A DNA stretch of 64,000 bases from Cystobasidium ongulense (taxonomy: Eukaryota; Basidiomycota; Cystobasidiomycetes; Cystobasidiales; Cystobasidiaceae). The first letter of the stretch is position 1, and each line of letters opens with the position of its first letter. Where the stretch lies: NCBI GenBank assembly GCA_022835595.1, contig BQUP01000005.1, forward strand, positions 1,116,001-1,180,000, read 5' to 3'. This document shows, piece after piece, positions 1 through 64,000 of this stretch. The position numbers and the translations under genes are program-made. The notes beneath the pieces were generated by a model. That model did no database searches, was not told the DNA's origin, and saw nothing but the letters and a program-made list of their open reading frames with translations.

Positions 1-2027
1 GGAAGAGCGAGAAGAAGAAGATGTAATTATGGAGAGGGATAATGATAGAGAAGATCAGGAAAGTACAGATGATACTGGTACTTCTGCTTCTCCTGTTTCT
101 AGACCTACTTCCTCACACTTTATCACCTCACCTTCTTCTCATCGTGTAGCCTCTGCTATCGCTCGTCGTTCTCATTACCATCATCCCGCTATCCCAACCC
201 AACAAATGACTAGGACCGATTCAACAAGTTCTATCAATGGTATGGCGATGGATAGTGAAACTACGCCTATTTCTCGACCTATTCCTCTAAGAAGACAATC
301 TTCTGCTTCTGCTGCAAATGTCACTATAATACCAGCTACACCACGCAATGCTTTTTCAAATACGACAGTCACGCAAAATATAGTACAACAACCATCATCA
401 CAACGAGACGATGAGCAGCAAGTTTCTACTGCTGCTGGTCAGCAATTCGTTCCACACGCTTCTGCTATTTCGTCACAGCTTGAAACTCATCTTCGTTCTC
501 AAACTCTTACGTCATTACAAGTCCCATCTGCTCCTCAAGATCCTTCTACATCTTCTACTTCTCCTTCCTCCTCTGCCGTCCTTTCTTCCAATGTGACACG
601 CCCACCCCATACTTCTACACATGCTCATCTACGTCTACATCCTCATCTTCAAGAAAGTGCAGCTGCTCAACCGGCAATCATCAGAGATGGACACGCTCAT
701 CTTTTACTTAATTATGGTCTTTTAATGGACCATTATGTTAAGGAAGAAGATGTTTTACATTGCTTGCATCTCCTTGCGTATCTCTCGAAATATCCCCATA
801 TCAGAGCGGTATTCCACGATCCTGAGAATGAGATTTGCAAAGCTCCTTCATCCACTTCTTCTATGCCTACTGAAGACGATGGAGGAATGCATGCGGACGC
901 TGCGCCGTTGTCAGATGGACATGTCGCGGCAGCTGCTGTTGGTGGAAATAGAGGCAATTGCTGCTCTTGTGCTAGAAAGAAGACGAAATATGGAGATGCT
1001 ATTCCCGATGATGGAGCTGCTTCCTCCTCTGCTTCTGCTGCTTCTCTATCAGCTGCTGAAGATGGTGGTAATCCCGCTTCAAGATCTGCTTGTAATGGGC
1101 ATTGCCATGCTCATGCTAAATCGGCGGCTGGAAATAATGGGGATACGAGCAAGGCACATTCACGATCTACCTCTTCTGGAAGTCAGAAACATGCTCATCC
1201 TTGCTGTGCTAAAGATGAGCATGACGAAGATCAAGAAGAAGCTGAATCATTAGCTAGAGCAAGAGCAATGGCAACAATGCCAGCTAAAGATCGTAAACCA
1301 GCATTAGAACCATCTAGACCTCCGCGAAGTACAGCCAATAACGTCTTTTCACTAGTCGAACAATATACTTTTAGACCTTCTTCTCCTGCTGATAGAAGCA
1401 TGAGATTAGGTACTGATATTCAATATTGGGCTGGTGTCATTATGCGTAATGCATGCAGAAAAGATGAACTTAGAGGTGGTATTAGACAATGTGCTAATAT
1501 GGGATGTGGTGTTTGGGAAAGATTTCCTAGGGAATTTGCTAAATGTAGAAGATGTAGGAAAGCGAAATATTGTTCTAAAGGGTGTCAAAGACGAGCTTGG
1601 CAGGCTGGTCATAGGTGAGTCTCCCTTTTGATCTCGCTTAAAGAGTGACTTTCGGAGTGATGGAAGCTGACGTGCGTACGATGCCTTTTATTTTAGATAC
1701 TGGTGCTCTGCTCGTCAGGATGCTCCTCCTGCACAAACTTCCACCACTGGATCTACACTCGCACCAATTACAAATGAAGATACCGCCCACAATCACGGAG
1801 GAGCAGGGAGCGATAATGATGAAGAATTAGAAGGTGTACTTCCTGTCCCTGCGGCTCCTCGTGGCGTCGGAGGAGTAGCTAATCCAGCCCTCGGCGGTGA
1901 TCCTGCTGGTGTTATTGATGGCATCACTGTAGGAGGTGAAGATGGACATAATGATGCTGGCGGATTCGATACTCGCATTAGAATGGGAGGTGGAAATGGT
2001 GACATTGGAATGCTCGATAGCATGTGA
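1..2027 (+). CDS. MUB1: MYND zinc-finger protein, Mub1/SamB-like (5' partial)
   Basis: The reading frame is open to the left window edge, so the true start lies upstream. Exon 1 ends at 1614, the intron is 1615-1696 (GTGAGT...TTTTAG), and exon 2 runs to the TGA at 2025-2027. The join completes a MYND finger: CANMGCGVW, then KCRRCRKAKYCSKGCQ, then AWQAGHRYWC, giving the C-C-C-C-C-C-H-C spacing. The upstream part is Ser/Thr- and His-rich low complexity with a conserved helical stretch (LLNYGLLMDHYV...LLAYLSKYP) that fits Mub1/SamB proteins. In yeast, Mub1 partners the ubiquitin ligase Ubr2 and promotes turnover of Rpn4; SamB acts in fungal morphogenesis. The tail after the finger is Gly/Asp-rich. 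The family call rests on the finger and its C-terminal position; the degradation role is by homology only. Confidence 0.75.
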
Positions 2028-3006
2028 TCGCTTTTCTTCAAACTCCTAGTCCATCCCTACACTTCATTGAATACCGTAGCGCACCAGATGTATCGGTTTA
2101 TCGACAACCCACATCTTATCTACCATATTACATTTTCCTCTCTGAAGATTCATTATCCAGTCTGGGCCCGTGTGGTCTCGATGACAGACAGGCCGCAAGC
2201 AAGGCTTACAACGCTAGCATGGAAAGAAGCCGACCACATTTCAATGCTTCAAATCCTCCCAATGCTCTTGGAATTCATACCACCTTTGCTAGTTGCACTC
2301 ATTTTGTGCAATCAGTTATCGCTCAATTCATTAGTGGAAGTGCTAGGCTTTATCTCGGTTCTACTTGCCAACGACGCTTTCACGGTCCCTTTTAACCTAA
2401 TATCACATGCTACGCAAGGAAGTAAGCGCATAACAGGCAAACAGCAACAGCAGCGGTAGTAATTGTCTAACTCTTTAACATGTCATAATCAAGTATCTCT
2501 TTCCGTGTCTTCTACGTGTCTATGCGGCATTCTTTCGTTGGTTGTCCGCGTGTCAATGTTAGGTATCTTTACGATGTCGATGTTTTCTTCTTATCTTCTT
2601 AGTCTTATCAGCATGCAATGGCAATGAATTGAATTGTTTGACTCACCCTATTGCTGTATCTCAGGCTGACTAATCCATTACTAAGGTGGACCGTCATATG
2701 CATGGTCCGACAGTTGGTCGCTTTCTTGCTTTCATACATTGCGGGAATCTCTTACTCACTCTCAAGACGAGTAGCAGCATAGAGCAAGGCTACGTGGTCT
2801 GCTGATTACTCCCGCCCGACGCTGCGCTGCTGCTTACCTCGTCGCCGCTTTGTCAGGCGAGCAATCATCATCATCACAGTCAAACGGCAAAAACGCGCAT
2901 ACTCTGCAGGTTCAGACGAAGCCAACTCGCGTGGTAGAAGGTTTAGTAGTGGACCTCTAGTCTCCACCGTCAGGCTTCCCTAAGCCACAGCTTGCGCGCA
3001 GCCATC
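2028..3006. other. intergenic region, no supported gene
   Basis: This holds the 3' flank of the MYND gene and the promoter side of the carboxypeptidase gene. Open frames at 2024-2395 and 2067-2459 overlap each other, have no recognisable domain and no splice-supported extension, so I leave them uncalled. A histidine-rich-looking ATC repeat (catcatcatcatc) occurs near 2868. Confidence 0.5.
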
Positions 3007-6000
3007 ATGGCCCTCAAGCTGGATCACCGCGAAGATGATCGCCCGCTGCCAGAAGACCACCTCGAAAAGCAAGCATTGGTGATGGCACGGAGCGACGAGC
3101 AGCAGCAGCCAGAAGATGTCACTGCTCAGTCCACCACCTCCACATCGTCCGGACAGGTCAGATACCTCGTCGCCGTGTCATTGGCGCTGCTCTACTTCCT
3201 CGTTCCGCTGCCTGCAGTCTTCAATGCTGGCAACTACCTCTCGGCTTCTTCCTCTTCGGCCTTCTCGTCCCTGCTGGACTTGTCATTCTCGTCGTCTGCT
3301 CCATGCCATCATGGACACGGCAGAGCATCCTCGTCGTCGTCCGATGACTCTAGTCTGCACGGGAGAGGCTACCGAGCTATCTTCGGCCAGCAGCACAAGA
3401 ATCGTGATACTGCATTCTATGCCAAAGGAAGACCATCTCTACATGCTGGTCCTCGAGATGACACCTACAACAGCAAGATTGAACAGGCATTCCTAAAGGT
3501 GCCCAACAACGAGAGCTGCATTGCTGCCAGCAGGAGGTGAGCAAGGTTCAAACTCACGTGATTGACCAAGCGGAGAGATACTAATTTTGATACACTATGA
3601 ATTACCAGCTATACCAACATACAGCACGTCGCTGGAACACCCGGTGATTTCGAAGTATTTCACATCGTCAAAAACCAATGGGAGAAAGCACTTGGACTCC
3701 CTTTGACTGGTCGGAAGCAGCATGTGTACGATGCTGGATCTAAGCAATCCAAGAGAGCTTTATTAAGCAAGAGTGACGGCGGAGTTAGAGTATGGACAGA
3801 TACATATTACGTATTGCTCAAGTGAGATCACACGTCAGGTTCCTACCATCCGATTGACTGTATTGACTGACCAGAGTTCTTCGCCATAGTCACCCAACTC
3901 CTGCCAAAGATAGCAAGACATACATCAAACTGAACGACGCTCAAGGCAACTTGATATATCAAGCTAAGCTGAAAGAAGACGCTCTCGATCTCGACCCTAC
4001 TTCAAAGGAAGGAAGCGAAAACGCACCACCTTTCCATGGGTATTCAAAAGCTGGTACAGCAGAAGGCCAGCTAGTATACGCACATGTGAGGAAACCGAAA
4101 TATACCAACGTAAGCCGTACTATTGCTGACTTTCTTTGGGTGATACAGTCTGGCACAGTGGAAGATTTTAAGCGACTCAAGGAGAATGGCAAGGGCTTTT
4201 GATGCTTTTCAGATTCGATTCTACTAGAGCTGATTCATGTCTTAACTCGTTAGGCATCGATATGACTGGCAAAATTGCGCTTGTCAGGTACGGTGGGAAC
4301 TTCAGGGGTCTCAAAGTCAAGGCGGCCCAGGATGCCGGTGCTGTAGGTGAGTACATCCAATCTTCGGCCTTTTTCTTCAACTTCAAGCTGACCATCTTTG
4401 CAGGATGCATCATCTACTCCGATCCGGCCGAGGATGGCGATAGTGAGTATTAACCGGGTATTGCTGTTTCGCACGGCCCGTAGCTCACCCTAATGCCTTT
4501 CTACCTAGTTACTGCCGATAATGGCTACGCACCTTATCCAGAAGTAGGTATCCGAGATCGGATGCAGACTTCTGCGAAGAGGAACTGACATTTTCCTTGT
4601 GATTTTAGGGCCCGGCCAGACAACCATCTTCCCTCCAGCGCGGTTCCGTTCAATATCTAAGCAAGTTCCCCGGTGACCCGACCACGCCTGATCAACCATC
4701 ATATAAGGACTCGAAGCGCGTGGACCCTACCAACATCCCAGGTGAGGATGCTGTAACACCACTAGCTTAGGAAGTCGAACTGATCTGATCATGTCAAAAC
4801 CGAAAGATATCCCATCTCTGCCTCTCAGCTACGAAGATGCTATCCCTCTTCTCCGCTCTTTGAACGGAAAAGGTCCATATTTTGAGGATTGGAAAGGTGG
4901 ACTCGGATATCAAGATGTTCAGTATTTCTCTGGGCCTTCAGAAGGCAACATTGTCATGAATAACGATGTTACCTCTGACATCTTCCCTATATGGTTAGTT
5001 TGTATTCAGTATCGACCTGCCGTGACTTTTTGTTGACATAATTATGGCAGGAATACGTATGCTCGAGTTGAAGGACATATCAAAGATGAGGTTGTTATTG
5101 TTGGTAATCACAGAGATGCATGGGTAAGTGCGGTCAATGGCTTTTCGTTCTAGTACGCTTACGTCCGATTGTCGATTTCACAAGGTGTTCGGAGCCTCCG
5201 ATCCCAATTCCGGTACCGCCTCGCTTCACGAAGTCATCAAAGGATTCGGCGAACTACTTCAACAAGGTTGGAAGCCACTTCGAACCATTATTTTCGCTTC
5301 ATGGGACGCAGAAGAATATGGTCTAGTCGGAAGTACTGAATTTGGCGAAGATTATGCTGAACACGCATCCAAAGTCGTTGCTTATATCAACTTGGACGCT
5401 GCTGCTGCTGGATCTTATCTTTCTATTCATGCTAGTCCATCACTTGCGGACTTGTTGAGAAACGCAACGGCTGCTGGACATGCTCCTCAGTCTTTGAGCG
5501 ATCAAGAGCTTTCTATTGGACCTCTCGGAAGTGGAGTAAGTACATTGTGCTCAGATAGCACCCGTATTCCGCTAACACAGCTGTTCTTTGGCCAGAGCGA
5601 CTACACTGTCTTCTTACAGCATTTGGGCATCGCTTCGTCGGAAATGTCTTACCGGGGAACAAAGACCGACCCAGTATATCAGTGGGTTGCATTGAGGTGA
5701 TGGCTCGCCAGCTTTAGCTGAACATATTGCGTGCACAGCTACCACAGTATTTACGATAGCGAATACTGGGAGGAGCGCTATGGTGACCCTAGCTTCACTC
5801 GCCACGTCAACATTGCCAAAGTATGTTCATTTGTTTCCGTATGTATTTACCAAGTCTCCAAGTCTGATCTTATGCATCTCCGCAGACAATTGGCTTAACT
5901 GCATTGAGGTTATCAGATAGCCCTGTCCTTCCCCTGAACATCACTCGATATGCTCTGGAACTTCCAAGCTACCTTGAGCAACTTCAAGCAACAGCCGAAG

Positions 6001-6570
6001 CAGCTGAAATAAACGACGTCGACTTTAGCAAGATCAACAAGGCTATCATAGACATAGAAGCTGCAGCCCAACACCTAGATCTGGAAATTGCGGAAGTCAC
6101 GTCCAACCTTCAAAAGCTATTCTCTGGAGAAAGTACAGATAAAAAAGATAGAAAGAAGAAACAGGGAAAGTTGATTGGAAAGCTAAGGAGTATCAACAAG
6201 CGCAAGATGAGCTTTGAGAGAGGCTTCATTAACAAAGAAGGTTTGCCGAGGAGACAGTGGTACAAGCATCTAGGAGTCGCTCCAGGCGAGAACCTCGGAG
6301 TAAGTTATTGAACGCACGAGCAGTCACTCGTAATACTGACCAAAACATTCTAACAGTACGGCGCTACTACCTTCCCAGGAGTGTAAGTTATGTGAAGCTT
6401 TGTTCGAGTGAAACCGGCTGATAGGCCCGCTGGATGATCATTACAGTACCGAGGCAATAACCATTGCGGAAAGCAAAGAACTGATGCAAAAGGAGCTCGT
6501 TCGCCTTACTTCTCAGCTTGAGAAGATGGCGAAAGGTCTAAGAAGCCCGCATGGTCATGGGAGAAACTAA
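3007..6570 (+). CDS. M28 family glutamate carboxypeptidase II-like peptidase, type II membrane protein
   Basis: The start is the ATG at 3007 (ccatcATGG). The N-terminus is a hydrophilic tail of about 55 residues, then one membrane segment (YLVAVSLALLYFLVPLPAVF) and a Ser-rich stalk. About fifteen introns separate the exons; splicing restores YTNIQHVAGTPGD, a PA domain (GKIALVRYGGNFRGLKVKAA...CIIYSDPAEDG), the M28 core and a helical dimerisation domain. All five zinc ligands are visible: His in GNHRDAW, Asp in SDPNSG, Glu in DAEEYG, Asp in INLDAAAAG, and His in YHSIYDS. The family includes human GCPII/NAALADase and yeast Vps70/Tre1/Tre2; it hydrolyses C-terminal glutamate or acts as an adaptor in the endosome and vacuole. 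Complete metal ligands argue for an active peptidase. Two introns are odd: a 39-nt in-frame one (4110-4148) and a GC-AG one (4189-4253). Stop at 6568-6570. Confidence 0.93.
4189..4253 (+). other. GC-AG intron in the M28 peptidase gene
   Basis: The exon ends ...GAGAATG and the intron begins GCAAGG; it ends TTAACTCGTTAG before GCATCGATATG. Joining gives KENG-IDMTGKIALVRYGG, the continuous family sequence. No GT lies between GAGAATG and the in-frame TGA downstream, so a GT donor cannot give this join. Confidence 0.85.
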
Positions 6571-6829
6571 GCCTTGAGCCAAGCTCGACATCTTTGGGGC
6601 GTGCCTCAAAGATAAGAAACGCAAATGACTGCAAAATATCTGTACCGTAGTGCTGAAGTTGCAGAGAATCAATCCTGTTCAACAAAGACTGTCGAAATTG
6701 TTGGGTCCCATCCGGCAGCACGCCATCCTGCCATTCAGGCTTTGTGCACAGCATTGGCAAGCTGACGGTCTACTCGCGACCTATTCGCTGACCTCTATAG
6801 ACACTTCAGGTCTCCAATCAACGATCCAC

Positions 6830-8709
6830 ATGTCGGGGGTAATGTTCAAGCGGCTTATGGGACAAGCTCCTCGCCCTTTCGCGCTCGCCGCGCGCCAGGC
6901 AGTAGGGGGCTCCGGTTTTCGACGATATGGTATCTCACGACAATCGCACGTCCACGAAACACTAGCAAATGCGACATCGTCCATACTGCATCGCAACTTG
7001 ATGAATGAGCCACTGGTAGTCGAGAGCGCACAAGGCTGCTATCTTCACCTCAAAGGGGGTAAGTCGGACGTTCACCAAATAGCTAGCTCTGTCTGAACCT
7101 TTTTCTTGGGTAGGTAGGCGAATATTTGATGCTGCGGGTGGAGCTGCTGTTATTGCAGTTGGACACGGGCATCCCAGAATCATACAAGCTGTCCAAACAC
7201 AGGTTGCTAGCTTGCCTTTTTGCCATTCCGGTGCATACACATCCGAAGTTAGCTACACTCATTCTTTCATTTCCCCATGGTGCGAGAGCTCACGCGTCTC
7301 TCATGATAGGTTGCGGAAGAGCTCGCTGTAAAGTTGTGCGAATCTAGCAATATGGCAAGAGCCATTTTCTTGACAAGTGGAACCGAAGCTATCGAGACAT
7401 CAATGAAGCTAGCCTACCAATATCACGTACAGAGGGGGGAACCTCAGAGATCCAATTTCATTGCTAGGAAACGGTCATACCATGGAAATAGCGTCACAGC
7501 TCTCAACCTCGGACACGATGCCCTACGAGGCCGGCCTTATAAACCAATCTTGAGCGGCAACTTTCATCATGTTTCGCCGGCATATGCCTACCGATATCAA
7601 AGCAAAGACGAAAGTGAGGGGGAATACGTAACTCGGCTGGCTTATGAGCTGGAGCAAGAGATTATTGCCATCGGAACCGACAGAGTAGCAGCTTTTTACG
7701 CCGAGACGGGTAGGCCTATGAGGAAATTCGCGATTGCCACTAGTTTCTGATGCTCGACCTTTTTCCAGTGCTCGGGACCACTGTAGGCTGTGTAATGGCA
7801 CCGACTGGCTACTTTAGAGCGATGCGCGAGGTTTGCGACCGACATGGAGTGCTACTGGTTCTCGACGAGATTATGTGTGGCTGTAGGCTTAAAGGTTCCC
7901 CGCCCCTCAAGGAACTTTCTTTTTGTATACTGATCCTTTTGATTCTATAGTGGGTAGGACTGGCTACATGCACGCATGGGAGGCTGAAGGCGTCCAGCCC
8001 GATATCCAATGTGTTGCCAAGACGCTCGGAAGCGGTTACGCCTCTGTGTCGGCTGTGCTGATGAACGAGAAGGTGGTGGCAGCCTTTATGAACGGCAATC
8101 GCAGCTTCATTAACGGTAGGAAGAAGTATTGTTTGCTTTTCGGCTTCATTGCTGAGACACAAATCGCAGGCCACACCTATCAGCAGCATGTTATGGGATG
8201 CAGAGTTGGTTTAGAGGTCTTGAAAGTATATGAAGAGGAGGACCTCGTTATGAATTGCCGAAAGCAAGGTGCCTTGCTTGAGCGACTGCTGCGTGAGAAG
8301 CTGGGCGAACATACGAATGTTGGAGACATTAGGTAAGCTCGAAGCAAATACTGGTTTGCTGTGCGATAACTTGACACCGACGACTCTCCAGAGGACGTGG
8401 ATTGTTCTGGAGCCTCGAATTTGTCAAGAACAAGGAAACGAAGCAGCTCTTTCCGGACCAAGTGCCCACCGCTGCTATCGTTTGGGAAGAGTGTATGCGA
8501 CGCAATGTCGCCGTCTTCACGACTAGTATCGGCGGGGTGAGTTGGATTCTATGCAGAACCGAACAACTGTCTTTTGTACTCATGCTTGCAATCCTCAGAT
8601 AATGCTGGCTCCGCCTTATAACATTACAAAGGAGGAAGTTTCCGTGATGGTTGATGCAGTTGTAGAGGGCGTAGATGCTGGAATGCGCAGATCGACCGAG
8701 AAAACTTGA
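6830..8709 (+). CDS. class-III PLP-dependent aminotransferase, probably mitochondrial
   Basis: Eight exons. The ATG at 6830 opens an Arg-rich, acid-poor N-terminus (MFKRLMGQ..., GFRRYG) that looks like a mitochondrial presequence. Class-III aminotransferase motifs follow in order: GHGHPRI, FLTSGTEAIETSMKLAYQYH, RKRSYHGNSVTAL, VLLVLDEIMCG with LGRTG (Asp that contacts the pyridine nitrogen), and CVAKTLGSGY with the Schiff-base lysine. Then come HTYQQHVMG and RGRGLFWSLEFV. The closest relatives I can place are fungal proteins of the BioA/YodT-like branch. The amino donor and acceptor cannot be read from the sequence. It starts 260 bases after the peptidase on the same strand; stop at 8707-8709. 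Confidence 0.9.
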
Positions 8710-8754
8710 ATCGGTCTGCTCTAGGGTGAACGTTCTTTCTGTTGTTCTGGTGCA

Positions 8755-8775
8755 ATTAATATTAATATTAATTTG
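8755..8775 (+). repeat. AT-rich short direct repeat (AATATT units)
   Basis: A run of taatattaatattaatt in the 3' flank of the aminotransferase gene. It may serve as polyadenylation-type AT-rich sequence; nothing more can be said. Confidence 0.5.
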
Positions 8776-8916
8776 ATCTGAAGGATGGATACCCTGGCTG
8801 GGTTTCCACCTTCCTCTTTTTGCAACCTTCCAACGACTCGAGCTGCGGCATGACCAGGCAGTAGCTTCATCACGGCATGCCCCAAAGCACCTTCTTTTGC
8901 TCGCACCACCTCCACC

Positions 8917-9931
8917 ATGGCGAGCGAGACTCGACTTCTCGAGCTTGAAAAGCAGCTATCAACACTGACCATTCTCCAGTCGGTCTACTGCATGGACGGC
9001 GAGTTCGCCGTGCCGGAGAGCGCTGCAGAGCTATTGGATGCATACAGCAATGGGATAGACCTGGCTTCACTTCAAGCAGGACCCTCCACGACGCTGCTTC
9101 AGGCTACTCTGTACATTCCATTGCAAGATGCTGCCTCGAGGATGATCGGCCTGCATCTTTCCTGGATTGCTTGCAAGAACGGCTCAGTGCAGCCCGGCAA
9201 GCCAGATGGGCTGCAGTTACGACTCGTACGGCCGGACTGGCTGCTGAAGAAAAGCTTTGAGGAACTCTCCATCGCATTCAATGATCGCTTGGCTGGTCTG
9301 CCAAACGAAGACCAAGATGAAGACGAAGTAGGCCTAGTAGGGCTGGCTGTAGAAGCAGCAAGAGAGCTGTCGGTGCAAGCAGCTGCTAACTTGCGCAAGG
9401 AAATCAAGAATGAGGGTGCACTGAATGGGGCCGTCTCGGACGCTCTCGTGTAAGCTGGACCATCAACAGGGACTCCGCTCACCTACTGAAGCGTGTATTA
9501 TCGATAGCCGAATTTGGATGCATCTCCCCTCATTATCCACCAAGTCCAAGCGAAATGACCTCGTCACCTACGCGCCTGCATACTCCATCACCGGAATAGT
9601 CCACGCGGGAAAGCCCGGCCTACTCATTCTCGAAGCTCCCTCCGCCAGTGCCATTGAAGCCTACCTGTCCGACATCAAAACATACTCTTGGGCAGATATC
9701 CCCTCCTCGCACAAGAAAATATCTGAACGATTGCGTGAAGAAGGTCTCACCTCGCAAGACCGTGCTTTCAAAGACATGAGCGAGATCACTGAAGAGATCA
9801 ATGTCAATGGCATGAAAGGTGTTCGAAGCAATAGAGGTGACCTCGGAGCACTACGTGACTGGTTGACGGCAAAGGGACTGGGAGGTGACAGACTTGCAAA
9901 TGTCTTAGGAACAAACCTCAATGGGATATAA
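8917..9931 (+). CDS. RWD domain protein with C-terminal DUF1115 (RWDD2-like)
   Basis: Two exons with one intron, 9450-9507. The N-terminal RWD-like part starts at the ATG of MASETRLLELEKQLSTLTIL and contains the usual alternating strands (TLLQATLYIPLQ). Splicing joins ALV to RIWMHLPSLSTKSKR, which begins the DUF1115 half: YSITGIVHAGKPGLLILEAPS, a block of about 55 residues, and SDLGALRDWL-type ending (GDLGALRDWLTAKGLGG). Human RWDD2A/B have the same arrangement. RWD folds mediate protein contacts, as in Gcn2 and Gir2; the function of this branch is unknown. Stop at 9929-9931. Confidence 0.85.
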
Positions 9932-10136
9932 GTAATCTCGCAATCTTTAAAGACTGCACAGGCACAGGCCGCAATGGCATTACAGCGTTTGCCTTCCATC
10001 TCCATCACAAGAATCGCAGACTACGGTAGACAACAGCAGGATGTTCACCTATGATGGGATTGCAGGCGGAGACCGGACTCAGCGAATGCGTTGTCTGGCT
10101 CTGGGCGTGTCAAAGCAGAACTCGATTGCTTCAAGC

Positions 10137-10904
10137 TCAATAATAGTCTTCGTCCGAGTCTTCCTCGTCTTCGTAGATGACCTGAAGACGACGCTCCCTG
10201 AACATGTCGAGCAAGAGCGGGCTTAGAAACTCCTCTTTGGCTTTCGATAGGCGGTAGAAATGACCGTGCAAGATAGTATAGGATCTCATCGCAGAAGGGC
10301 TATATGGTGAACATATTGGTATCAGTCATCGTAGCGCAGGCAGATCAGTACCAAGATAGACTCGCCTGGAAAAGAGGATCAAAGTCTCCGCCTTTTTCTT
10401 TCGCTGGCTCGCCTTCAAATTCTTGATATTGATGAATACGTATTTTCGGATGAGTTTTCTACATGCTGTCAGACTCTGGGGGAGAGGTAGGAGACCATCT
10501 GGGAAGTGTTTCGGTCTCTTTATGTTCGCCATGGCAGCCGCACCATTTTCACCCTCACACAGTCCGACAGTAACGAGGATAGCCTGCCAAAGAGCGAGCT
10601 TTTGTTCCTTGACGCTCAAGGTGGAGTTGTGTGAAGAGACGGATGCAGAATCGGAGAAAAAGTCGTGCAAGATTTGAGAAGAGCTGTCGGAGCCAGCTGG
10701 CGGCGGTGGTGAAATCGAGGTAGTGGCTTTGTGGATGCTCAAGCTCTGCATGGACCCGAGCAGATCGCACCAGGAGGAATCTTGAGAGCTCTCAGATCCA
10801 CTCTGCGATGACGTCTGTATGCACAATACACGTTCAGCATCAACACGTCAGACAAACGCTGTTCGGCGTTGTCAACGCACCGAAGACTTCTTGCGAGAAG
10901 GCAT
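10137..10904 (-). CDS. tandem unknown family, copy A
   Basis: Three exons: 10904-10881, 10814-10366 and 10299-10137. The first exon encodes only MPSRKKSS. The conserved core is SSSQILHDFFSDSASV, then KLALWQAILVTVGLCEGE, then HFPDGLLPLPQSLTACRKLI, then KYVFINIKNLKASQ. The last exon gives SYTILHGHFYRLSKAKEEFL and an acidic tail ending in DEDYY. The same blocks, in the same order and with the same intron positions and phases, occur in the next two genes, so the three are tandem duplicates. Intron 2 has a GC donor (CCAG|GCGAGT), whereas the other copies use GT. I do not recognise the family beyond a resemblance to small basidiomycete proteins of unknown function; no enzyme motif, signal peptide or membrane segment is visible. 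Confidence 0.85.
10300..10365 (-). other. GC-AG intron 2 of copy A
   Basis: Donor TCCAG|GCGAGT, acceptor ATATAG|CCC. The join gives LILFSSPSAMRSYT, equal in length to LLLFPSETKMKRYT in copy B and LLLFANKTEVQEYT in copy C, which fixes the splice site despite the non-GT donor. Confidence 0.85.
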
Positions 10905-11526
10905 GGTCAGGCAACTGGAGGTGTACTGTGAGGCCTGGGTGCTTCTGGATGTGTTGTGAGTATGCAAATCAGAAGAGATGACGAGAAGACAACCTCCACA
11001 AGCATGATTTGCTCGCTCTTGATCAACCTCCCCCGACTTCTTGTCCCTTCACCAAAGCCCCTCCGATTCGCAGGGAGTTGCACAAGTGAGAGAAACGGAA
11101 TTGACGGAGTCAGCGGCAGTCAAGCGATACTAAGCGGTACAAAAGGCGAAACTCTTCTGAAAGCCCGACAGTCAAACGTCGGATCCCATCCAAGCCCGGT
11201 TTCAAGTGAATGAAAAATCTTCAGCAGCTCAACGTGAAACAGGAGCACTGAGTCAAGTCAGCTGAAGCAACGCAGCCAGTGGCATCACAAGCATTTGATG
11301 CTGGGGTGTGTTATTGGCTGCAGTCTTGGAAAATATGCAAACTCTCGCACTTCACCCGTCCCTGCATAGTATAACGGTAGTCATGACGATGGCACTTGCG
11401 CAAGACCAGCGCTTCGCAAGCCATATCTCATTTCCCAACACACTAGAGCAACAATAAGCAGCGACAATCTAACGGTCCACATAGTCAACCTGGCATTTGC
11501 CAGCCCTCAGGTGCAGACAGTAGGGA
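10905..11526. other. intergenic spacer between copies A and B, no gene seen
   Basis: It holds the promoter side of copy A and the 3' flank of copy B. The stretch near 11371 (tagtataacggtagtcatgac) resembles a tRNA D-arm, but no matching T-arm or acceptor stem follows. Confidence 0.5.
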
Positions 11527-12362
11527 TCAGAAAATCATCGTTCTCGAAAGGGGATTCAAGAGCTCGTTCTTGGCTCTATCCAGCTTGAAGAAGCGGTGAT
11601 GCTTCTTAGTGTACCTCTTCATCTTTGTTTCACTGTAGGGATATAGCGGAAGAAACATCAGGCTATCACTCAACACGAGTCTCCAATCGCACTCACCTAG
11701 GGAATAATAGGAGAGCCTCATTATCGATCTGACTTTGCTTGAAGTTTACGATGTTCACGAAGACGTACTCCTTGATGAGGGATCTGCAGCCTTTCAAGCT
11801 GGTCGGTAGTGGGAGAGGGTTCGGTGGAAAATGGGCAGGTCTCCTGAGTCCAGGCATGAGTACGCCTTCGCTACTTTCGCAGACACCGACAGTCACGAGG
11901 ATAGCCTGCCAGAGGGCAAGCTTGTAGGCTCGACTGTCTAGGCTCGAGCTGTCGGAAGCAGGAACAGAGTCTCCAGACTCGGAGAAGAAGGCCATCAAGA
12001 GCTGGGAAGAGCTGTCCGAGCCCGCTGAAGACGCGCCACTGGACAAGCTCGAGGTGCCAGCGCGGGAGATGGGAGCCAGGAACCCGGGGGTGAAGAGGGC
12101 GCCAGTCGAGCGCGATGAGCGAGTCGAGCCATGCGAGGTTGCTGCTGGCGTGTTGATAGTCGGTGTTGCTCTGGTGCTGTTGCTCATAGATGTCTGATTT
12201 CCTGCAATGCTCAGGGCCTGCATCGAGTCGAGGAGGGCATCGCAGGACGAGCCAGTTCCAGAGGTGGATGGTGTGGAGGACTAGAATTACATACAGTTGT
12301 CCATCAGCCATTCTCCCGCTGTTCTGGGCCTCGCCTTCACGCACCTTGGACCGGGCTGGCAT
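11527..12362 (-). CDS. tandem unknown family, copy B
   Basis: Three exons: 12362-12345 (MPARSK), 12280-11697 and 11632-11527. The N-terminus SSTPSTSG...CDALLDSMQALSI aligns with SSTSSQSGSE...CDLLGSMQSLSI in copy A. The core is SSSQLLMAFFSESGDS, KLALWQAILVTVGVCESS, HFPPNPLPLPTSLKGCRSLI and EYVFVNIVNFKQSQ. The last exon carries YTKKHHRFFKLDRAKNELLN and ends RTMIF. Intron 2 is a normal GT-AG intron at the position where copy A has GC-AG. The serine-rich linker between the N-terminal block and the core is longest here and contains a run of small residues. Function unknown. Confidence 0.85.
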
Positions 12363-12827
12363 TGTTGCGAGGTGGCTCTGCGCTGTGAGAAGGGAGCGAA
12401 GAAGAGGTGCCGGAGGTGGGATGGCTGCTGTAGACCAGAGTGTAAGATGGCTCTCCAATCACTGCAGACTTGAAAAGAGTGAAGCAAACCTGCAGGCAAG
12501 CGAATTCCGCGTGTAAAAAGCAGAGCAGTGCGCAGAGCCGTGCTTGGACCGCCAGCCAAAAAGGCACGTGCCCAAAATCAGATCAGCCTCGACGTCCCTC
12601 TCCATCCATTTGTCGAGATAAGAATACCGCTGCTGTCGACCAGATTGAGAGCAGAAAGCAGTCATCTCTGTCACTGAAGCTACCCAGCGAATCAATCATC
12701 AGAATACCGACTATCGTTGCAATAAGCATATCGTACCAGCTAGGCTAAGACGTTGGTCGTAAACAGCTACACGGCGCATTCTTTCGACCATAAAAGAGCA
12801 GGTCTGTCTCATGTGTCACCTGCTAAG
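12363..12827. other. intergenic spacer between copies B and C
   Basis: Promoter side of copy B and 3' flank of copy C. Several short open frames overlap here on both strands, but none continues a domain or has splice support. Confidence 0.5.
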
Positions 12828-13818
12828 TCAGTTCGATGATGAACAGGCGAGAGCCGCCCTGTCGATGGCGACTACAACAACTTTGACTATTCCTCCGACC
12901 TCTACTTTCTTATCCCCTTCTGGCTTGCCCTCTTCAACTACCGGGAGATCGGACGTATACTTGAAGTTGCGCAAGAGTGGGTTGAGAAGGTCTTGCTTGG
13001 CCTTGGTCAACTTAATGTACCGAGAGTATTTCTTGGTGTACTCTTGCACCTCAGTCTTGCTAAGGCCGACCATTTGAATCAGTCAACTTCGACAAGGAAA
13101 AAGCACCTGGAATGAGACACACTTTGCAAACAATAAAAGTGGCTCCCTCTTCATCTGACTCTTCTTGAAGTTCACAATATTCAGAAATACATTTTCCTGG
13201 ATAAGCTTTCTGCATGCTGTGAGGCTTGCAGGTACAGGGAGAGGTGGTTGTGGGAAGTGAGAAGGTGTCTTGACGTCTCTAACGACTTCACCTTCCGCAC
13301 CCTGACAATAGCCCACAGCAACAAGAATAGCCTGCCAGAGCGCGAGCTTTGCTTCCGAAGCATCCAGCTGCAAATGAACTGAACTCGAGAAGGATCCTGA
13401 ATCCGAAAAGAAATCGGATATGAGGTGAGAAGCGCTTTCTGATGCTGAATTTGAAGCTCCGCTTGAGAAGCCCTCAACCGTGTTACCGATGGTCTCGATG
13501 GATTGATCATAGAAATAGCCTGGCGACTCATAAAACGGCCGATATGATTTGGTAGAGCTGAGCGAGGGACTCAAGAGAGGATGATCATCGTCTTGAATAC
13601 TGGGTTTCCTGCTGACGTGCTCTACAGTACTTCGAGACGATGGTGATCGCCTACTTGTGATCTGCAAGTCTTGCAAAGCATGGAGAATGAGGGCTTCTCG
13701 AGTCGCACGAGCTTCGATTCGGGGGCTTCTCTGGAGATCGATGTGGTTAGTAGTCTATTAGAGCTACTTTATTTCTTGCCGAGATCTGAATTACCCAGGG
13801 CTGTTCGGAAAAGGACAT
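12828..13818 (-). CDS. tandem unknown family, copy C (longest)
   Basis: Three exons: 13818-13795 (MSFSEQPW), 13730-13123 and 13059-12828. The core repeats the family blocks: SASHLISDFFSDSGSF, KLALWQAILVAVGYCQGAEG, HFPQPPLPVPASLTACRKLI, ENVFLNIVNFKKSQ. The last exon has YTKKYSRYIKLTKAKQDLLN and a longer C-terminal extension ending ALACSSSN. The N-terminal exon differs from MPxRxK in the other two copies, so copy C has either diverged at the start or gained a different first exon. A start further upstream cannot be excluded. Divergent transcription with the Ehd3 gene gives an 800-base shared upstream region. Confidence 0.8.
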
Positions 13819-14632
13819 CCTATAAGCGATAGAGTCTGATCCAGGGAAGTAGGTCCGTTGGAGAAGGAGAAAGAAGTGCAGTTGCTCTTTACCGTCACGA
13901 CCTTACCTCGGTGGAGAAAAGCTCTTTCCACCGTCTTGCTGTCAGACAAAGCCCGTCGTAAGCCCAAAGCTAGAAAGCCTTTCGAATCGACAACTACATG
14001 ACCAAAACGGAACACTTGGAGGCTCTGAGCCGTCATAACCGAACGGTTGGACTGCGATGCGGTAAACATCTGCATGCCAGAAGACTGACAGCCCAGTCTT
14101 TCTTTGTTCCAGCATGTCAGACGCCCGCACAAAAAGGGTCAGAACTTGCATGTCGGACACGATGCATGTGAGGCAGAAATTGGCAGCAATATACAGAAGA
14201 CTTTGACCAGTCAGACGGCTGCGTAGCGCGCTCACAGGAACGTTCCTGAAGCCAAATCTCGACACTACTGACCAAAGCTCAACCAACTCGCCCATCTCTC
14301 AGGTGTGTTGCAATTGTGTCGCCTGTTCAGGGTATGCAAGCGATTCTAGGAAACGAGCCTGACATCGACCATGGCTGTTCTCTATTCCTGTCGGGCCAGC
14401 GAGCTCAAGTCAAGCTTTGATGGAATGGTCTGCAGATACATGTTTGGAGTAAAGAGTATACAGCGAATCCTGTTCAGAATACCTGACCCCCGGTCTTGCC
14501 GGCCCGACGGCCTCGATCATCCTTGTTCCGAGCTCCTCGTTGATGTGATTTGCTTTTCCTGTCACGCCAGCCAGCTTTCGAATCTGATTGAGAGCAGTAG
14601 GAGAGCTCAAGAATTATCTCTGATAAATCGCC
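13819..14632. promoter_or_regulatory. bidirectional intergenic region between copy C and EHD3
   Basis: The two flanking genes point away from each other, so both promoters must lie here. Open frames at 13791-14132 (-), 13942-14295 (-) and 14371-14652 (+) have no recognisable content. I see no clear element beyond a short Cys-poor open frame on the minus strand. Confidence 0.5.
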
Positions 14633-16392
14633 ATGTCGTCTTCAAAAGATAGAATAGCCATGTTGGACGGGCATCTGGGCAAGTCGGCTGTAAGCTAGCT
14701 TTGTTGCATAACCGGGTATTGACACAACAATGTATTGGTTATCAGACCAAAGACTGACTTTACTGCATTATATATAGCCAGTAATAACGCTCGAACGACG
14801 AGGGTGTGCTGGAATAGTCTCTTTGAACCGTCCAAAGGCTCTTAATTCCTTGAACCAAGAGATGATCGATTTACTACAGCCGGCTTTGCGGGTAAGATAT
14901 GTATTCATATCAGAGTATATGGCAGTATATCCTTACTGACGGTAGAGGACAGGCCTGTGAGAGCGATCCTTCATGCAAGATCATCATCCTCCGGGGAGAA
15001 GGGCGGGCTTTCTGTGCTGGGGGAGATGTCGTTGGTGAGTTGACATTGGCAGTGGTATCAGATACTATTCTTAATCAGCTTCTGTGCGTCCGTACAGACC
15101 TAGCTACAGCAGCTAGATACCCTGACAAGCGCAATAAATCTGTCAACTTGTTCAAGGGCGAATACGAAAGTGACCGGTATATAGCACATTTGAAGAAGCC
15201 GTTCATATCCCTTCTGCATGGTATAACCAGTGTGTACAGTTCCCTTATAATCGATGTGTATACTATTAGAACTAACTGCGCTTGCTGACAGTGGGCGGAG
15301 GGGCAGGTCTGTCTGTGCATGGCTCTTTCCGCGTAGCCACCGAGAAGACTATCTTCGCGATGCCCGAGGTGAGCTGGTTGCGTGGCTCAATTGGGCAGAG
15401 AGTGTTAGAATCTGATCACTGCCATGTATATGTTCAGACTGGAATAGGACTCTTCCCAGACGTTGGTGCTAATTTCTTCCTTCCTCGAATGGACGGCGAG
15501 CTGGGGACGTATATCGCTTTGACAAGCGAGCGACTTGCCGGCTTTGCAGTATATCAAGCTCGTATAGCAACCCACTTCATACCTTCTTCTGAAATACCAA
15601 CGCTACTGGAGAAGCTAGTCTCGCTGAAACTGAATGGTAAGGACACACAAGCTATTTCATCGTCCGTGGATCAGTGCATCGAAAGTTTCAGTTCGGAAGA
15701 CGCAAGTACGAGATCTTCTCTTGTTGGTGAGAAACGGAAGGCTATCGATGCGTGCTTCAAGTATGATAAGATGGAAGAAATCGTAAAAGCTCTAAATGGA
15801 TATGCGGGTTCCGGGGGAGACCTGGCCAAATGGGCTGGTGAGACGATAAAGACTATAGAGAGCAAGAGTCCAACGAGTCTGAAAGTCACACTTGAAGGTG
15901 TAAGACGAGGGAAAGACATGGGAATCAACCAGGTTCTGCAGATGGATATGGAGATTGGGGAGATGTTTTGCGTAAGTGTATGTAGGACTCAAGCAGAGAA
16001 GGAGTACCACTGATGAACGAAACCTACAGAATGCAGATATTGTACCTGACTTTGCAGAAGGAGTTACCCATCTTCTAGTCAACAAGAGGAAAGATAGAGC
16101 GTCTTGGAATCCACCCACACTAGAAGCGACTCCAGATGAGCAAATCCGAGACATTTTCTTTAATCCACAAAGGAAATATACTCAATTAGTACCTCCAGAG
16201 GAGCATATGATAGATTATAAAGAGTATCCTCATTCCAATTTCGGATTACCTGCTGAGGAAAAAGTGGTTGATATAGCAAAGCAGAAGAAATGGGATGGAA
16301 GGGCAGTTCTAGAAGAAGTTAGACGGGGATATGCTGGTAAAGCGGGACTTGAGGAGCATGTCAAGGAGATTGTAGAGAGGAGACGGTCGTAG
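14633..16392 (+). CDS. EHD3: 3-hydroxyisobutyryl-CoA hydrolase / mitoribosomal mS47 homologue
   Basis: Seven exons from the ATG at 14633 (MSSSKDRIAMLDGHLGKSA). Crotonase-superfamily motifs appear in order: IVSLNRPKALNSLNQEM, IIILRGEGRAFCAGGDV (oxyanion-hole loop), GGGAGLSVHGSFRVATE, FAMPE then TGIGLFPDVGANFFLPR (the HIBCH signature around the catalytic acid). They are followed by HFIPSSEIPTL and SLKVTLEGVRRG. The C-terminal DFAEGVTHLLVNKRKDRASW is typical of the family. HIBCH removes CoA in valine breakdown in mitochondria; in yeast the same protein is a stable small-subunit mitoribosome component. The intron at about 15370 is a multiple of three without a stop, so unspliced RNA would read through. 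Stop at 16390-16392. Confidence 0.92.
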
Positions 16393-16666
16393 AATTGCAT
16401 TGTAGAGGCTATTTGTCGACTCCCATTAGACTGCTGAACAGCAAAAGATACCGGCCTGGAGGACATGGCAGACTACTCGTTGCGTCATATGACTTGCTAT
16501 GTTTGAGCCACTGTAGCTGCAGCTAGCCAGGACCTTTCTTTGCATAATATATATAATATATCGCTGCTCTGAAATCGAGAAAAAGCTGGAGGCGGCACGA
16601 CACGATCATGCAGATGCAGGTTGGCAGGTGGACAACTCGGTCTATTCTACGTGTTCGCAAGCAAGC

Positions 16667-17397
16667 ATGGCAGCGTCAACGCGGTCGTCCCGCTCCATCT
16701 CTGCGGTCCTCTCCAAGCTGCCGTCGATGCGAGTGCCGTGTGAGTCGAATCGTGGAAAGAATGGAAAACGAGCAAAGAGGCTGAGGGTATGCATGTTGCA
16801 TCAGTCGGCACGCCATGCACTTGCAGCAGCAGCAGCAGCAGCGTAGCAGGTCGCAGTCTCCTCCAGGCGTCGCTGCGCCATCAGTCTACCGCCGCGATGG
16901 CAGCTTCCACCTCTTCGTCGTCGGCGTCGACTTCCAATGCTGCATCAACCAGCACGACGAGACCAGCAGGCGGACCACTGACGCCAAAAGGAACAAAGCC
17001 AGTCACACACGACACTACCTCTGCACTCGCTCTCCTGCGCTCTCAACCATCCCACTACATCATCGCCTCGCTGTACCAGCGCCGATTCCTCCTCACGCCG
17101 CGAGATCTGCTCACTGTCCCTCGACTGAAAGATGTCAAGGTGGGCGATGTGATAAAGCTAGACAAGATACATGAAGTCGGAAGTAGGGATTATACACTGC
17201 GTGCTACCGATGGAGAATTCATCAAGGATTCAGCGGTCCATGTCAGAGCTACTGTCGTCGAACACACAAAAGGCAGGATGGAGGCGACTGTCAAGTTCAA
17301 GAAGAGGAAAGGGTATACAAAGACCATCAAGACCAAGGCCAAATATACGCGGTTGCGCATTGGCGAGTTAGTATTGGGTGATGGGCAGGTAGTGTAG
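16667..17397 (+). CDS. mitochondrial large-subunit ribosomal protein bL21m
   Basis: Two exons. Exon 1 (ATG 16667 to about 16739) gives an Arg/Ser-rich, acid-free presequence (MAASTRSSRSISAVLSKL). Exon 2 begins around 16847 and continues SGRSLLQASLRHQST with a second Arg/Ser-rich stretch and a low-complexity linker. The bL21 fold follows: HYIIASLYQRRFLLTPRDLL, DVKVGDVIKLDKIHEVGSRDY, VHVRATVVEHTKGRME, and the basic ending FKKRKGYTKTIKTKAKYTRL. bL21m binds 23S-like rRNA in the mitochondrial large subunit. The intron ends next to a (GCA)n run that offers several acceptors, see findings. Stop at 17395-17397. Confidence 0.9.
16823..16842 (+). repeat. GCA trinucleotide run at the 3' end of the bL21m intron
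   Basis: Six to seven GCA units directly before the TAGCAG acceptor. Every CAG in the run is a potential 3' splice site spaced by one codon. Confidence 0.8.
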
Positions 17398-17521
17398 GTT
17401 AGGAATCGATAGTATAGAGCTACAAGCAATTGGTTTATTTTACTTCACTTTGCAATCTGGAGTATACGGTATGGATGCCACAACTAGCAATAAAGTGCAA
17501 TACTCTGGTACAGCTGTGCAT

Positions 17522-17900
17522 TTACTCTACTGAGATGCCGGCGGTGTCTTCGACAGCGGCGTCGGCTTTGTCGTCGGCTTCAGCATAGTTGACGTCGCTT
17601 CTTGTGGAGCGCTCGCCGGAGACAATGTTGTCTTGGTCAATGTCCTTTCGGTCCTCTGTTGCCATCCACAGCGTGTCAGCGTGCTCGTTCCAAAATGACA
17701 GGCCGTATCGTCTGCACATACGGTCAGTGATGGTGTCCTCGGAGATGCCAGCGTCTTCTCTCTGTGCGTCAACACCGGACTCTACGGCTGCGAGGATGAG
17801 AGCGAATAAGCTATGTCGAACAGAAGAGAGGAGTCGACTAGACAGTCGTCTACTCACACTCTACGCCTGTTGGGTCGAATGTAACGTTGTCGGCGGACAT
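17522..17900 (-). CDS. small acidic protein of unknown function
   Basis: Two exons: 17900-17860 and 17810-17522, with a 49-base intron (GTGTGA...CATAG). The start MSADNVTFDPTG has the favourable context ccaccATGT. The join gives VDLFALILAAVESGVDAQRED, a plausible amphipathic helix, followed by a compact block DRMCRRYGLSFWNEHADTLW and an acidic tail rich in Asp, Glu and Ala. No signal peptide or membrane span is evident and I do not recognise a family. The clean splice site, start context and uniform composition support a real gene. The frame also stays open through the intron to an upstream Met-like codon, so a retained-intron form is possible. It converges with the bL21m gene, 125 bases away. 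Confidence 0.6.
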
Positions 17901-18548
17901 GGTGGATTGTAGGCGAGGTAGATTGAGATGGGGCAACCTGGGTGTCGCTTGTTTTTGCTTGTGAATAAACGAGTAAATCAAGAGACAAGGAGCGAGAGGG
18001 ATTCCGCTTCCATCTGTCCTGCTCCTTGCCCTGGAGGCTGCTCGATGATCGCCACCACTCTCTATGGCGGCACCTTGACATCATGAACGCGCACTACAAA
18101 TCCTGCTAATCACCACTACACTCTGCCAATCCATCCATTACAATTCTACTAATGCCAATCCTGCGATCTCCCTGCGTTGATGCTGATGCAATCATCCGCA
18201 CATTCGCCATCGACCACACTGCAGATCACTCGCATATCGACTATCGAGGATCGCCCATCGACACTGTTGTTCGCCATGCCTCCACTGGCAAGGTGATGAC
18301 AGCATCGTAGGACCCGCGACTACTTTCATCAGCCACTACTACTCAGCTCATCAGGACGGCCGACCCGCGTTTTGGACAGCTGTCATCTGAAAGTGACATA
18401 TCGAAACACGTGATTGACTACTTTCATTGTAAATGGACTGTAGAAGGGATCCACACTCCAACAATCGCATACTGTGGATTAAGCTACACTAGACAGAGGC
18501 TGTCAATTACACTTGCACATTTCTGTATCTCTACATGCTCCGCCCTTC
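17901..18548. other. intergenic region, no gene seen
   Basis: This lies between the promoter of the small acidic protein gene and the 3' end of the SH3YL1 gene. Short open frames at 17854-18084 (-) and 18410-18604 (+) carry no recognisable domain. Confidence 0.5.
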
Positions 18549-19969
18549 TCACTGAGGCTGGTTGGCGTCGAAAATCTGATTGCTCGAAGCCTGCGTCGCG
18601 GTAGGAGCAGGAGCAGACGGCACATAGCTCTCCTGGGGTACGCTGGATTCATCCAGCGCCTCTGCAGCTTCAATGATGTCGTATCTGTTGAGCGTATTGT
18701 CGTCAGTCGGCATTCAATCAGCACCTATTCAAAGTGCATCGCAACCTACAGCTGAGAAGCGGCTTCAGGCGGTGGAACCTTGCCACTGTTGTAGATAATA
18801 TCACAACAAGATATGACCTGCTCAGTATCGTCAAACGAGCGCTTACAATGCACAATCACTCACGCTAGCAAATCCTTGGCTGGAATCTTAGCACCGTAGA
18901 ATGCCGCATTCGTCTCGGAACGCTCAATCAAGGCAGTACCCTCGAGGGATACACCTGCATACAAGCCTTTGCTCTTTGAATATGCTAGAGGTGGTGAGAT
19001 GGACAGCATGTTAGTTGCGATCCGAGCGTCGTCCTTCAGAAGCACCAATGCAGAGAACTCACTAAACATTGGCGAAGGATTGACGAGTGCCGAGTTGACG
19101 GAACCACCGGTCCCGATAGGGCCAGCCGATGCCGACAGGTTGCCTCCAATAGTCATGTTGCCTTTGTTTGAGAAAGCTTTGACTGCTTCTTCGCTGTTGA
19201 GCACGACTACAAATTCGGACATGTCCTGCATTATCAAGTGCCAGTACAATATGCAAGAGTCAGCACGCGAACAACTACACTGAAGCTACCAAGAATGCGC
19301 CACTCACCGCTCCAATCTGTAATCCAAAACCTACTCCACCTGTCCCTATGCAAGATGGAGCAGACCAGCTTCCGTCTGGAAGACGGGCGATAACGATGCC
19401 TGAGCCCATCCTGCCAGACCAGACGAAGCCAGCTTTGACCTGGGTGAAGATGGCCAGGCCTGGATCACGATAGCATTCAGTTGACTGCCTGTTCTATCCT
19501 CCCTGACGTCCCTGTCACTCACCTTTTGCTCGTCTTAGGACCTCGCGTGGAATCGAGTTGAGTGCGGAGCGAGGGTGGTGTGGGTCCGCAAGGAAGCCTG
19601 CAGTGCGTTAATGCATGGTAGTTGCGATGAGTGTGTTGTCATGTTAGCGAGTCGAATGTGCAAGGTTGAGAGTAGGTTGAAATCTTGCAAAGGTCAGCCT
19701 GAAGTCCGCGAATGGGTTGAATGCTTCACATCACACGCACTCTGCAGGGTGGTGGCAGCGCGTTCACACCTGCACGACACCCATGTTAGCACATACCACA
19801 TACAAGAGGCAAAAGGGCAGTCCACTCACTCCTTCTCAAGACTGAAGCTGCTCGTCAAGCCCTGGACATTCTGATTGCTGCCCACCTGCTTCTGCAGGCC
19901 AGAGCCAAGTGCGGCCGCCTGCTCGCCTGCGCGGGAGATGCCTTGCTGCAGCTTGTTCATGAACGACAT
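18549..19969 (-). CDS. Ysc84/SH3YL1-type SYLF domain protein (no SH3 domain)
   Basis: The start MSFMNKLQQGISRAGEQAAA is at 19969. About eight exons; splicing gives the SYLF (DUF500) domain nearly end to end: ECERAATTLQSFLADP, SALNSIPREVLRRAKGLAIF, VKAGFVWSGRMGSGIVIARL, PDGSWSAPSCIGTGGVGFGL, DMSEFVVVLNSEEAVKAFS, NMTIGGNLSASAGPIGTGGS, and MFTYSKSKGLYAGVSLEGT. Yeast Ysc84/Lsb4 and human SH3YL1 bind phosphoinositides and actin at endocytic patches. The C-terminus (QLYDIIEAAEALDESSVPQE...) is short and Ser/Pro/Gln-rich and ends at 18551-18549 without an SH3 domain, so this is the SH3-less form, as in many fungi. Confidence 0.92.
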
Positions 19970-20196
19970 GTTGACTTGGCTGCAGATGAGAGACTGTATG
20001 TCGTATTCGTGCAAAAGGTAGAGAAAGATGGTTGCATAAATGATGATGATGATAGTGCAAGAAGTCGATCAAGGCGGCCCTTGTATCATAGGAAAAGCGT
20101 GCATCCTGCCAGCTCTTGAGCTTCTATCTCGTGAAAGCAGCTATAACCTCGCAAGATGATGTGAAGACTCTGTCCTGAACAAGCTCTGATCTGATC

Positions 20197-21512
20197 ATGG
20201 GAATCACCACATATGCTCTCGCCGGGCTGGCCGGCGTCCTGCTCGCCAGATGTCTTCCTGGGACATATATTATTACTACAAGTCTCGCTGCAATCCTGAT
20301 AGCCTCGCTGATTACTGGCAAGCTGGTAGGCTTGATTCAACTTGAACTAATCATGTACGCTCGTTTCATCTGACTTGCGCTGTCTTTTTCAGTCTGGCAG
20401 AGAATCGCGTGACGTGTACCAGCTAGATCATGCCGTTCTCAATATACAGCCTCCCGAGACCATGTGGCTCAATATGGGTTACTGGAAAGTATGTCCATTC
20501 CATACACTGCTCCCCTAGCTAATCAGGCTGATCCGCCTCGGGTCAAGCAGAATACAAAGTCGTTTCCGGATGCGTGTGAAGGTGATGTAGTATCTCATCT
20601 GTCATCCACCGGTAACAACTGACATTCCAATTCTCTATTCGATAAACAGCACTCGCACGTAAACTTGGAAAGCATGCTGGCATTCAGCCAGGCGAGAAAA
20701 TCCTAGGTCAGCGCAAACAGTTTACAATCGAAACCATGCAAGATTGAGTCCGTTTGCTCACGCATCACGCTCGCACAGATGTCGGCTGCGGTTGTGGCTC
20801 ATCAGTTGTGCTATGGGCAACTGAATTTAAAGCTTCTGAAGTAGTCGGAGTCACCTCTGTTCCATCTCACGTCGAGCAAGCCAGACGAGCAGTCGATAAG
20901 ACTGAGCATATCTCATACGAGACCAAGATTGACTTGCAAGTTGGGGACGCTATCGAGTATACGCGAAATGAAGCGAACAAGGGAGAAAAGTTTGACAGAG
21001 TCATCGCATTAGATTGCGCCTATCAGTGAGAACCATCCATGGGGGCATAGATCAGGTTCGCAACAGCTAACACGCCAACGATCTTTGACAGCTTCGACAC
21101 TCGCCGTGAATTCCTCAAACAAGTTGAAGCAGTCTTAGAGTTCACTGGAACCATAGGTTTGACAGATCTCATGCTTCCGGACACCCCTCTATCGTCCATT
21201 TCGTCAATCCTGATGCGCATCATCTGCTTCTTCGCAAATGTACCCTTTCACAATCTGATCACGCAAGCTGAGTATGAAGCAACTTTCAAGCAATTAGGCT
21301 TTACTCAGTTAGAGATTGAAGACATCACGCAAGATGTTTTCCCTGGACTTGCTGGCTGTATCGACCGTATAGGGATGGACCCAGTCATGCGAGCGGCTTT
21401 AGACCCTGCCAAACTGCAGCAGTACAAGATGTTTGCAAGGGTTCTGAGGTGGTGGGCCGGTGGTCGACTGAAGTTTGTGCTTGTAAAAGCGATGAAGGGA
21501 GTCAAGCGGTAG
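20197..21512 (+). CDS. membrane-anchored SAM-dependent methyltransferase
   Basis: Six exons from the ATG at 20197. The N-terminus (MGITTYALAGLAGVLLARCL, then SLAAILIASLITGKL) holds one long or two short membrane spans. The catalytic domain shows motif I IQPGEKILDVGCGCGSS, an acidic residue after the second strand (VVGVTSVPSHVEQARRAV), and motif IV KFDRVIALDCAYHFDTR. It also carries MWLNMGYWK, seen upstream in the cyclopropane-synthase/sterol/tocopherol methyltransferase superfamily. The C-terminal VLRWWAGGRLKFVLVKAMKG may be a membrane-facing helix. The substrate is probably a lipid or hydrophobic metabolite, inferred from the anchor. It stands alone and I see no biosynthetic cluster. Stop at 21510-21512. 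Confidence 0.85.
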
Positions 21513-21603
21513 TACCGTGTGTGCTTGGTAGTACTACAAGCTAGCGTTGGACTGCCATTATTCTGGAACTGTTATACATTTCTATCTTGATTGTGCTGGA
21601 GTG

Positions 21604-22115
21604 TCATATCGCCTGTTTCGCTTGGTTGACTCGCTGGCATTCATTGTCTCCTCTGACACAGACATAACTGTCTCCGTGTCCTGTCATACATTTCACGTCT
21701 TGTTCAGCTGGACAAGGGCATTGTACGGGGTTGGCGACGCAGTCGAATGTCCTACAAGCGGAAGAGTCAGCCAGGTCGAAGTGGCCTGTGTTATCAAAGA
21801 CATACGTAGGACACAAGTAGCCGGAACAATCTATCGAGTTTCCATGAGCTCGCCATTGCTCTGCCGGCGAGGGCTGCCGTTGCTGTTGCTGATGGCCGCC
21901 TGAGAGCAATACGCAAGCGTCAGCTGGTGGAGGCATGCATTCAGCTTCATTCAGGCTCATGTATACCGAAGAACTGGTCAAAGCTACGCGACAAGCGAGC
22001 ATGTATCAGCTATTGCACTTGATTGTGACTGGGTGCATCCACCACGAGCTCACAATCCTTGCGCATTTACTGCGGCGGGCAGCAGCAGCAGCAGAGCCAG
22101 CATGGCGACAAGCAT
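21604..22115 (-). CDS. LCL2: Lcl2 (long chronological lifespan protein 2), secreted/ER protein
   Basis: Three exons: 22115-22054, a 17-nt exon 21983-21967, and 21899-21604. Exon 1 is a textbook signal peptide (MLVAMLALLLLLPAAVNAQ). The microexon supplies FDQFFG, which joins to GHQQQQRQPSPAEQW to give the family hallmark FDQFFGG followed by a Gln run. The Cys-rich domain follows: DCSGYLCP, CRTFDCVANPVQCPCPAEQD, and YVCVRGDNECQRVNQ. Lcl2 is a small fungal protein linked to lifespan and ER-associated degradation in yeast. Family members share the signal peptide, Gln run and CPCP core. Without the microexon the frame can only be read from an unrelated upstream start with no signal peptide. Stop at 21606-21604. 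Confidence 0.9.
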
Positions 22116-22586
22116 TGTGGACAAGCTCGACGAACGCGACTTCGGTTGAAGCATGCTGGAGGTGTAGTGCAAGAGCTGAGCTGCGGTGCGTATAGGAGCT
22201 GCCACTTTTCACCACGAACAAGGTGGCGTAGCTGTTCACTATGCACACCAGGCTTCGGGCTGGCTGTCAAACTATAGCATTACTACACCTTTGAGCTTGA
22301 ACTGAGGTCTATCAAGCTACTGGCCCACCTGTACATCTATGCACCTTCTTGGTGCGAGCAAGCGACCTCGATCACGTCCGCTGTCTGCGATATGCGTTCC
22401 ATGGCCATCCTAGCATCGCAACAACAGCAGTGACGCTTCAAGATACTCTATCTCCCTGCTGACTAGGTGAACACGAAGCTGCCTGTGTCGATCCGCCTCT
22501 TCAGCTGGGCGCGAGCTGTCTGGCCCGGACTGACCGTCTATCGAACTGGAACACAAGCAATCGCATCAAGCAGCACTTTCAGCAAG
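22116..22586. promoter_or_regulatory. divergent promoter region LCL2/DUS1
   Basis: The two genes are transcribed away from each other. The frame upstream of the DUS1 start stays open to about 22467 but contains no upstream ATG, so I keep the ATG at 22587. Confidence 0.5.
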
Positions 22587-24787
22587 ATGGGAAGCACGGC
22601 GCAGGTCGGCGCTGATCAACCTGTACCCTTGCAAGCCATCGAAAGACCACTCGCTCCCCCCGCCGTCGAAAAGCTAAATGGATGGCAGCTCTTTGAGAAG
22701 ATGGGAAGACCAAAATTTGTGGTGGCTGTAAGGCTGAAGATCTCCTGCCCTTACAATCCAGCTCGAGGCTGACATCCCTTTCCTCCGTCTTGTCTAGCCC
22801 ATGGTAGATCAAAGCGAACTCGTAAGCTCGGCGATGCTCAGTCTACGAACGTTACTTGCTAATGTACTTTGTCTAGGCGTGGCGAATACTGTCAAGATTG
22901 CATGGCGCTTCGATAGCCTACACACCCATGATTCACAGTACTCTCTTCTCAACCGAGTCCAACCAAAAGTACAGAACAGATCTCTTTGACCTGGCTTCGG
23001 GAGAGGAAGGCCATGTGCAGCTCGATAGACCCCTCGTGGCGCAGTTCTGCTCGAATAATAAGGATACATTCTTCAAAGCTGCAACTATAGTTGCAGAGAG
23101 CGGTCAGGTGGACGCGGTTGACCTAAACCTCGTAAGCGGCATTACCGGATGGAATCATCGGGAGACTGCGTATTCCCTGCTAATCCTCCAATGTTCTCCA
23201 GGGCTGTCCGCAAGGTATAGCGAAAAAGGGAAATTATGGCGCTTTTCTCATGGAGGACTGGGAAAATATATCAGCAATGAGTCCGTACTTGAATCACTTT
23301 AGCTATTGAGTGTGGAACTGAGATACCTCTTATTTGCAGTCCGGCACATGCACGAACACCTGCCAGTCCCAATAACCGCCAAATTCAGATGCTACGACTC
23401 GCTGGAGAAGACGCTTGAATACGCAAGAATGCTGGAATCGTCTGGAGCGCAGATTCTGACGATACATGGGAGGACCCGAGACCAAAAAGGACAGTTGACG
23501 GGACTTGCAGACTGGTGAGCGAACACATCGTAACTAGACAATCAGATTCACGGGACTAACTACAGATCTCGTTGCCCTTTAATCCTCATTCAGGTCCAAG
23601 ATCAAGGCGGTCAAGCAAGCGGTCAAGGTTCCAGTTTTTGCCAATGGAAACATCCTATCAGCGCACGATCTGACGCGTTGCCTCGAAGAAACAGGCGTAG
23701 ATGGCATCATGTCCGCCGAAGGCAATTTATACAATCCTGCTTTATTCGAACCCTTGAACCGGGAAAGCATACCACCCTACCGCGCTTCCTTACCTATCGA
23801 GCTACAATCAGCATTAGATGGAATCGACGCAAGGTATATACCACATACGGAAGCTGCGTATTATCCTATTACCCAACTTGCTAGACAGTACTTAGCTGTA
23901 GTAGCGCACTTGAAGACGAGAACAGCAATATCAGCTATCAAAGCTCATCTGTACAAACTCTGGAAACCACTCTTTAATATGGAAAGTATGATAGACTACA
24001 GAGTCAGATTGGGAAACGTCAAAGGGAATGGTCAGATTGATTCCCGCGAGGCCTGGCTTGGCGTGGTGAAAGCCTACGAGGATTTGGTAGATGAAGCGGA
24101 GCAGAGACTGCAGGTATGTGATAAGCGACCGTTTTTGGAGCTTTATAAAAATGCTAATGGCTCGCACCGGGACTGCAGGATCAATACGCGCAAGGGAAAT
24201 TAGCATTCAATCCGATGGCAGCACTTCCCATGTCACACGACGTTTCGTCTGTACCATGCTCGCACGCGCAAGCATATCTGCGGCCGTTGCCTAGCACAGA
24301 TGCCGAAAAGTTAACAAAGCGGAGCTTAAGTGAGGTTGCAGGAGAAGATGAGCAGCTTGTCAAGAAAGCACGTGAGAATTCACCCATACGTGACGTTCAA
24401 GTACTTCAAGCTCCAGTGCGGTGTCCAGCCTGCAATGCCAATATGGCTTCAGCACGCTGCTCGAGGAAAACATGCAAGAAATGTTGTCTGGAAAAGAATG
24501 CCGAGGAAGAAAAGGCTTTTATCGAAAATAAAACGAATGGTGGTCTAGAATCAGAGTATCAACCTTTATGCGAGATGCACTTGGAGAAAGTCAAGAAAGC
24601 GCAAGAGCAGAGAGACCAATTGAAAGCATACAGACAAGCGAAGAAGGATAAAGCCAAGGAAATCAAAGAGATTGAACAGAGTCAAAAAGAAGCGAGACAA
24701 GCTGGAAAGAGGAAAGGATCTAAGAGTAAGAATGCTGGTTTAATCCAGGTAGAGCCGGCTGAGGAGGCGAATACTGTGGTAGTCTAA
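22587..24787 (+). CDS. DUS1: tRNA-dihydrouridine(16/17) synthase
   Basis: Seven exons, start MGSTAQVGADQPVPLQ at 22587. Dus motifs: KFVVAPMVDQSELAWRILSR (FMN binding), MIHSTLFSTESNQKYR, PLVAQFCSNNKDTFFKA, VDLNLGCPQGIAKKGNYG with the catalytic Cys, RHMHEHLPVPITAKFR, ILTIHGRTRDQKGQLTG, VPVFANGNI and GVDGIMSAEGNLYNPALF. Dus1 reduces U16/U17 in tRNA with FMN and NAD(P)H. A tail of nearly 200 residues follows the barrel. It contains CPACNANMASARCSRKTCKK and CC, a Cys cluster likely to bind metal, and a long Lys/Glu coiled-coil (KVKKAQEQRDQLKAYRQ). Two intron phases set the GCPQG and RHMHE joins. Stop at 24785-24787. Confidence 0.93.
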
Positions 24788-24910
24788 GTGTCTTTGCAGT
24801 CCATTGTGTGTTTAGACTACTGACAGGAGTAGGCGAGATGGTAATAGTCGTGATGACCTGTAATGTAGGGTCAAGCTGTAGGTACATAAGGTTCAGGAGT
24901 CTTAAGCTTG

Positions 24911-25537
24911 TCAGGAGTCTCTGATTTTACGAACTCTGTACCTGTAGGTGAAGGGAGGCAGGAGGGAGAGCAGGCATGTGAGCTGACTTGATTGGCTAGA
25001 GTCAACAATGCTGAGGCATAAAGCAGCCGTCTTACTTTTGCTGGCAGCATTCAGGATCGCAGTAGAACGCTCCATGGTGCCCACATACAGCGGATTGTTG
25101 AGCTCTGCGGTGTTGTCTCGAGCATACTGTTCCAGCTTTGCTATAGATAGACGAGCCTGTTCAGCTGCGGCGGGAGCGTCGTCGAGGGCTAGATGGGCAT
25201 AGGCCAATGACTCGTGCGAGTGTGCGATGTTGAGGGGGTGGGCGAGCTCCCAGATAGCTGCTTTGGCCAGGACTTGACCCAGGAAGAGAGTTGTGCGAGG
25301 TTCGGTCATGCAGAACTCGCGCATGCGTAAGACGATGTCTGTGGTGACCCCAATAGGCTCGCCAGAGGTTTGGGCCTCGATGTCTGCAGCAGATGGCTGC
25401 GCTGCATCGCAACGTGGAGACTGCATCTTGACTGCTGAAGAGCGACAGGGACTGACAGGAGAGCGAGTGCAGGATGAGAGTGGGAGGGAGCGAGAGAGCG
25501 TGTCCGCATCATCGTATACTGTGTCTGGCATGTTCAT
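24911..25537 (-). CDS. unknown protein with TPR-like helical C-terminal half
   Basis: I take the ATG at 25537 (MNMPDTVYDDADTLSRSLPL); the frame is open further upstream to 25675 but has no better Met. The first part is Ser/Pro-rich. From DIVLRMREFCMTEPRTTLFL onward the sequence is helical: LAKAAIWELAHPLNIAHSHE, LAYAHLALDDAPAAAEQARL, SIAKLEQYARDNTAELNNPL, with the small-residue periodicity of tetratricopeptide-like hairpins. No known family is recognised. The last 35 residues (hydrophobic, then RYRVRKIRDS) may be intron sequence read through, since GTGAGC occurs near 24980. It converges with DUS1, 123 bases away. Confidence 0.55.
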   Translation of the reverse strand: MNMPDTVYDDADTLSRSLPLSSCTRSPVSPCRSSAVKMQSPRCDAAQPSAADIEAQTSGEPIGVTTDIVLRMREFCMTEPRTTLFLGQVLAKAAIWELAHPLNIAHSHESLAYAHLALDDAPAAAEQARLSIAKLEQYARDNTAELNNPLYVGTMERSTAILNAASKSKTAALCLSIVDSSQSSQLTCLLSLLPPFTYRYRVRKIRDS

Positions 25538-26740
25538 GTTGACGCTGCTCGCCTGTCGACGACGCGCGCGTCTCTGTTGCACCAGACAGGATGGGTCAGG
25601 CGGCCTTTCAGGAGCTGCGGCGTAGAATACAGGCTGGCAAGGAAGGTCCTGGAGAACCCTGTCAGGTAGTTGCAATCATGTGTATGATGAGGAGTGTCCA
25701 TAAAATCAAAGGGATTTGTACTAAATCGAAGCCACGGGCATGATCAGCATACGCTTGCAGGCCCGCAGGACACTTTAGCAACGACAAGCGCACCTGCTCC
25801 ACTTCTTTTCGTTTCCGAGAGCGACGAGAAGACGGTCCGCTACAACTTCAACGTAATGTACTGGCACATGAGAACGTCGTTCATTCCGATAAGGCCGACG
25901 GGGAGGGCCTTTGTTAGGAACTCCTTCTCAATGTTGACAGCTTAGATCAGCAAGTGTATTCAATTAGTTGTGTTCAACCAGAAGGATGTAATGTCGAGCT
26001 TGCAGCCCTGTCCAGCGCGTTTTCTTCGCGTCTGCAAGTTTTGCTGTGGTCCAGTCTATGTGGCTCATAGACTGGACCGCAGCAAACTTGCAGACGCGAA
26101 TAAAACGCGCTGGACAGGACACCAAGCACTACTGAATTCATATGCAGGAATGAGGGCACAGACGATGCAGCCAGTCTTGCTCTCTGTTGGTAGTTGGGTG
26201 GGCTAGTAGTATTTGCCACTCCACCAGGACGGAGCGGCGGAAAAGCCGGGCAGATTATCAGATGGGACATTTTGGAGATGTCCAAGGACAGGAGGGATCC
26301 AACACAGATCAGAGCATGGCTGCTATGATATGATGACAGCATGCCCACCCACTTGCTCATTCATTCCTCACCTCCATCACCCTCTCCCGCCAATTTACAA
26401 ACCACAATATCTTCCCTCGCCCTCACACGCGCCCGCGAACAATTAACGCGCCGCATTCCTTTGCTGGTGTTTTGAGGAATGTCGACGGAGGCGGGCCAGC
26501 GATGCGCAAGCTGGCTCCAGATGGCTGGAAACGGGCGTGTAGAGTGCAGTAAACGCGTTCTTCCTCGCGCGTCGCGTGTTTCCCGGATCGAAATGGCTGG
26601 CATTTCTGTTTGCGGGTGGGCAGGAAATTAGAAGCTGGAATGGAATTGGAGAAGCTCTCTCTCTCTTCTCTCTTCTCATTCTTCATTCTCATACACCTAT
26701 TACTACCATCCACACACTCTCTCACCACTCTACTCTCACC
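25538..26740. other. 1.2-kb intergenic region with a large hairpin
   Basis: It separates the helical protein gene from RNR2. It contains the inverted repeat at 26008-26117 and a pyrimidine-rich stretch (26655-26740) just before the RNR2 start. An 83-residue frame at 25694-25945 has no recognised family. Confidence 0.6.
26008..26117. repeat. near-perfect inverted repeat (52-53 bp arms, 5-base loop)
   Basis: The left arm 26008-26060 starts CTGTCCAGCGCGTTTT and ends CCAGTCTATG. The right arm 26066-26117 is its reverse complement except for two substitutions and one single-base indel; the loop is TGGCT. The transcript of either strand would fold into one long stem. No flanking target-site duplication is obvious and no transposase frame is near. 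It could be a foldback/MITE-like element, a hairpin small-RNA source, or a structured regulatory site. Confidence 0.95.
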
Positions 26741-28652
26741 ATGTCTGCTGCTCTCGAAACTCCCACCAAGGCCGCCGCTTCTGCTCTCGCCAACCTCGAC
26801 TTCTCCAGCGAACAGAAGAGCACCAAAGAGCCCTCTCTGCTCTCCAAGATGCAGGCAGAGGCTGAGCAAGCAAACGGCAGCAAGCCAGTCACTGCAAAGT
26901 CGATGAACCGCGGCGAAGGGCGCGTCTATGCCCAGATTGAGATGGGCGATGGCCGCCTCGAGCAGCACGTCTCGACCGTCCCGCGAGGAAAGTTTGTCGG
27001 CGACCTCTCCATCACGGACGACTCGATGGAGCCACTCTTACAAGAGACAGAGCAGCGCTTTGTCTTGTTCCCTATCCAATACCACGACGTGAGTCCTTGC
27101 TGTCTGCTTGCCTGCTGGTGGGTGGGCGAAAGAGCTCTACAGCGCCACCATCATGCAGGCAAGTTTGACACAAAGCATACAACATCATATTGACATCTAT
27201 TCACACAGATCTGGGCCATGTACAAGAAAGCCGAGGCCTCATTCTTCCGTCTTATTCCTTTCCCCTGCCGGTCTCTCGCATCTTCCCGTTGGAATTTCCG
27301 TCGGGCTTTCCGATGGTGGATGCAGGAGAAAGGCAGAAGCTTTTCGTATTCCCTAGCTAATCCTTGAATGCCGTCTACAGTGGACTGCCGAGGAAATAGA
27401 CCTCTCCAAGGATATTCACGACTGGGACAACCGCATGAACAAGGATGAAAGACACTTCATCTCGCACGTCCTCGCCTTTTTCGCTTCAGCCGACGGAATC
27501 GTCAACGAGAACCTTCTCGAGCGGTTCTCGAATGAGGTTCAGGTTGCCGAAGCCCGGTGCTTCTATGGCTTCCAGATCATGATGTGGGTCCCTCTTCTGT
27601 TCATTCTGCTGCTGCGGTCGTAGCTTCTTCAATTATTCCCGCATACTGACTTTCTCGATCGCCATCACCTATTACAGCGAAAACATCCACGCCGAAGTCT
27701 ACTCGCTCCTCATCGACACATACATTCGTGAAACCGCTGAACGTACCAAGCTCTTCAATGCCATCCAGACCATGCGCCCCATTGCCCGAAAAGCCGAATG
27801 GGCTCTTACCTGGATTTCCGATAAGGACTCGTCGTTCGGCGAGAGACTTGTGGCGTTCGCTGCTGTAGAGGGCATCTTCTTCTCTGGCTCTTTCGCATCC
27901 ATCTTCTGGCTCAAGAAGCGAGGCCTTATGCCCGGCTTGACCTTCTCGAACGAGCTCATCTCCAGAGACGAAGGCCTCCACACCGACTTTGCATGCTTGC
28001 TCTTCTCCCACCTTAAGCGTCGTCCTCACCCAGACGTTGTTGAAGCAATCATTGTAAGTTCTCCTTCAAACGTCCTTCTACATCGGCCACAGCTAAACAG
28101 AATTCACTCGCAGGTCCAAGCCGTCGACATCGAGAAGGAGTTCTTAACAAAGGCTCTCCCCGTCGGCCTCATCGGAATGAACGACGTTCTCATGTGCCAG
28201 TACATTGAATTTGTAGCGGACCGTCTTCTCGTTGCTCTAGGAAACGAAAAGAAGTGGAACAGGTGAGCTTGTCGTTGCTAAAGTATTCTGCGGGCCTGCA
28301 AGCGTATGCTGATCATGCCCGTGGCTTCGGAATTTAGTACAAATCCCTTTGATTTTATGGACATGATTTCACTTGCTGGCAAGACGTACGTACACTCATC
28401 GTTATTCTAGAGTTCCCAAGCTGACTTGAGGTTTTTCCTGATTTTGCCACCATTTTTCTTCCCTACAGTAATTTCTTCGAGAAGAGGTTAGTTCTTAGCA
28501 TTCCTACAATAACCAAGACATCCCGCTGATATTACTGTTGCTTTTTTCCTAACAGAGTTGGTGACTACGCGAAGATGGGTGTCGCCAAGCGCACAGATGG
28601 CGACGAAAACACAGAAGGTGCTCATGCCTTCTCAACTGAGGCCGACTTCTAA
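26741..28652 (+). CDS. RNR2: ribonucleotide reductase small subunit (R2)
   Basis: Start [20 protein letters not shown] at 26741. Eight exons by homology. Diiron ligands and radical site: [11 protein letters not shown] (Asp), VNENLLERF (Glu), [16 protein letters not shown] (Glu, His and the radical Tyr), then [20 protein letters not shown] and [16 protein letters not shown] (Glu, Glu, His). The C-terminus FSTEADF is the R1-docking heptapeptide. R2 makes the tyrosyl radical needed for dNTP synthesis in the cytosol. All catalytic residues are present, so this is a true R2 rather than an Rnr4-like partner. Two splice oddities: the intron between EASF and WTAEE (27245-27380) lacks a GT or GC donor in phase, and an 18-nt microexon (28469-28486) encodes NFFEKR. 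Stop at 28650-28652. Confidence 0.96.
28469..28486 (+). other. RNR2: 18-nt microexon of RNR2
   Basis: Acceptor CCCTACAG before TAATTTC, donor GAAGAG|GTTAGT. It joins SLAGKT to NFFEKR and VGDYAKMG, the conserved R2 C-terminal sequence. Confidence 0.9.
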
Positions 28653-29272
28653 TCGATCTCCAATGCCATCTCCTTGGTCAATGATGGACTCACTCAAGGA
28701 GCATCATCATCTCGAGGTCAAGCTCATCCGGTATTGACTTTCCGCCACCTCGCAAAGGTCGACACCACATAACACAATCAACTCTTGCAATAAACTCTAG
28801 AACATCTAGCTCCAGAATTGCTTAGATGACTTTCGCCTACACTAGTGTCCCAAGTGGCATTGCAAAACACCCCGACTTCTCGTCTTCATCTATTCATTTT
28901 AATGCAAACATTAAGTAGTCATTGCTATAGTACCCACCTTTTCTTCTTTTTTCTTGTAGCTGGAACAGTAGTATTCCAACTCTCACGCTAGTATACCGAA
29001 TGCCTTTGTTTGTTTCGATGTGTCTTCTTGTTGTCAACAATAGGTCTGCACAAATTCCCCTGCTCAATGCTCATGCAAGGAAGGTTAAACATTTTGAAGC
29101 AAATATTCGTTCATTGCACTCGTGTCGATGCACATACTTCTCCTCTCCTACTGAACGCAAGTCCGATTATCGAATGCTTATTATATCGCCTTAGAGGGGT
29201 CTCTACAATCTTTGTACATCTGCAAGTCTGTATCTTCCTAATCTAACCACGAGCGAGCGAAACAGTAGGAGT
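28653..29272. other. intergenic region, no gene seen
   Basis: 3' flank of RNR2 and promoter side of the next gene. Open frames at 29000-29246 are AT-rich and unsupported. Confidence 0.5.
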
Positions 29273-30277
29273 ATGACTGTGTTTTTTCCGCGCACCAATG
29301 CCATCTTGCGAACAACGCGCTTCTGCGATGCGTGGTATGTCATAGCGGTAAGACTTGTTCCGCCCATTTGCACGTGCATATCTACGGACCATCAAGCCAT
29401 AGCCCGCAGAGAAGAACAATTGCAGTAGTGGACATGGAAGCTGACGCCCGGATCATGCACTCTAGACTGCTGCCCTTGCTGCTGGCGGACAGAGCCAGAT
29501 CATTCCGAACGTTTACAAGCAAGCTGTCGGCAACTTGGGACCGGCGCCAACTACAAAGCAACCCGCAATAGTAGACTGGCAAGACGACTTGCCTCGTAGG
29601 CGTGTGGTCCGCAAGATGAGAGAAACGTTGGTCAAAAGTACGATCCTCGTCGGGGTCGCTCATTGCATCGAAGCCAGCTGGGTACTGTCTGGAGCTTTGG
29701 AAGAAGGCGATAAGGTGGGTGTCTTCCTACCTAAGCCTAGCCGAAACTAACACGCAGTATGCGCTGGGATTAGGACGACACTTTCGTACGCGAAGGATAC
29801 GATACAGATGGAAAAGCTCTGCAGCGAGGGAGTCGAGGTCTCGGTCGCATCTATCAGCACAATGATGCCAGCTTGATGGAAAAGTTCGGCAAGGCTGGCA
29901 TTCCGGATATTGGTTAGTTGCTCATCGAAGCTCAAGTAGACCAAGCCGACTGACTCGATGACCCAGCCTGGCTGTCTCGCGCCGTCACCTATGGACAGCT
30001 CCTCGAGCCGATCCGGCCAGAAACTCCAAAAGCAGCGCTAGACGTCTTCGAAAACAGCCTGCTCACATTGACATGTCTCATTGGAAAGAATGCGTACAGG
30101 GAAATCATGTGGCATCTGAGAGGCTGTCTCCGGATAGGCATGTCGGCGGATGAAGTAGAAACCTGCCAGCAGGCAATAGAGGCGTGCTTAGACGAAGTAC
30201 GAGAGTATCAGAGTGAGAACAAAGAAGTGAAAAAGATGCCGAGGGTTACAGATGTCACGGAAGAAGATACTCTTTAA
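29273..30277 (+). CDS. AhpD-like / carboxymuconolactone decarboxylase-like protein
   Basis: Four exons: 29273-29347, 29466-29715, 29774-29912 and 29967-30277. Exon 1 (MTVFFPRTNAILRTTRFCDA, WYVIA) joins to TAALAAGGQSQIIPNVYKQA. The helical core is RRRVVRKMRETLVKSTILVG, VAHCIEASWVLSGALEEGDK, then SRGLGRIYQHNDASLMEKFG and LLTLTCLIGKNAYREIMWHL. This matches fungal AhpD-like proteins. The bacterial AhpD CxxC redox pair is absent (only one Cys, in VAHCIE), so peroxidase activity is unlikely. The molecular role is unknown; the N-terminal Arg-rich stretch could target mitochondria. Confidence 0.8.
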
Positions 30278-30422
30278 TGATATTACATCAACAGAAACTT
30301 CTGGAGGAACTTCTGACTGAAAGTAAAGCTCGATAAATGCTACAATAACAACAATTCGTTATAGAAGACGTTATTGACTGAGTGACCGTCTCGTCAAGCC
30401 CGAAAAACAACCCAGGTTGGGT

Positions 30423-33400
30423 TTAGGTGCCATTGCTTCGTATAGAATCCGATGCCTCACTATCGCTACTGTCGTCCTCCTCGCCTCCCTGTCGGACATG
30501 CGAAGAACGCAAAGGCGAGGTCTTGATGCTATCTTCGGGACCTAGCGAAGATAGGCGAGATCGCAAGCCTGAGGTGAAACTCCGTCGGCGATCCCGATCT
30601 CCGCTTCTGTCGCCCACGTGAGAAAGCAGGCGCTGTTGTACATGCTGTTGCACGGCATTCTTTGGCTTTCGCGCTGATGTCAGAAGCTGGCCAAGTAAAG
30701 TTGCGCTCTGAGACCAAATGCTGGATTTGAAATCCTTCTTGATATTTTCGTAGAGGTCAAAGTAGGTCCAGATGCGGTTGCAATGTATAATTGTGGGACT
30801 CTTGTATATGAGACCGTACACATCCGGAAGAGTAGTCGACTTGTCGCCCTGTACGCACAGAACAGTCAGCAACCTTGGTCAATTTAATCACGATATACAG
30901 AGGATGCGTCTTACCTTGAAAGACAGACAGAGAACCGTCGGGAATAGCTCTACATGCAAGAAAGTCCGGTTGGCCCGAGCGCGCTCTCTCATATCGTCTG
31001 CATCGAGGTAATCATCGCGCGGAGCGATGTCGCCTATATTTATGCTACTTGGCGTCAAGTCTTCCAAAGGATTGCGTAGCACTGACCTCGGTCGGCTGCT
31101 AGGGAGCGAAACTTGCGAAGCTGAAGCAGAGGGAATGGAGAGTATGCTTGACTTGGCGATGCTGGGCGGACGCTTGGAAATTGTTGGTGCAGGAGCGGAC
31201 AAGCTTTCCGACGAGCGGTTGCGCAGAGCTAGCTGAAGGCGATTGCTTTGACCGGAAGAAGGAGCTAACGATGACGAAGGTGCCCGCATGCCCGCAGGCC
31301 CATTGGTCACAGCCGACGGATCATGTTCGTCCGTATCTTTGTGCTCAATCGGACTGAAGAAGTAGTGCTTGAGCTTGTCGGCCATGCTTTGCTCCATTTG
31401 TAGTCTGATTGGATGCAGGTGCACTTGAAAGTGGTCAATAATTGGAATACCTCCGACCGGGCTGAGCATGCTCCAAATAACTGCTACGAAAATATCCGCC
31501 TTCATGAAGCGTGTCTCCATAACTGCTGGCGAGTATGGGTGTTTGGAAATAATCTCCGAAAAGTAGGGATCTACACCGCTATTGAGAGCAACGAGATCGC
31601 GGATGACCAGGTTGTTAGATATGCCGCCATCGCTGCGATTCTGCCAGCAAAAGTACACGTTGTTGACTGCCACCTTCGCCAACGGCTTGCCATCTCCTTC
31701 ACGCATATGCCACGTGATCTCTTTCGCTCTCGCGTCGAGCCGCATGCCTGTAGTCTTGCCCGAGCTGCGCGAAGCTTGTGAGGACTGCATTGCTTCAAGC
31801 CACGATGTCATGATGTCCTTCCGTTCATTGAATTCGTACATCTGCTGAGTGAGTATGATATACAGGTCTTCTTGGGAGCAGGACTTGTTTTCGAGGCCGT
31901 CGATGGTCCGGTGGTGTCTCCTTCGCAGCGCGCGAAGTTCGTTCTGCTGGTTCTCGACGTTTGTCGCGATATCGACGCTATCGGAAAAGTCTCGCGACAA
32001 TGCCAGCTGCTCTATTTCCTGCGTTCTTGCTTTCTGATTTGGATCCGTGTAGAGTATAAGATTGGTGATTACGTCGTAGATTGCAGCGAAGTGTACGGAA
32101 GTAGCATTAACGGTGAATCGCTCGCACACAACGCTGAAGCGATCCACTGTACGGTCACAGCCGGCGGCGCCACTGTCGCCATGTCCACCAGACTGACCTA
32201 TCAACCGAAGCCGGTTGTTCTTGTCGTAAGTCAACTGTGCGCTTGTGGGCGCAACAATTGTGTCGAGATCCTTCGTATACGCTGTAAGGCCAGCAAGCAA
32301 CTCTAACGGGACAAACGCGTCCGCGTGACTCAGCAAAGTCTCCTTACGGCCGCTTCGCCAACCCCGAAGGTGAGGATAAAAGGCCTGAAGGGCATCGACC
32401 CTGCCGAAACTGCGATGCATGACCACAGCATTGATGGGGTCGTCTGCATGGTCTACGTCGATGATGGAACATATGCGCAGTTGTACAGCTTGCGAGGCTA
32501 TCACTACGGTCGAAGAGTGTCCGCTGATCTCGGAGTACAGACATAATTGCGGTTTGAGAATTGAGACGAGGAAGCTGTTCTGAGACCGCTCGTGAGATCC
32601 GAGTTGTTCCCGTAGAACTGTCATGGGATCAGAGTCGTCTTCCGCTGCCCTCGGTGCATCGGACGAGCTATGTTTGATGCCGTTACTGTCCCGTGGAAGC
32701 TCGCTTTCTTTGCGAGGATCAGTCACCTCTGCTAGGAGAGCGTCCAGTAAGTCCAATGTTTCAGAGTCTTGTGCTGCCGAAACAGCTTCGGTTTTTGAGG
32801 GTCTATTACCCTTGTTATCGTTGACAGCTTGTTCTCGTCCGGTGTAGAAGTTCTTTTTCGTCTCCTTGGCAAAATCTTTGATAAACTTGATCGCTTTAGC
32901 AGTCATGGCATCTGAGAAGTGGGTAGGGTATCAGCAAGGGGGATCGTCCCGAGATGGAGTAAGTAGCGGCAAACACGCACATTTAAAGAAGCGACGCTGG
33001 CGAGAGCTGTAGTAATACCGAAGTAAGATGTCTCGTATCCGCTGCGATACGACGACGTTCGGATTATGGACCATCAAGCGATTGGTCCACTTATCTAGAT
33101 CCTGGAATACGTGGAAATCTGGTATATGCTCTTTATCTAGCATCGTATCTACAAGTTCGGCTTCTTGAGCTGTCCTTTGCGCGCCAGGAGGTAACGATGA
33201 AGTCGATGCTTTGCGTTCTCTGTACGATTGGAAGCGAAGCACGCTCATTTTGGCGACCTGAAGGCGGTTCTGCACATCCTCCACTTCTTTGTTGGGCTAA
33301 GTCATGTCAAGATCGAACTTAGCATCTCCTGTATAGCAAGAGTTCGGCATTTGGTTGTACGTACAGAGTTGGGATCTTGTTGTAGGAGACGGGCTAGTTC

Positions 33401-36400
33401 CTCCTTCAGCTGCGCTACCCGCCCTTGCATAACTTCCAATTGAATGTCCAGCGCATCTGGAATGAATTAGCGTATCAGTGTCTACAATGGAGCATCTTAT
33501 ATATGGGGATACATACCTCTTGCGCGATCGAGCAAGCAATAATGAGACGGTTCCTTGCCAAACTTCGATATTGGGCCCTTTGGGTCTTCCTTCGAAACAC
33601 CAGCCTTACCAAATTCGGCAAGCTTCTCAGCCTCTGGTGTTGAGCCTGGACCAGTGTATACTTTGCCGTCGCGCAAGGGGGGATGCAGATAGTCATGCTG
33701 CGCATAACGTGAATATGTCAAGCGTGGAGTTTTGAGACACGACAGGAGGTGCATGTTTGGCTGACGTTCTCCAAGGACGGTGTAGAGATCTATGTAGTCG
33801 TCTTCATCGACCCATTCCATATCCTCAGAAGAAACGGCTTCGGCCGTATCCATGTTCAGAAAGTCGGTCATGTCCGCGTACCCGCTGTCACTATCCGTGT
33901 CTATCAGGATTGGACAAGTGAATCTGGCTGAAACAACTCGCAGATCCGTGTCCTTGCAGTCGACCTCTACGCGATGAAAAGCTTTGTGCATCCGGATTTG
34001 TACATCTTGAGATTCTTTCTTGCGTGTTCTCGTCTCTTGTTCGCGCTGGTGCATGTCGACATTGAAGTGCTCTAGCCTGCCTTTCACTCCAAGAACAGTG
34101 GAGATGCCCTTGCGCGCATCCTCCGCCACTTCTTGCTTGAAAGTATGAGCAATATAGACTGGCGCCAGCTGTATACGGTATTTAATGGTAGCGCATGATT
34201 TTCCGAACTTTTTGGAAGGAGGTAATGAGCTCTCGAAGATGGGGCCGTGACGAACTGGCAAGCTGAGAGTGCCGTCAAAGAGGTGCCACCAGGCTGAGAA
34301 GTGCACGAATCCATTGGGCGTCAGATGCAGGGTATTCGCTGGCGAATCTGGTTCATTGGCGACGACTGAGATGGAGAAATGGATGAAGTCGGACCGGAAG
34401 GCGCGGTATGAGTCGAGGTGCTGTAAAACCAGATTATTAGATTTGAAGAAGGTGGCGTGCCTATGCAAAGCTCGTTACACACCTTGAAATCAACTCCCAT
34501 AGCATCGAAACCAGATATTGTCTTGACATCATAGTGAGGTCGAAACTCGAATAACCGGCATTGTCTATGGAAGAGTGAACCGCTGCAGTTCTGTTTGCAG
34601 TCATCGTCACGGCAGGTTCGCTCAAAGTGCATACCCAAGCCCCATTTTACGCCTCCCTGGAACTTTGCGCAAACCTTCGATAGCCTTTGCTCTCTCGATT
34701 CGGCTTTGCCGGCATCCGGTACGGGTATACTCCCCGTGGAGAATCGAGCTTGAGTGCGTGGCCTTTCATGCATACGACCGCTGGTGAGCTTGGTGGCATA
34801 GGCAGCGAGATCTATAATGTACAGGTCAGCTTTGGAAGTGAAAATCAACTAACAGGAGCTGGCTTACCTGGAATACCAAGAACAAAACGATCACTCAAAA
34901 TTTGGAAAAACTCCTTGTCTCGATTGTCGAAGCCGATCTTCCATCGTATATCGTCGTGCCAGGAAAGCGAAAAGCCAGCTCCTGAGCCCTGGACGCTATA
35001 TGGGTCTCGAGAGCCTTTCAAGATCAGATGCAAGGGACCCTTGCCTCTGAAGGTAATGTCGATTTGCCAGTGTAAGATCAAGCGAATCTTGTCCCAGAAT
35101 CCTAAGCGTTCGGATGGATCTGGCGGGGGCTTTGTGAGCGAATCCAGCACGCGCATAACGTCCTGTATGGCGGGCTGCACGGAGTTGCCCCATGACAGTC
35201 TCGTGGCGGAGTCGGAGTGAATAGTGATGACGGGGGTAGCATAGAACTTGACTGGCATAGCAGTCCGAGGAACGCGAAAGTAGTAGCCTTCTGATGATCC
35301 CCGTGGTCCACCGTGTTCTGCTGGGACAATCATAGCAGTCACGTGTCGAGTAGAATTGGAACCTGAGAGCTCTTCCGCTATGACGAAGTCAGTCACGAGA
35401 TGCCACGATTGCGTAGCTTCGTCTGCCGTTTTACTGTCATCGACAAACGCAGGGATATCCAGCAATGGGATGGGATAGTCTCGTATGTGCGCTATGGCTT
35501 CGTTCATTTTCCAATCAAGATGGAAAGGAATGTTCAAAGAATATAGAGTGTCTCGCGGGATGCCCTTGCCGATGTCGAACATAAAGTCGCTCAAGCCATC
35601 TCCGTCCAGATCGAATGTGGGCTTAGAGAGTTTAATGTCGACAGCTCTAAAGACTAGCCGCATGAGTGGGGTATCTCCATGATGATTAAGCAATTGAACA
35701 GGCAATTCATGGTCGGCGCTCCGAATATTCCCATACAGATTCTTGAGATGCTTGTCTTCTTCGCGAGTTCGCTGTGATTGAGCATCTCGGATGATTCTGA
35801 TCCACTCCTTGGAGTTGCGCTCGTCTAAACGTTCCTTGATGCGAGCCAGGGAGGCCCGTTTAGGCTGCGCGTGGACGGGGTTGTCCGTGTCATGGTAAGT
35901 TGGATGATGTTCATGCTGCGGTCCATTGTGATCTATCACGTGAACGCCATCGTTCTCACTGGACCTGCGAGTCGAATTCCCCGTTTTCAAGCCGGAAGCC
36001 AGCTCCTCGGCCTCTAGCGCTTTCACCGCCTTTTGATAGAGCTTCTCACGATTCAGGCGGTGGCGCTGTTCTAGCTTACCAGCATTCCACACGAGATTTA
36101 GCTTGGCTTCGAATGGATCATCAGCTGCTTCGAGGACCAGTATCTTCATATCTACTCGGATCTCGGGGATGCGTTTGGGTGATTCAGCACGTGGTTCTAT
36201 AGCGGACGAGAACTTGCCGTGCACAAATTGATGGCTTAGCTGCTTCGATAGTTTGACGAATGTGACTAGGTTATCGACGATCTCCGAGAAAGGATATTTG
36301 CAAGGTATACGCAACCGGGCACCATCACCTTTCAGAATAAAGCTACGTTCCTGTTGCTCGGCATCCTTCTTCATTATCAAAGCCAATTTTCTGAGTCTGA

Positions 36401-39400
36401 TGATGTCCTCCCACAAGCCAACGCAAATGTGACTCTCACCAGCTACGACGCCTGATTCCATCTCTAGCTGTAGATCCTCCTTGTGCGTCGATAACTCCAC
36501 CCGTCTCAAACAGGCGTATAATTTGACCGCATGCGGTAGCGTCCAATAGAGGTGTACTTGCGAAACATTGCACTTGAGTTGTAAATGCGGCTTCGGCTGC
36601 CGTCCAGGCAGTCGTTTCGGTTCAGGGTGCTCAGGCGGCAGAAGCGAGCGTATAGCAGAAAAGGCCAACAGGAAGCAGTACACTTGGAACATTTCAAAGC
36701 GTATCAGGATTTGGGGTATGCGGATGGCCAGACCAATACAATCTTGATGAGCAGGACCATGCGAGCTGTTCGACGGAAAGCGTGAATGGGACGGATGGCT
36801 GCTGTCTTCTTGACCTGGACCGACGTGTCTGGTCCAGAAAGTGATTCTCACATCTATCTCTTCGATAAAGAAGAAATCCCTTACGCGGGCTGCTGAAAAG
36901 CGGGAGAATTTCTTATCTGCCTTTCGCTTCTGGCGCTCGCTGGGCATAGACGGAGATTCGGGTTCGACATGCTCATGGGGAGTGAAAAAGTGATCGCGAG
37001 ATAGTTGGCACCACTTCCAGCCTTTCTTGAAGTCAAATTCTACGTCAGCAGTAGTGCTGCGACCTTGCTCGTTGACGGGAGGCTTTGCCCGCATTATTCT
37101 GTTCTCATTACCCGAATCTTTCAGTGGATTGACCCGCAAACCGCGCATCTGTAGGGTAACGAAGGCTTGGTCTGTTTTGTGCGTTTCATTGAAAACGCTT
37201 TGAGCGTGTGCTCGTAAATCTGGCGGCAGGCCTAGTGGAGCGCGGATGTGTGCGTGCGACTGACCGACCACATAGCGATCTTGTCGATAGCGCTGCACGG
37301 TTAACTGAGATATCCGCATCGCAAGTCCTCTACAGACTCCGGGCATGAATCTAGGGTCAGGACCAGCGATGTAGAGCTCGATATTCGTGATGCCGAGTGA
37401 GAAATGTATGTTTGGGGGGAGGGCTTCAGAAAGAGGCGTCACAGTTGTTCTTGTCTCACTGCGTACATCGACTGGAGTGGGATCGCTGTCTTCTGACCTG
37501 CTGAATGCAGTCGAGCTGGCTAGCGTTTCTGCGTCGTCGGCAAAGTCTGCTTTTTGAGGCTCAGTAGTGAGGTGTAATATAGATGATAAACAGTGATGCA
37601 CATCCATGTTCGAAAGTTCTGATCGTGGTCCGTCACACACGAGACTAACGCTGCCACGCGCATCCCGACTGTCGACCAGGGATAGGAATGCGGCATCGTC
37701 GAGTGTATGCTCGCCTGCACTGATCTCCCGACCGAATATTTCTAGACCAGCAATCACTTCAATAGCTGCGATTGACAGGATATCGTGTCGTTTAGTGGTG
37801 TGGGGCCTCGAGTGTTGCCGGACGTGACCTTGCTTGGTAGGTGGAGGAACGCGACTCCGACTGCGGGGACTACTGCCTTCCGAAGTAGACGTGAAACGAT
37901 CTGAACTCGCTGAGGTAGGATTTGACCGAGTATCACGCGCTTGGGGATTGTGCGAGCTCAGGAGATACACATCGATCTTCTGGAAACTAACAGCGGCGTC
38001 AACAAAGTATACGAAAGGATGATCGATGACTTCTTTCTGTCCGCCTGAATGACTTCCGGCGATTCGGCGAGCATGTTCAGGCATGCGTCCATCATCCGGC
38101 GTGATGAAGCAGAGAAATTCATTCTCCTTGTACAGCTTTGCAGAAAGTGCGACAGGATCCGCCGAGCCCTTTCTACTGGGCAAAGGTTGGATTCCGGGTT
38201 CGGGAACTTGGGCAGAAGGTACGGGTGAAGTCGACAACGACCATTCTTCTTGATCTTCCCCAAGCAGCGGCGAGTCAAACATGCGCTTTCTTGCTTCCTT
38301 TGCTCGCTGCTCCGAGGCTCGCTGACTTTGTGATCCTCTAAACAGGACGTTTGGGATGAAAATACTACCACGCTTGATCTCTTGCCTGAGCTCTCGTCGT
38401 TGGGCTTCTGTGCGATGGACTGGTACATCGGCGTAACGTGTATGTAAAGTGACGGCAAGAGCAGTAATGTGCACGCAGAGAAGCGAAGGGCCAGAGAAGC
38501 CAGGCGAAAGTTCCGCGTCGTCTTCACCTGGACCGAAAGATGCTCGATGCGCCACTTGCGGTCCCAAGATGCGATACCCGCAGCGCCCAAATTCGACAAC
38601 CACAGCCAGTGTTGGCGGGCTGTAAGCCTGCCATGATTTGTGGAGTACATCTGAATCAGAAAGACCGTCGGTTTCATCGTCGAAACTTTCTTGTATAGCT
38701 GCTTTCTTGGCGCTGTGCGCAGTCAAGACCAGAAGTAGGCCCTGCACAATTTCCAGACTTGCTTCGCCATTAACTCCTCCAATATCCGCTTCTAAGACTG
38801 TCAAGCCGGAACTTCGGTCGTCCGAGTAGGTATCTTCGAGATTGGTACTGCTCTCGCGTTGAAATGGGCTGACAGGCTCGACCGAACCGCCCCATGTGCT
38901 TGCATTCAAGTCGTCGCTAGGATTGCTTAAGTACTGCTTCGGCTCGCGGAACAGCGCATCAAGGCGCTGAGGCAGCCAACTCGACGAAAGGTGGAAACCG
39001 GATGGCGATATTTCCAGCATGCGAACAGATTTGGCTAGTTCGAAGAAAGGGTCAGTGAATCAGCATGACCGTCGTCTATAATAAGGCGAACTCACGCGAA
39101 TCAGATTCGACCGCCGCTGCATCGATATCAAATTTTTCGAAGCCGGCTTTAGCAGCGAACTTGAGGATAGTATGCCGGCCAAACCAATGTAAATGTCTTT
39201 CATCTGCTTCCATGGTCTTGCTGACTACGGCTTGCGCAGCCAAGCCTCTCAAGCGACATCCAAGCTGTATCTGTGCAGGAGCCGCTATTGTTGTACTAGG
39301 CTTCTCGGCGTATTCGGGCAAGACTGCCTGAAGCTTGATCAGAGGTATGCTAAAAGTGATAGACTTGAGCATTGCTGCTGGATTTCGGCTTGCTGGAATA

Positions 39401-40881
39401 GGCGGAAGGTCGGGGTATGCATTGAGTGGCAGCGAAGATCCTTCCTCTTCAAACGATGGAGACTCTGAAGCCGTCCGATAGCGAGGCGTCCCTGCTCGGT
39501 GATGCTGTTCACTTGGGTAGCGTGCATGTAAATGGGGCCCTAGGTGAGGACCAAAATGCGGTTGTGGATGTGGACTTATCGTACCCTCTACCCTGCTGAC
39601 TACTTCCAGAAGGCTGTTCAAGCGAATCTTGATGGATGAAGGCAGTAAACCTCCAGCAACTCCACCAGTCGAGGTAGTAACAAGCTTTTCGTCTTTCCCA
39701 AAGGTGGACGAAGTCCGCAGAAAAGCGAATGAAAGATCCAGTATAGTCTTTCTCGGTTCTAGTTCACCAGCGTCGTTGCGATGGTACAGACCGGCCATGC
39801 CAATGGCAGGGTCAAAGTTGGCTTGCGCTTCGATGAGCAATGGACCCGTCATCTCCAAAGCTCGACTTTCTGAAGCTGCCGATTTCCAGGAATGTGCTTT
39901 ACTATCAGATTTAGGCACGTCTTGGGCATTGAGCGAAAGCTGCTCGAGTCGGGCCCAGAGGCCGACATAGCTTCTGTTTCGCCTGACCAACTCTCCGCCT
40001 GCTCTGACCAAACCTATCTTCAGCGAGGTCTTGATCTGAGGTATATCAAGAGTAATGTCGGTGACTTCGAGTGCTAGAAAAACACTCATCAAGCTGCATC
40101 TTCGACCGAAAGAGTTGATCTGGGTCAGAAGCGGGGCCACTATGCGGTGGCGGAAGACACGTGTTGCACGGCTGAGCTTTCGAGAGAGACTCTTGCGGCT
40201 GGCCTCTGGGAGCGAGCGTACTAGAGCGGTTCGTATACGACGGCGGATGTGGTGTATTGTTTTTATAGTGTAAAGAAATAGCTGGCCGAGCTGGCGTAGT
40301 GCGGATGGGGAGGTGTGATGGGCGGGTGGCGAATTATTCTTTTGCGAAAAGGCGAGGTTGTTCGGGCTGGGTGTGGTTGTGAATGGCCGAGGGCGTAGAG
40401 GAGATGAAGGAGAGAGATGTGAATCGTCGAGGGTGGTGTCGGCTGAAGTGTGGTCCATTGCCAATGAACTGTCTGCGCCAGTCTCTCTACTTGGAGCGAG
40501 ACGCAGCGAGACGGTGACGCCTTTGATGACGAGACCGAGCCATGCAAGACGGATGTCGTTGTCCTTTGCGCCTCGTCCTCGCAGAGTGAGGGATATGCGC
40601 TGTATGTGTACTCGCTGGATCTTTGCAGATCTAGTACCGGCAGCAGCATGGCGGATGATGCTCCACTCGAGGTCGTTCAGCGAAGCCCATCCGACGTGGC
40701 CGACGGAGACGTGGGCGTGGAGGAAGCGGTTGCATACGACGGAGAGCAGTAGGCGTGCAACGGCCCATAGGAGAGCGAGTGCTGCTGTCCAGGCCAGCAG
40801 CGATGCGAGTTGGGGGAGTCCGGGTATGAGCGAGGCAGGATGGGTGGGCAGCCAGCTTTCGAGTGCGGCGAAGCGGGGCAT
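30423..40881 (-). CDS. FMP27: Fmp27/Hob/BLTP2 bridge-like lipid-transfer protein
   Basis: A protein of roughly 3,000 residues in nine or so exons, the largest gene here. I choose the ATG at 40881 (caccATGCCCC, MPRFAALESW); an upstream in-frame ATG at 40947 would add 22 polar residues. The N-terminus has a membrane helix (ASLLAWTAALALLWAVARLL) that anchors it in the ER, then the first repeating beta-groove unit (VGHVGWASLNDLEWSI). The diagnostic block GFWDKIRLILHWQIDITFRG, GKGPLHLILKGSRDPYSVQG, SGAGFSLSWHDDIRWKIG lies mid-protein. The C-terminal part has AMTAKAIKFIKDFAKETKKN and GLIYKSPTIIHCNRIWTYFD. Family members form long hydrophobic channels at ER-plasma membrane contacts and move phospholipids. 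The C-terminal tail is Ser/Asp-rich with basic patches, a likely membrane- or kinase-contact region. Stop at 30425-30423. Confidence 0.93.
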
Positions 40882-41290
40882 GGTGTTGTGATTGTCGTTG
40901 TCTGTGGATGAAGCTGAGCTGTGTCCATCATCAATGACATTAACCATTCTCAAGCATTACTCACCTCGAATAGCTAATAATGCACGACAGTCGCGATCAC
41001 CATCGAGGATGGGAGAGCAGCTCGAGCCGGGCCAGCAGCAGCAGGGCGGACAGCGACTAGACGGGTGTGCTCGTCGTGGTCAGTCGGCGTGGTCCAGCTG
41101 AGCCAGCTGCTTCACCGCGCACCATGGTGGAGAAGCAAGCTCGAGTTGGAGGGCGGTCAACGGCGAGGATGGCCATCCAGAGGCTCTTGTTCTCGCTCCA
41201 ACCACCGCATCGCATTCCAAGTGGTGTCCTTCATCCTCACACCCCACCCTCGTCCAGTCGACTGCTAGAGTCCTGGAAGTGTCGTCAACC
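40882..41290. promoter_or_regulatory. divergent promoter region FMP27/ARC40
   Basis: Both flanking genes are transcribed outward. A short CAG run (cagcagcagcag) occurs near 41034. No other element is clear. Confidence 0.5.
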
Positions 41291-42819
41291 ATGTCCCTCG
41301 ACATCCAGCGCATCGTCAATGCCCCCATCACCTGCCATTCATTCAATGCAGACAGGACTCGTGGGTGCGACGTCGAAGGAGCGTAGTACACCACACTGAG
41401 CACTGTCATGCTCACCCAGAACTCGCCATCTGCCCCAACACGTCGGAACTGCACATCTACCACAAGACTGGCGCCGACTGGAAGCTCATCCACGTCCTGG
41501 CAGAGGTGGGTGGGACAGCATTCAATCACGAGATAGGACATGGGCACTGAATGCACTCGTACACAGCACGACAAGGTCATCACCGGCGTAGAATGGGGCC
41601 AGAAGACTAACCGGTCAGTCTCTCTCTCTCTCCATGCCGTCACCGCTCGCGGGATGGCTGATTCGACACCTCCACAGCATCGTCACCTGCTCGCAGGACA
41701 GAAACGCCTACGTCTGGACCTTCAACTCGTCCAGCAGCGTATGGGCACCCACCCTTGTCCTCCTGCGCATCAATAGATCCGCAACCTTTGTCCGCTGGTC
41801 GCCCAACGAGACCAAGTTCGCTGTAGCTTCGGGAGCAAGAACGATTGCCGTATGCCAGTTCGATGAAGAACAGAACTGGTGGACGGCCAAGCACATCAAG
41901 AAGCCCATCAGATCCACCGTCTTATCCCTCGACTGGCATCCTAACGGCGTCCTTATCGCTGCCGGCTCCGCGGACTTCAAAGCGCGAGTCTTCTCCGCTT
42001 ACTTGAAGGAAGTTGACCAGAAGTGAGCTTCAAAAGCTAGACCGTGCCTCGTTTACCCAGCTGATCTTCCTGTCATGACAGACCCGAAGCCGATGTATGG
42101 GGAAGCAAGTTCCCGTTCAACACCGTTTGCGGGGAGTTCGCCTCTCTTGCAGGAGGGTGGGTCCATAGCGTAGCTTTCTCCCCATCAGGCGATGCCCTGG
42201 CTTTCGTTAGTGAGTGACGTTGATTAGGATAAAACCTGACCTCCAAGGTGCTTGAAGCTAAGTCTCGTATATTTCAGGTCACGACTCCGCTTTGACAGTC
42301 GTCTATCCGTCTGGCCCGGATGCACCACCCCAAGCGGTACACAACGTGCGCGTTCCTTCACTGCCCTTCCTTTCCCTGGTCTGGATCAGCGAAAACGCTA
42401 TAGTTGCAGCCGGCCACGATTACGAGCCTATCCTCTTCACCGGCTCTGCAAGTGCGGGATGGACCATCTCGAAATCCCTCGACGATCCCTCTACACGGGC
42501 ACATACCGCATCAGGTCAACGCATCCCCTCAGCAGGCGGTATTGGTCGATTGAACAACGAAGCTTTCAATCGCTTCAAGGCTGCCGATTCACGAGGCATT
42601 AGCTCGTCTGGTGCTGGTGCAAGTTTCGGCGCTAGCAACCTCAATAAGGGTGGAGAGCGAAATACCGCTCACCAAAACACCATCACTAGCTTGCGCATCT
42701 ACGAAGGGGGTGAGGGAGCTCCTGTCTCGAAGATTTCATCATCTGGGTTAGACGGTAGAGTCGGCATATGGAATACCGCTAGCTTGGCGGATGAGGTAGC
42801 GAAGATGTCGCTGTCATAG
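41291..42819 (+). CDS. ARC40: Arp2/3 complex subunit 1 (ARPC1/Arc40), WD40 protein
   Basis: Six exons, start [22 protein letters not shown] repeats run through [91 protein letters not shown] and [20 protein letters not shown]. The insert between blades six and seven holds the long loop ([17 protein letters not shown]) that contacts nucleation-promoting factors. The last blade is [21 protein letters not shown]1 is a core subunit of the actin-branching complex. Length and blade order match the family throughout. Stop at 42817-42819. Confidence 0.95.
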
Positions 42820-42927
42820 GCAGTCAAAAGCGATAAAGAATATATGTACATTTTGTCAGGACGAGTAGGTTTACAACAACAGTCAATATACACTAAGTCT
42901 ATGACGATCCAATGCTACACAGCTGCA

Positions 42928-44117
42928 CTAAATGTCACCCAACTTCTCTCTGATCTTGTCTACAATATCTAAATATGCATCTGTCGCTGGACTGTCGGGA
43001 TACTCGTCGATGAAGCTTGTGCCATAATCACATGATTTCCCTATCCGTGGGTCGAGGGGCACCTTGCCGAGTAGGGTGAGGTCCATCTCTTTGCACAATG
43101 CATCTGCACCTCCAGTTGATGGGATGAATATATCCGACTGACCGTGGCATGATGGACATACGAATCCGGACATGTTCTCGACGACTCCTATGATTGGAAT
43201 ATTCACTTTCCGACAAAAGTCGATTTCCTTGCGCACATCTTGTAGAGCCACTTCTTGTGGCGTCGTGATTACTATCGCTCCGTCTATTCCGGATTCTTTG
43301 AGGTATTGGACGATGGAGAGATGTTCGTCCGATGTTCCAGGGGGTGTGTCGATGAGGAGATAGTCCAGATGATCACCCCAATCCACATCTTTGAGGAACT
43401 GCTTGATAAGACCGTTCTTTTTTGGTCCTCGCCAGATGACAGCGTCGCTCGAGGAGGGCAAAAGGAAGCCAATTGACATGACACAGAGGTTGTCCATGAC
43501 GTAGAGAGGCGACCAACCTGCTGAGGTGGCATGCAGCTTCGAGTCTTGCAGGCCTAGCATGAGGGGTATCGAGGGTCCACAGATATCGACGTCCATCACG
43601 CCAGTCTGGAGATCCTCGTCGCTTGCTAGTGCCCAGCCTAGCGCAGTTGTGAAGGTCGACTTGCCTACACCACCTTTGCCAGAGAGGATGAGAATCTTGC
43701 GCTTGACTGTGGACATGCGCTGCTTTACGAGGGGTAGGTCTGGGTCTGGCCCTTTGGGCGCTGACTGGCATGCGTCTTGGTTGGGGCATCCGGCGCATGC
43801 GTCTGCTCTGCCAGCGTCTAGGGACTCGGTGCCTGCGTTTGCATTGGTGTTTGATTGAAGAGATTAGAAGTATAGATGGTGGCCAATTTTCCCAAAGATG
43901 AATCAGCTATGTGGTGGAACCTGGACAGCGAACAAGGCATGCATACCGGGACAGTGTTCGGGCGCATTCTCAGGCTGGAGAGCGTCAGAGATCACCCAGC
44001 ATGTCAGCTTGACTGGAAGCTCGCAAGTGTAGAGTGACCCACCTTGTCTGCCGGAAGAAGCGTCGCTGTCGGCTGGAATGGCTGCGGCTGGCGGAGGTCC
44101 ATGACGGCAGCAGCCAT
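42928..44117 (-). CDS. NBP35: cytosolic Fe-S cluster scaffold P-loop ATPase Nbp35
   Basis: Three exons. I choose the ATG at 44117 (gcgcc[18 protein letters not shown]); the Met five codons later is possible. Splicing gives [20 protein letters not shown] and CPNQDAC, which is the C-X13-C-X2-C-X5-C ferredoxin-like motif that separates Nbp35 from Cfd1. The Walker A is [12 protein letters not shown], Mrp motifs are [14 protein letters not shown] and [15 protein letters not shown], and the bridging cluster site is [14 protein letters not shown]. Nbp35 with Cfd1 assembles 4Fe-4S clusters for cytosolic and nuclear proteins, including DNA polymerases and helicases. Stop at 42930-42928. Confidence 0.96.
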
Positions 44118-44319
44118 GGCGCGGGTGCTGTGCAGTGCAGTGTCCTTGTCCAGGCAGGTCAGTCTCCAATGCCAGTCAGTGTGGGCTGTCGAGTTGGTCG
44201 AAAGGCGAGAAGACTGCTCTTTGCTGTCTCGCCACGACGTTCAAGACGGCCACGCTTGAAAGTGCACCAACTCGAGGCGATACAGGATAGCATGAGATAG
44301 CGACGTAAATCCCATCAGA
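44118..44319. promoter_or_regulatory. short divergent promoter NBP35/SAF1
   Basis: Only about 200 bases separate the two start codons, so the two genes must share promoter sequence. No specific motif is called. Confidence 0.55.
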
Positions 44320-46725
44320 ATGGTGTTCCCGTTCCTCGCAACCGCAACAGAGATCCTCACAGAGGTCGTCCTGCCGCTCCTCGACGCCGCAGACGTGGTC
44401 GCACTAGGACAGACATGCAAGCAGCTCCATGCCCTCATCCTCGACAAGCACAACCCCGAAGCAGAGTTCATCTGGAAGAGTCGCATCAGGCAGGACCTGC
44501 GCTTTCCGGTGTGAGCGAGCGAGCCAGTTACTGCCTGCTCTCCTACACCTTCCAGGCTGATGCAGGACACACATCCCAACGACCGCCCAGCGAAAGCACA
44601 GCAAGACAGAGCGGCTGGCTCGAGCTCTATCGCAAGATCAGGCGTCCACATGTCTAGTGCGCTGCGTTTACTGCGTACATCTGCCATAACTGACGCTGAT
44701 GACAATCGCTCACGTGCATCCATCATACCGACAACAGCCTCTGGGGAGAAGGCCGCAATGGAAGACTGGCAATTGAGCGTGATGACCCCCGAGTCAAGCT
44801 TCTCTCCCGCAATGGCGCTCTCCCCGTCCCTGCTCGGCTGCCTGTGAAAGCGCCCATCGTCGACCTCGTCGCTGGAGGATGGTCGTTCCACGCTTTGTCG
44901 GTCCATGGAAAGGTCTACCATTGGGGCCAGCTCGACGGAGGCAGTTTCGCACCATACCGCCCCGCCGCTCGGTCGGCTATTCCCCTGACTGCTTATCCCG
45001 GTGCGATGGTCCCTGTCGTCACCGAGCTCGCTCCCAACATACCCCCCATCACCCGCATGCTGTCAGGAAGACTCCATGTTCTGGCACTAGATGAGCGCGG
45101 TCGACTGTGGACCTGGGCAAATTGGGCAGAAGCCGCCCTAGTCTCGAGTTCTTGGCTTGACTATTCCCAACATCGCATAGTCGACATTGCAGCAGGATGG
45201 ACATTCTCTGCAGTCCTCCTTGAAGACCGCAAGACCAAACGTAGATCTACACATGTATGGTGGCAGCGATTCCTATCTCCCACTCTCCAAGCCTCTACAA
45301 GAGGTCACACTGAACCCGATCAAGAAGCAGATGCACGTCCGGTAGAGGGCAGACAAGGCTGTTTCCACTTTGATCCGCTACAAGTCATCACATTGCCCGA
45401 CCTGCCGGGTAATGACGAGGGTGATCGCATCCAGAAGCTCGCTGCCGGTGAATCGTTCTTGATAGCACTTACAAGTCAAGGCAAGGTCTACAAGCTAGAT
45501 CTAAGCGCACCTCAGGTTCCCTTATGGGCGGGTAACCAGTCTGCAGTGCACTTGGGGGCTTTACTACCCGCACTGGACCCAGAAGAAGAAGAGACAGAAG
45601 ACGGACGTATGCTCAGTAGATCGTTTTCTGAGCTTGAGAGACAGATAATGATCGGTCAAAAGGCTTGGATGTACCTTGAAAAGTTCAGCGAGTCCCAGCA
45701 CGACAGCCCTGACGAGAAGAGTGGGTCTGAAAGCTATTTGAGAAAGGAGACAGAAGATGGGTACAGGCAATCTAGTACAAGCAGGAAGCGTATCGCTTTC
45801 GTATCAGCCAACTTCAGGACTTTCTTCTGCATTGGCGATGGAGCGGTTCTGCAAGGACACCAAGATGCTACCGAGCAGTCCGAACCGTTGGTCAAGACCG
45901 AACTGCAGAACAGGGGGGTGATCAGGTGAGCTTCTTTAACAGAATCGTTTACATGAGCAGCTCTGATTCGATATCGGTCTCAGAGTTGAGTGCGGTGACT
46001 ACCACTTCGGCGCATTGACTGCTTCAGGCGAGCTCTACACCTTCGGTGGCTACTCGAATGGTGCACTTGGGCTGGGTGTAGAGAATACCCGACTTGAACC
46101 CTCCTTGCGCGGCACTATGGACAGAAGTGTGACCGTACCGAGTAAAGTCTCCTTCCTCGACCCAAGCCATCTCAAAGCGACAAGTCAGCCCGATGAATAC
46201 TGCTTCAATTTGGCCATGGCAGGCTGGGCAAGCGGTGCCCTCTGTGTCAACCTTAGCGACGTAGATGACGAAATTCCCGAGGGGGATGTGAGAGCTACTA
46301 TCGCTAAAGGAAAAGAGCGAGAAAAGGTTGGTCTTATAGCCGTCATGTTGCTTGTCTACTTTGGCATGCTGTTCCTCCAGAGCGCTGCCGGATAAGTTTG
46401 ATTCTGGTGCAGAAGCTGAGATACCTTTGGTTCGTCTTCCTTTTCTTTTACAATCCTGCTCGCACTCTTGTTTATGATATAACTGCAGGTGGAAGATGCG
46501 GATCACAGTGAACATGGCTCGGCACGCTGCGGTACTGGGGATTTGCTCGACAACGACCAGAGTGGCGAACTTGAAGGAGGACATCCTATCGGATCCCATC
46601 GCAGGCTGTTGCCTGGAGTATTCGGCCGAGGTGCTTTACCTTTCAGAATAGGGTACCCGGGTAGAGGAGGACGGGTGGGCAACAGAGGAGGGTTTGGTCG
46701 AGGAGACAACATTGAAGATGCGTGA
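44320..46725 (+). CDS. SAF1: F-box plus RCC1-repeat protein, Saf1-like SCF adaptor
   Basis: Five exons. The N-terminal F-box is FLATATEILTEVVLPLLDAA and DVVALGQTCKQLHALILDKH. Splicing with donor TA|GTGCGC yields RPHVYLWGEGRNGRL, the first RCC1-type strand. Repeats continue: APIVDLVAGGWSFHALSVHG, MLSGRLHVLALDERGRLWTW, HRIVDIAAGWTFSAVLLEDR, LAAGESFLIALTSQGKVYKL, and VECGDYHFGALTASGELYTF followed by GGYSNGALGLG. Yeast Saf1 directs SCF to vacuolar/lysosomal proteins that fail to be modified. The C-terminal exon is Gly/Arg-rich (IGYPGRGGRVGNRGGFGRGD). Introns 1 and 2 were set by these joins. Stop at 46723-46725. Confidence 0.88.
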
Positions 46726-47112
46726 GGTGGTGGACGATGGAACACGGACAATTGAAGCTTCAAGAGATGAGCAAGTCACGACAATGTACTGGTATGACTT
46801 GTAGCTATAGATAGAGACACGCGACTGCATAGCATTTCTGATTGATTAACGATGCGAATCTACGTTTCTGATGATCTTCCTGTCACGTGACTGGCCGAGT
46901 GTCAATGAAGTGGATGTGAATTCAAAGTGAGGCTACGTTATGGCTATGCTATTGTTATGACTGCGTGCTCTTCTGTCTGAAGCTTGACATTCCTGCCTTG
47001 GTCCTCTCTCGCCCGCCACGCCCACCTCGAGCAATTTCCAGCCAGCTGCTTTCTTCCACACCAACATCAACACCAGCACCATCAAGACGGAGGAGAGGCG
47101 AGAAGAGGCGCG
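46726..47112. other. intergenic region SAF1-MUS81, no gene seen
   Basis: 3' flank of SAF1 and promoter of MUS81 on the same strand. No element identified. Confidence 0.5.
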
Positions 47113-50100
47113 ATGCCGCCTGCTCGCAAGCCTGAACCAGGCAACCCTGTGTGGAGTGCGTGGGTGGTCTGGTGCATGCTGTCCATGGCTGGAGCTGACG
47201 GCTGTATTGGCGCGTCCCAGTCGGATGGCTGCGAGAGTGGGAGAAGGAGACGGCTGAGAAGAGCGAGCACATGCCAAAGGTGTGTAGATGCGCCCGCTGA
47301 CGGCGCATGCCAGTCACCAGGCTGAGTGCTGCTGTCTGGCCACCTGGCCATTCCACCGGCAACACAGGCGATCCGCAAAGCCATCAAGAGCTTCGAGCAG
47401 TGTCCGGTATGCCCTTGTCGGATATTGTAGACTATGTCCATGCTCACTCTGCGTATCCTCCAGGTACCCATGGACCATCCAGCGAGTTCTGTTGCTCTGC
47501 AGAATGTCGGCGAAAAGGTTGGCCACAACAGTCATTGAACATGCGAATAGGCCATGTCACGGCTCATGCTGCTCGAATCTACCTTTCGTAGATCTCCCAA
47601 TATCTAACCAAACGACTCAAAGCATATTGCGAGGAGAATAACATGGAGATGCCTCGAATGGCTCAAAACACTTTCGAGGGCGAGGCAGCCAAGATCAACA
47701 AGAAGAAGCGCAAGAATGGCGAGGGCCAGGAAGATGACGGCGCTCCAGCTGCTTCTGGATCTGGACACCGTGATTCAGATGGAGAAGATGCCGAAATCCT
47801 GACCTCTCCACCCAAGAAACCTCGCAAGTCCAAGCCGTACGCTCCAAGAGTAAAGTCTGGTCCATGGGCGATCCTCATTGGTCTCGCTACCTTTGGCGTG
47901 GGGGCGTGGAAGAGCGAAGCCGAAATTGTAGAGCGTGCAGACCCCTTCTATCAAGACGACGGTCAGTCACTCAAAGACAGCTCGACCGGTGGCGGCGCGG
48001 GGTCGAGATTCTATACAGGCTGGAGCAGCGTGAGTCACACGCCCACACGACAGTCATTATAAGATCTGACATCAAATCCTCTAGTCGAAGACCCTATTCA
48101 CGAAAGGCTACATGGAGAAAAAGTCGAGGAATCCAGTCTTGTACCAAATCACATACGAAGGTAAGCTACCACGCCGTCCGTCCAGTCCATTACTATAGCT
48201 AATCTGACCCGGATGTATGACTAGGTTGGAAGATTGCTCGCAAAGCAGTGAGGAATGCGAAGCGTAATAATGATATCGACTTCGATGCTCGAAGGGTGCT
48301 GCCAGAGTTTGACACTGAAGACGAGGAGAGTGAGAACGATCAGAGTAACACGGAAAATCGGCCAGTCGCTGGTACTTCTGCCTCTGCAAAGACAAAGTCT
48401 GCAGCACAAGTTCAGAGCAATGACAAAGGAAAAGGCAAGGCCAGAGAAGCGCCAGTGACAGCTGCAGACGTGTCGACCCAGAGACGTGTATCAGACACTG
48501 GCGCTATTTTGCCTACCGATCCGGCGGGTAAGCCAGGAGTCACATCCTACCCAAAACCAATACGCAACTCCTCTGACACCACCCTTCTGTGGTAACAGCC
48601 CCCTTCCTTTTTGCGTATCTTACAGAAGATAACGTGAGAGTCACTACACAAGACAAAGCTGATGCTCGTATTTGTACGGAGAAATGTAAGTGAATAAAAG
48701 TGACTGTAACAAAAATTCTGCTGACTGGTCTCTTATTAACAGTCACAACCCTATTTCGCGTAGAGATACGACAATGCCAAGCCAAGCACATATTCGCAAA
48801 GAAGAACGTTGTCGGTGAACCTCTACCGGTGTTCCGTTCCAGTGCTCCTGGACCAGAAGGTCCAACCTTCTCAGCATATCTGCGAGCTCAGGCTGCTCCG
48901 CATGCTTGTCCTACATTCGCCTCGCTCAAAGCACTTCCCAAAGCATCTACTGCTTCAACCTCATTGAGCCCGAGGCGACCCTCGTCTTCGCAGTCGTCCG
49001 CTCAGATCGTCATTCCTGATAAGAGCAACAGTACACAGCGCAGCAACGTACCTCCTGCGATGAACCTTGCGTCTGCGAGCACGTCTACCGCCCAGACCTC
49101 TTCGTCAAGATTCGTTCGAGCTCCCCCAGCTGTGTCGCGCGCCAGCAGCCCAGAAATCATCGAGCTAGAGGAACCAGCGCCGGTACCTTTACGAGAGAAA
49201 ATGCTGCGAGCGGCTGAGGCACGCACAAACCAGCCATCTTCCTCAAGTCCTGCCAAGATAGATACCAAAGGTAAAGGCAAGGCTGTTTTACCCAATGCTT
49301 TTGACATCATGCAAGCCGCCGCTGCGGCAGATAGAGGGGCTTCAGACTCCGTGGCTCCCACGGTTCAAATGACTGCCACTGCAGACGGCCACTTCATACC
49401 CGACATCGATGCTCTCATCTGTGAAGTTTGGAAGCCTCATGAATATACTGTACATCTGGTTATCGACAACCGCGAACAGCCTGGTCTCAGCAGCAAGAAA
49501 CTAGAAGGTATGTTGACTGCAAAGGGAATCGCATGGGAAGCTAGAGCTCTTGCAATGGGCGATGCCATCTGGCTGGCAAAGAACAAGGCCACTGGAGCTG
49601 AGGTAGTTCTGGACGCCTGCCTTGAGCGCAAGAGGCTCGACGATCTTCTGAGTAGCATGAGAGGTAGGCGACGCCATTGTCTCTTACGGATCACAACTCT
49701 GCTGATTTGTTTTGATACAGATGGCCGATACATGGAGCAAAAGAATCGCATGGTACACAGTGGGATTTCCAAACTGGTGAGTACAACGATTATCTCCACA
49801 TTGCTTGGTGTCACGCTGAATGTGTAGAAATATCAGATATACCTGGTCGAAGAACACGATTCCAAGAAAGCAATGGAGACCTGGGGCCGTCAGATCTGGA
49901 CCATGAAGTCGTCTTTGCAGATTACAGAGTACGTGGAATCTGCTGAAAAGAGGGTACGGGAAGTTGGAGACGCTGACATATCACATTCCAGTAATTTTAC
50001 TGTCCATATTGCCTGGAATACAACCGAGGCTTGTAATTACCTGGCAAGATTGACCAAGACCTTCATTGAAATATTCCAAGTGAGTGTATCGCTATACGAA

Positions 50101-50614
50101 GCTTTATTTGATAGCTAACGCAGGTCGTTAGAACACTACGTTGACAATACTGCCAGACGAATGCATGCACAAGTCTCATCACATTCATTTCATGAAGCAC
50201 CTGCAGACCGAAAGGCCCTCGTCAACCTACGTCTACACCACCCAAACCTACCAGGCACTCAATTCCAAGCAGCACTCGCTTCACACAGGCTGGGCGAAAA
50301 TGGTAGCGTCTATCAATCAGATGTCTTTAGCATCTACAGAACGTTTTTTGCGAAAGTGGCCTACGCCAATGCAGTTTTTTGAGCATCTCGAAGAGACAGA
50401 GCAAAAGGATAAAGAAACGCGAGCGAAGATGGCGGAAGAAGATGCTTTGGACCCTCATGCTAAGAAGCGGCCCAAGAAAGACGACCCCAAGATAGGAGAC
50501 TGCTGGATCATGCGCGAGACTGCCGAGCAGGCTGGGAATGGCGAAACCATCAGACCTATCGGACAGGCTCTCAGCACGCACTGCTGGAAGCTTTTCGCTG
50601 CAGACAAGTATTGA
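47113..50614 (+). CDS. MUS81: crossover-junction endonuclease subunit Mus81
   Basis: More than ten small exons, start MPPARKPEPGNPVW at 47113. The N-terminal helix-hairpin-helix is rebuilt by splicing: IGWLREWEKETAEKSEHMPK, AIRKAIKSFEQCPVPMDHPA, SSVALQNVGEKISQYLTKRL. A winged-helix region follows (YEGWKIARKAVRNAKRN marks its flank). The ERCC4 nuclease core is HEYTVHLVIDNREQPGLSSK, ALAMGDAIWLAKN, VLDACLERKRLDDLLSSMRD with the GD...ERK...D catalytic motif intact, and DGRYMEQKNRM. The tandem helix-hairpin-helix end is NQMSLASTERFLRKWPTPMQ. Mus81 pairs with Mms4/Eme1 and cuts branched DNA at stalled forks. It converges with RAD9. Stop at 50612-50614. Confidence 0.95.
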
Positions 50615-50819
50615 TTAATTTCTCTTGCACTCAATCAGATTCATACACACTTGCACTACTTCAACTACTTCTCCATTCTCTTCCAGCCCTTTCTTGGCGA
50701 ACTACATTTAGTGTCTTGTCATTGTTTAACTATCATGCCCGTTTTGATTACGACCTACTGCTACATTCACATACCTGCAAACATGCTATTTCACGAACCT
50801 GTGTTTGATCAAACTGTGC

Positions 50820-52653
50820 CTACAGACCCAGCTGCCAATTCTGAGTTGAAGGACATGTTTGTCAGCGTTGATACGATTCTCTGATTCTGGTATCAGGCTT
50901 ACCTTGCGAGGGCGCTTGCTCCGACCACTCAGGTATAAGCTATCTTCCGTGTCATCGTCGAGAGACATATCAATGACATCCGGACCATCTCTTACTCCTG
51001 CTGTGCTTGCAGCTGGTGGCGCGCCTGGAGCATCATCGTCGATGCTGGTGACATTTTGTATACTTGCATACGTGGTGTCAAAGCTGATCTCGGTATTATC
51101 GTCGAGCTCGGCAGGCTCGGGGTCTTCATCTATCCTCAAAGCTTCCTGAGTGAAACTGGGATCCGCAGCATCTAGCTCTGCCCACAGCGAATCATCGTCT
51201 TCCTCGTCATCTAGCTTGATGGGAGCTCGAGCACTGGCTTCGGGAGACTGTGTGTCCCGAGGTCTAAAAAGTGGTTGCCTATTCTGATTTGTAATTGGTG
51301 CAGTAGAAGGTGTGCTAGTCACAGGCCGCTGAGAGAATACAGTACTGGCTGCTCTCTGTGACGGCACAGCTGCTGAGCTTTGCCGTACGTGGTTGGAGCT
51401 ATTAGCAGCGAGACTACCTAATCTGCTTTGTGTCATACGTGGTTTGACATCTTGCTTTTCCCGTTGAACGCCAGCTGGGTCGTCGCCATTTGTCGACATT
51501 ACGAAAGAAACGGACAGATTGTCGGTTTCGAATTCGGTCAAAAGCGGTCTATGAGGGTGTACCCATGTCAGTCTATAGACTCATACTTCCATGTTAGCGA
51601 AATCAACACTCACTGGCCGCCTGTGCTGAAGTAGAACTCCAAACTATTTCCTAGATTGATAGCATAGTCGATGATAGCTTTTAACTCTTTGAGAGTAACC
51701 GTTATCAAAGCTTCGTCTGTCTCTAGGATGTATGAATCGAACTCCCCCGTTTCGACGCTCAAAGTGGTCGATATGGATTGTTTACTGAGTGAAGCGCTGT
51801 CTTTGCTCCTGGTCCCGTCGCTTGCTTCATGCGCCCCTTCGAAACTACGTATCTTGCAGGCAGTCCGAGTACACCAGAAGGTGATTTCGTCTGTTCCGTG
51901 CTTGCCAAGTAGGAAGTAGTCTGTCCAATCTTTGATGACTCGAGGAGAGGCTACAAAGCTGTTTGGACATGTATCCTTTGAGGCGATAGCCACCATACTA
52001 TCGCCCGCTTGGTAAGTCAGACGATAGGTTTTCTTCACGCCATGGGGGCAAAAGACAGTGACTGTTAGACGACACCCGGAGGGAGTTGCTTGATCATCAT
52101 TTGCGGCATCTTCAGCCCTTGAAAAGTCCTTAGCGGGTATGGTGAGGGTTATTCGATTTGCTGACGAGACTGCTTGCTGCTTGAAGATATCGTGGAGGGT
52201 CTAAAGAGGTGCCTTTAGTGACGCAAATGACGTTGTCGCCTGTGTCGCATGGTCTCACCTTGCCCAAGAGGACGAATCTCGCTGAAGGCAGCGTTTCATC
52301 CGGCTTGGTTTTGGCAGTGACTTTGTATCTCGAAAAGAAAGCGGGCTCGAAGGTGAACAGGCAAAAGGCGGACTGTGAAGCCGAAATGGTAGATAGCTTG
52401 AACTGGATAGATGCAGCTGCGTGAGCATGCATGTATAGATAGGCAAACACGTGCGGTATAGGCAGTCTTACCGAGTCCGCCAATGCGCTGACTGCGAGGT
52501 CGTCGCCGAATTTGTTGATGCAGGCGAGCGAGCGCGTAAAGGCTATGAACAGGAATGCGTTGCTGGATGTCAGTCGGATGAACGAGAGGTATAGCTGCCA
52601 GAATGGGGATCTGGCTTGCTCTTTATCTTGTGGCCGGGGATGCAGAGCTCCAT
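50820..52653 (-). CDS. RAD9: 9-1-1 checkpoint clamp subunit Rad9
   Basis: Exon 1 (52653-52620) encodes MELCIPGHKIK; a GC-AG intron (52619-52543) joins it to TFTRSLACINKFGDDLAVSA. The PCNA-like fold continues KLSTISASQSAFCLFTFEPA, FFSRYKV, LLGKTLHDIFKQQAVSSANR, GCRLTVTVFCPHGVKKTYRL and ALITVTLKELKAIIDYAINL. The C-terminal tail is the typical long acidic, Ser/Thr-rich region (KLDDEEDDDSLWAELDAADP) that is phosphorylated to recruit TopBP1/Rad4 in other species. I end the gene at the TAG 50822-50820 after a last intron (RPRK|NWQLGL); reading through instead would end at 50786. Rad9 with Rad1 and Hus1 signals DNA damage. Confidence 0.92.
52543..52619 (-). other. RAD9: GC-AG intron 1 of RAD9
   Basis: Donor ATAAAGA|GCAAGC, acceptor GTTCATAG|CC. 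The join restores HKIKTFTRSLACINKF, matching Rad9 N-termini. No GT donor in the right phase exists in exon 1. Confidence 0.85.
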
Positions 52654-52721
52654 GGTGTCGTTCTCTCTCTTCACAGAATCGTCATATCATATTCTTGCCG
52701 TCATGGTGTGCTCGTCAGGTT

Positions 52722-52742
52722 ATCATCATCATCATCATCATC
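52722..52742 (+). repeat. (ATC)7 microsatellite in the RAD9/FMP32 divergent region
   Basis: Seven ATC units between the two divergent start codons, which lie only about 220 bases apart. Length variation here could affect both promoters. Confidence 0.9.
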
Positions 52743-52871
52743 TTGTGCATGTCGGTCGTCGTCGCTGTTCGTCGAGAGCAGAGACGAGGCAGCTCTTTCT
52801 CTTTCACCACCGCGACCATCATCAACCACATCGAGATCCAGAGCACATTGCAGCATCAGACACCGCTCACC

Positions 52872-53850
52872 ATGGCAGCATCAAAGGCTACGACTGCTGT
52901 GCTGCGGCGGGCTCTCGCGGTCCCGTCGAGGACGAGCAGCAGCATTCCAGCATTAGCGACGACGTCGAGGACCACGCTGCAGGAACACGCACACAGCACA
53001 CACGCTCAGCAGCTGTTTGATGCTGCCCACCCCCGCTGGATCCACTCGTCCAGCCCGAGACGCGCCCACTTCAGCTTCGACACCTCGTCGCTCGTCGCCC
53101 GCCTCGAGAAGGAGGGCCTCAAACGCGAGCAAGCGCTGGGAGTCATGGAAGCGCTCGAGGAAGTCATCGAAGAGTCCATTCGCACAATGACGGCCAACTT
53201 GGTCACCCGCGCAGAACAGGAAAAGCACCAGTACACGCAAAAGGTCGACTTTGCAAAGCTCAAGAGCGAGATCACCTTGCTCGAGAAGCAGGACTTTTCG
53301 CTGCTCAAGTCGGAGAACGAGAGGTTGTTGAGTGAGTTCTCCTGCTGCAAGTAATGACGTGCAAGGTCTGACACTCGCCTCCAGGCGAAGTCGAAAAGCT
53401 CAAGCAGCAGCTGCGAGAGAACATTACACGTGCCCAAGCTGGCGTCCGTCTGGATTTGAATCTCGAGAAAGGCCGAATACGCGACGAGCTGTCTGCGAGA
53501 GATCTCAAGCTTAAAGAGGTCGACACGCGGATAGAGAGCGAGGTGAGCATGGACTTGTGGTTATGGAGTAGACTCCGCTAACACGAGAATCCTCCACAGA
53601 TCAACACGCTGCGTGGTTCGATGGAATCCGTAAAGGTAAGCGTCGTTGAATCTGGTTTCTTAATGTAAGATTTCGTCGCTGACATCTCCGTATCCTTTCT
53701 AGTTCTCCATCATACAATACGTTATTGGTTCGCTCACCGGTACTGGAGCATTATTACTGGGTGAGTCGAGATCGCCATCCGTTCCATCGACTGGCATAAG
53801 CTGATATGTTTACCTGTCAACCTTTAGCCTATCTCCGCCTCATATCATAG
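52872..53850 (+). CDS. FMP32: Fmp32/MCUR1-CCDC90 family mitochondrial inner-membrane protein
   Basis: Five exons, start MAASKATTAVLRRALAVPSR, an Arg-rich mitochondrial presequence (caccATGG context). The DUF1640 core follows: FDTSSLVARLEKEGLKREQA, LGVMEALEEVIEESIRTMTA, LVTRAEQEKHQYTQKVDFAK, then a coiled coil (LRENITRAQAGVRLDLNLEK, GRIRDELSARDLKLKEVDTR). The end is MESVKFSIIQYVIGSLTGTG and ALLLAYLRLIS, the single C-terminal membrane span. Yeast Fmp32 is needed for cytochrome c oxidase and proline metabolism; the animal relative MCUR1 affects the calcium uniporter. Stop at 53848-53850. Confidence 0.94.
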
Positions 53851-54111
53851 TACATGTCTTGTCTTGTCCCAAGAAGGTGTATCATTACGCAATGTAGCAT
53901 ATTCCTCGATTTGATGAACGTACTGCCGGCTTTGAGGTTCAATGAGCAGATCAGCACATCCCAGTCAGCCAGTGAAATGGCATCTTGCCCTGCTTTATCT
54001 GCCCCAAGTCGATATTATGTCAATGTAACGATAGTATATTGCAAGACATGTCGTACAACAACGAATAACAGCAATTCAGGAAGAATACTTGACAAATCGT
54101 CGCCGTCAAAT

Positions 54112-56083
54112 TTACTTTCTATGCTGTGTAACATTGCTGGCTCGTGTGCCAGCACCATTCCTAGCCTTTGCAGCCTCGACCGCTCTGTATATTCTATCTT
54201 TGGCAGCTAGGGCAGCTGAGCTGGGCGCTGCAGCGTTATCGTCCATCGTTTTATAGTTTGCATCGCTCTTGGCAACGACCACCTTTCTCTCCTTATCTAA
54301 AGACCTCTCGTGAGAAGCGAGCTGCGAATTGGTGGGCTTGCTAGATAGTGGGGCAGGGCGATTCGGTGGTGTGTCTGTCGTGCTAGCGAGAATGTCCTTC
54401 AAGGCTGCAGATGTGGTCGATTGTCGCATGGTACGACGATTCGCTTGTCGCCCAGGTACTGTCTCGACTTGCTGGGCCGCGCTCGTCGATTCCAGTGATA
54501 CGTCGTCGCCCCTGTTCGAGGCTCCTCTTCTTCGCTTCGAGGAGGGAGCGTCCACACTGGCTTCCTCATCGGCTGTGGCAGAGCTCGTCTCGTTAATCCC
54601 GGTATACAGCAATGGCGGCATGACAAACAAACGCTACTTACTTGCTCGCCTCTTCAGGCTGGTCAATTCTGACTGTAGACTATCTAAGCTAGACTTTGCT
54701 TCTAAGCGCGCCGCCTTCTCTCGCTCGTATTGAACTTTCAACTCCCGGTACAATCGTTTGGACTCTTCAAGTTCACCCTTGGCCTTCTTTGCTTCTTGTC
54801 TCTCGAGTTTCGCTTTTGTGAGCGCATCTGCTTCTCCTGCACTTTTCGTGAGCCGCGCAGACTCGTAAAGTTCGTTCACTTCTTTTACTTCCAGGCGCGC
54901 CGCATCGAGGTCGGCTTGCATTACACTTAGACTCGTCTCCAGGTCTGTGATTTTGTTCATTGCTTCCTGACTAGCCAGCGCTTGTGCTGCTGTTACGGCT
55001 TGTTCGGACTCGTGTAATGCAGAGAGGGTCGCGTCTCGCAGAGTGAGGAGCAACTTGGAAAGATAGTCCATAATTTCGTTGGGCGATAGTGCTAAATGCA
55101 ACGAGGTGACATGGATGAGCTACATGAGAGAGATGTTCGGGTCAGTCGGTTGCTGTTACGAGGTATTTATGCAAGTCAGGCTCACAGGATCGTCTAGACT
55201 TTCGCAGAGAGCAGGCACCTCCACATTTATCGACGACAAGGTCGCCTTGACTTCATTCAGCACGTCGCCCATCACCTCGCGCAGATGAATATTCTCCTCC
55301 TGCATCGCATGCTTCTCATCATCTGCTCTTTGCAGGCTTTCCTCCAGTAGGGTGATGCCAGATGGGGTTTCTCTCCCACTGCCTTTAGATCGAGAGAGCA
55401 CTTCGCTCCGGCTAATGCTCTCTTGTGTATTGAGGATGATAGCTGAATGCTGCACCGAAGTGGACGAAGAAGAGACCTTTTGCCACCTCGCCATGATGGA
55501 CGCGACCTCATTCTCACGTCGTTTGGAATCATGCTGAGCCACTTGCTTGACAGAGGCTAGAGCCAATCGTGCTTTGTGTATCTCTTCTTTCGCTTGAGTA
55601 TGTCTGGCCTGTTCAGTCGCGAGTTCCTTCGCAGAGGCACTGTTTGCAGGAGAACACGGGCGACTTGAGCGGAGACCGTCGAGCAAGCAAGCTTAATACT
55701 CACCTCGCTTTTGCTTTGGCATGCTCCTTCTCGTACTCGCTAGCTTCCAAGGTCTGCCTTCGCTTCAGCTGGGCTTGCTCCATTCTGTCAAAGTCGCTGG
55801 CAAGTCCGCGGTGCTTGTCCATCAAGCGGGAGAGGTCTTGCTGGGATGACTGCAGGAGATGGCAAGTCAGAGCTGATAGAACGGAGAGATAGTGAATACT
55901 TGCATTCAGCTTGGCCAGCATCGTGCTCAGGCAGGATTCCAGCTTCGAAGCCTCGTGAGGGTCCCAGTTCGAGGCGTCCAAAGGCTTGGATATCAGGCCG
56001 GCGGCCAGCAGCTGGTCCATGAGCGGCGAGAGTATGCTGTGGATGTATTCAGCAATGTCTAACACTCGATGCTCACGCTGCAT
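54112..56083 (-). CDS. coiled-coil protein, possibly ADIP/SSX2IP (Msd1)-like
   Basis: Four exons starting at the ATG 56083 (MQREHRVLDIAEYIHSILSP). The first 60 residues are a compact helical domain (LMDQLLAAGLISKPLDASNW); then the protein is coiled coil nearly to the end (LASDFDRMEQAQLKRRQTLE, KEEIHKARLALASVKQVAQH, KAKLERQEAKKAKGELEESK). The C-terminus is Ser/Thr-rich with basic patches (SSKRRRGASNRG). The N-terminal helical module followed by paired coiled coils resembles the ADIP/SSX2IP family, whose fission-yeast member Msd1 anchors microtubule minus ends, but I am not sure. An upstream frame from 56168 (MSSGSRTSSKGKERAAG) does not splice into this one with a plausible intron. Confidence 0.7.
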
Positions 56084-56536
56084 ATGCTCACCTCGCTGCT
56101 GCAGGCGTGTCCATCACTCCAGCGGCTCTCTCTTTGCCCTTGCTGCTGGTGCGAGACCCGGACGACATGGCTGTTTCCGGCAGCAGTAAGCCGTTATGTG
56201 AGGTCCACTTGCTGCAAGGGATTCCACTGCTGAGTATGCCTGCGTTCTTTGCTGTCTTTTCAGATGTTGTTTTGAAGCGAAAAGACAGGCGCGATCAGCC
56301 TGGCGAAGAAGCACGTGATCACAAGGACCGGATGACTAAGCCGCTAGTCGACATTATCATTGCAAGAAGGATCCCTCTTCAGTCATTTGAAAGGACACTG
56401 TTACATGATGGCTTAAGAGCTCTGCTGTTTGCACTCCATGTTCAGATAAACGGACAAGCGATAACTACAGGAGACTCGCTATACCAGTATCGGGCTACCT
56501 GGAGGAAGCCACACTGTCTACTTCCCCTCATACTAC
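56084..56536. other. intergenic region, no supported gene
   Basis: Promoter side of the coiled-coil gene and 3' flank of the EthD gene. A 164-residue frame at 56107-56601 (+) runs antisense into the EthD gene and has no known domain. Confidence 0.5.
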
Positions 56537-57182
56537 CTACTTCTCGCCATGGCCAGTGCCGTAGATCTCACCAATCAGGAGGGTCGCGCTGCTGTTCGTA
56601 AAATTTTCTACATCACCAAGCTGGATTTAATCCGTAGAGTTAGCTTATTCAGCTGGTGTGCTGAATGTCAATTTTCCACACTCACAACCTCGGGGCCTGT
56701 TGAACCAAGCGTACACATTCTATCAGCCTTCCGGCGTGTGTAAGATGACTTCCGGTATCGACTTACCGGCTTCCTTTAACGCAGCGCGAACCTGATCCGC
56801 CGAGTCGAAGATCAGGTCAGCCTGGATGCCGTAGGGGCTATCCTGGCTGGGGTCTGGATGGCTCAGCTTGGAGATGCGCCATTCCTTGAGTCCTGCAAAG
56901 CGAGCGAGCGATCAGGCTGAGAGATACGGGCTGCAGCAATTGCACTCTGACGTACCGTGAGGGCCGAACCTGCGAAGGACAAGTCAGCTTGATGCGATTG
57001 ATCAGCTAGACACCTTCCGACTCACTTCTTTGCAACCAAGGGCATGTGGGTCTCCTTGTAGTACTTTTCGTCGAACTTGAAGTTGTCTATCTTAGCGTAT
57101 ATGACTGGGATGCATGGCGGGTCAGCGGGAGCCCTTCACTCGCATGCCTGTACTCATAATCACCCATAACGTTGACAGGCAT
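56537..57182 (-). CDS. EthD-domain small protein
   Basis: Six exons: 57182-57164, 57104-57026, 56969-56956 (14 nt), 56892-56767, 56696-56686 (11 nt) and 56620-56537. The assembled protein reads MPVNVMVIYAKIDNFKFDEK, YYKETHMPLVAKKFGPHGLK, EWRISKLSHPDPSQDSPYGI, QADLIFDSADQVRAALKEAG, PEVLGDVENFTNSSATLLIG, EIYGTGHGEK. This is a complete EthD (dimeric alpha-beta barrel) fold of about 110 residues, ending with the conserved GDVxNFTN...IGE block. Such proteins include EthD of ether degradation and many small fungal proteins of unknown substrate. A form in which the 11-nt exon is skipped or intron 4 is retained would end early without that block. Stop at 56539-56537. Confidence 0.88.
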
Positions 57183-58496
57183 GATGGAAGTACGAGACTG
57201 ATGGTTGAGACTGATGGCTGAAAGTTGTCGTGCGAGTTGGTTGAAAGCAGGAAAGTCGCCTCTTCCATCTCGCTCGCTGGCGTTGCTCTCCGCTTTCATA
57301 TCGGCCCGAGGCTCGATGAAAGAGAGATCACGTGCACCGGGAGATGGTGGAGAGACAACTTGGTAGACACAGAGGTAACTTGGGCTTTCATGCTACGGCC
57401 AGCGAGCTTGGTACTTGAAGACCTCGTAGGCTGGAGTGGCTGTACTCTGTCCCGAAAGTGTCCAGCCAGACCGTGCCGCCACCACTACGGTGCAGGCTAA
57501 GCTTGCATTCGAGCCAGACAATGAACAGCATGGTAAAGGGCTGTCGAACATCGACTAAACCCGGATGGAGACGAGAGTCTGCTCGGATGCCTCAAGAATA
57601 TCCTGATCCTGATGAACTGAATGGGCTGAAGACATTCGCCTACCTTCTGATTTCATACAATTACTGTTCACACATGCCGAGAGTCGACAACATCCAATAG
57701 CTGGAAGGGACCCTTGCTACAAGTACAAATGCCACTCAGTCAAATATCTGCTTTGGGATCTGGCAATGTTTAGGCTGTCTTTCTCTTCCATATAGGCTAT
57801 TCAGAAAAGTAAGATGAGCGAGCCAGCGTTTTTCTGAAGCGATGCGAAGGCATTCATGAGCGCCAAAGTCGCCGTACTAAATGTGTCTTGCATCAGTTAG
57901 GATGTGGAACTCTGCAATGTTGAATTTGAACAAGTGCTAAGTGTTACGGCCCGTCTGGAGAACACGATGTCTCGGAATGATTTGGAGCAGTCGATGATGA
58001 TGATCCTATTGACAGATCAGTACATGCAAGACATCTCCTTGCAAAGAGACGCGTATTCCAAGTGTCCTAGGTCTGACAGATGTTCAGGTGAATCTGACAT
58101 TGGGTGCTTCCTTCTCATGCACAGGGTTCCATCAGCCATGGGTAAGGGAACTTCCAGCATACTTGGGAAAGTCAGGGACTGCTCAGCGAGTCGCAATGCA
58201 AAAGTGTGTTCGTTTGGCAAGCATCCTGCTCCTCTCTGAAGAGCAGCTTGTTGTAGCCAGAGTTTAGAAGACATGGCATGTAGTTGGTCGTAGAGTCTGC
58301 CAAAGTGACCCGGATGAGCCTGGAAGTGCGAGAGCGTGTAAGCACCCTTCGAGTGCGTAGAGTAGCCCATCACCACCACTCTCAATGCAGAAATACCACA
58401 GACGACACTCGATCTGCCTCCATTTCTCGACTATTTCTTCCAATTTCTTAAACTCTGCAGCTCTTTCTCTCGCCAACACACACACATCAACAAAGC
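57183..58496. other. 1.3-kb intergenic region, function unclear
   Basis: It lies between the divergent EthD and pyridoxal kinase genes. A 122-residue frame at 58017-58385 (-) is free of low complexity but matches nothing I recognise. A second frame at 57225-57500 (+) overlaps the EthD start. Confidence 0.5.
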
Positions 58497-59841
58497 ATGA
58501 GTCCCACCGCCGAAAAGCGAGTGCTCTCGATACAGAGGTGTGCACTATCACCACACAGTCCGCAACACTCGTCACTCACACCGTCCTCGTCTCCCCCAGC
58601 CACGTCGTCGTGGGCCATGTCGGTGGGTGGCCTGCCTGCCGGTGAAAAAATATAAAGACTTCGAGACCGACGTGAAATACTCTTCCAACTACACCTCGCC
58701 TACCATGCAGGCAACCGTGCAGCCTCTGTGCCGCTCATCTTCCTCGGCTGGGACTGCGACATCCTGAACACGGTCCAGTTCTCGAATCATACAGGTCCGC
58801 GTCAGTCCTGGTCAAGCAGGCGATGGAGGGAATAGGACACTGATGTGCGACTGCTACTCCAGGATATGGCCGCTGGGCTGGACGCAAGATGGACCGCGAC
58901 GAGCTCGTCGACATCTTCAGCGCCATGGACAGCAACGGTCTGCTGCGCCAGTCGCACTTGCTTACTGGTAAGTTATGCCATCGAAATTTGCAGGCTCAAA
59001 GTCGAGCTCTGTTTACGAGAACAGTTGCTGATGCGACCCTCCTTGCCTTCCTCCCTCCAGGCTACGTCCCTTCACCCGAGTCGCTCGAAGCCGTCTCGTC
59101 CATGGTCGACAGGCTCCGCGAGCTGAATCCAAATCTCGTCTACATCCTCGACCCAGTCCTTGGAGACTCGGATAAGCTATATGTGCACCCCAAGTGTGTC
59201 GATGTGTACAAGACAATGCTGCCGAAAGCCACGTGTGCAACGCCGAATCACTTTGAAGCACAGTGAGTCCCGTCTGCCGCCTTCTTTGTATCAAGCTTCC
59301 CCATCTGACCCGTCTTCACTCTAGGCTGCTTACAGATATCCGGATCACGTCGCTCCCTGCACTCAAGCAAGCTCTCGACACATTCCACGACCGCTACAAC
59401 ATGCCTCACATCGTCATTTCATCGACACCCAGCTCTCATATAGACGGGCTTGCTCCAGGCTCCCTGGTCTGCGCAGGCTCATCACGGCCAGTCGGGTCGA
59501 CCACCTCGACGCAATTCACGATCACCTTCCCTGCTCTACCCGAGCACTACGAAGGCGTGGGAGATGTCTTCTCGGCTCTCATACTCGCACACTTGCAGGA
59601 GGGGCGTCCACTGTCACAAACTGCAGAGATAGCTATCGCCACCCTTGCAGGCATCCTCGCCAAGACAAGGGTGCATGCATTGAAGCTGGCAGAGAAGGAC
59701 TTTGATATTACGGGCAGCAATCCTACTGAAACGCCTGAAGAGCGCATAAAGCGCTTGGCTTTGGTCGAGCTTCGCCTAGTGCAAAGCTATAAGGAAATTA
59801 CCCAGCCCGATATCATTTACAAGGCGATACCTTTAGTCTAA
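58497..59841 (+). CDS. BUD16: pyridoxal kinase
   Basis: Six exons, start [13 protein letters not shown] at 58497. The join gives [58 protein letters not shown]. Then come [40 protein letters not shown] and the ribokinase-superfamily anion-hole [20 protein letters not shown] with GxGD. The enzyme phosphorylates pyridoxal, pyridoxine and pyridoxamine with ATP to make PLP. It may supply cofactor to the class-III aminotransferase at 6.8 kb, but the two are not linked here by more than general metabolism. Stop at 59839-59841. Confidence 0.95.
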
Positions 59842-60548
59842 GACACTGCAATCAACGTCAATAGTGAGCAATCTCTCTTCTTTCCCTCTTCTCCTTCCAT
59901 ACACTTCCTTTCTTTACGATGAGCAAGAAATGTCGCCCCAGTCCGATAGGCCCTGCAACGACAATGGCAGGGCTGATGAGGATCGACTAAACGCATATCC
60001 AAACATGCAGAATCTGAAAGCTCCAACCCTCTATCCATTTTCTCCTCTTTCCCTTCCTTAAAGCTGTCCTTGCTGACTCGAACTTCCACCTTAGCATCCT
60101 GACAGTGACTATGCGATACCTATTCGCGCGGTATATTTCATACAGTGCTTGCAGAGTGAGTCCATCTACTCATGGCCGCACCTTCCACACACGTACACCA
60201 TTCCCTTCCACCACCCTTCCTTGTCACGATGATAACACATATTCCATGCTTATTCTCGAGAGCGCTCCCTTCACTCGAAGGAGAGCATCATGCGGACAGC
60301 AATTGTATTCTAAGAACGGCTAGCTGAACTACAACACACTCCACATCTCCCTCGCATGCTTGCATCATTGAGCATAGATCAACTCAGCTGACTCCCTACT
60401 CCTCCACCAGTCTACCGGCATCTTGCTGATTGCACATATCACTGACTTATTCAGTCCCAGATGTGCCATGTTGTTGTAGTATTATAACATGTAGCCAATC
60501 ATCGCAGCGTACATTGCCAATACAGCACTTCTAGAGTATACAATGAAA
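59842..60548. other. convergent 3' intergenic region, no gene seen
   Basis: It lies between the 3' ends of the pyridoxal kinase and HAD phosphatase genes. Short frames at 59838-60323 have no supported content; the region is pyrimidine-rich. Confidence 0.5.
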
Positions 60549-61845
60549 TCAAAACTCGTCATATGCTGGCAGACCCCATTCCTCAGGCTTGAAATCGTCC
60601 AATGAAGACAAGCGTTGTGTAGCTTCTATCTTCTCGTCGCCCGCTGCTGCTAATAGTCCATCATCGGGCACCCAGATGACTGAAGTCGCGAGATTGTTTG
60701 AGTAAGCCGAAGTGGATTCAGTTAATCCCTACTGATTGGCAGGCTGGCTCACCTGGCATGCCAGCAGCAACGGCTGCTTTGACACCTGGGATACCGTCTT
60801 CAAATCTATCAATAAAAAGCGCTGTATCAGTATCTCTCAGCCACGACTTGCTCGACTAACTTCAACTGACACCAAAGTCTGCGCTCTATCTGCTTCTGAG
60901 GTGATGTTCAAAGTTTCCGCAGCATAGAGGAAAATGTCTGGATTGGGCTTGCCTTTCTTGACGTGCTCTGTGTCAGCAGTCACAATGGACGCCTTTGGGA
61001 AGTGCGCGAACAATTCCGGAAGATGAGCAGTCTGATAGACACGAAGAGAATGGGAATCAGCAATAGCTTATCGGTGTCAAGTTCGATGCCTGTATCTTCA
61101 CCTTCAATTCAAAATTCTTCTGGCGGGAGCCAGTCGCGATAGCCAAGGGTATATTGTGAGTCGCTAGATGTGCAACGAGCCTATGGACAAGTCATGCAGT
61201 GTTCAGCGTGCTAGAGCTGAGGGTGGTCCATATATCAAGCATACTTTAGCGCGCCTGGCATTGGCGTCACCTGAATGAGAAATGCATCAGCTTGTTGAAA
61301 GCACGTCCTCAACGGTGACATTTCACCTTTGTGAACAACTCTTCTTGACGCTTTTCCATCGCCTTCATGGCGTCCTCTGGTGTCATTGGTATTCCCGTAA
61401 ACTCGACGAGGTATCGAGCGGCATCTACAAGGTCAAGTGAGTGGTACTTTAGGTAATTGAGTATACAACGAGTGTTCCTGCAGGACTTACCAAGACCGGG
61501 TCGGCCCATAATACCTTTCTTTAATTCCCAAGTGACCTCCTTGCCATAGCTGTGGGTGAGATGTAAGGACGACGTGACTTACCACGCGTGTGCACAGGCT
61601 GGGAGAGATACTTACGGCGCTAGAAGCTCGTTTGTGACTGGATTGCCGAATCTTGCATTCAGCTAGAGCTTCACGTATACATTGTTCTACTATAAACTCA
61701 CCCAGGGTATAAACGGCTTCGGAGTTGATCATGAGACCGTCCTGTGTCGTCTCGGGACTGTCAGCTGCGTGCCATTGGATCAGTATCAGTCCTGCCGAAG
61801 ACTCGCCATATCAAAGATGCAGGCCTTTAGCTGAGGGCGTGACAT
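60549..61845 (-). CDS. HAD-superfamily phosphatase (GS1/pseudouridine-5'-phosphatase or glycerol-3-phosphatase type)
   Basis: About nine exons, start MSRPQLKACIFDM at 61845. A GC-AG intron (61806-61742) splits the catalytic motif I: CIFDM|DGLMINSEAVYTL. The cap domain is VTNELLAPYGKEVTWELKKG, IMGRPGLDAARYLVEFTGIP. Motif II/III appear as LATHNIPLAIATGSRQKNFE (Thr-Gly-Ser) and VTADTEHVKKGKPNPDIFLY (Lys). Motif IV is VFEDGIPGVKAAVAAGMPVI. The order and the C1-type cap match HDHD1/GS1-like pseudouridine-5'-phosphatase and yeast Gpp1/2-like enzymes; the substrate cannot be decided from sequence. Stop at 60551-60549. Confidence 0.9.
61742..61806 (-). other. GC-AG intron 1 of the HAD phosphatase gene
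   Basis: Donor GATATG|GCGAGT, acceptor GACACAG|GACGG. The join makes CIFDMDGLMINSE, the intact nucleophile motif DxDG. Confidence 0.9.
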
Positions 61846-62149
61846 GGTGGCTTCTTCTGCTTTGTGGTTTTTGGAAGAGCAGCGTTCGGGCAATCCGGCA
61901 GTCCGTTTCTTGAGGTCAGACAGCAATTACAATGACTTGTATCGGGTTATGATGGGAAAGAGCTGCAGGATTGACATCAAGAAAGCTGAATTGCAGTCGT
62001 CTTTGTCGATCAACCTTCGCATTAACGCGACAATTGACGACTCGCAGCTTTGCTTTGCTCGACACCTCGACACAAGACACGAATGGACCTGATGCCTCTG
62101 GATTGAGAAGACTCCCGCCGTCACAGTCGAAAGAAGCCCCGTCGCGGCC
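61846..62149. promoter_or_regulatory. divergent promoter region HAD phosphatase/VPS45
   Basis: About 300 bases between two outward-facing start codons. No specific motif is called. Confidence 0.5.
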
Positions 62150-64000
62150 ATGGACGTCGCAGCCGCAGTGAGGGCGTACCTCGACCGCATGATCCAGCAG
62201 GTCTCGGGCGTGACCATTCTGCTGCTGGACAGCGAGACGGTGTGTGGATCTACGCTTTGTAAAGAGCCTGCTCGCTGTTCCTAGCTGACCGTCCAGCTCG
62301 CAGACCCCGATTATATCCATGGCGTTGACGACGTCGGCCTTGCTCTCCCACGAGGTGTACTTGACAGACAGGCTCGACAATCTTTCGAGGGAGCGGATGC
62401 CCCATCTCAAGTGCATCTGCTTCCTGCGCCCTTCGCCGGAGAGTCTGCGCGCGTTGGAGGAAGAACTGCGCAACCCAAAGTACAGTGGCTACTGGCTGTT
62501 CTTCAGCAACACCCTCAAGAAGAGCGCAATTGAGCGTCTCGCAGAAGCGGATGAAGGCGAGCTGGTCCGAGAAGTCCAGGTGAGCCGCCTCCATGTTTGA
62601 CAAAGTCGTCCAGCTGCCGACCGCTCCCTCCTAGGAATACTTTGCCGACTACAACGCCATCACATCCAGTCACTACACCCTGAACTGCCTTCCTACTCCA
62701 CTCTCTCCATACGTGGCTTCAGCTCGCAACCGTTTGTACGGCGACGTGCCCTCGAGCTTTGATGCCTCTCCAGAGACAGGGAGCTTTCAGCGCCACGTCG
62801 ACGGCCTCGTCGCCCTGCTGCTCTCGCTTAAAAAGAAACCCATCATCCGCTATGAAAGAATGTCAAGCATGGCAAAGAAGCTGGGTCAGGAGATCCAAGT
62901 AGGTCACTCAGTCTATCTATACACTTAAACGCTATGTTCATTGTAAAGCCTTGCACAGTACACAATGTCTGCGGAACCCGGTCTGTTCGACTTCCGCCCG
63001 TCTGCTTCACAGCCAGTGCTGCTCATCTTGGACAGACGTAACGATCCTGTAACGCCGCTTCTCACACAATGGACATACCAAGCGATGGTTCACGAGCTCA
63101 TGGGCATCACAAACGGAAGAGTCGATCTGTCGAAAGCGCCTGATATACGCGAAGAACTGAAAGAGGTAGTCATCTCTCCAGAGCAAGACACTTTCTTTGC
63201 GAAGAACCTTTACAACAACTTTGGTGATTTAGGCGCAAACGTTAAAGCCTATGTTAACGAATACCAGTCAAAGTCGTTCGCGACAGGCTCAAAAAGCGGG
63301 ACGAGCACACCTAGCGAGGCAGCGGGGCGGAATCGTATCGAAACAATAGCAGATATGAAGAAGTTCGTCGAAGAATATCCCGAATTCCGTAAGCTAGGTG
63401 GCAATGTCAGCAAGCACGTGGCTCTGATAGGAGAACTCAGCCGGCTTGTCGAAGTACAGCGTCTGCTAGAAATATCTGAGCTTGAACAGAGTCTGGCATG
63501 CTCTGAAAACCATCGAGACGATCTGAGGGTAATAGCGTTTTCTAATTCATTGGGTTTCTTTAAACGGTGCTGATCCTCCCGTACTTATAGAATCTGCAAA
63601 GTCTCATCCAATCGCCTGATGTTGCTTCGGATAATAAGCTACGCTTGGTCCTGATATATTCTCTCAGGTACCAGAAATATACAGGCAACGCAATAAGTCA
63701 GGTCACGGAATTGCTGATTCGCAACGGAGTCACGGAATCGGATGCCGCAGTGAGTGAGAACAAGTATGTTCCTCTCGCACACACATCACTGAGCAATGCT
63801 CTCTCGTACAGCTCGTGCACGTCATGCTCAATTTCGCAGGGGCCGATCAGCGACAAGATGATCTCTTCATGAATGAGAACTTTTTCTCCCGTGGCAAGTC
63901 CGCAATGAAGGGCCTCAAGGGAGTCGAGAATGTGTATACCCAGCATACTCCTCACCTTGCGCAAACAATCGAGCTGCTCTTGCGAGGACGCTTGCGAGAC
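62150..64000 (+). CDS. VPS45: Sec1/Munc18 protein Vps45 (3' partial)
   Basis: Start MDVAAAVRAYLDRMIQQVSG at 62150 (cggccATGG). Exons give TILLLDSETTPIISMALTTS, ALLSHEVYLTDRLDNLSRER, HLKCICFLRPSPESLRALEE. Then EYFADYNAITSSHYTLNCLP, PVLLILDRRNDPVTPLLTQW (the Sec1-family DRxxDPxTPLL signature) and TYQAMVHELMGITNGRVDLS, then VHVMLNFAGADQRQDDLFMN. Vps45 binds the SNAREs Tlg2 and Pep12 in Golgi-to-endosome/vacuole traffic. An insert with low complexity (SFATGSKSGTSTPSEAAGRN) sits between conserved helices. The window ends in the C-terminal third (LLLRGRLRD). Confidence 0.94.

What the first reader, a model, noticed from the sequence alone, without database searches (positions are those of the whole stretch)
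10137..13818. Three tandem copies of an unrecognised three-exon protein family
Copies A, B and C lie head to tail on the minus strand and share the blocks KLALWQAILV, HFP..PLP.P.SL..CR.LI and VF.NI.N.K.SQ, plus a C-terminal Y...Y.L.KAK module. Intron positions and phases are the same in all three. The proteins have no enzyme motif, signal or membrane span, and the spacing between the conserved blocks is held while linkers vary. Recent or repeated duplication of an unknown gene points to lineage-specific selection. I recognise the family only vaguely, as small basidiomycete proteins of unknown function.
Basis: partly seen in the sequence, partly recalled or inferred. Interest (0 to 1): 0.75.

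Follow-up and report, generated by a model that had tools for sequence, protein, structure and literature searches.

The report
Three old tandem fungal gene copies
Three neighbouring genes in what looks like a fungal genome encode related small proteins of unknown job; the copies are real but old, and nothing found here shows that they are more than an ordinary uncharacterised gene family.

Summary
Three homologous three-exon genes lie head to tail on the minus strand at 10137-10904 (A), 11527-12362 (B) and 12828-13818 (C), encoding 211, 235 and 287 aa. Each protein finds the other two copies with best E-values of 5e-28 to 1e-35. Intron 2 has the same alignment column and phase in all three; intron 1 is phase 0 in all three. 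No fourth copy lies in the window. 'Recent duplication' is not supported: synonymous sites are saturated or nearly so (pS 0.67-0.80) while the core keeps pN 0.26-0.33, so these are old paralogues under purifying selection. Pfam, NCBIfam, PHROGs, PDB sequence and PDB fold searches gave nothing significant, but model confidence was low and no fungal proteome could be searched, so 'unrecognised' means only 'not in these libraries'. From memory the core resembles uncharacterised proteins widespread in fungi; no call tests that. My best guess is small, soluble, non-enzymatic regulators: a basic helical core behind a Ser-rich arm with two short motifs, one fitting a nuclear-export pattern. The mechanism is inference. 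Interest is low.

The parts
10881..10904 (-). copy A exon 1 (MPSRKKSS)
   Evidence: the first 12 residues resemble those of copy B, 0 of 300 shuffles as good
10366..10814 (-). copy A exon 2
10137..10299 (-). copy A exon 3 with stop codon
10300..10365 (-). copy A intron 2, GC-AG type, 66 nt
12345..12362 (-). copy B exon 1 (MPARSK)
11697..12280 (-). copy B exon 2
11527..11632 (-). copy B exon 3 with stop codon
13795..13818 (-). copy C exon 1 (MSFSEQPW); least certain exon, not similar to A or B, but exon 2 of C has no in-frame ATG before codon 193
13123..13730 (-). copy C exon 2
12828..13059 (-). copy C exon 3 with stop codon; carries the longest C-terminal extension
10734..10760 (-). copy A NES-like motif LGSMQSLSI (residues 27-35)
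12206..12232 (-). copy B NES-like motif LDSMQALSI (residues 23-31)
13659..13685 (-). copy C NES-like motif LHALQDLQI (residues 24-32)
10647..10691 (-). copy A acidic-aromatic block SDSSSQILHDFFSDS
11975..12019 (-). copy B acidic-aromatic block SDSSSQLLMAFFSES
13398..13442 (-). copy C acidic-aromatic block SESASHLISDFFSDS

Best explanation
Three old tandem paralogues of a small, soluble, intracellular protein family without catalytic activity. Shown: homology, shared gene structure, constraint on the core, and no match in the libraries searched. Inferred: the basic core (KLALWQ to the AK..LL end) is a small bundle of about five helices that binds a partner, protein or nucleic acid. The Ser-rich N-terminal arm is disordered and carries two short motifs, an amphipathic motif of the CRM1 export pattern and an acidic-aromatic block (S[DE]S.S..[LI]..FFS[DE]S in outline) that could be a phosphorylation-controlled docking or activation-like site. 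The copies would then be nucleo-cytoplasmic regulators or adaptors that share the core and differ in their arms and tails.
For: Homology and gene structure. Third-position differences of 0.56-0.66 against 0.19-0.31 at second positions in the core, 108 codons. pI from KLALWQ to the end 9.3-10.0; Ser is 24-34% of the part before it. The only match to [LIVMF]xx[LIVMF]xx[LIVMF]x[LIVMF] before the core lies at residue 27, 23 and 24 in A, B and C; shuffles of the arm before the FFS block contain the pattern in 0.4%, 2.3% and 11% of 5000 cases. Helices are predicted over KLALWQAILV, SLTACRKLI and NIVNFKKSQ or their equivalents in both models, and over KTEVQEYTKKY and KAKQDLLNPLLR in the one model that holds them (there at pLDDT mostly under 50). 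No enzyme or other domain match.
Against: No fold match better than E 5.7, and both models are too poor for the fold to be trusted (mean pLDDT 47.5 and 62.2). The export pattern is loose: copy C alone would show it by chance in about one shuffle in nine, C has two further matches in its tail, and in none of the three pairwise arm comparisons was this block the best 12-residue match. No expression, localisation or partner data exist here.
Confidence: 0.3

Rival explanations
1. Divergent members of an uncharacterised protein family that is widespread in Dikarya, with no special function in this lineage; the tandem arrangement is an old local duplication and nothing more. (Compatible with the best explanation as to mechanism, so the two confidences do not exclude each other.)
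For: The spacing W.Q..l...G ... P.Sl..C+.li ... vNI.n ... F.s...m..YT.......l..AK...l..LL fits proteins that I recall from many ascomycete and basidiomycete genomes (recalled, from no call). The old age of the copies fits a long-standing family.
Against: Not testable here: no fungal collection. A search of 5.39 million papers for six short sequence words, two from the window family and four recalled, found one paper, on human milk bacteria (listing only).
Confidence: 0.6
2. Transcription-linked or nucleic-acid-binding proteins: the basic core binds DNA or RNA and the acidic FFSDS block acts as an activation-type motif.
For: Core pI 9.3-10.0; acidic-aromatic block kept in 3 of 3.
Against: No DNA- or RNA-binding domain in Pfam; no PDB relative by sequence (best E 0.82) or fold (best E 5.7).
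Confidence: 0.2
3. Rapidly evolving secreted effector or a conflict element (for example a killer-driver type gene) in tandem.
For: Small proteins in tandem copies without known domains.
Against: No hydrophobic N-terminus: the highest 19-residue mean hydropathy near the start is 0.14. The core is conserved, pN 0.26-0.33 with pS 0.70-0.85, which is not the pattern of fast positive selection.
Confidence: 0.05

Closest known systems
Uncharacterised Dikarya-wide helical proteins (recalled; no accession, from no call)
   Same: recalled order of blocks: W/L-Q helix, P.Sl..C+..l, vNI.D, F.s...l..YT, AK..LL
   Different: not compared; the window copies have N where I recall D two places after vNI
SRA1 (PF07304)
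   Same: a 31-residue stretch of copy A scores 11.8 bits, E 0.2
   Different: far below the curated cut-off of 23.3 bits; the other two copies and all isolated cores do not match; taken as chance
PDB 5xyw chain C, deposited as GD21652 (recalled as a Deadlock fragment)
   Same: 22 residues, KLA.WQ.IL.T.G, E 0.82
   Different: short and not significant; no alignment outside that helix

Membership tests
Tandem paralogue group | significant similarity between copies | tested here: met
   tblastn best E 5e-28 to 1e-35 between copies, 5e-23 to 2e-30 with low-complexity filter
Tandem paralogue group | shared intron positions and phases | tested here: met
   intron 2 column 220 phase 2 in 3 of 3; intron 1 phase 0 in 3 of 3, columns 8-10
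Recent tandem duplication | low synonymous divergence | tested here: not met
   pS 0.67-0.80 whole length, 0.70-0.85 core
SRA1 (PF07304) | score above the curated cut-off | tested here: not met
   11.8 against 23.3 bits, one of three proteins
Recalled Dikarya-wide uncharacterised family | significant profile match to fungal members | not testable with these tools
   no fungal genome or proteome collection; viral and prokaryote collections gave 0 confirmed relatives
CRM1-exported proteins | hydrophobic spacing pattern of the export signal | tested here: inconclusive
   pattern starts at residue 23-27 in 3 of 3, but it is loose
CRM1-exported proteins | export blocked by CRM1 inhibition | not testable with these tools
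   needs microscopy
Secreted effectors | N-terminal hydrophobic signal sequence | tested here: not met
   no hydrophobic window near the N-terminus by Kyte-Doolittle; no signal-peptide program was run

The most novel reading that the evidence does not exclude
A fungus-specific domain with a fold not yet solved, used in locally duplicated nucleo-cytoplasmic regulators in which an export-type motif and an acidic FFSDS block are kept while the rest of the arm turns over.
Probability: 0.15. Interest if true: 0.45.

Novelty: new member of a known kind. Interest (0 to 1): 0.2.

Why it matters
Small fungal families without domain annotation are common (general knowledge); this one is a clean, well-delimited set of three paralogues with conserved motifs, useful as seeds for a profile and a deep-alignment fold. 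By itself it does not change any open question.

Tried and rejected
Tried without result: own-genome search (no genome held); scans of the viral and prokaryote genome collections with two profiles each (117, 58, 171 and 165 pattern matches, none confirmed as a relative; each scan looked for two short peptide patterns only); PDB by sequence; PHROGs and NCBIfam with the three cores; fold search of both models in the PDB (best E 5.7 and 9.8); shared promoter words (five 7-mers against 3.99 expected, 35 of 100 shuffles as many; no 8-mer); literature (listings and starts of abstracts only, no paper opened; none of the listed titles is on this family, and one search listed 10 of 5,097).

Rejected: recent duplication; secreted effector; SRA1 kinship; use of either AlphaFold model as a fold (mean pLDDT 47.5 and 62.2).

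Full report
What is there. On the minus strand the window holds three gene models that translate without interruption after removal of two short introns each: A (10904 to 10137, 211 aa), B (12362 to 11527, 235 aa) and C (13818 to 12828, 287 aa). Intron lengths are 66/66, 64/64 and 64/63 nt. Phases are 0 and 2 in all three. Intron 2 sits at the same alignment column; intron 1 sits at columns 8-10, close to the start, where C can hardly be aligned. The second intron of A has a GC donor. Exon 2 of C has no in-frame ATG until codon 193, so an upstream exon is needed for C too, but its sequence (MSFSEQPW) is unlike that of A and B.

Is it more than chance? Yes. In tblastn searches of the window with each protein, the other two copies come up with best E-values from 5e-28 to 1e-35, or 5e-23 to 2e-30 with the low-complexity filter on. 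A profile of the three cores lists exactly six ORFs with significant scores, the second and third exons of the three genes; the next best ORF has E = 2. The profile was made from the same sequences, so it serves to show that there is no recognisable fourth copy in the window, not as independent proof. All three arms before the core are rich in Ser (24-34%) and the part from KLALWQ to the end is basic, pI 9.3-10.0. Two of the four quoted sequence blocks are exact; the second needs one alternative residue, and the C-terminal one is exact in none of the three, the shared form being YT.......[KR]L..AK.

How old? Nei-Gojobori counts give pS 0.67-0.80 over all aligned codons (185-233 per pair) and 0.70-0.85 in the core (108 codons), against pN 0.32-0.42 and 0.26-0.33. 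Synonymous sites are saturated or nearly so: for whole length and core, dS is undefined for A-B and B-C and 1.7-2.0 for A-C. The copies are old and the core has been constrained. The upstream regions (600, 465 and 600 nt) share no 8-mer, and five 7-mers where 3.99 are expected from shuffles. Introns keep some similarity in two of six comparisons (z 4.75 for intron 1 of A and B, 4.62 for intron 2 of A and C); part of that must be splice signals, but it is a result that does not sit easily with full saturation.

What is it? Nothing significant came from Pfam, NCBIfam, PHROGs or PDB sequences. Scans of viral and prokaryotic DNA confirmed no relative, which is expected of a eukaryotic family. AlphaFold with four or three rows gave low confidence: mean pLDDT 47.5, pTM 0.45 for the longer construct, which contains read-through intron residues, and 62.2, pTM 0.53 for the exon-2 core. 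Both place helices over KLALWQAILV, SL..CR.LI and NI.N.K.SQ; the longer one also over the two exon-3 blocks, at pLDDT mostly under 50. Foldseek against the PDB gave only E of 5.7 and worse. From memory the order of conserved blocks resembles uncharacterised proteins found widely in ascomycetes and basidiomycetes; I name this as a lead only.

Two short motifs survive in the otherwise variable arm. One is a hydrophobic pattern of the CRM1 export type at residue 27, 23 and 24 of A, B and C, the only such match before the core in each; shuffled arms contain one in 0.4, 2.3 and 11% of cases. Against this: the best ungapped 12-residue match of the arm of A with that of C was no better than shuffles (287 of 300 as good), B with C was marginal (13 of 300), A with B clear (0 of 300), and in none of the three was the export-type block the best match. 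So the motif in C is either a conserved remnant or partly chance. The other is an acidic-aromatic block ending in FFS[DE]S, kept in 3 of 3.

Surroundings. The nearest ORFs with Pfam matches are a class-III aminotransferase and a Prp3_C protein on one side and an ECH_2 hydratase family gene on the other; further away are L21, Ysc84, Dus, M28 peptidase, ribonucleotide reductase small chain, a NUBPL-type P-loop NTPase and Hobbit/FMP27 (14 of the 19 ORFs scanned had a match). With the short introns of these three genes this points to a fungal chromosome (inference); the division was not tested.

Verdict. A correct and careful observation of an ordinary kind: an old tandem trio from a small protein family without annotation in the libraries searched. 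The functional proposal, nucleo-cytoplasmic adaptors or regulators, is inference with low confidence.

Noticed in passing
10300-10365 (minus strand): Intron 2 of copy A uses a GC-AG splice pair where the other two copies have GT-AG at the same place.
   Followed up: partly
12843-12899 (minus strand, C residues 265-283): The C-terminal extension of copy C has a hydrophobic stretch (mean Kyte-Doolittle 1.84 over 19 residues) that A and B lack; it holds charged residues and is a weak membrane candidate at best.
   Followed up: no
10815-10880, 12281-12344, 10300-10365, 13060-13122 (minus strand): Intron 1 of A and B, and intron 2 of A and C, are more alike than shuffles (z 4.75 and 4.62) although synonymous sites are saturated; it could be splice signals, gene conversion or chance.
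   Followed up: no
30891-40956 (minus strand): A large Hobbit/FMP27/BTLP2 family gene; three of its four long ORFs match PF10344.
   Followed up: no
42931-43863 (minus strand): NUBPL-type P-loop NTPase, probably NBP35 by its N-terminal Cys motif (name recalled).
   Followed up: no
48694-49824 (plus strand): ERCC4 nuclease domain, probably MUS81 (name recalled).
   Followed up: no
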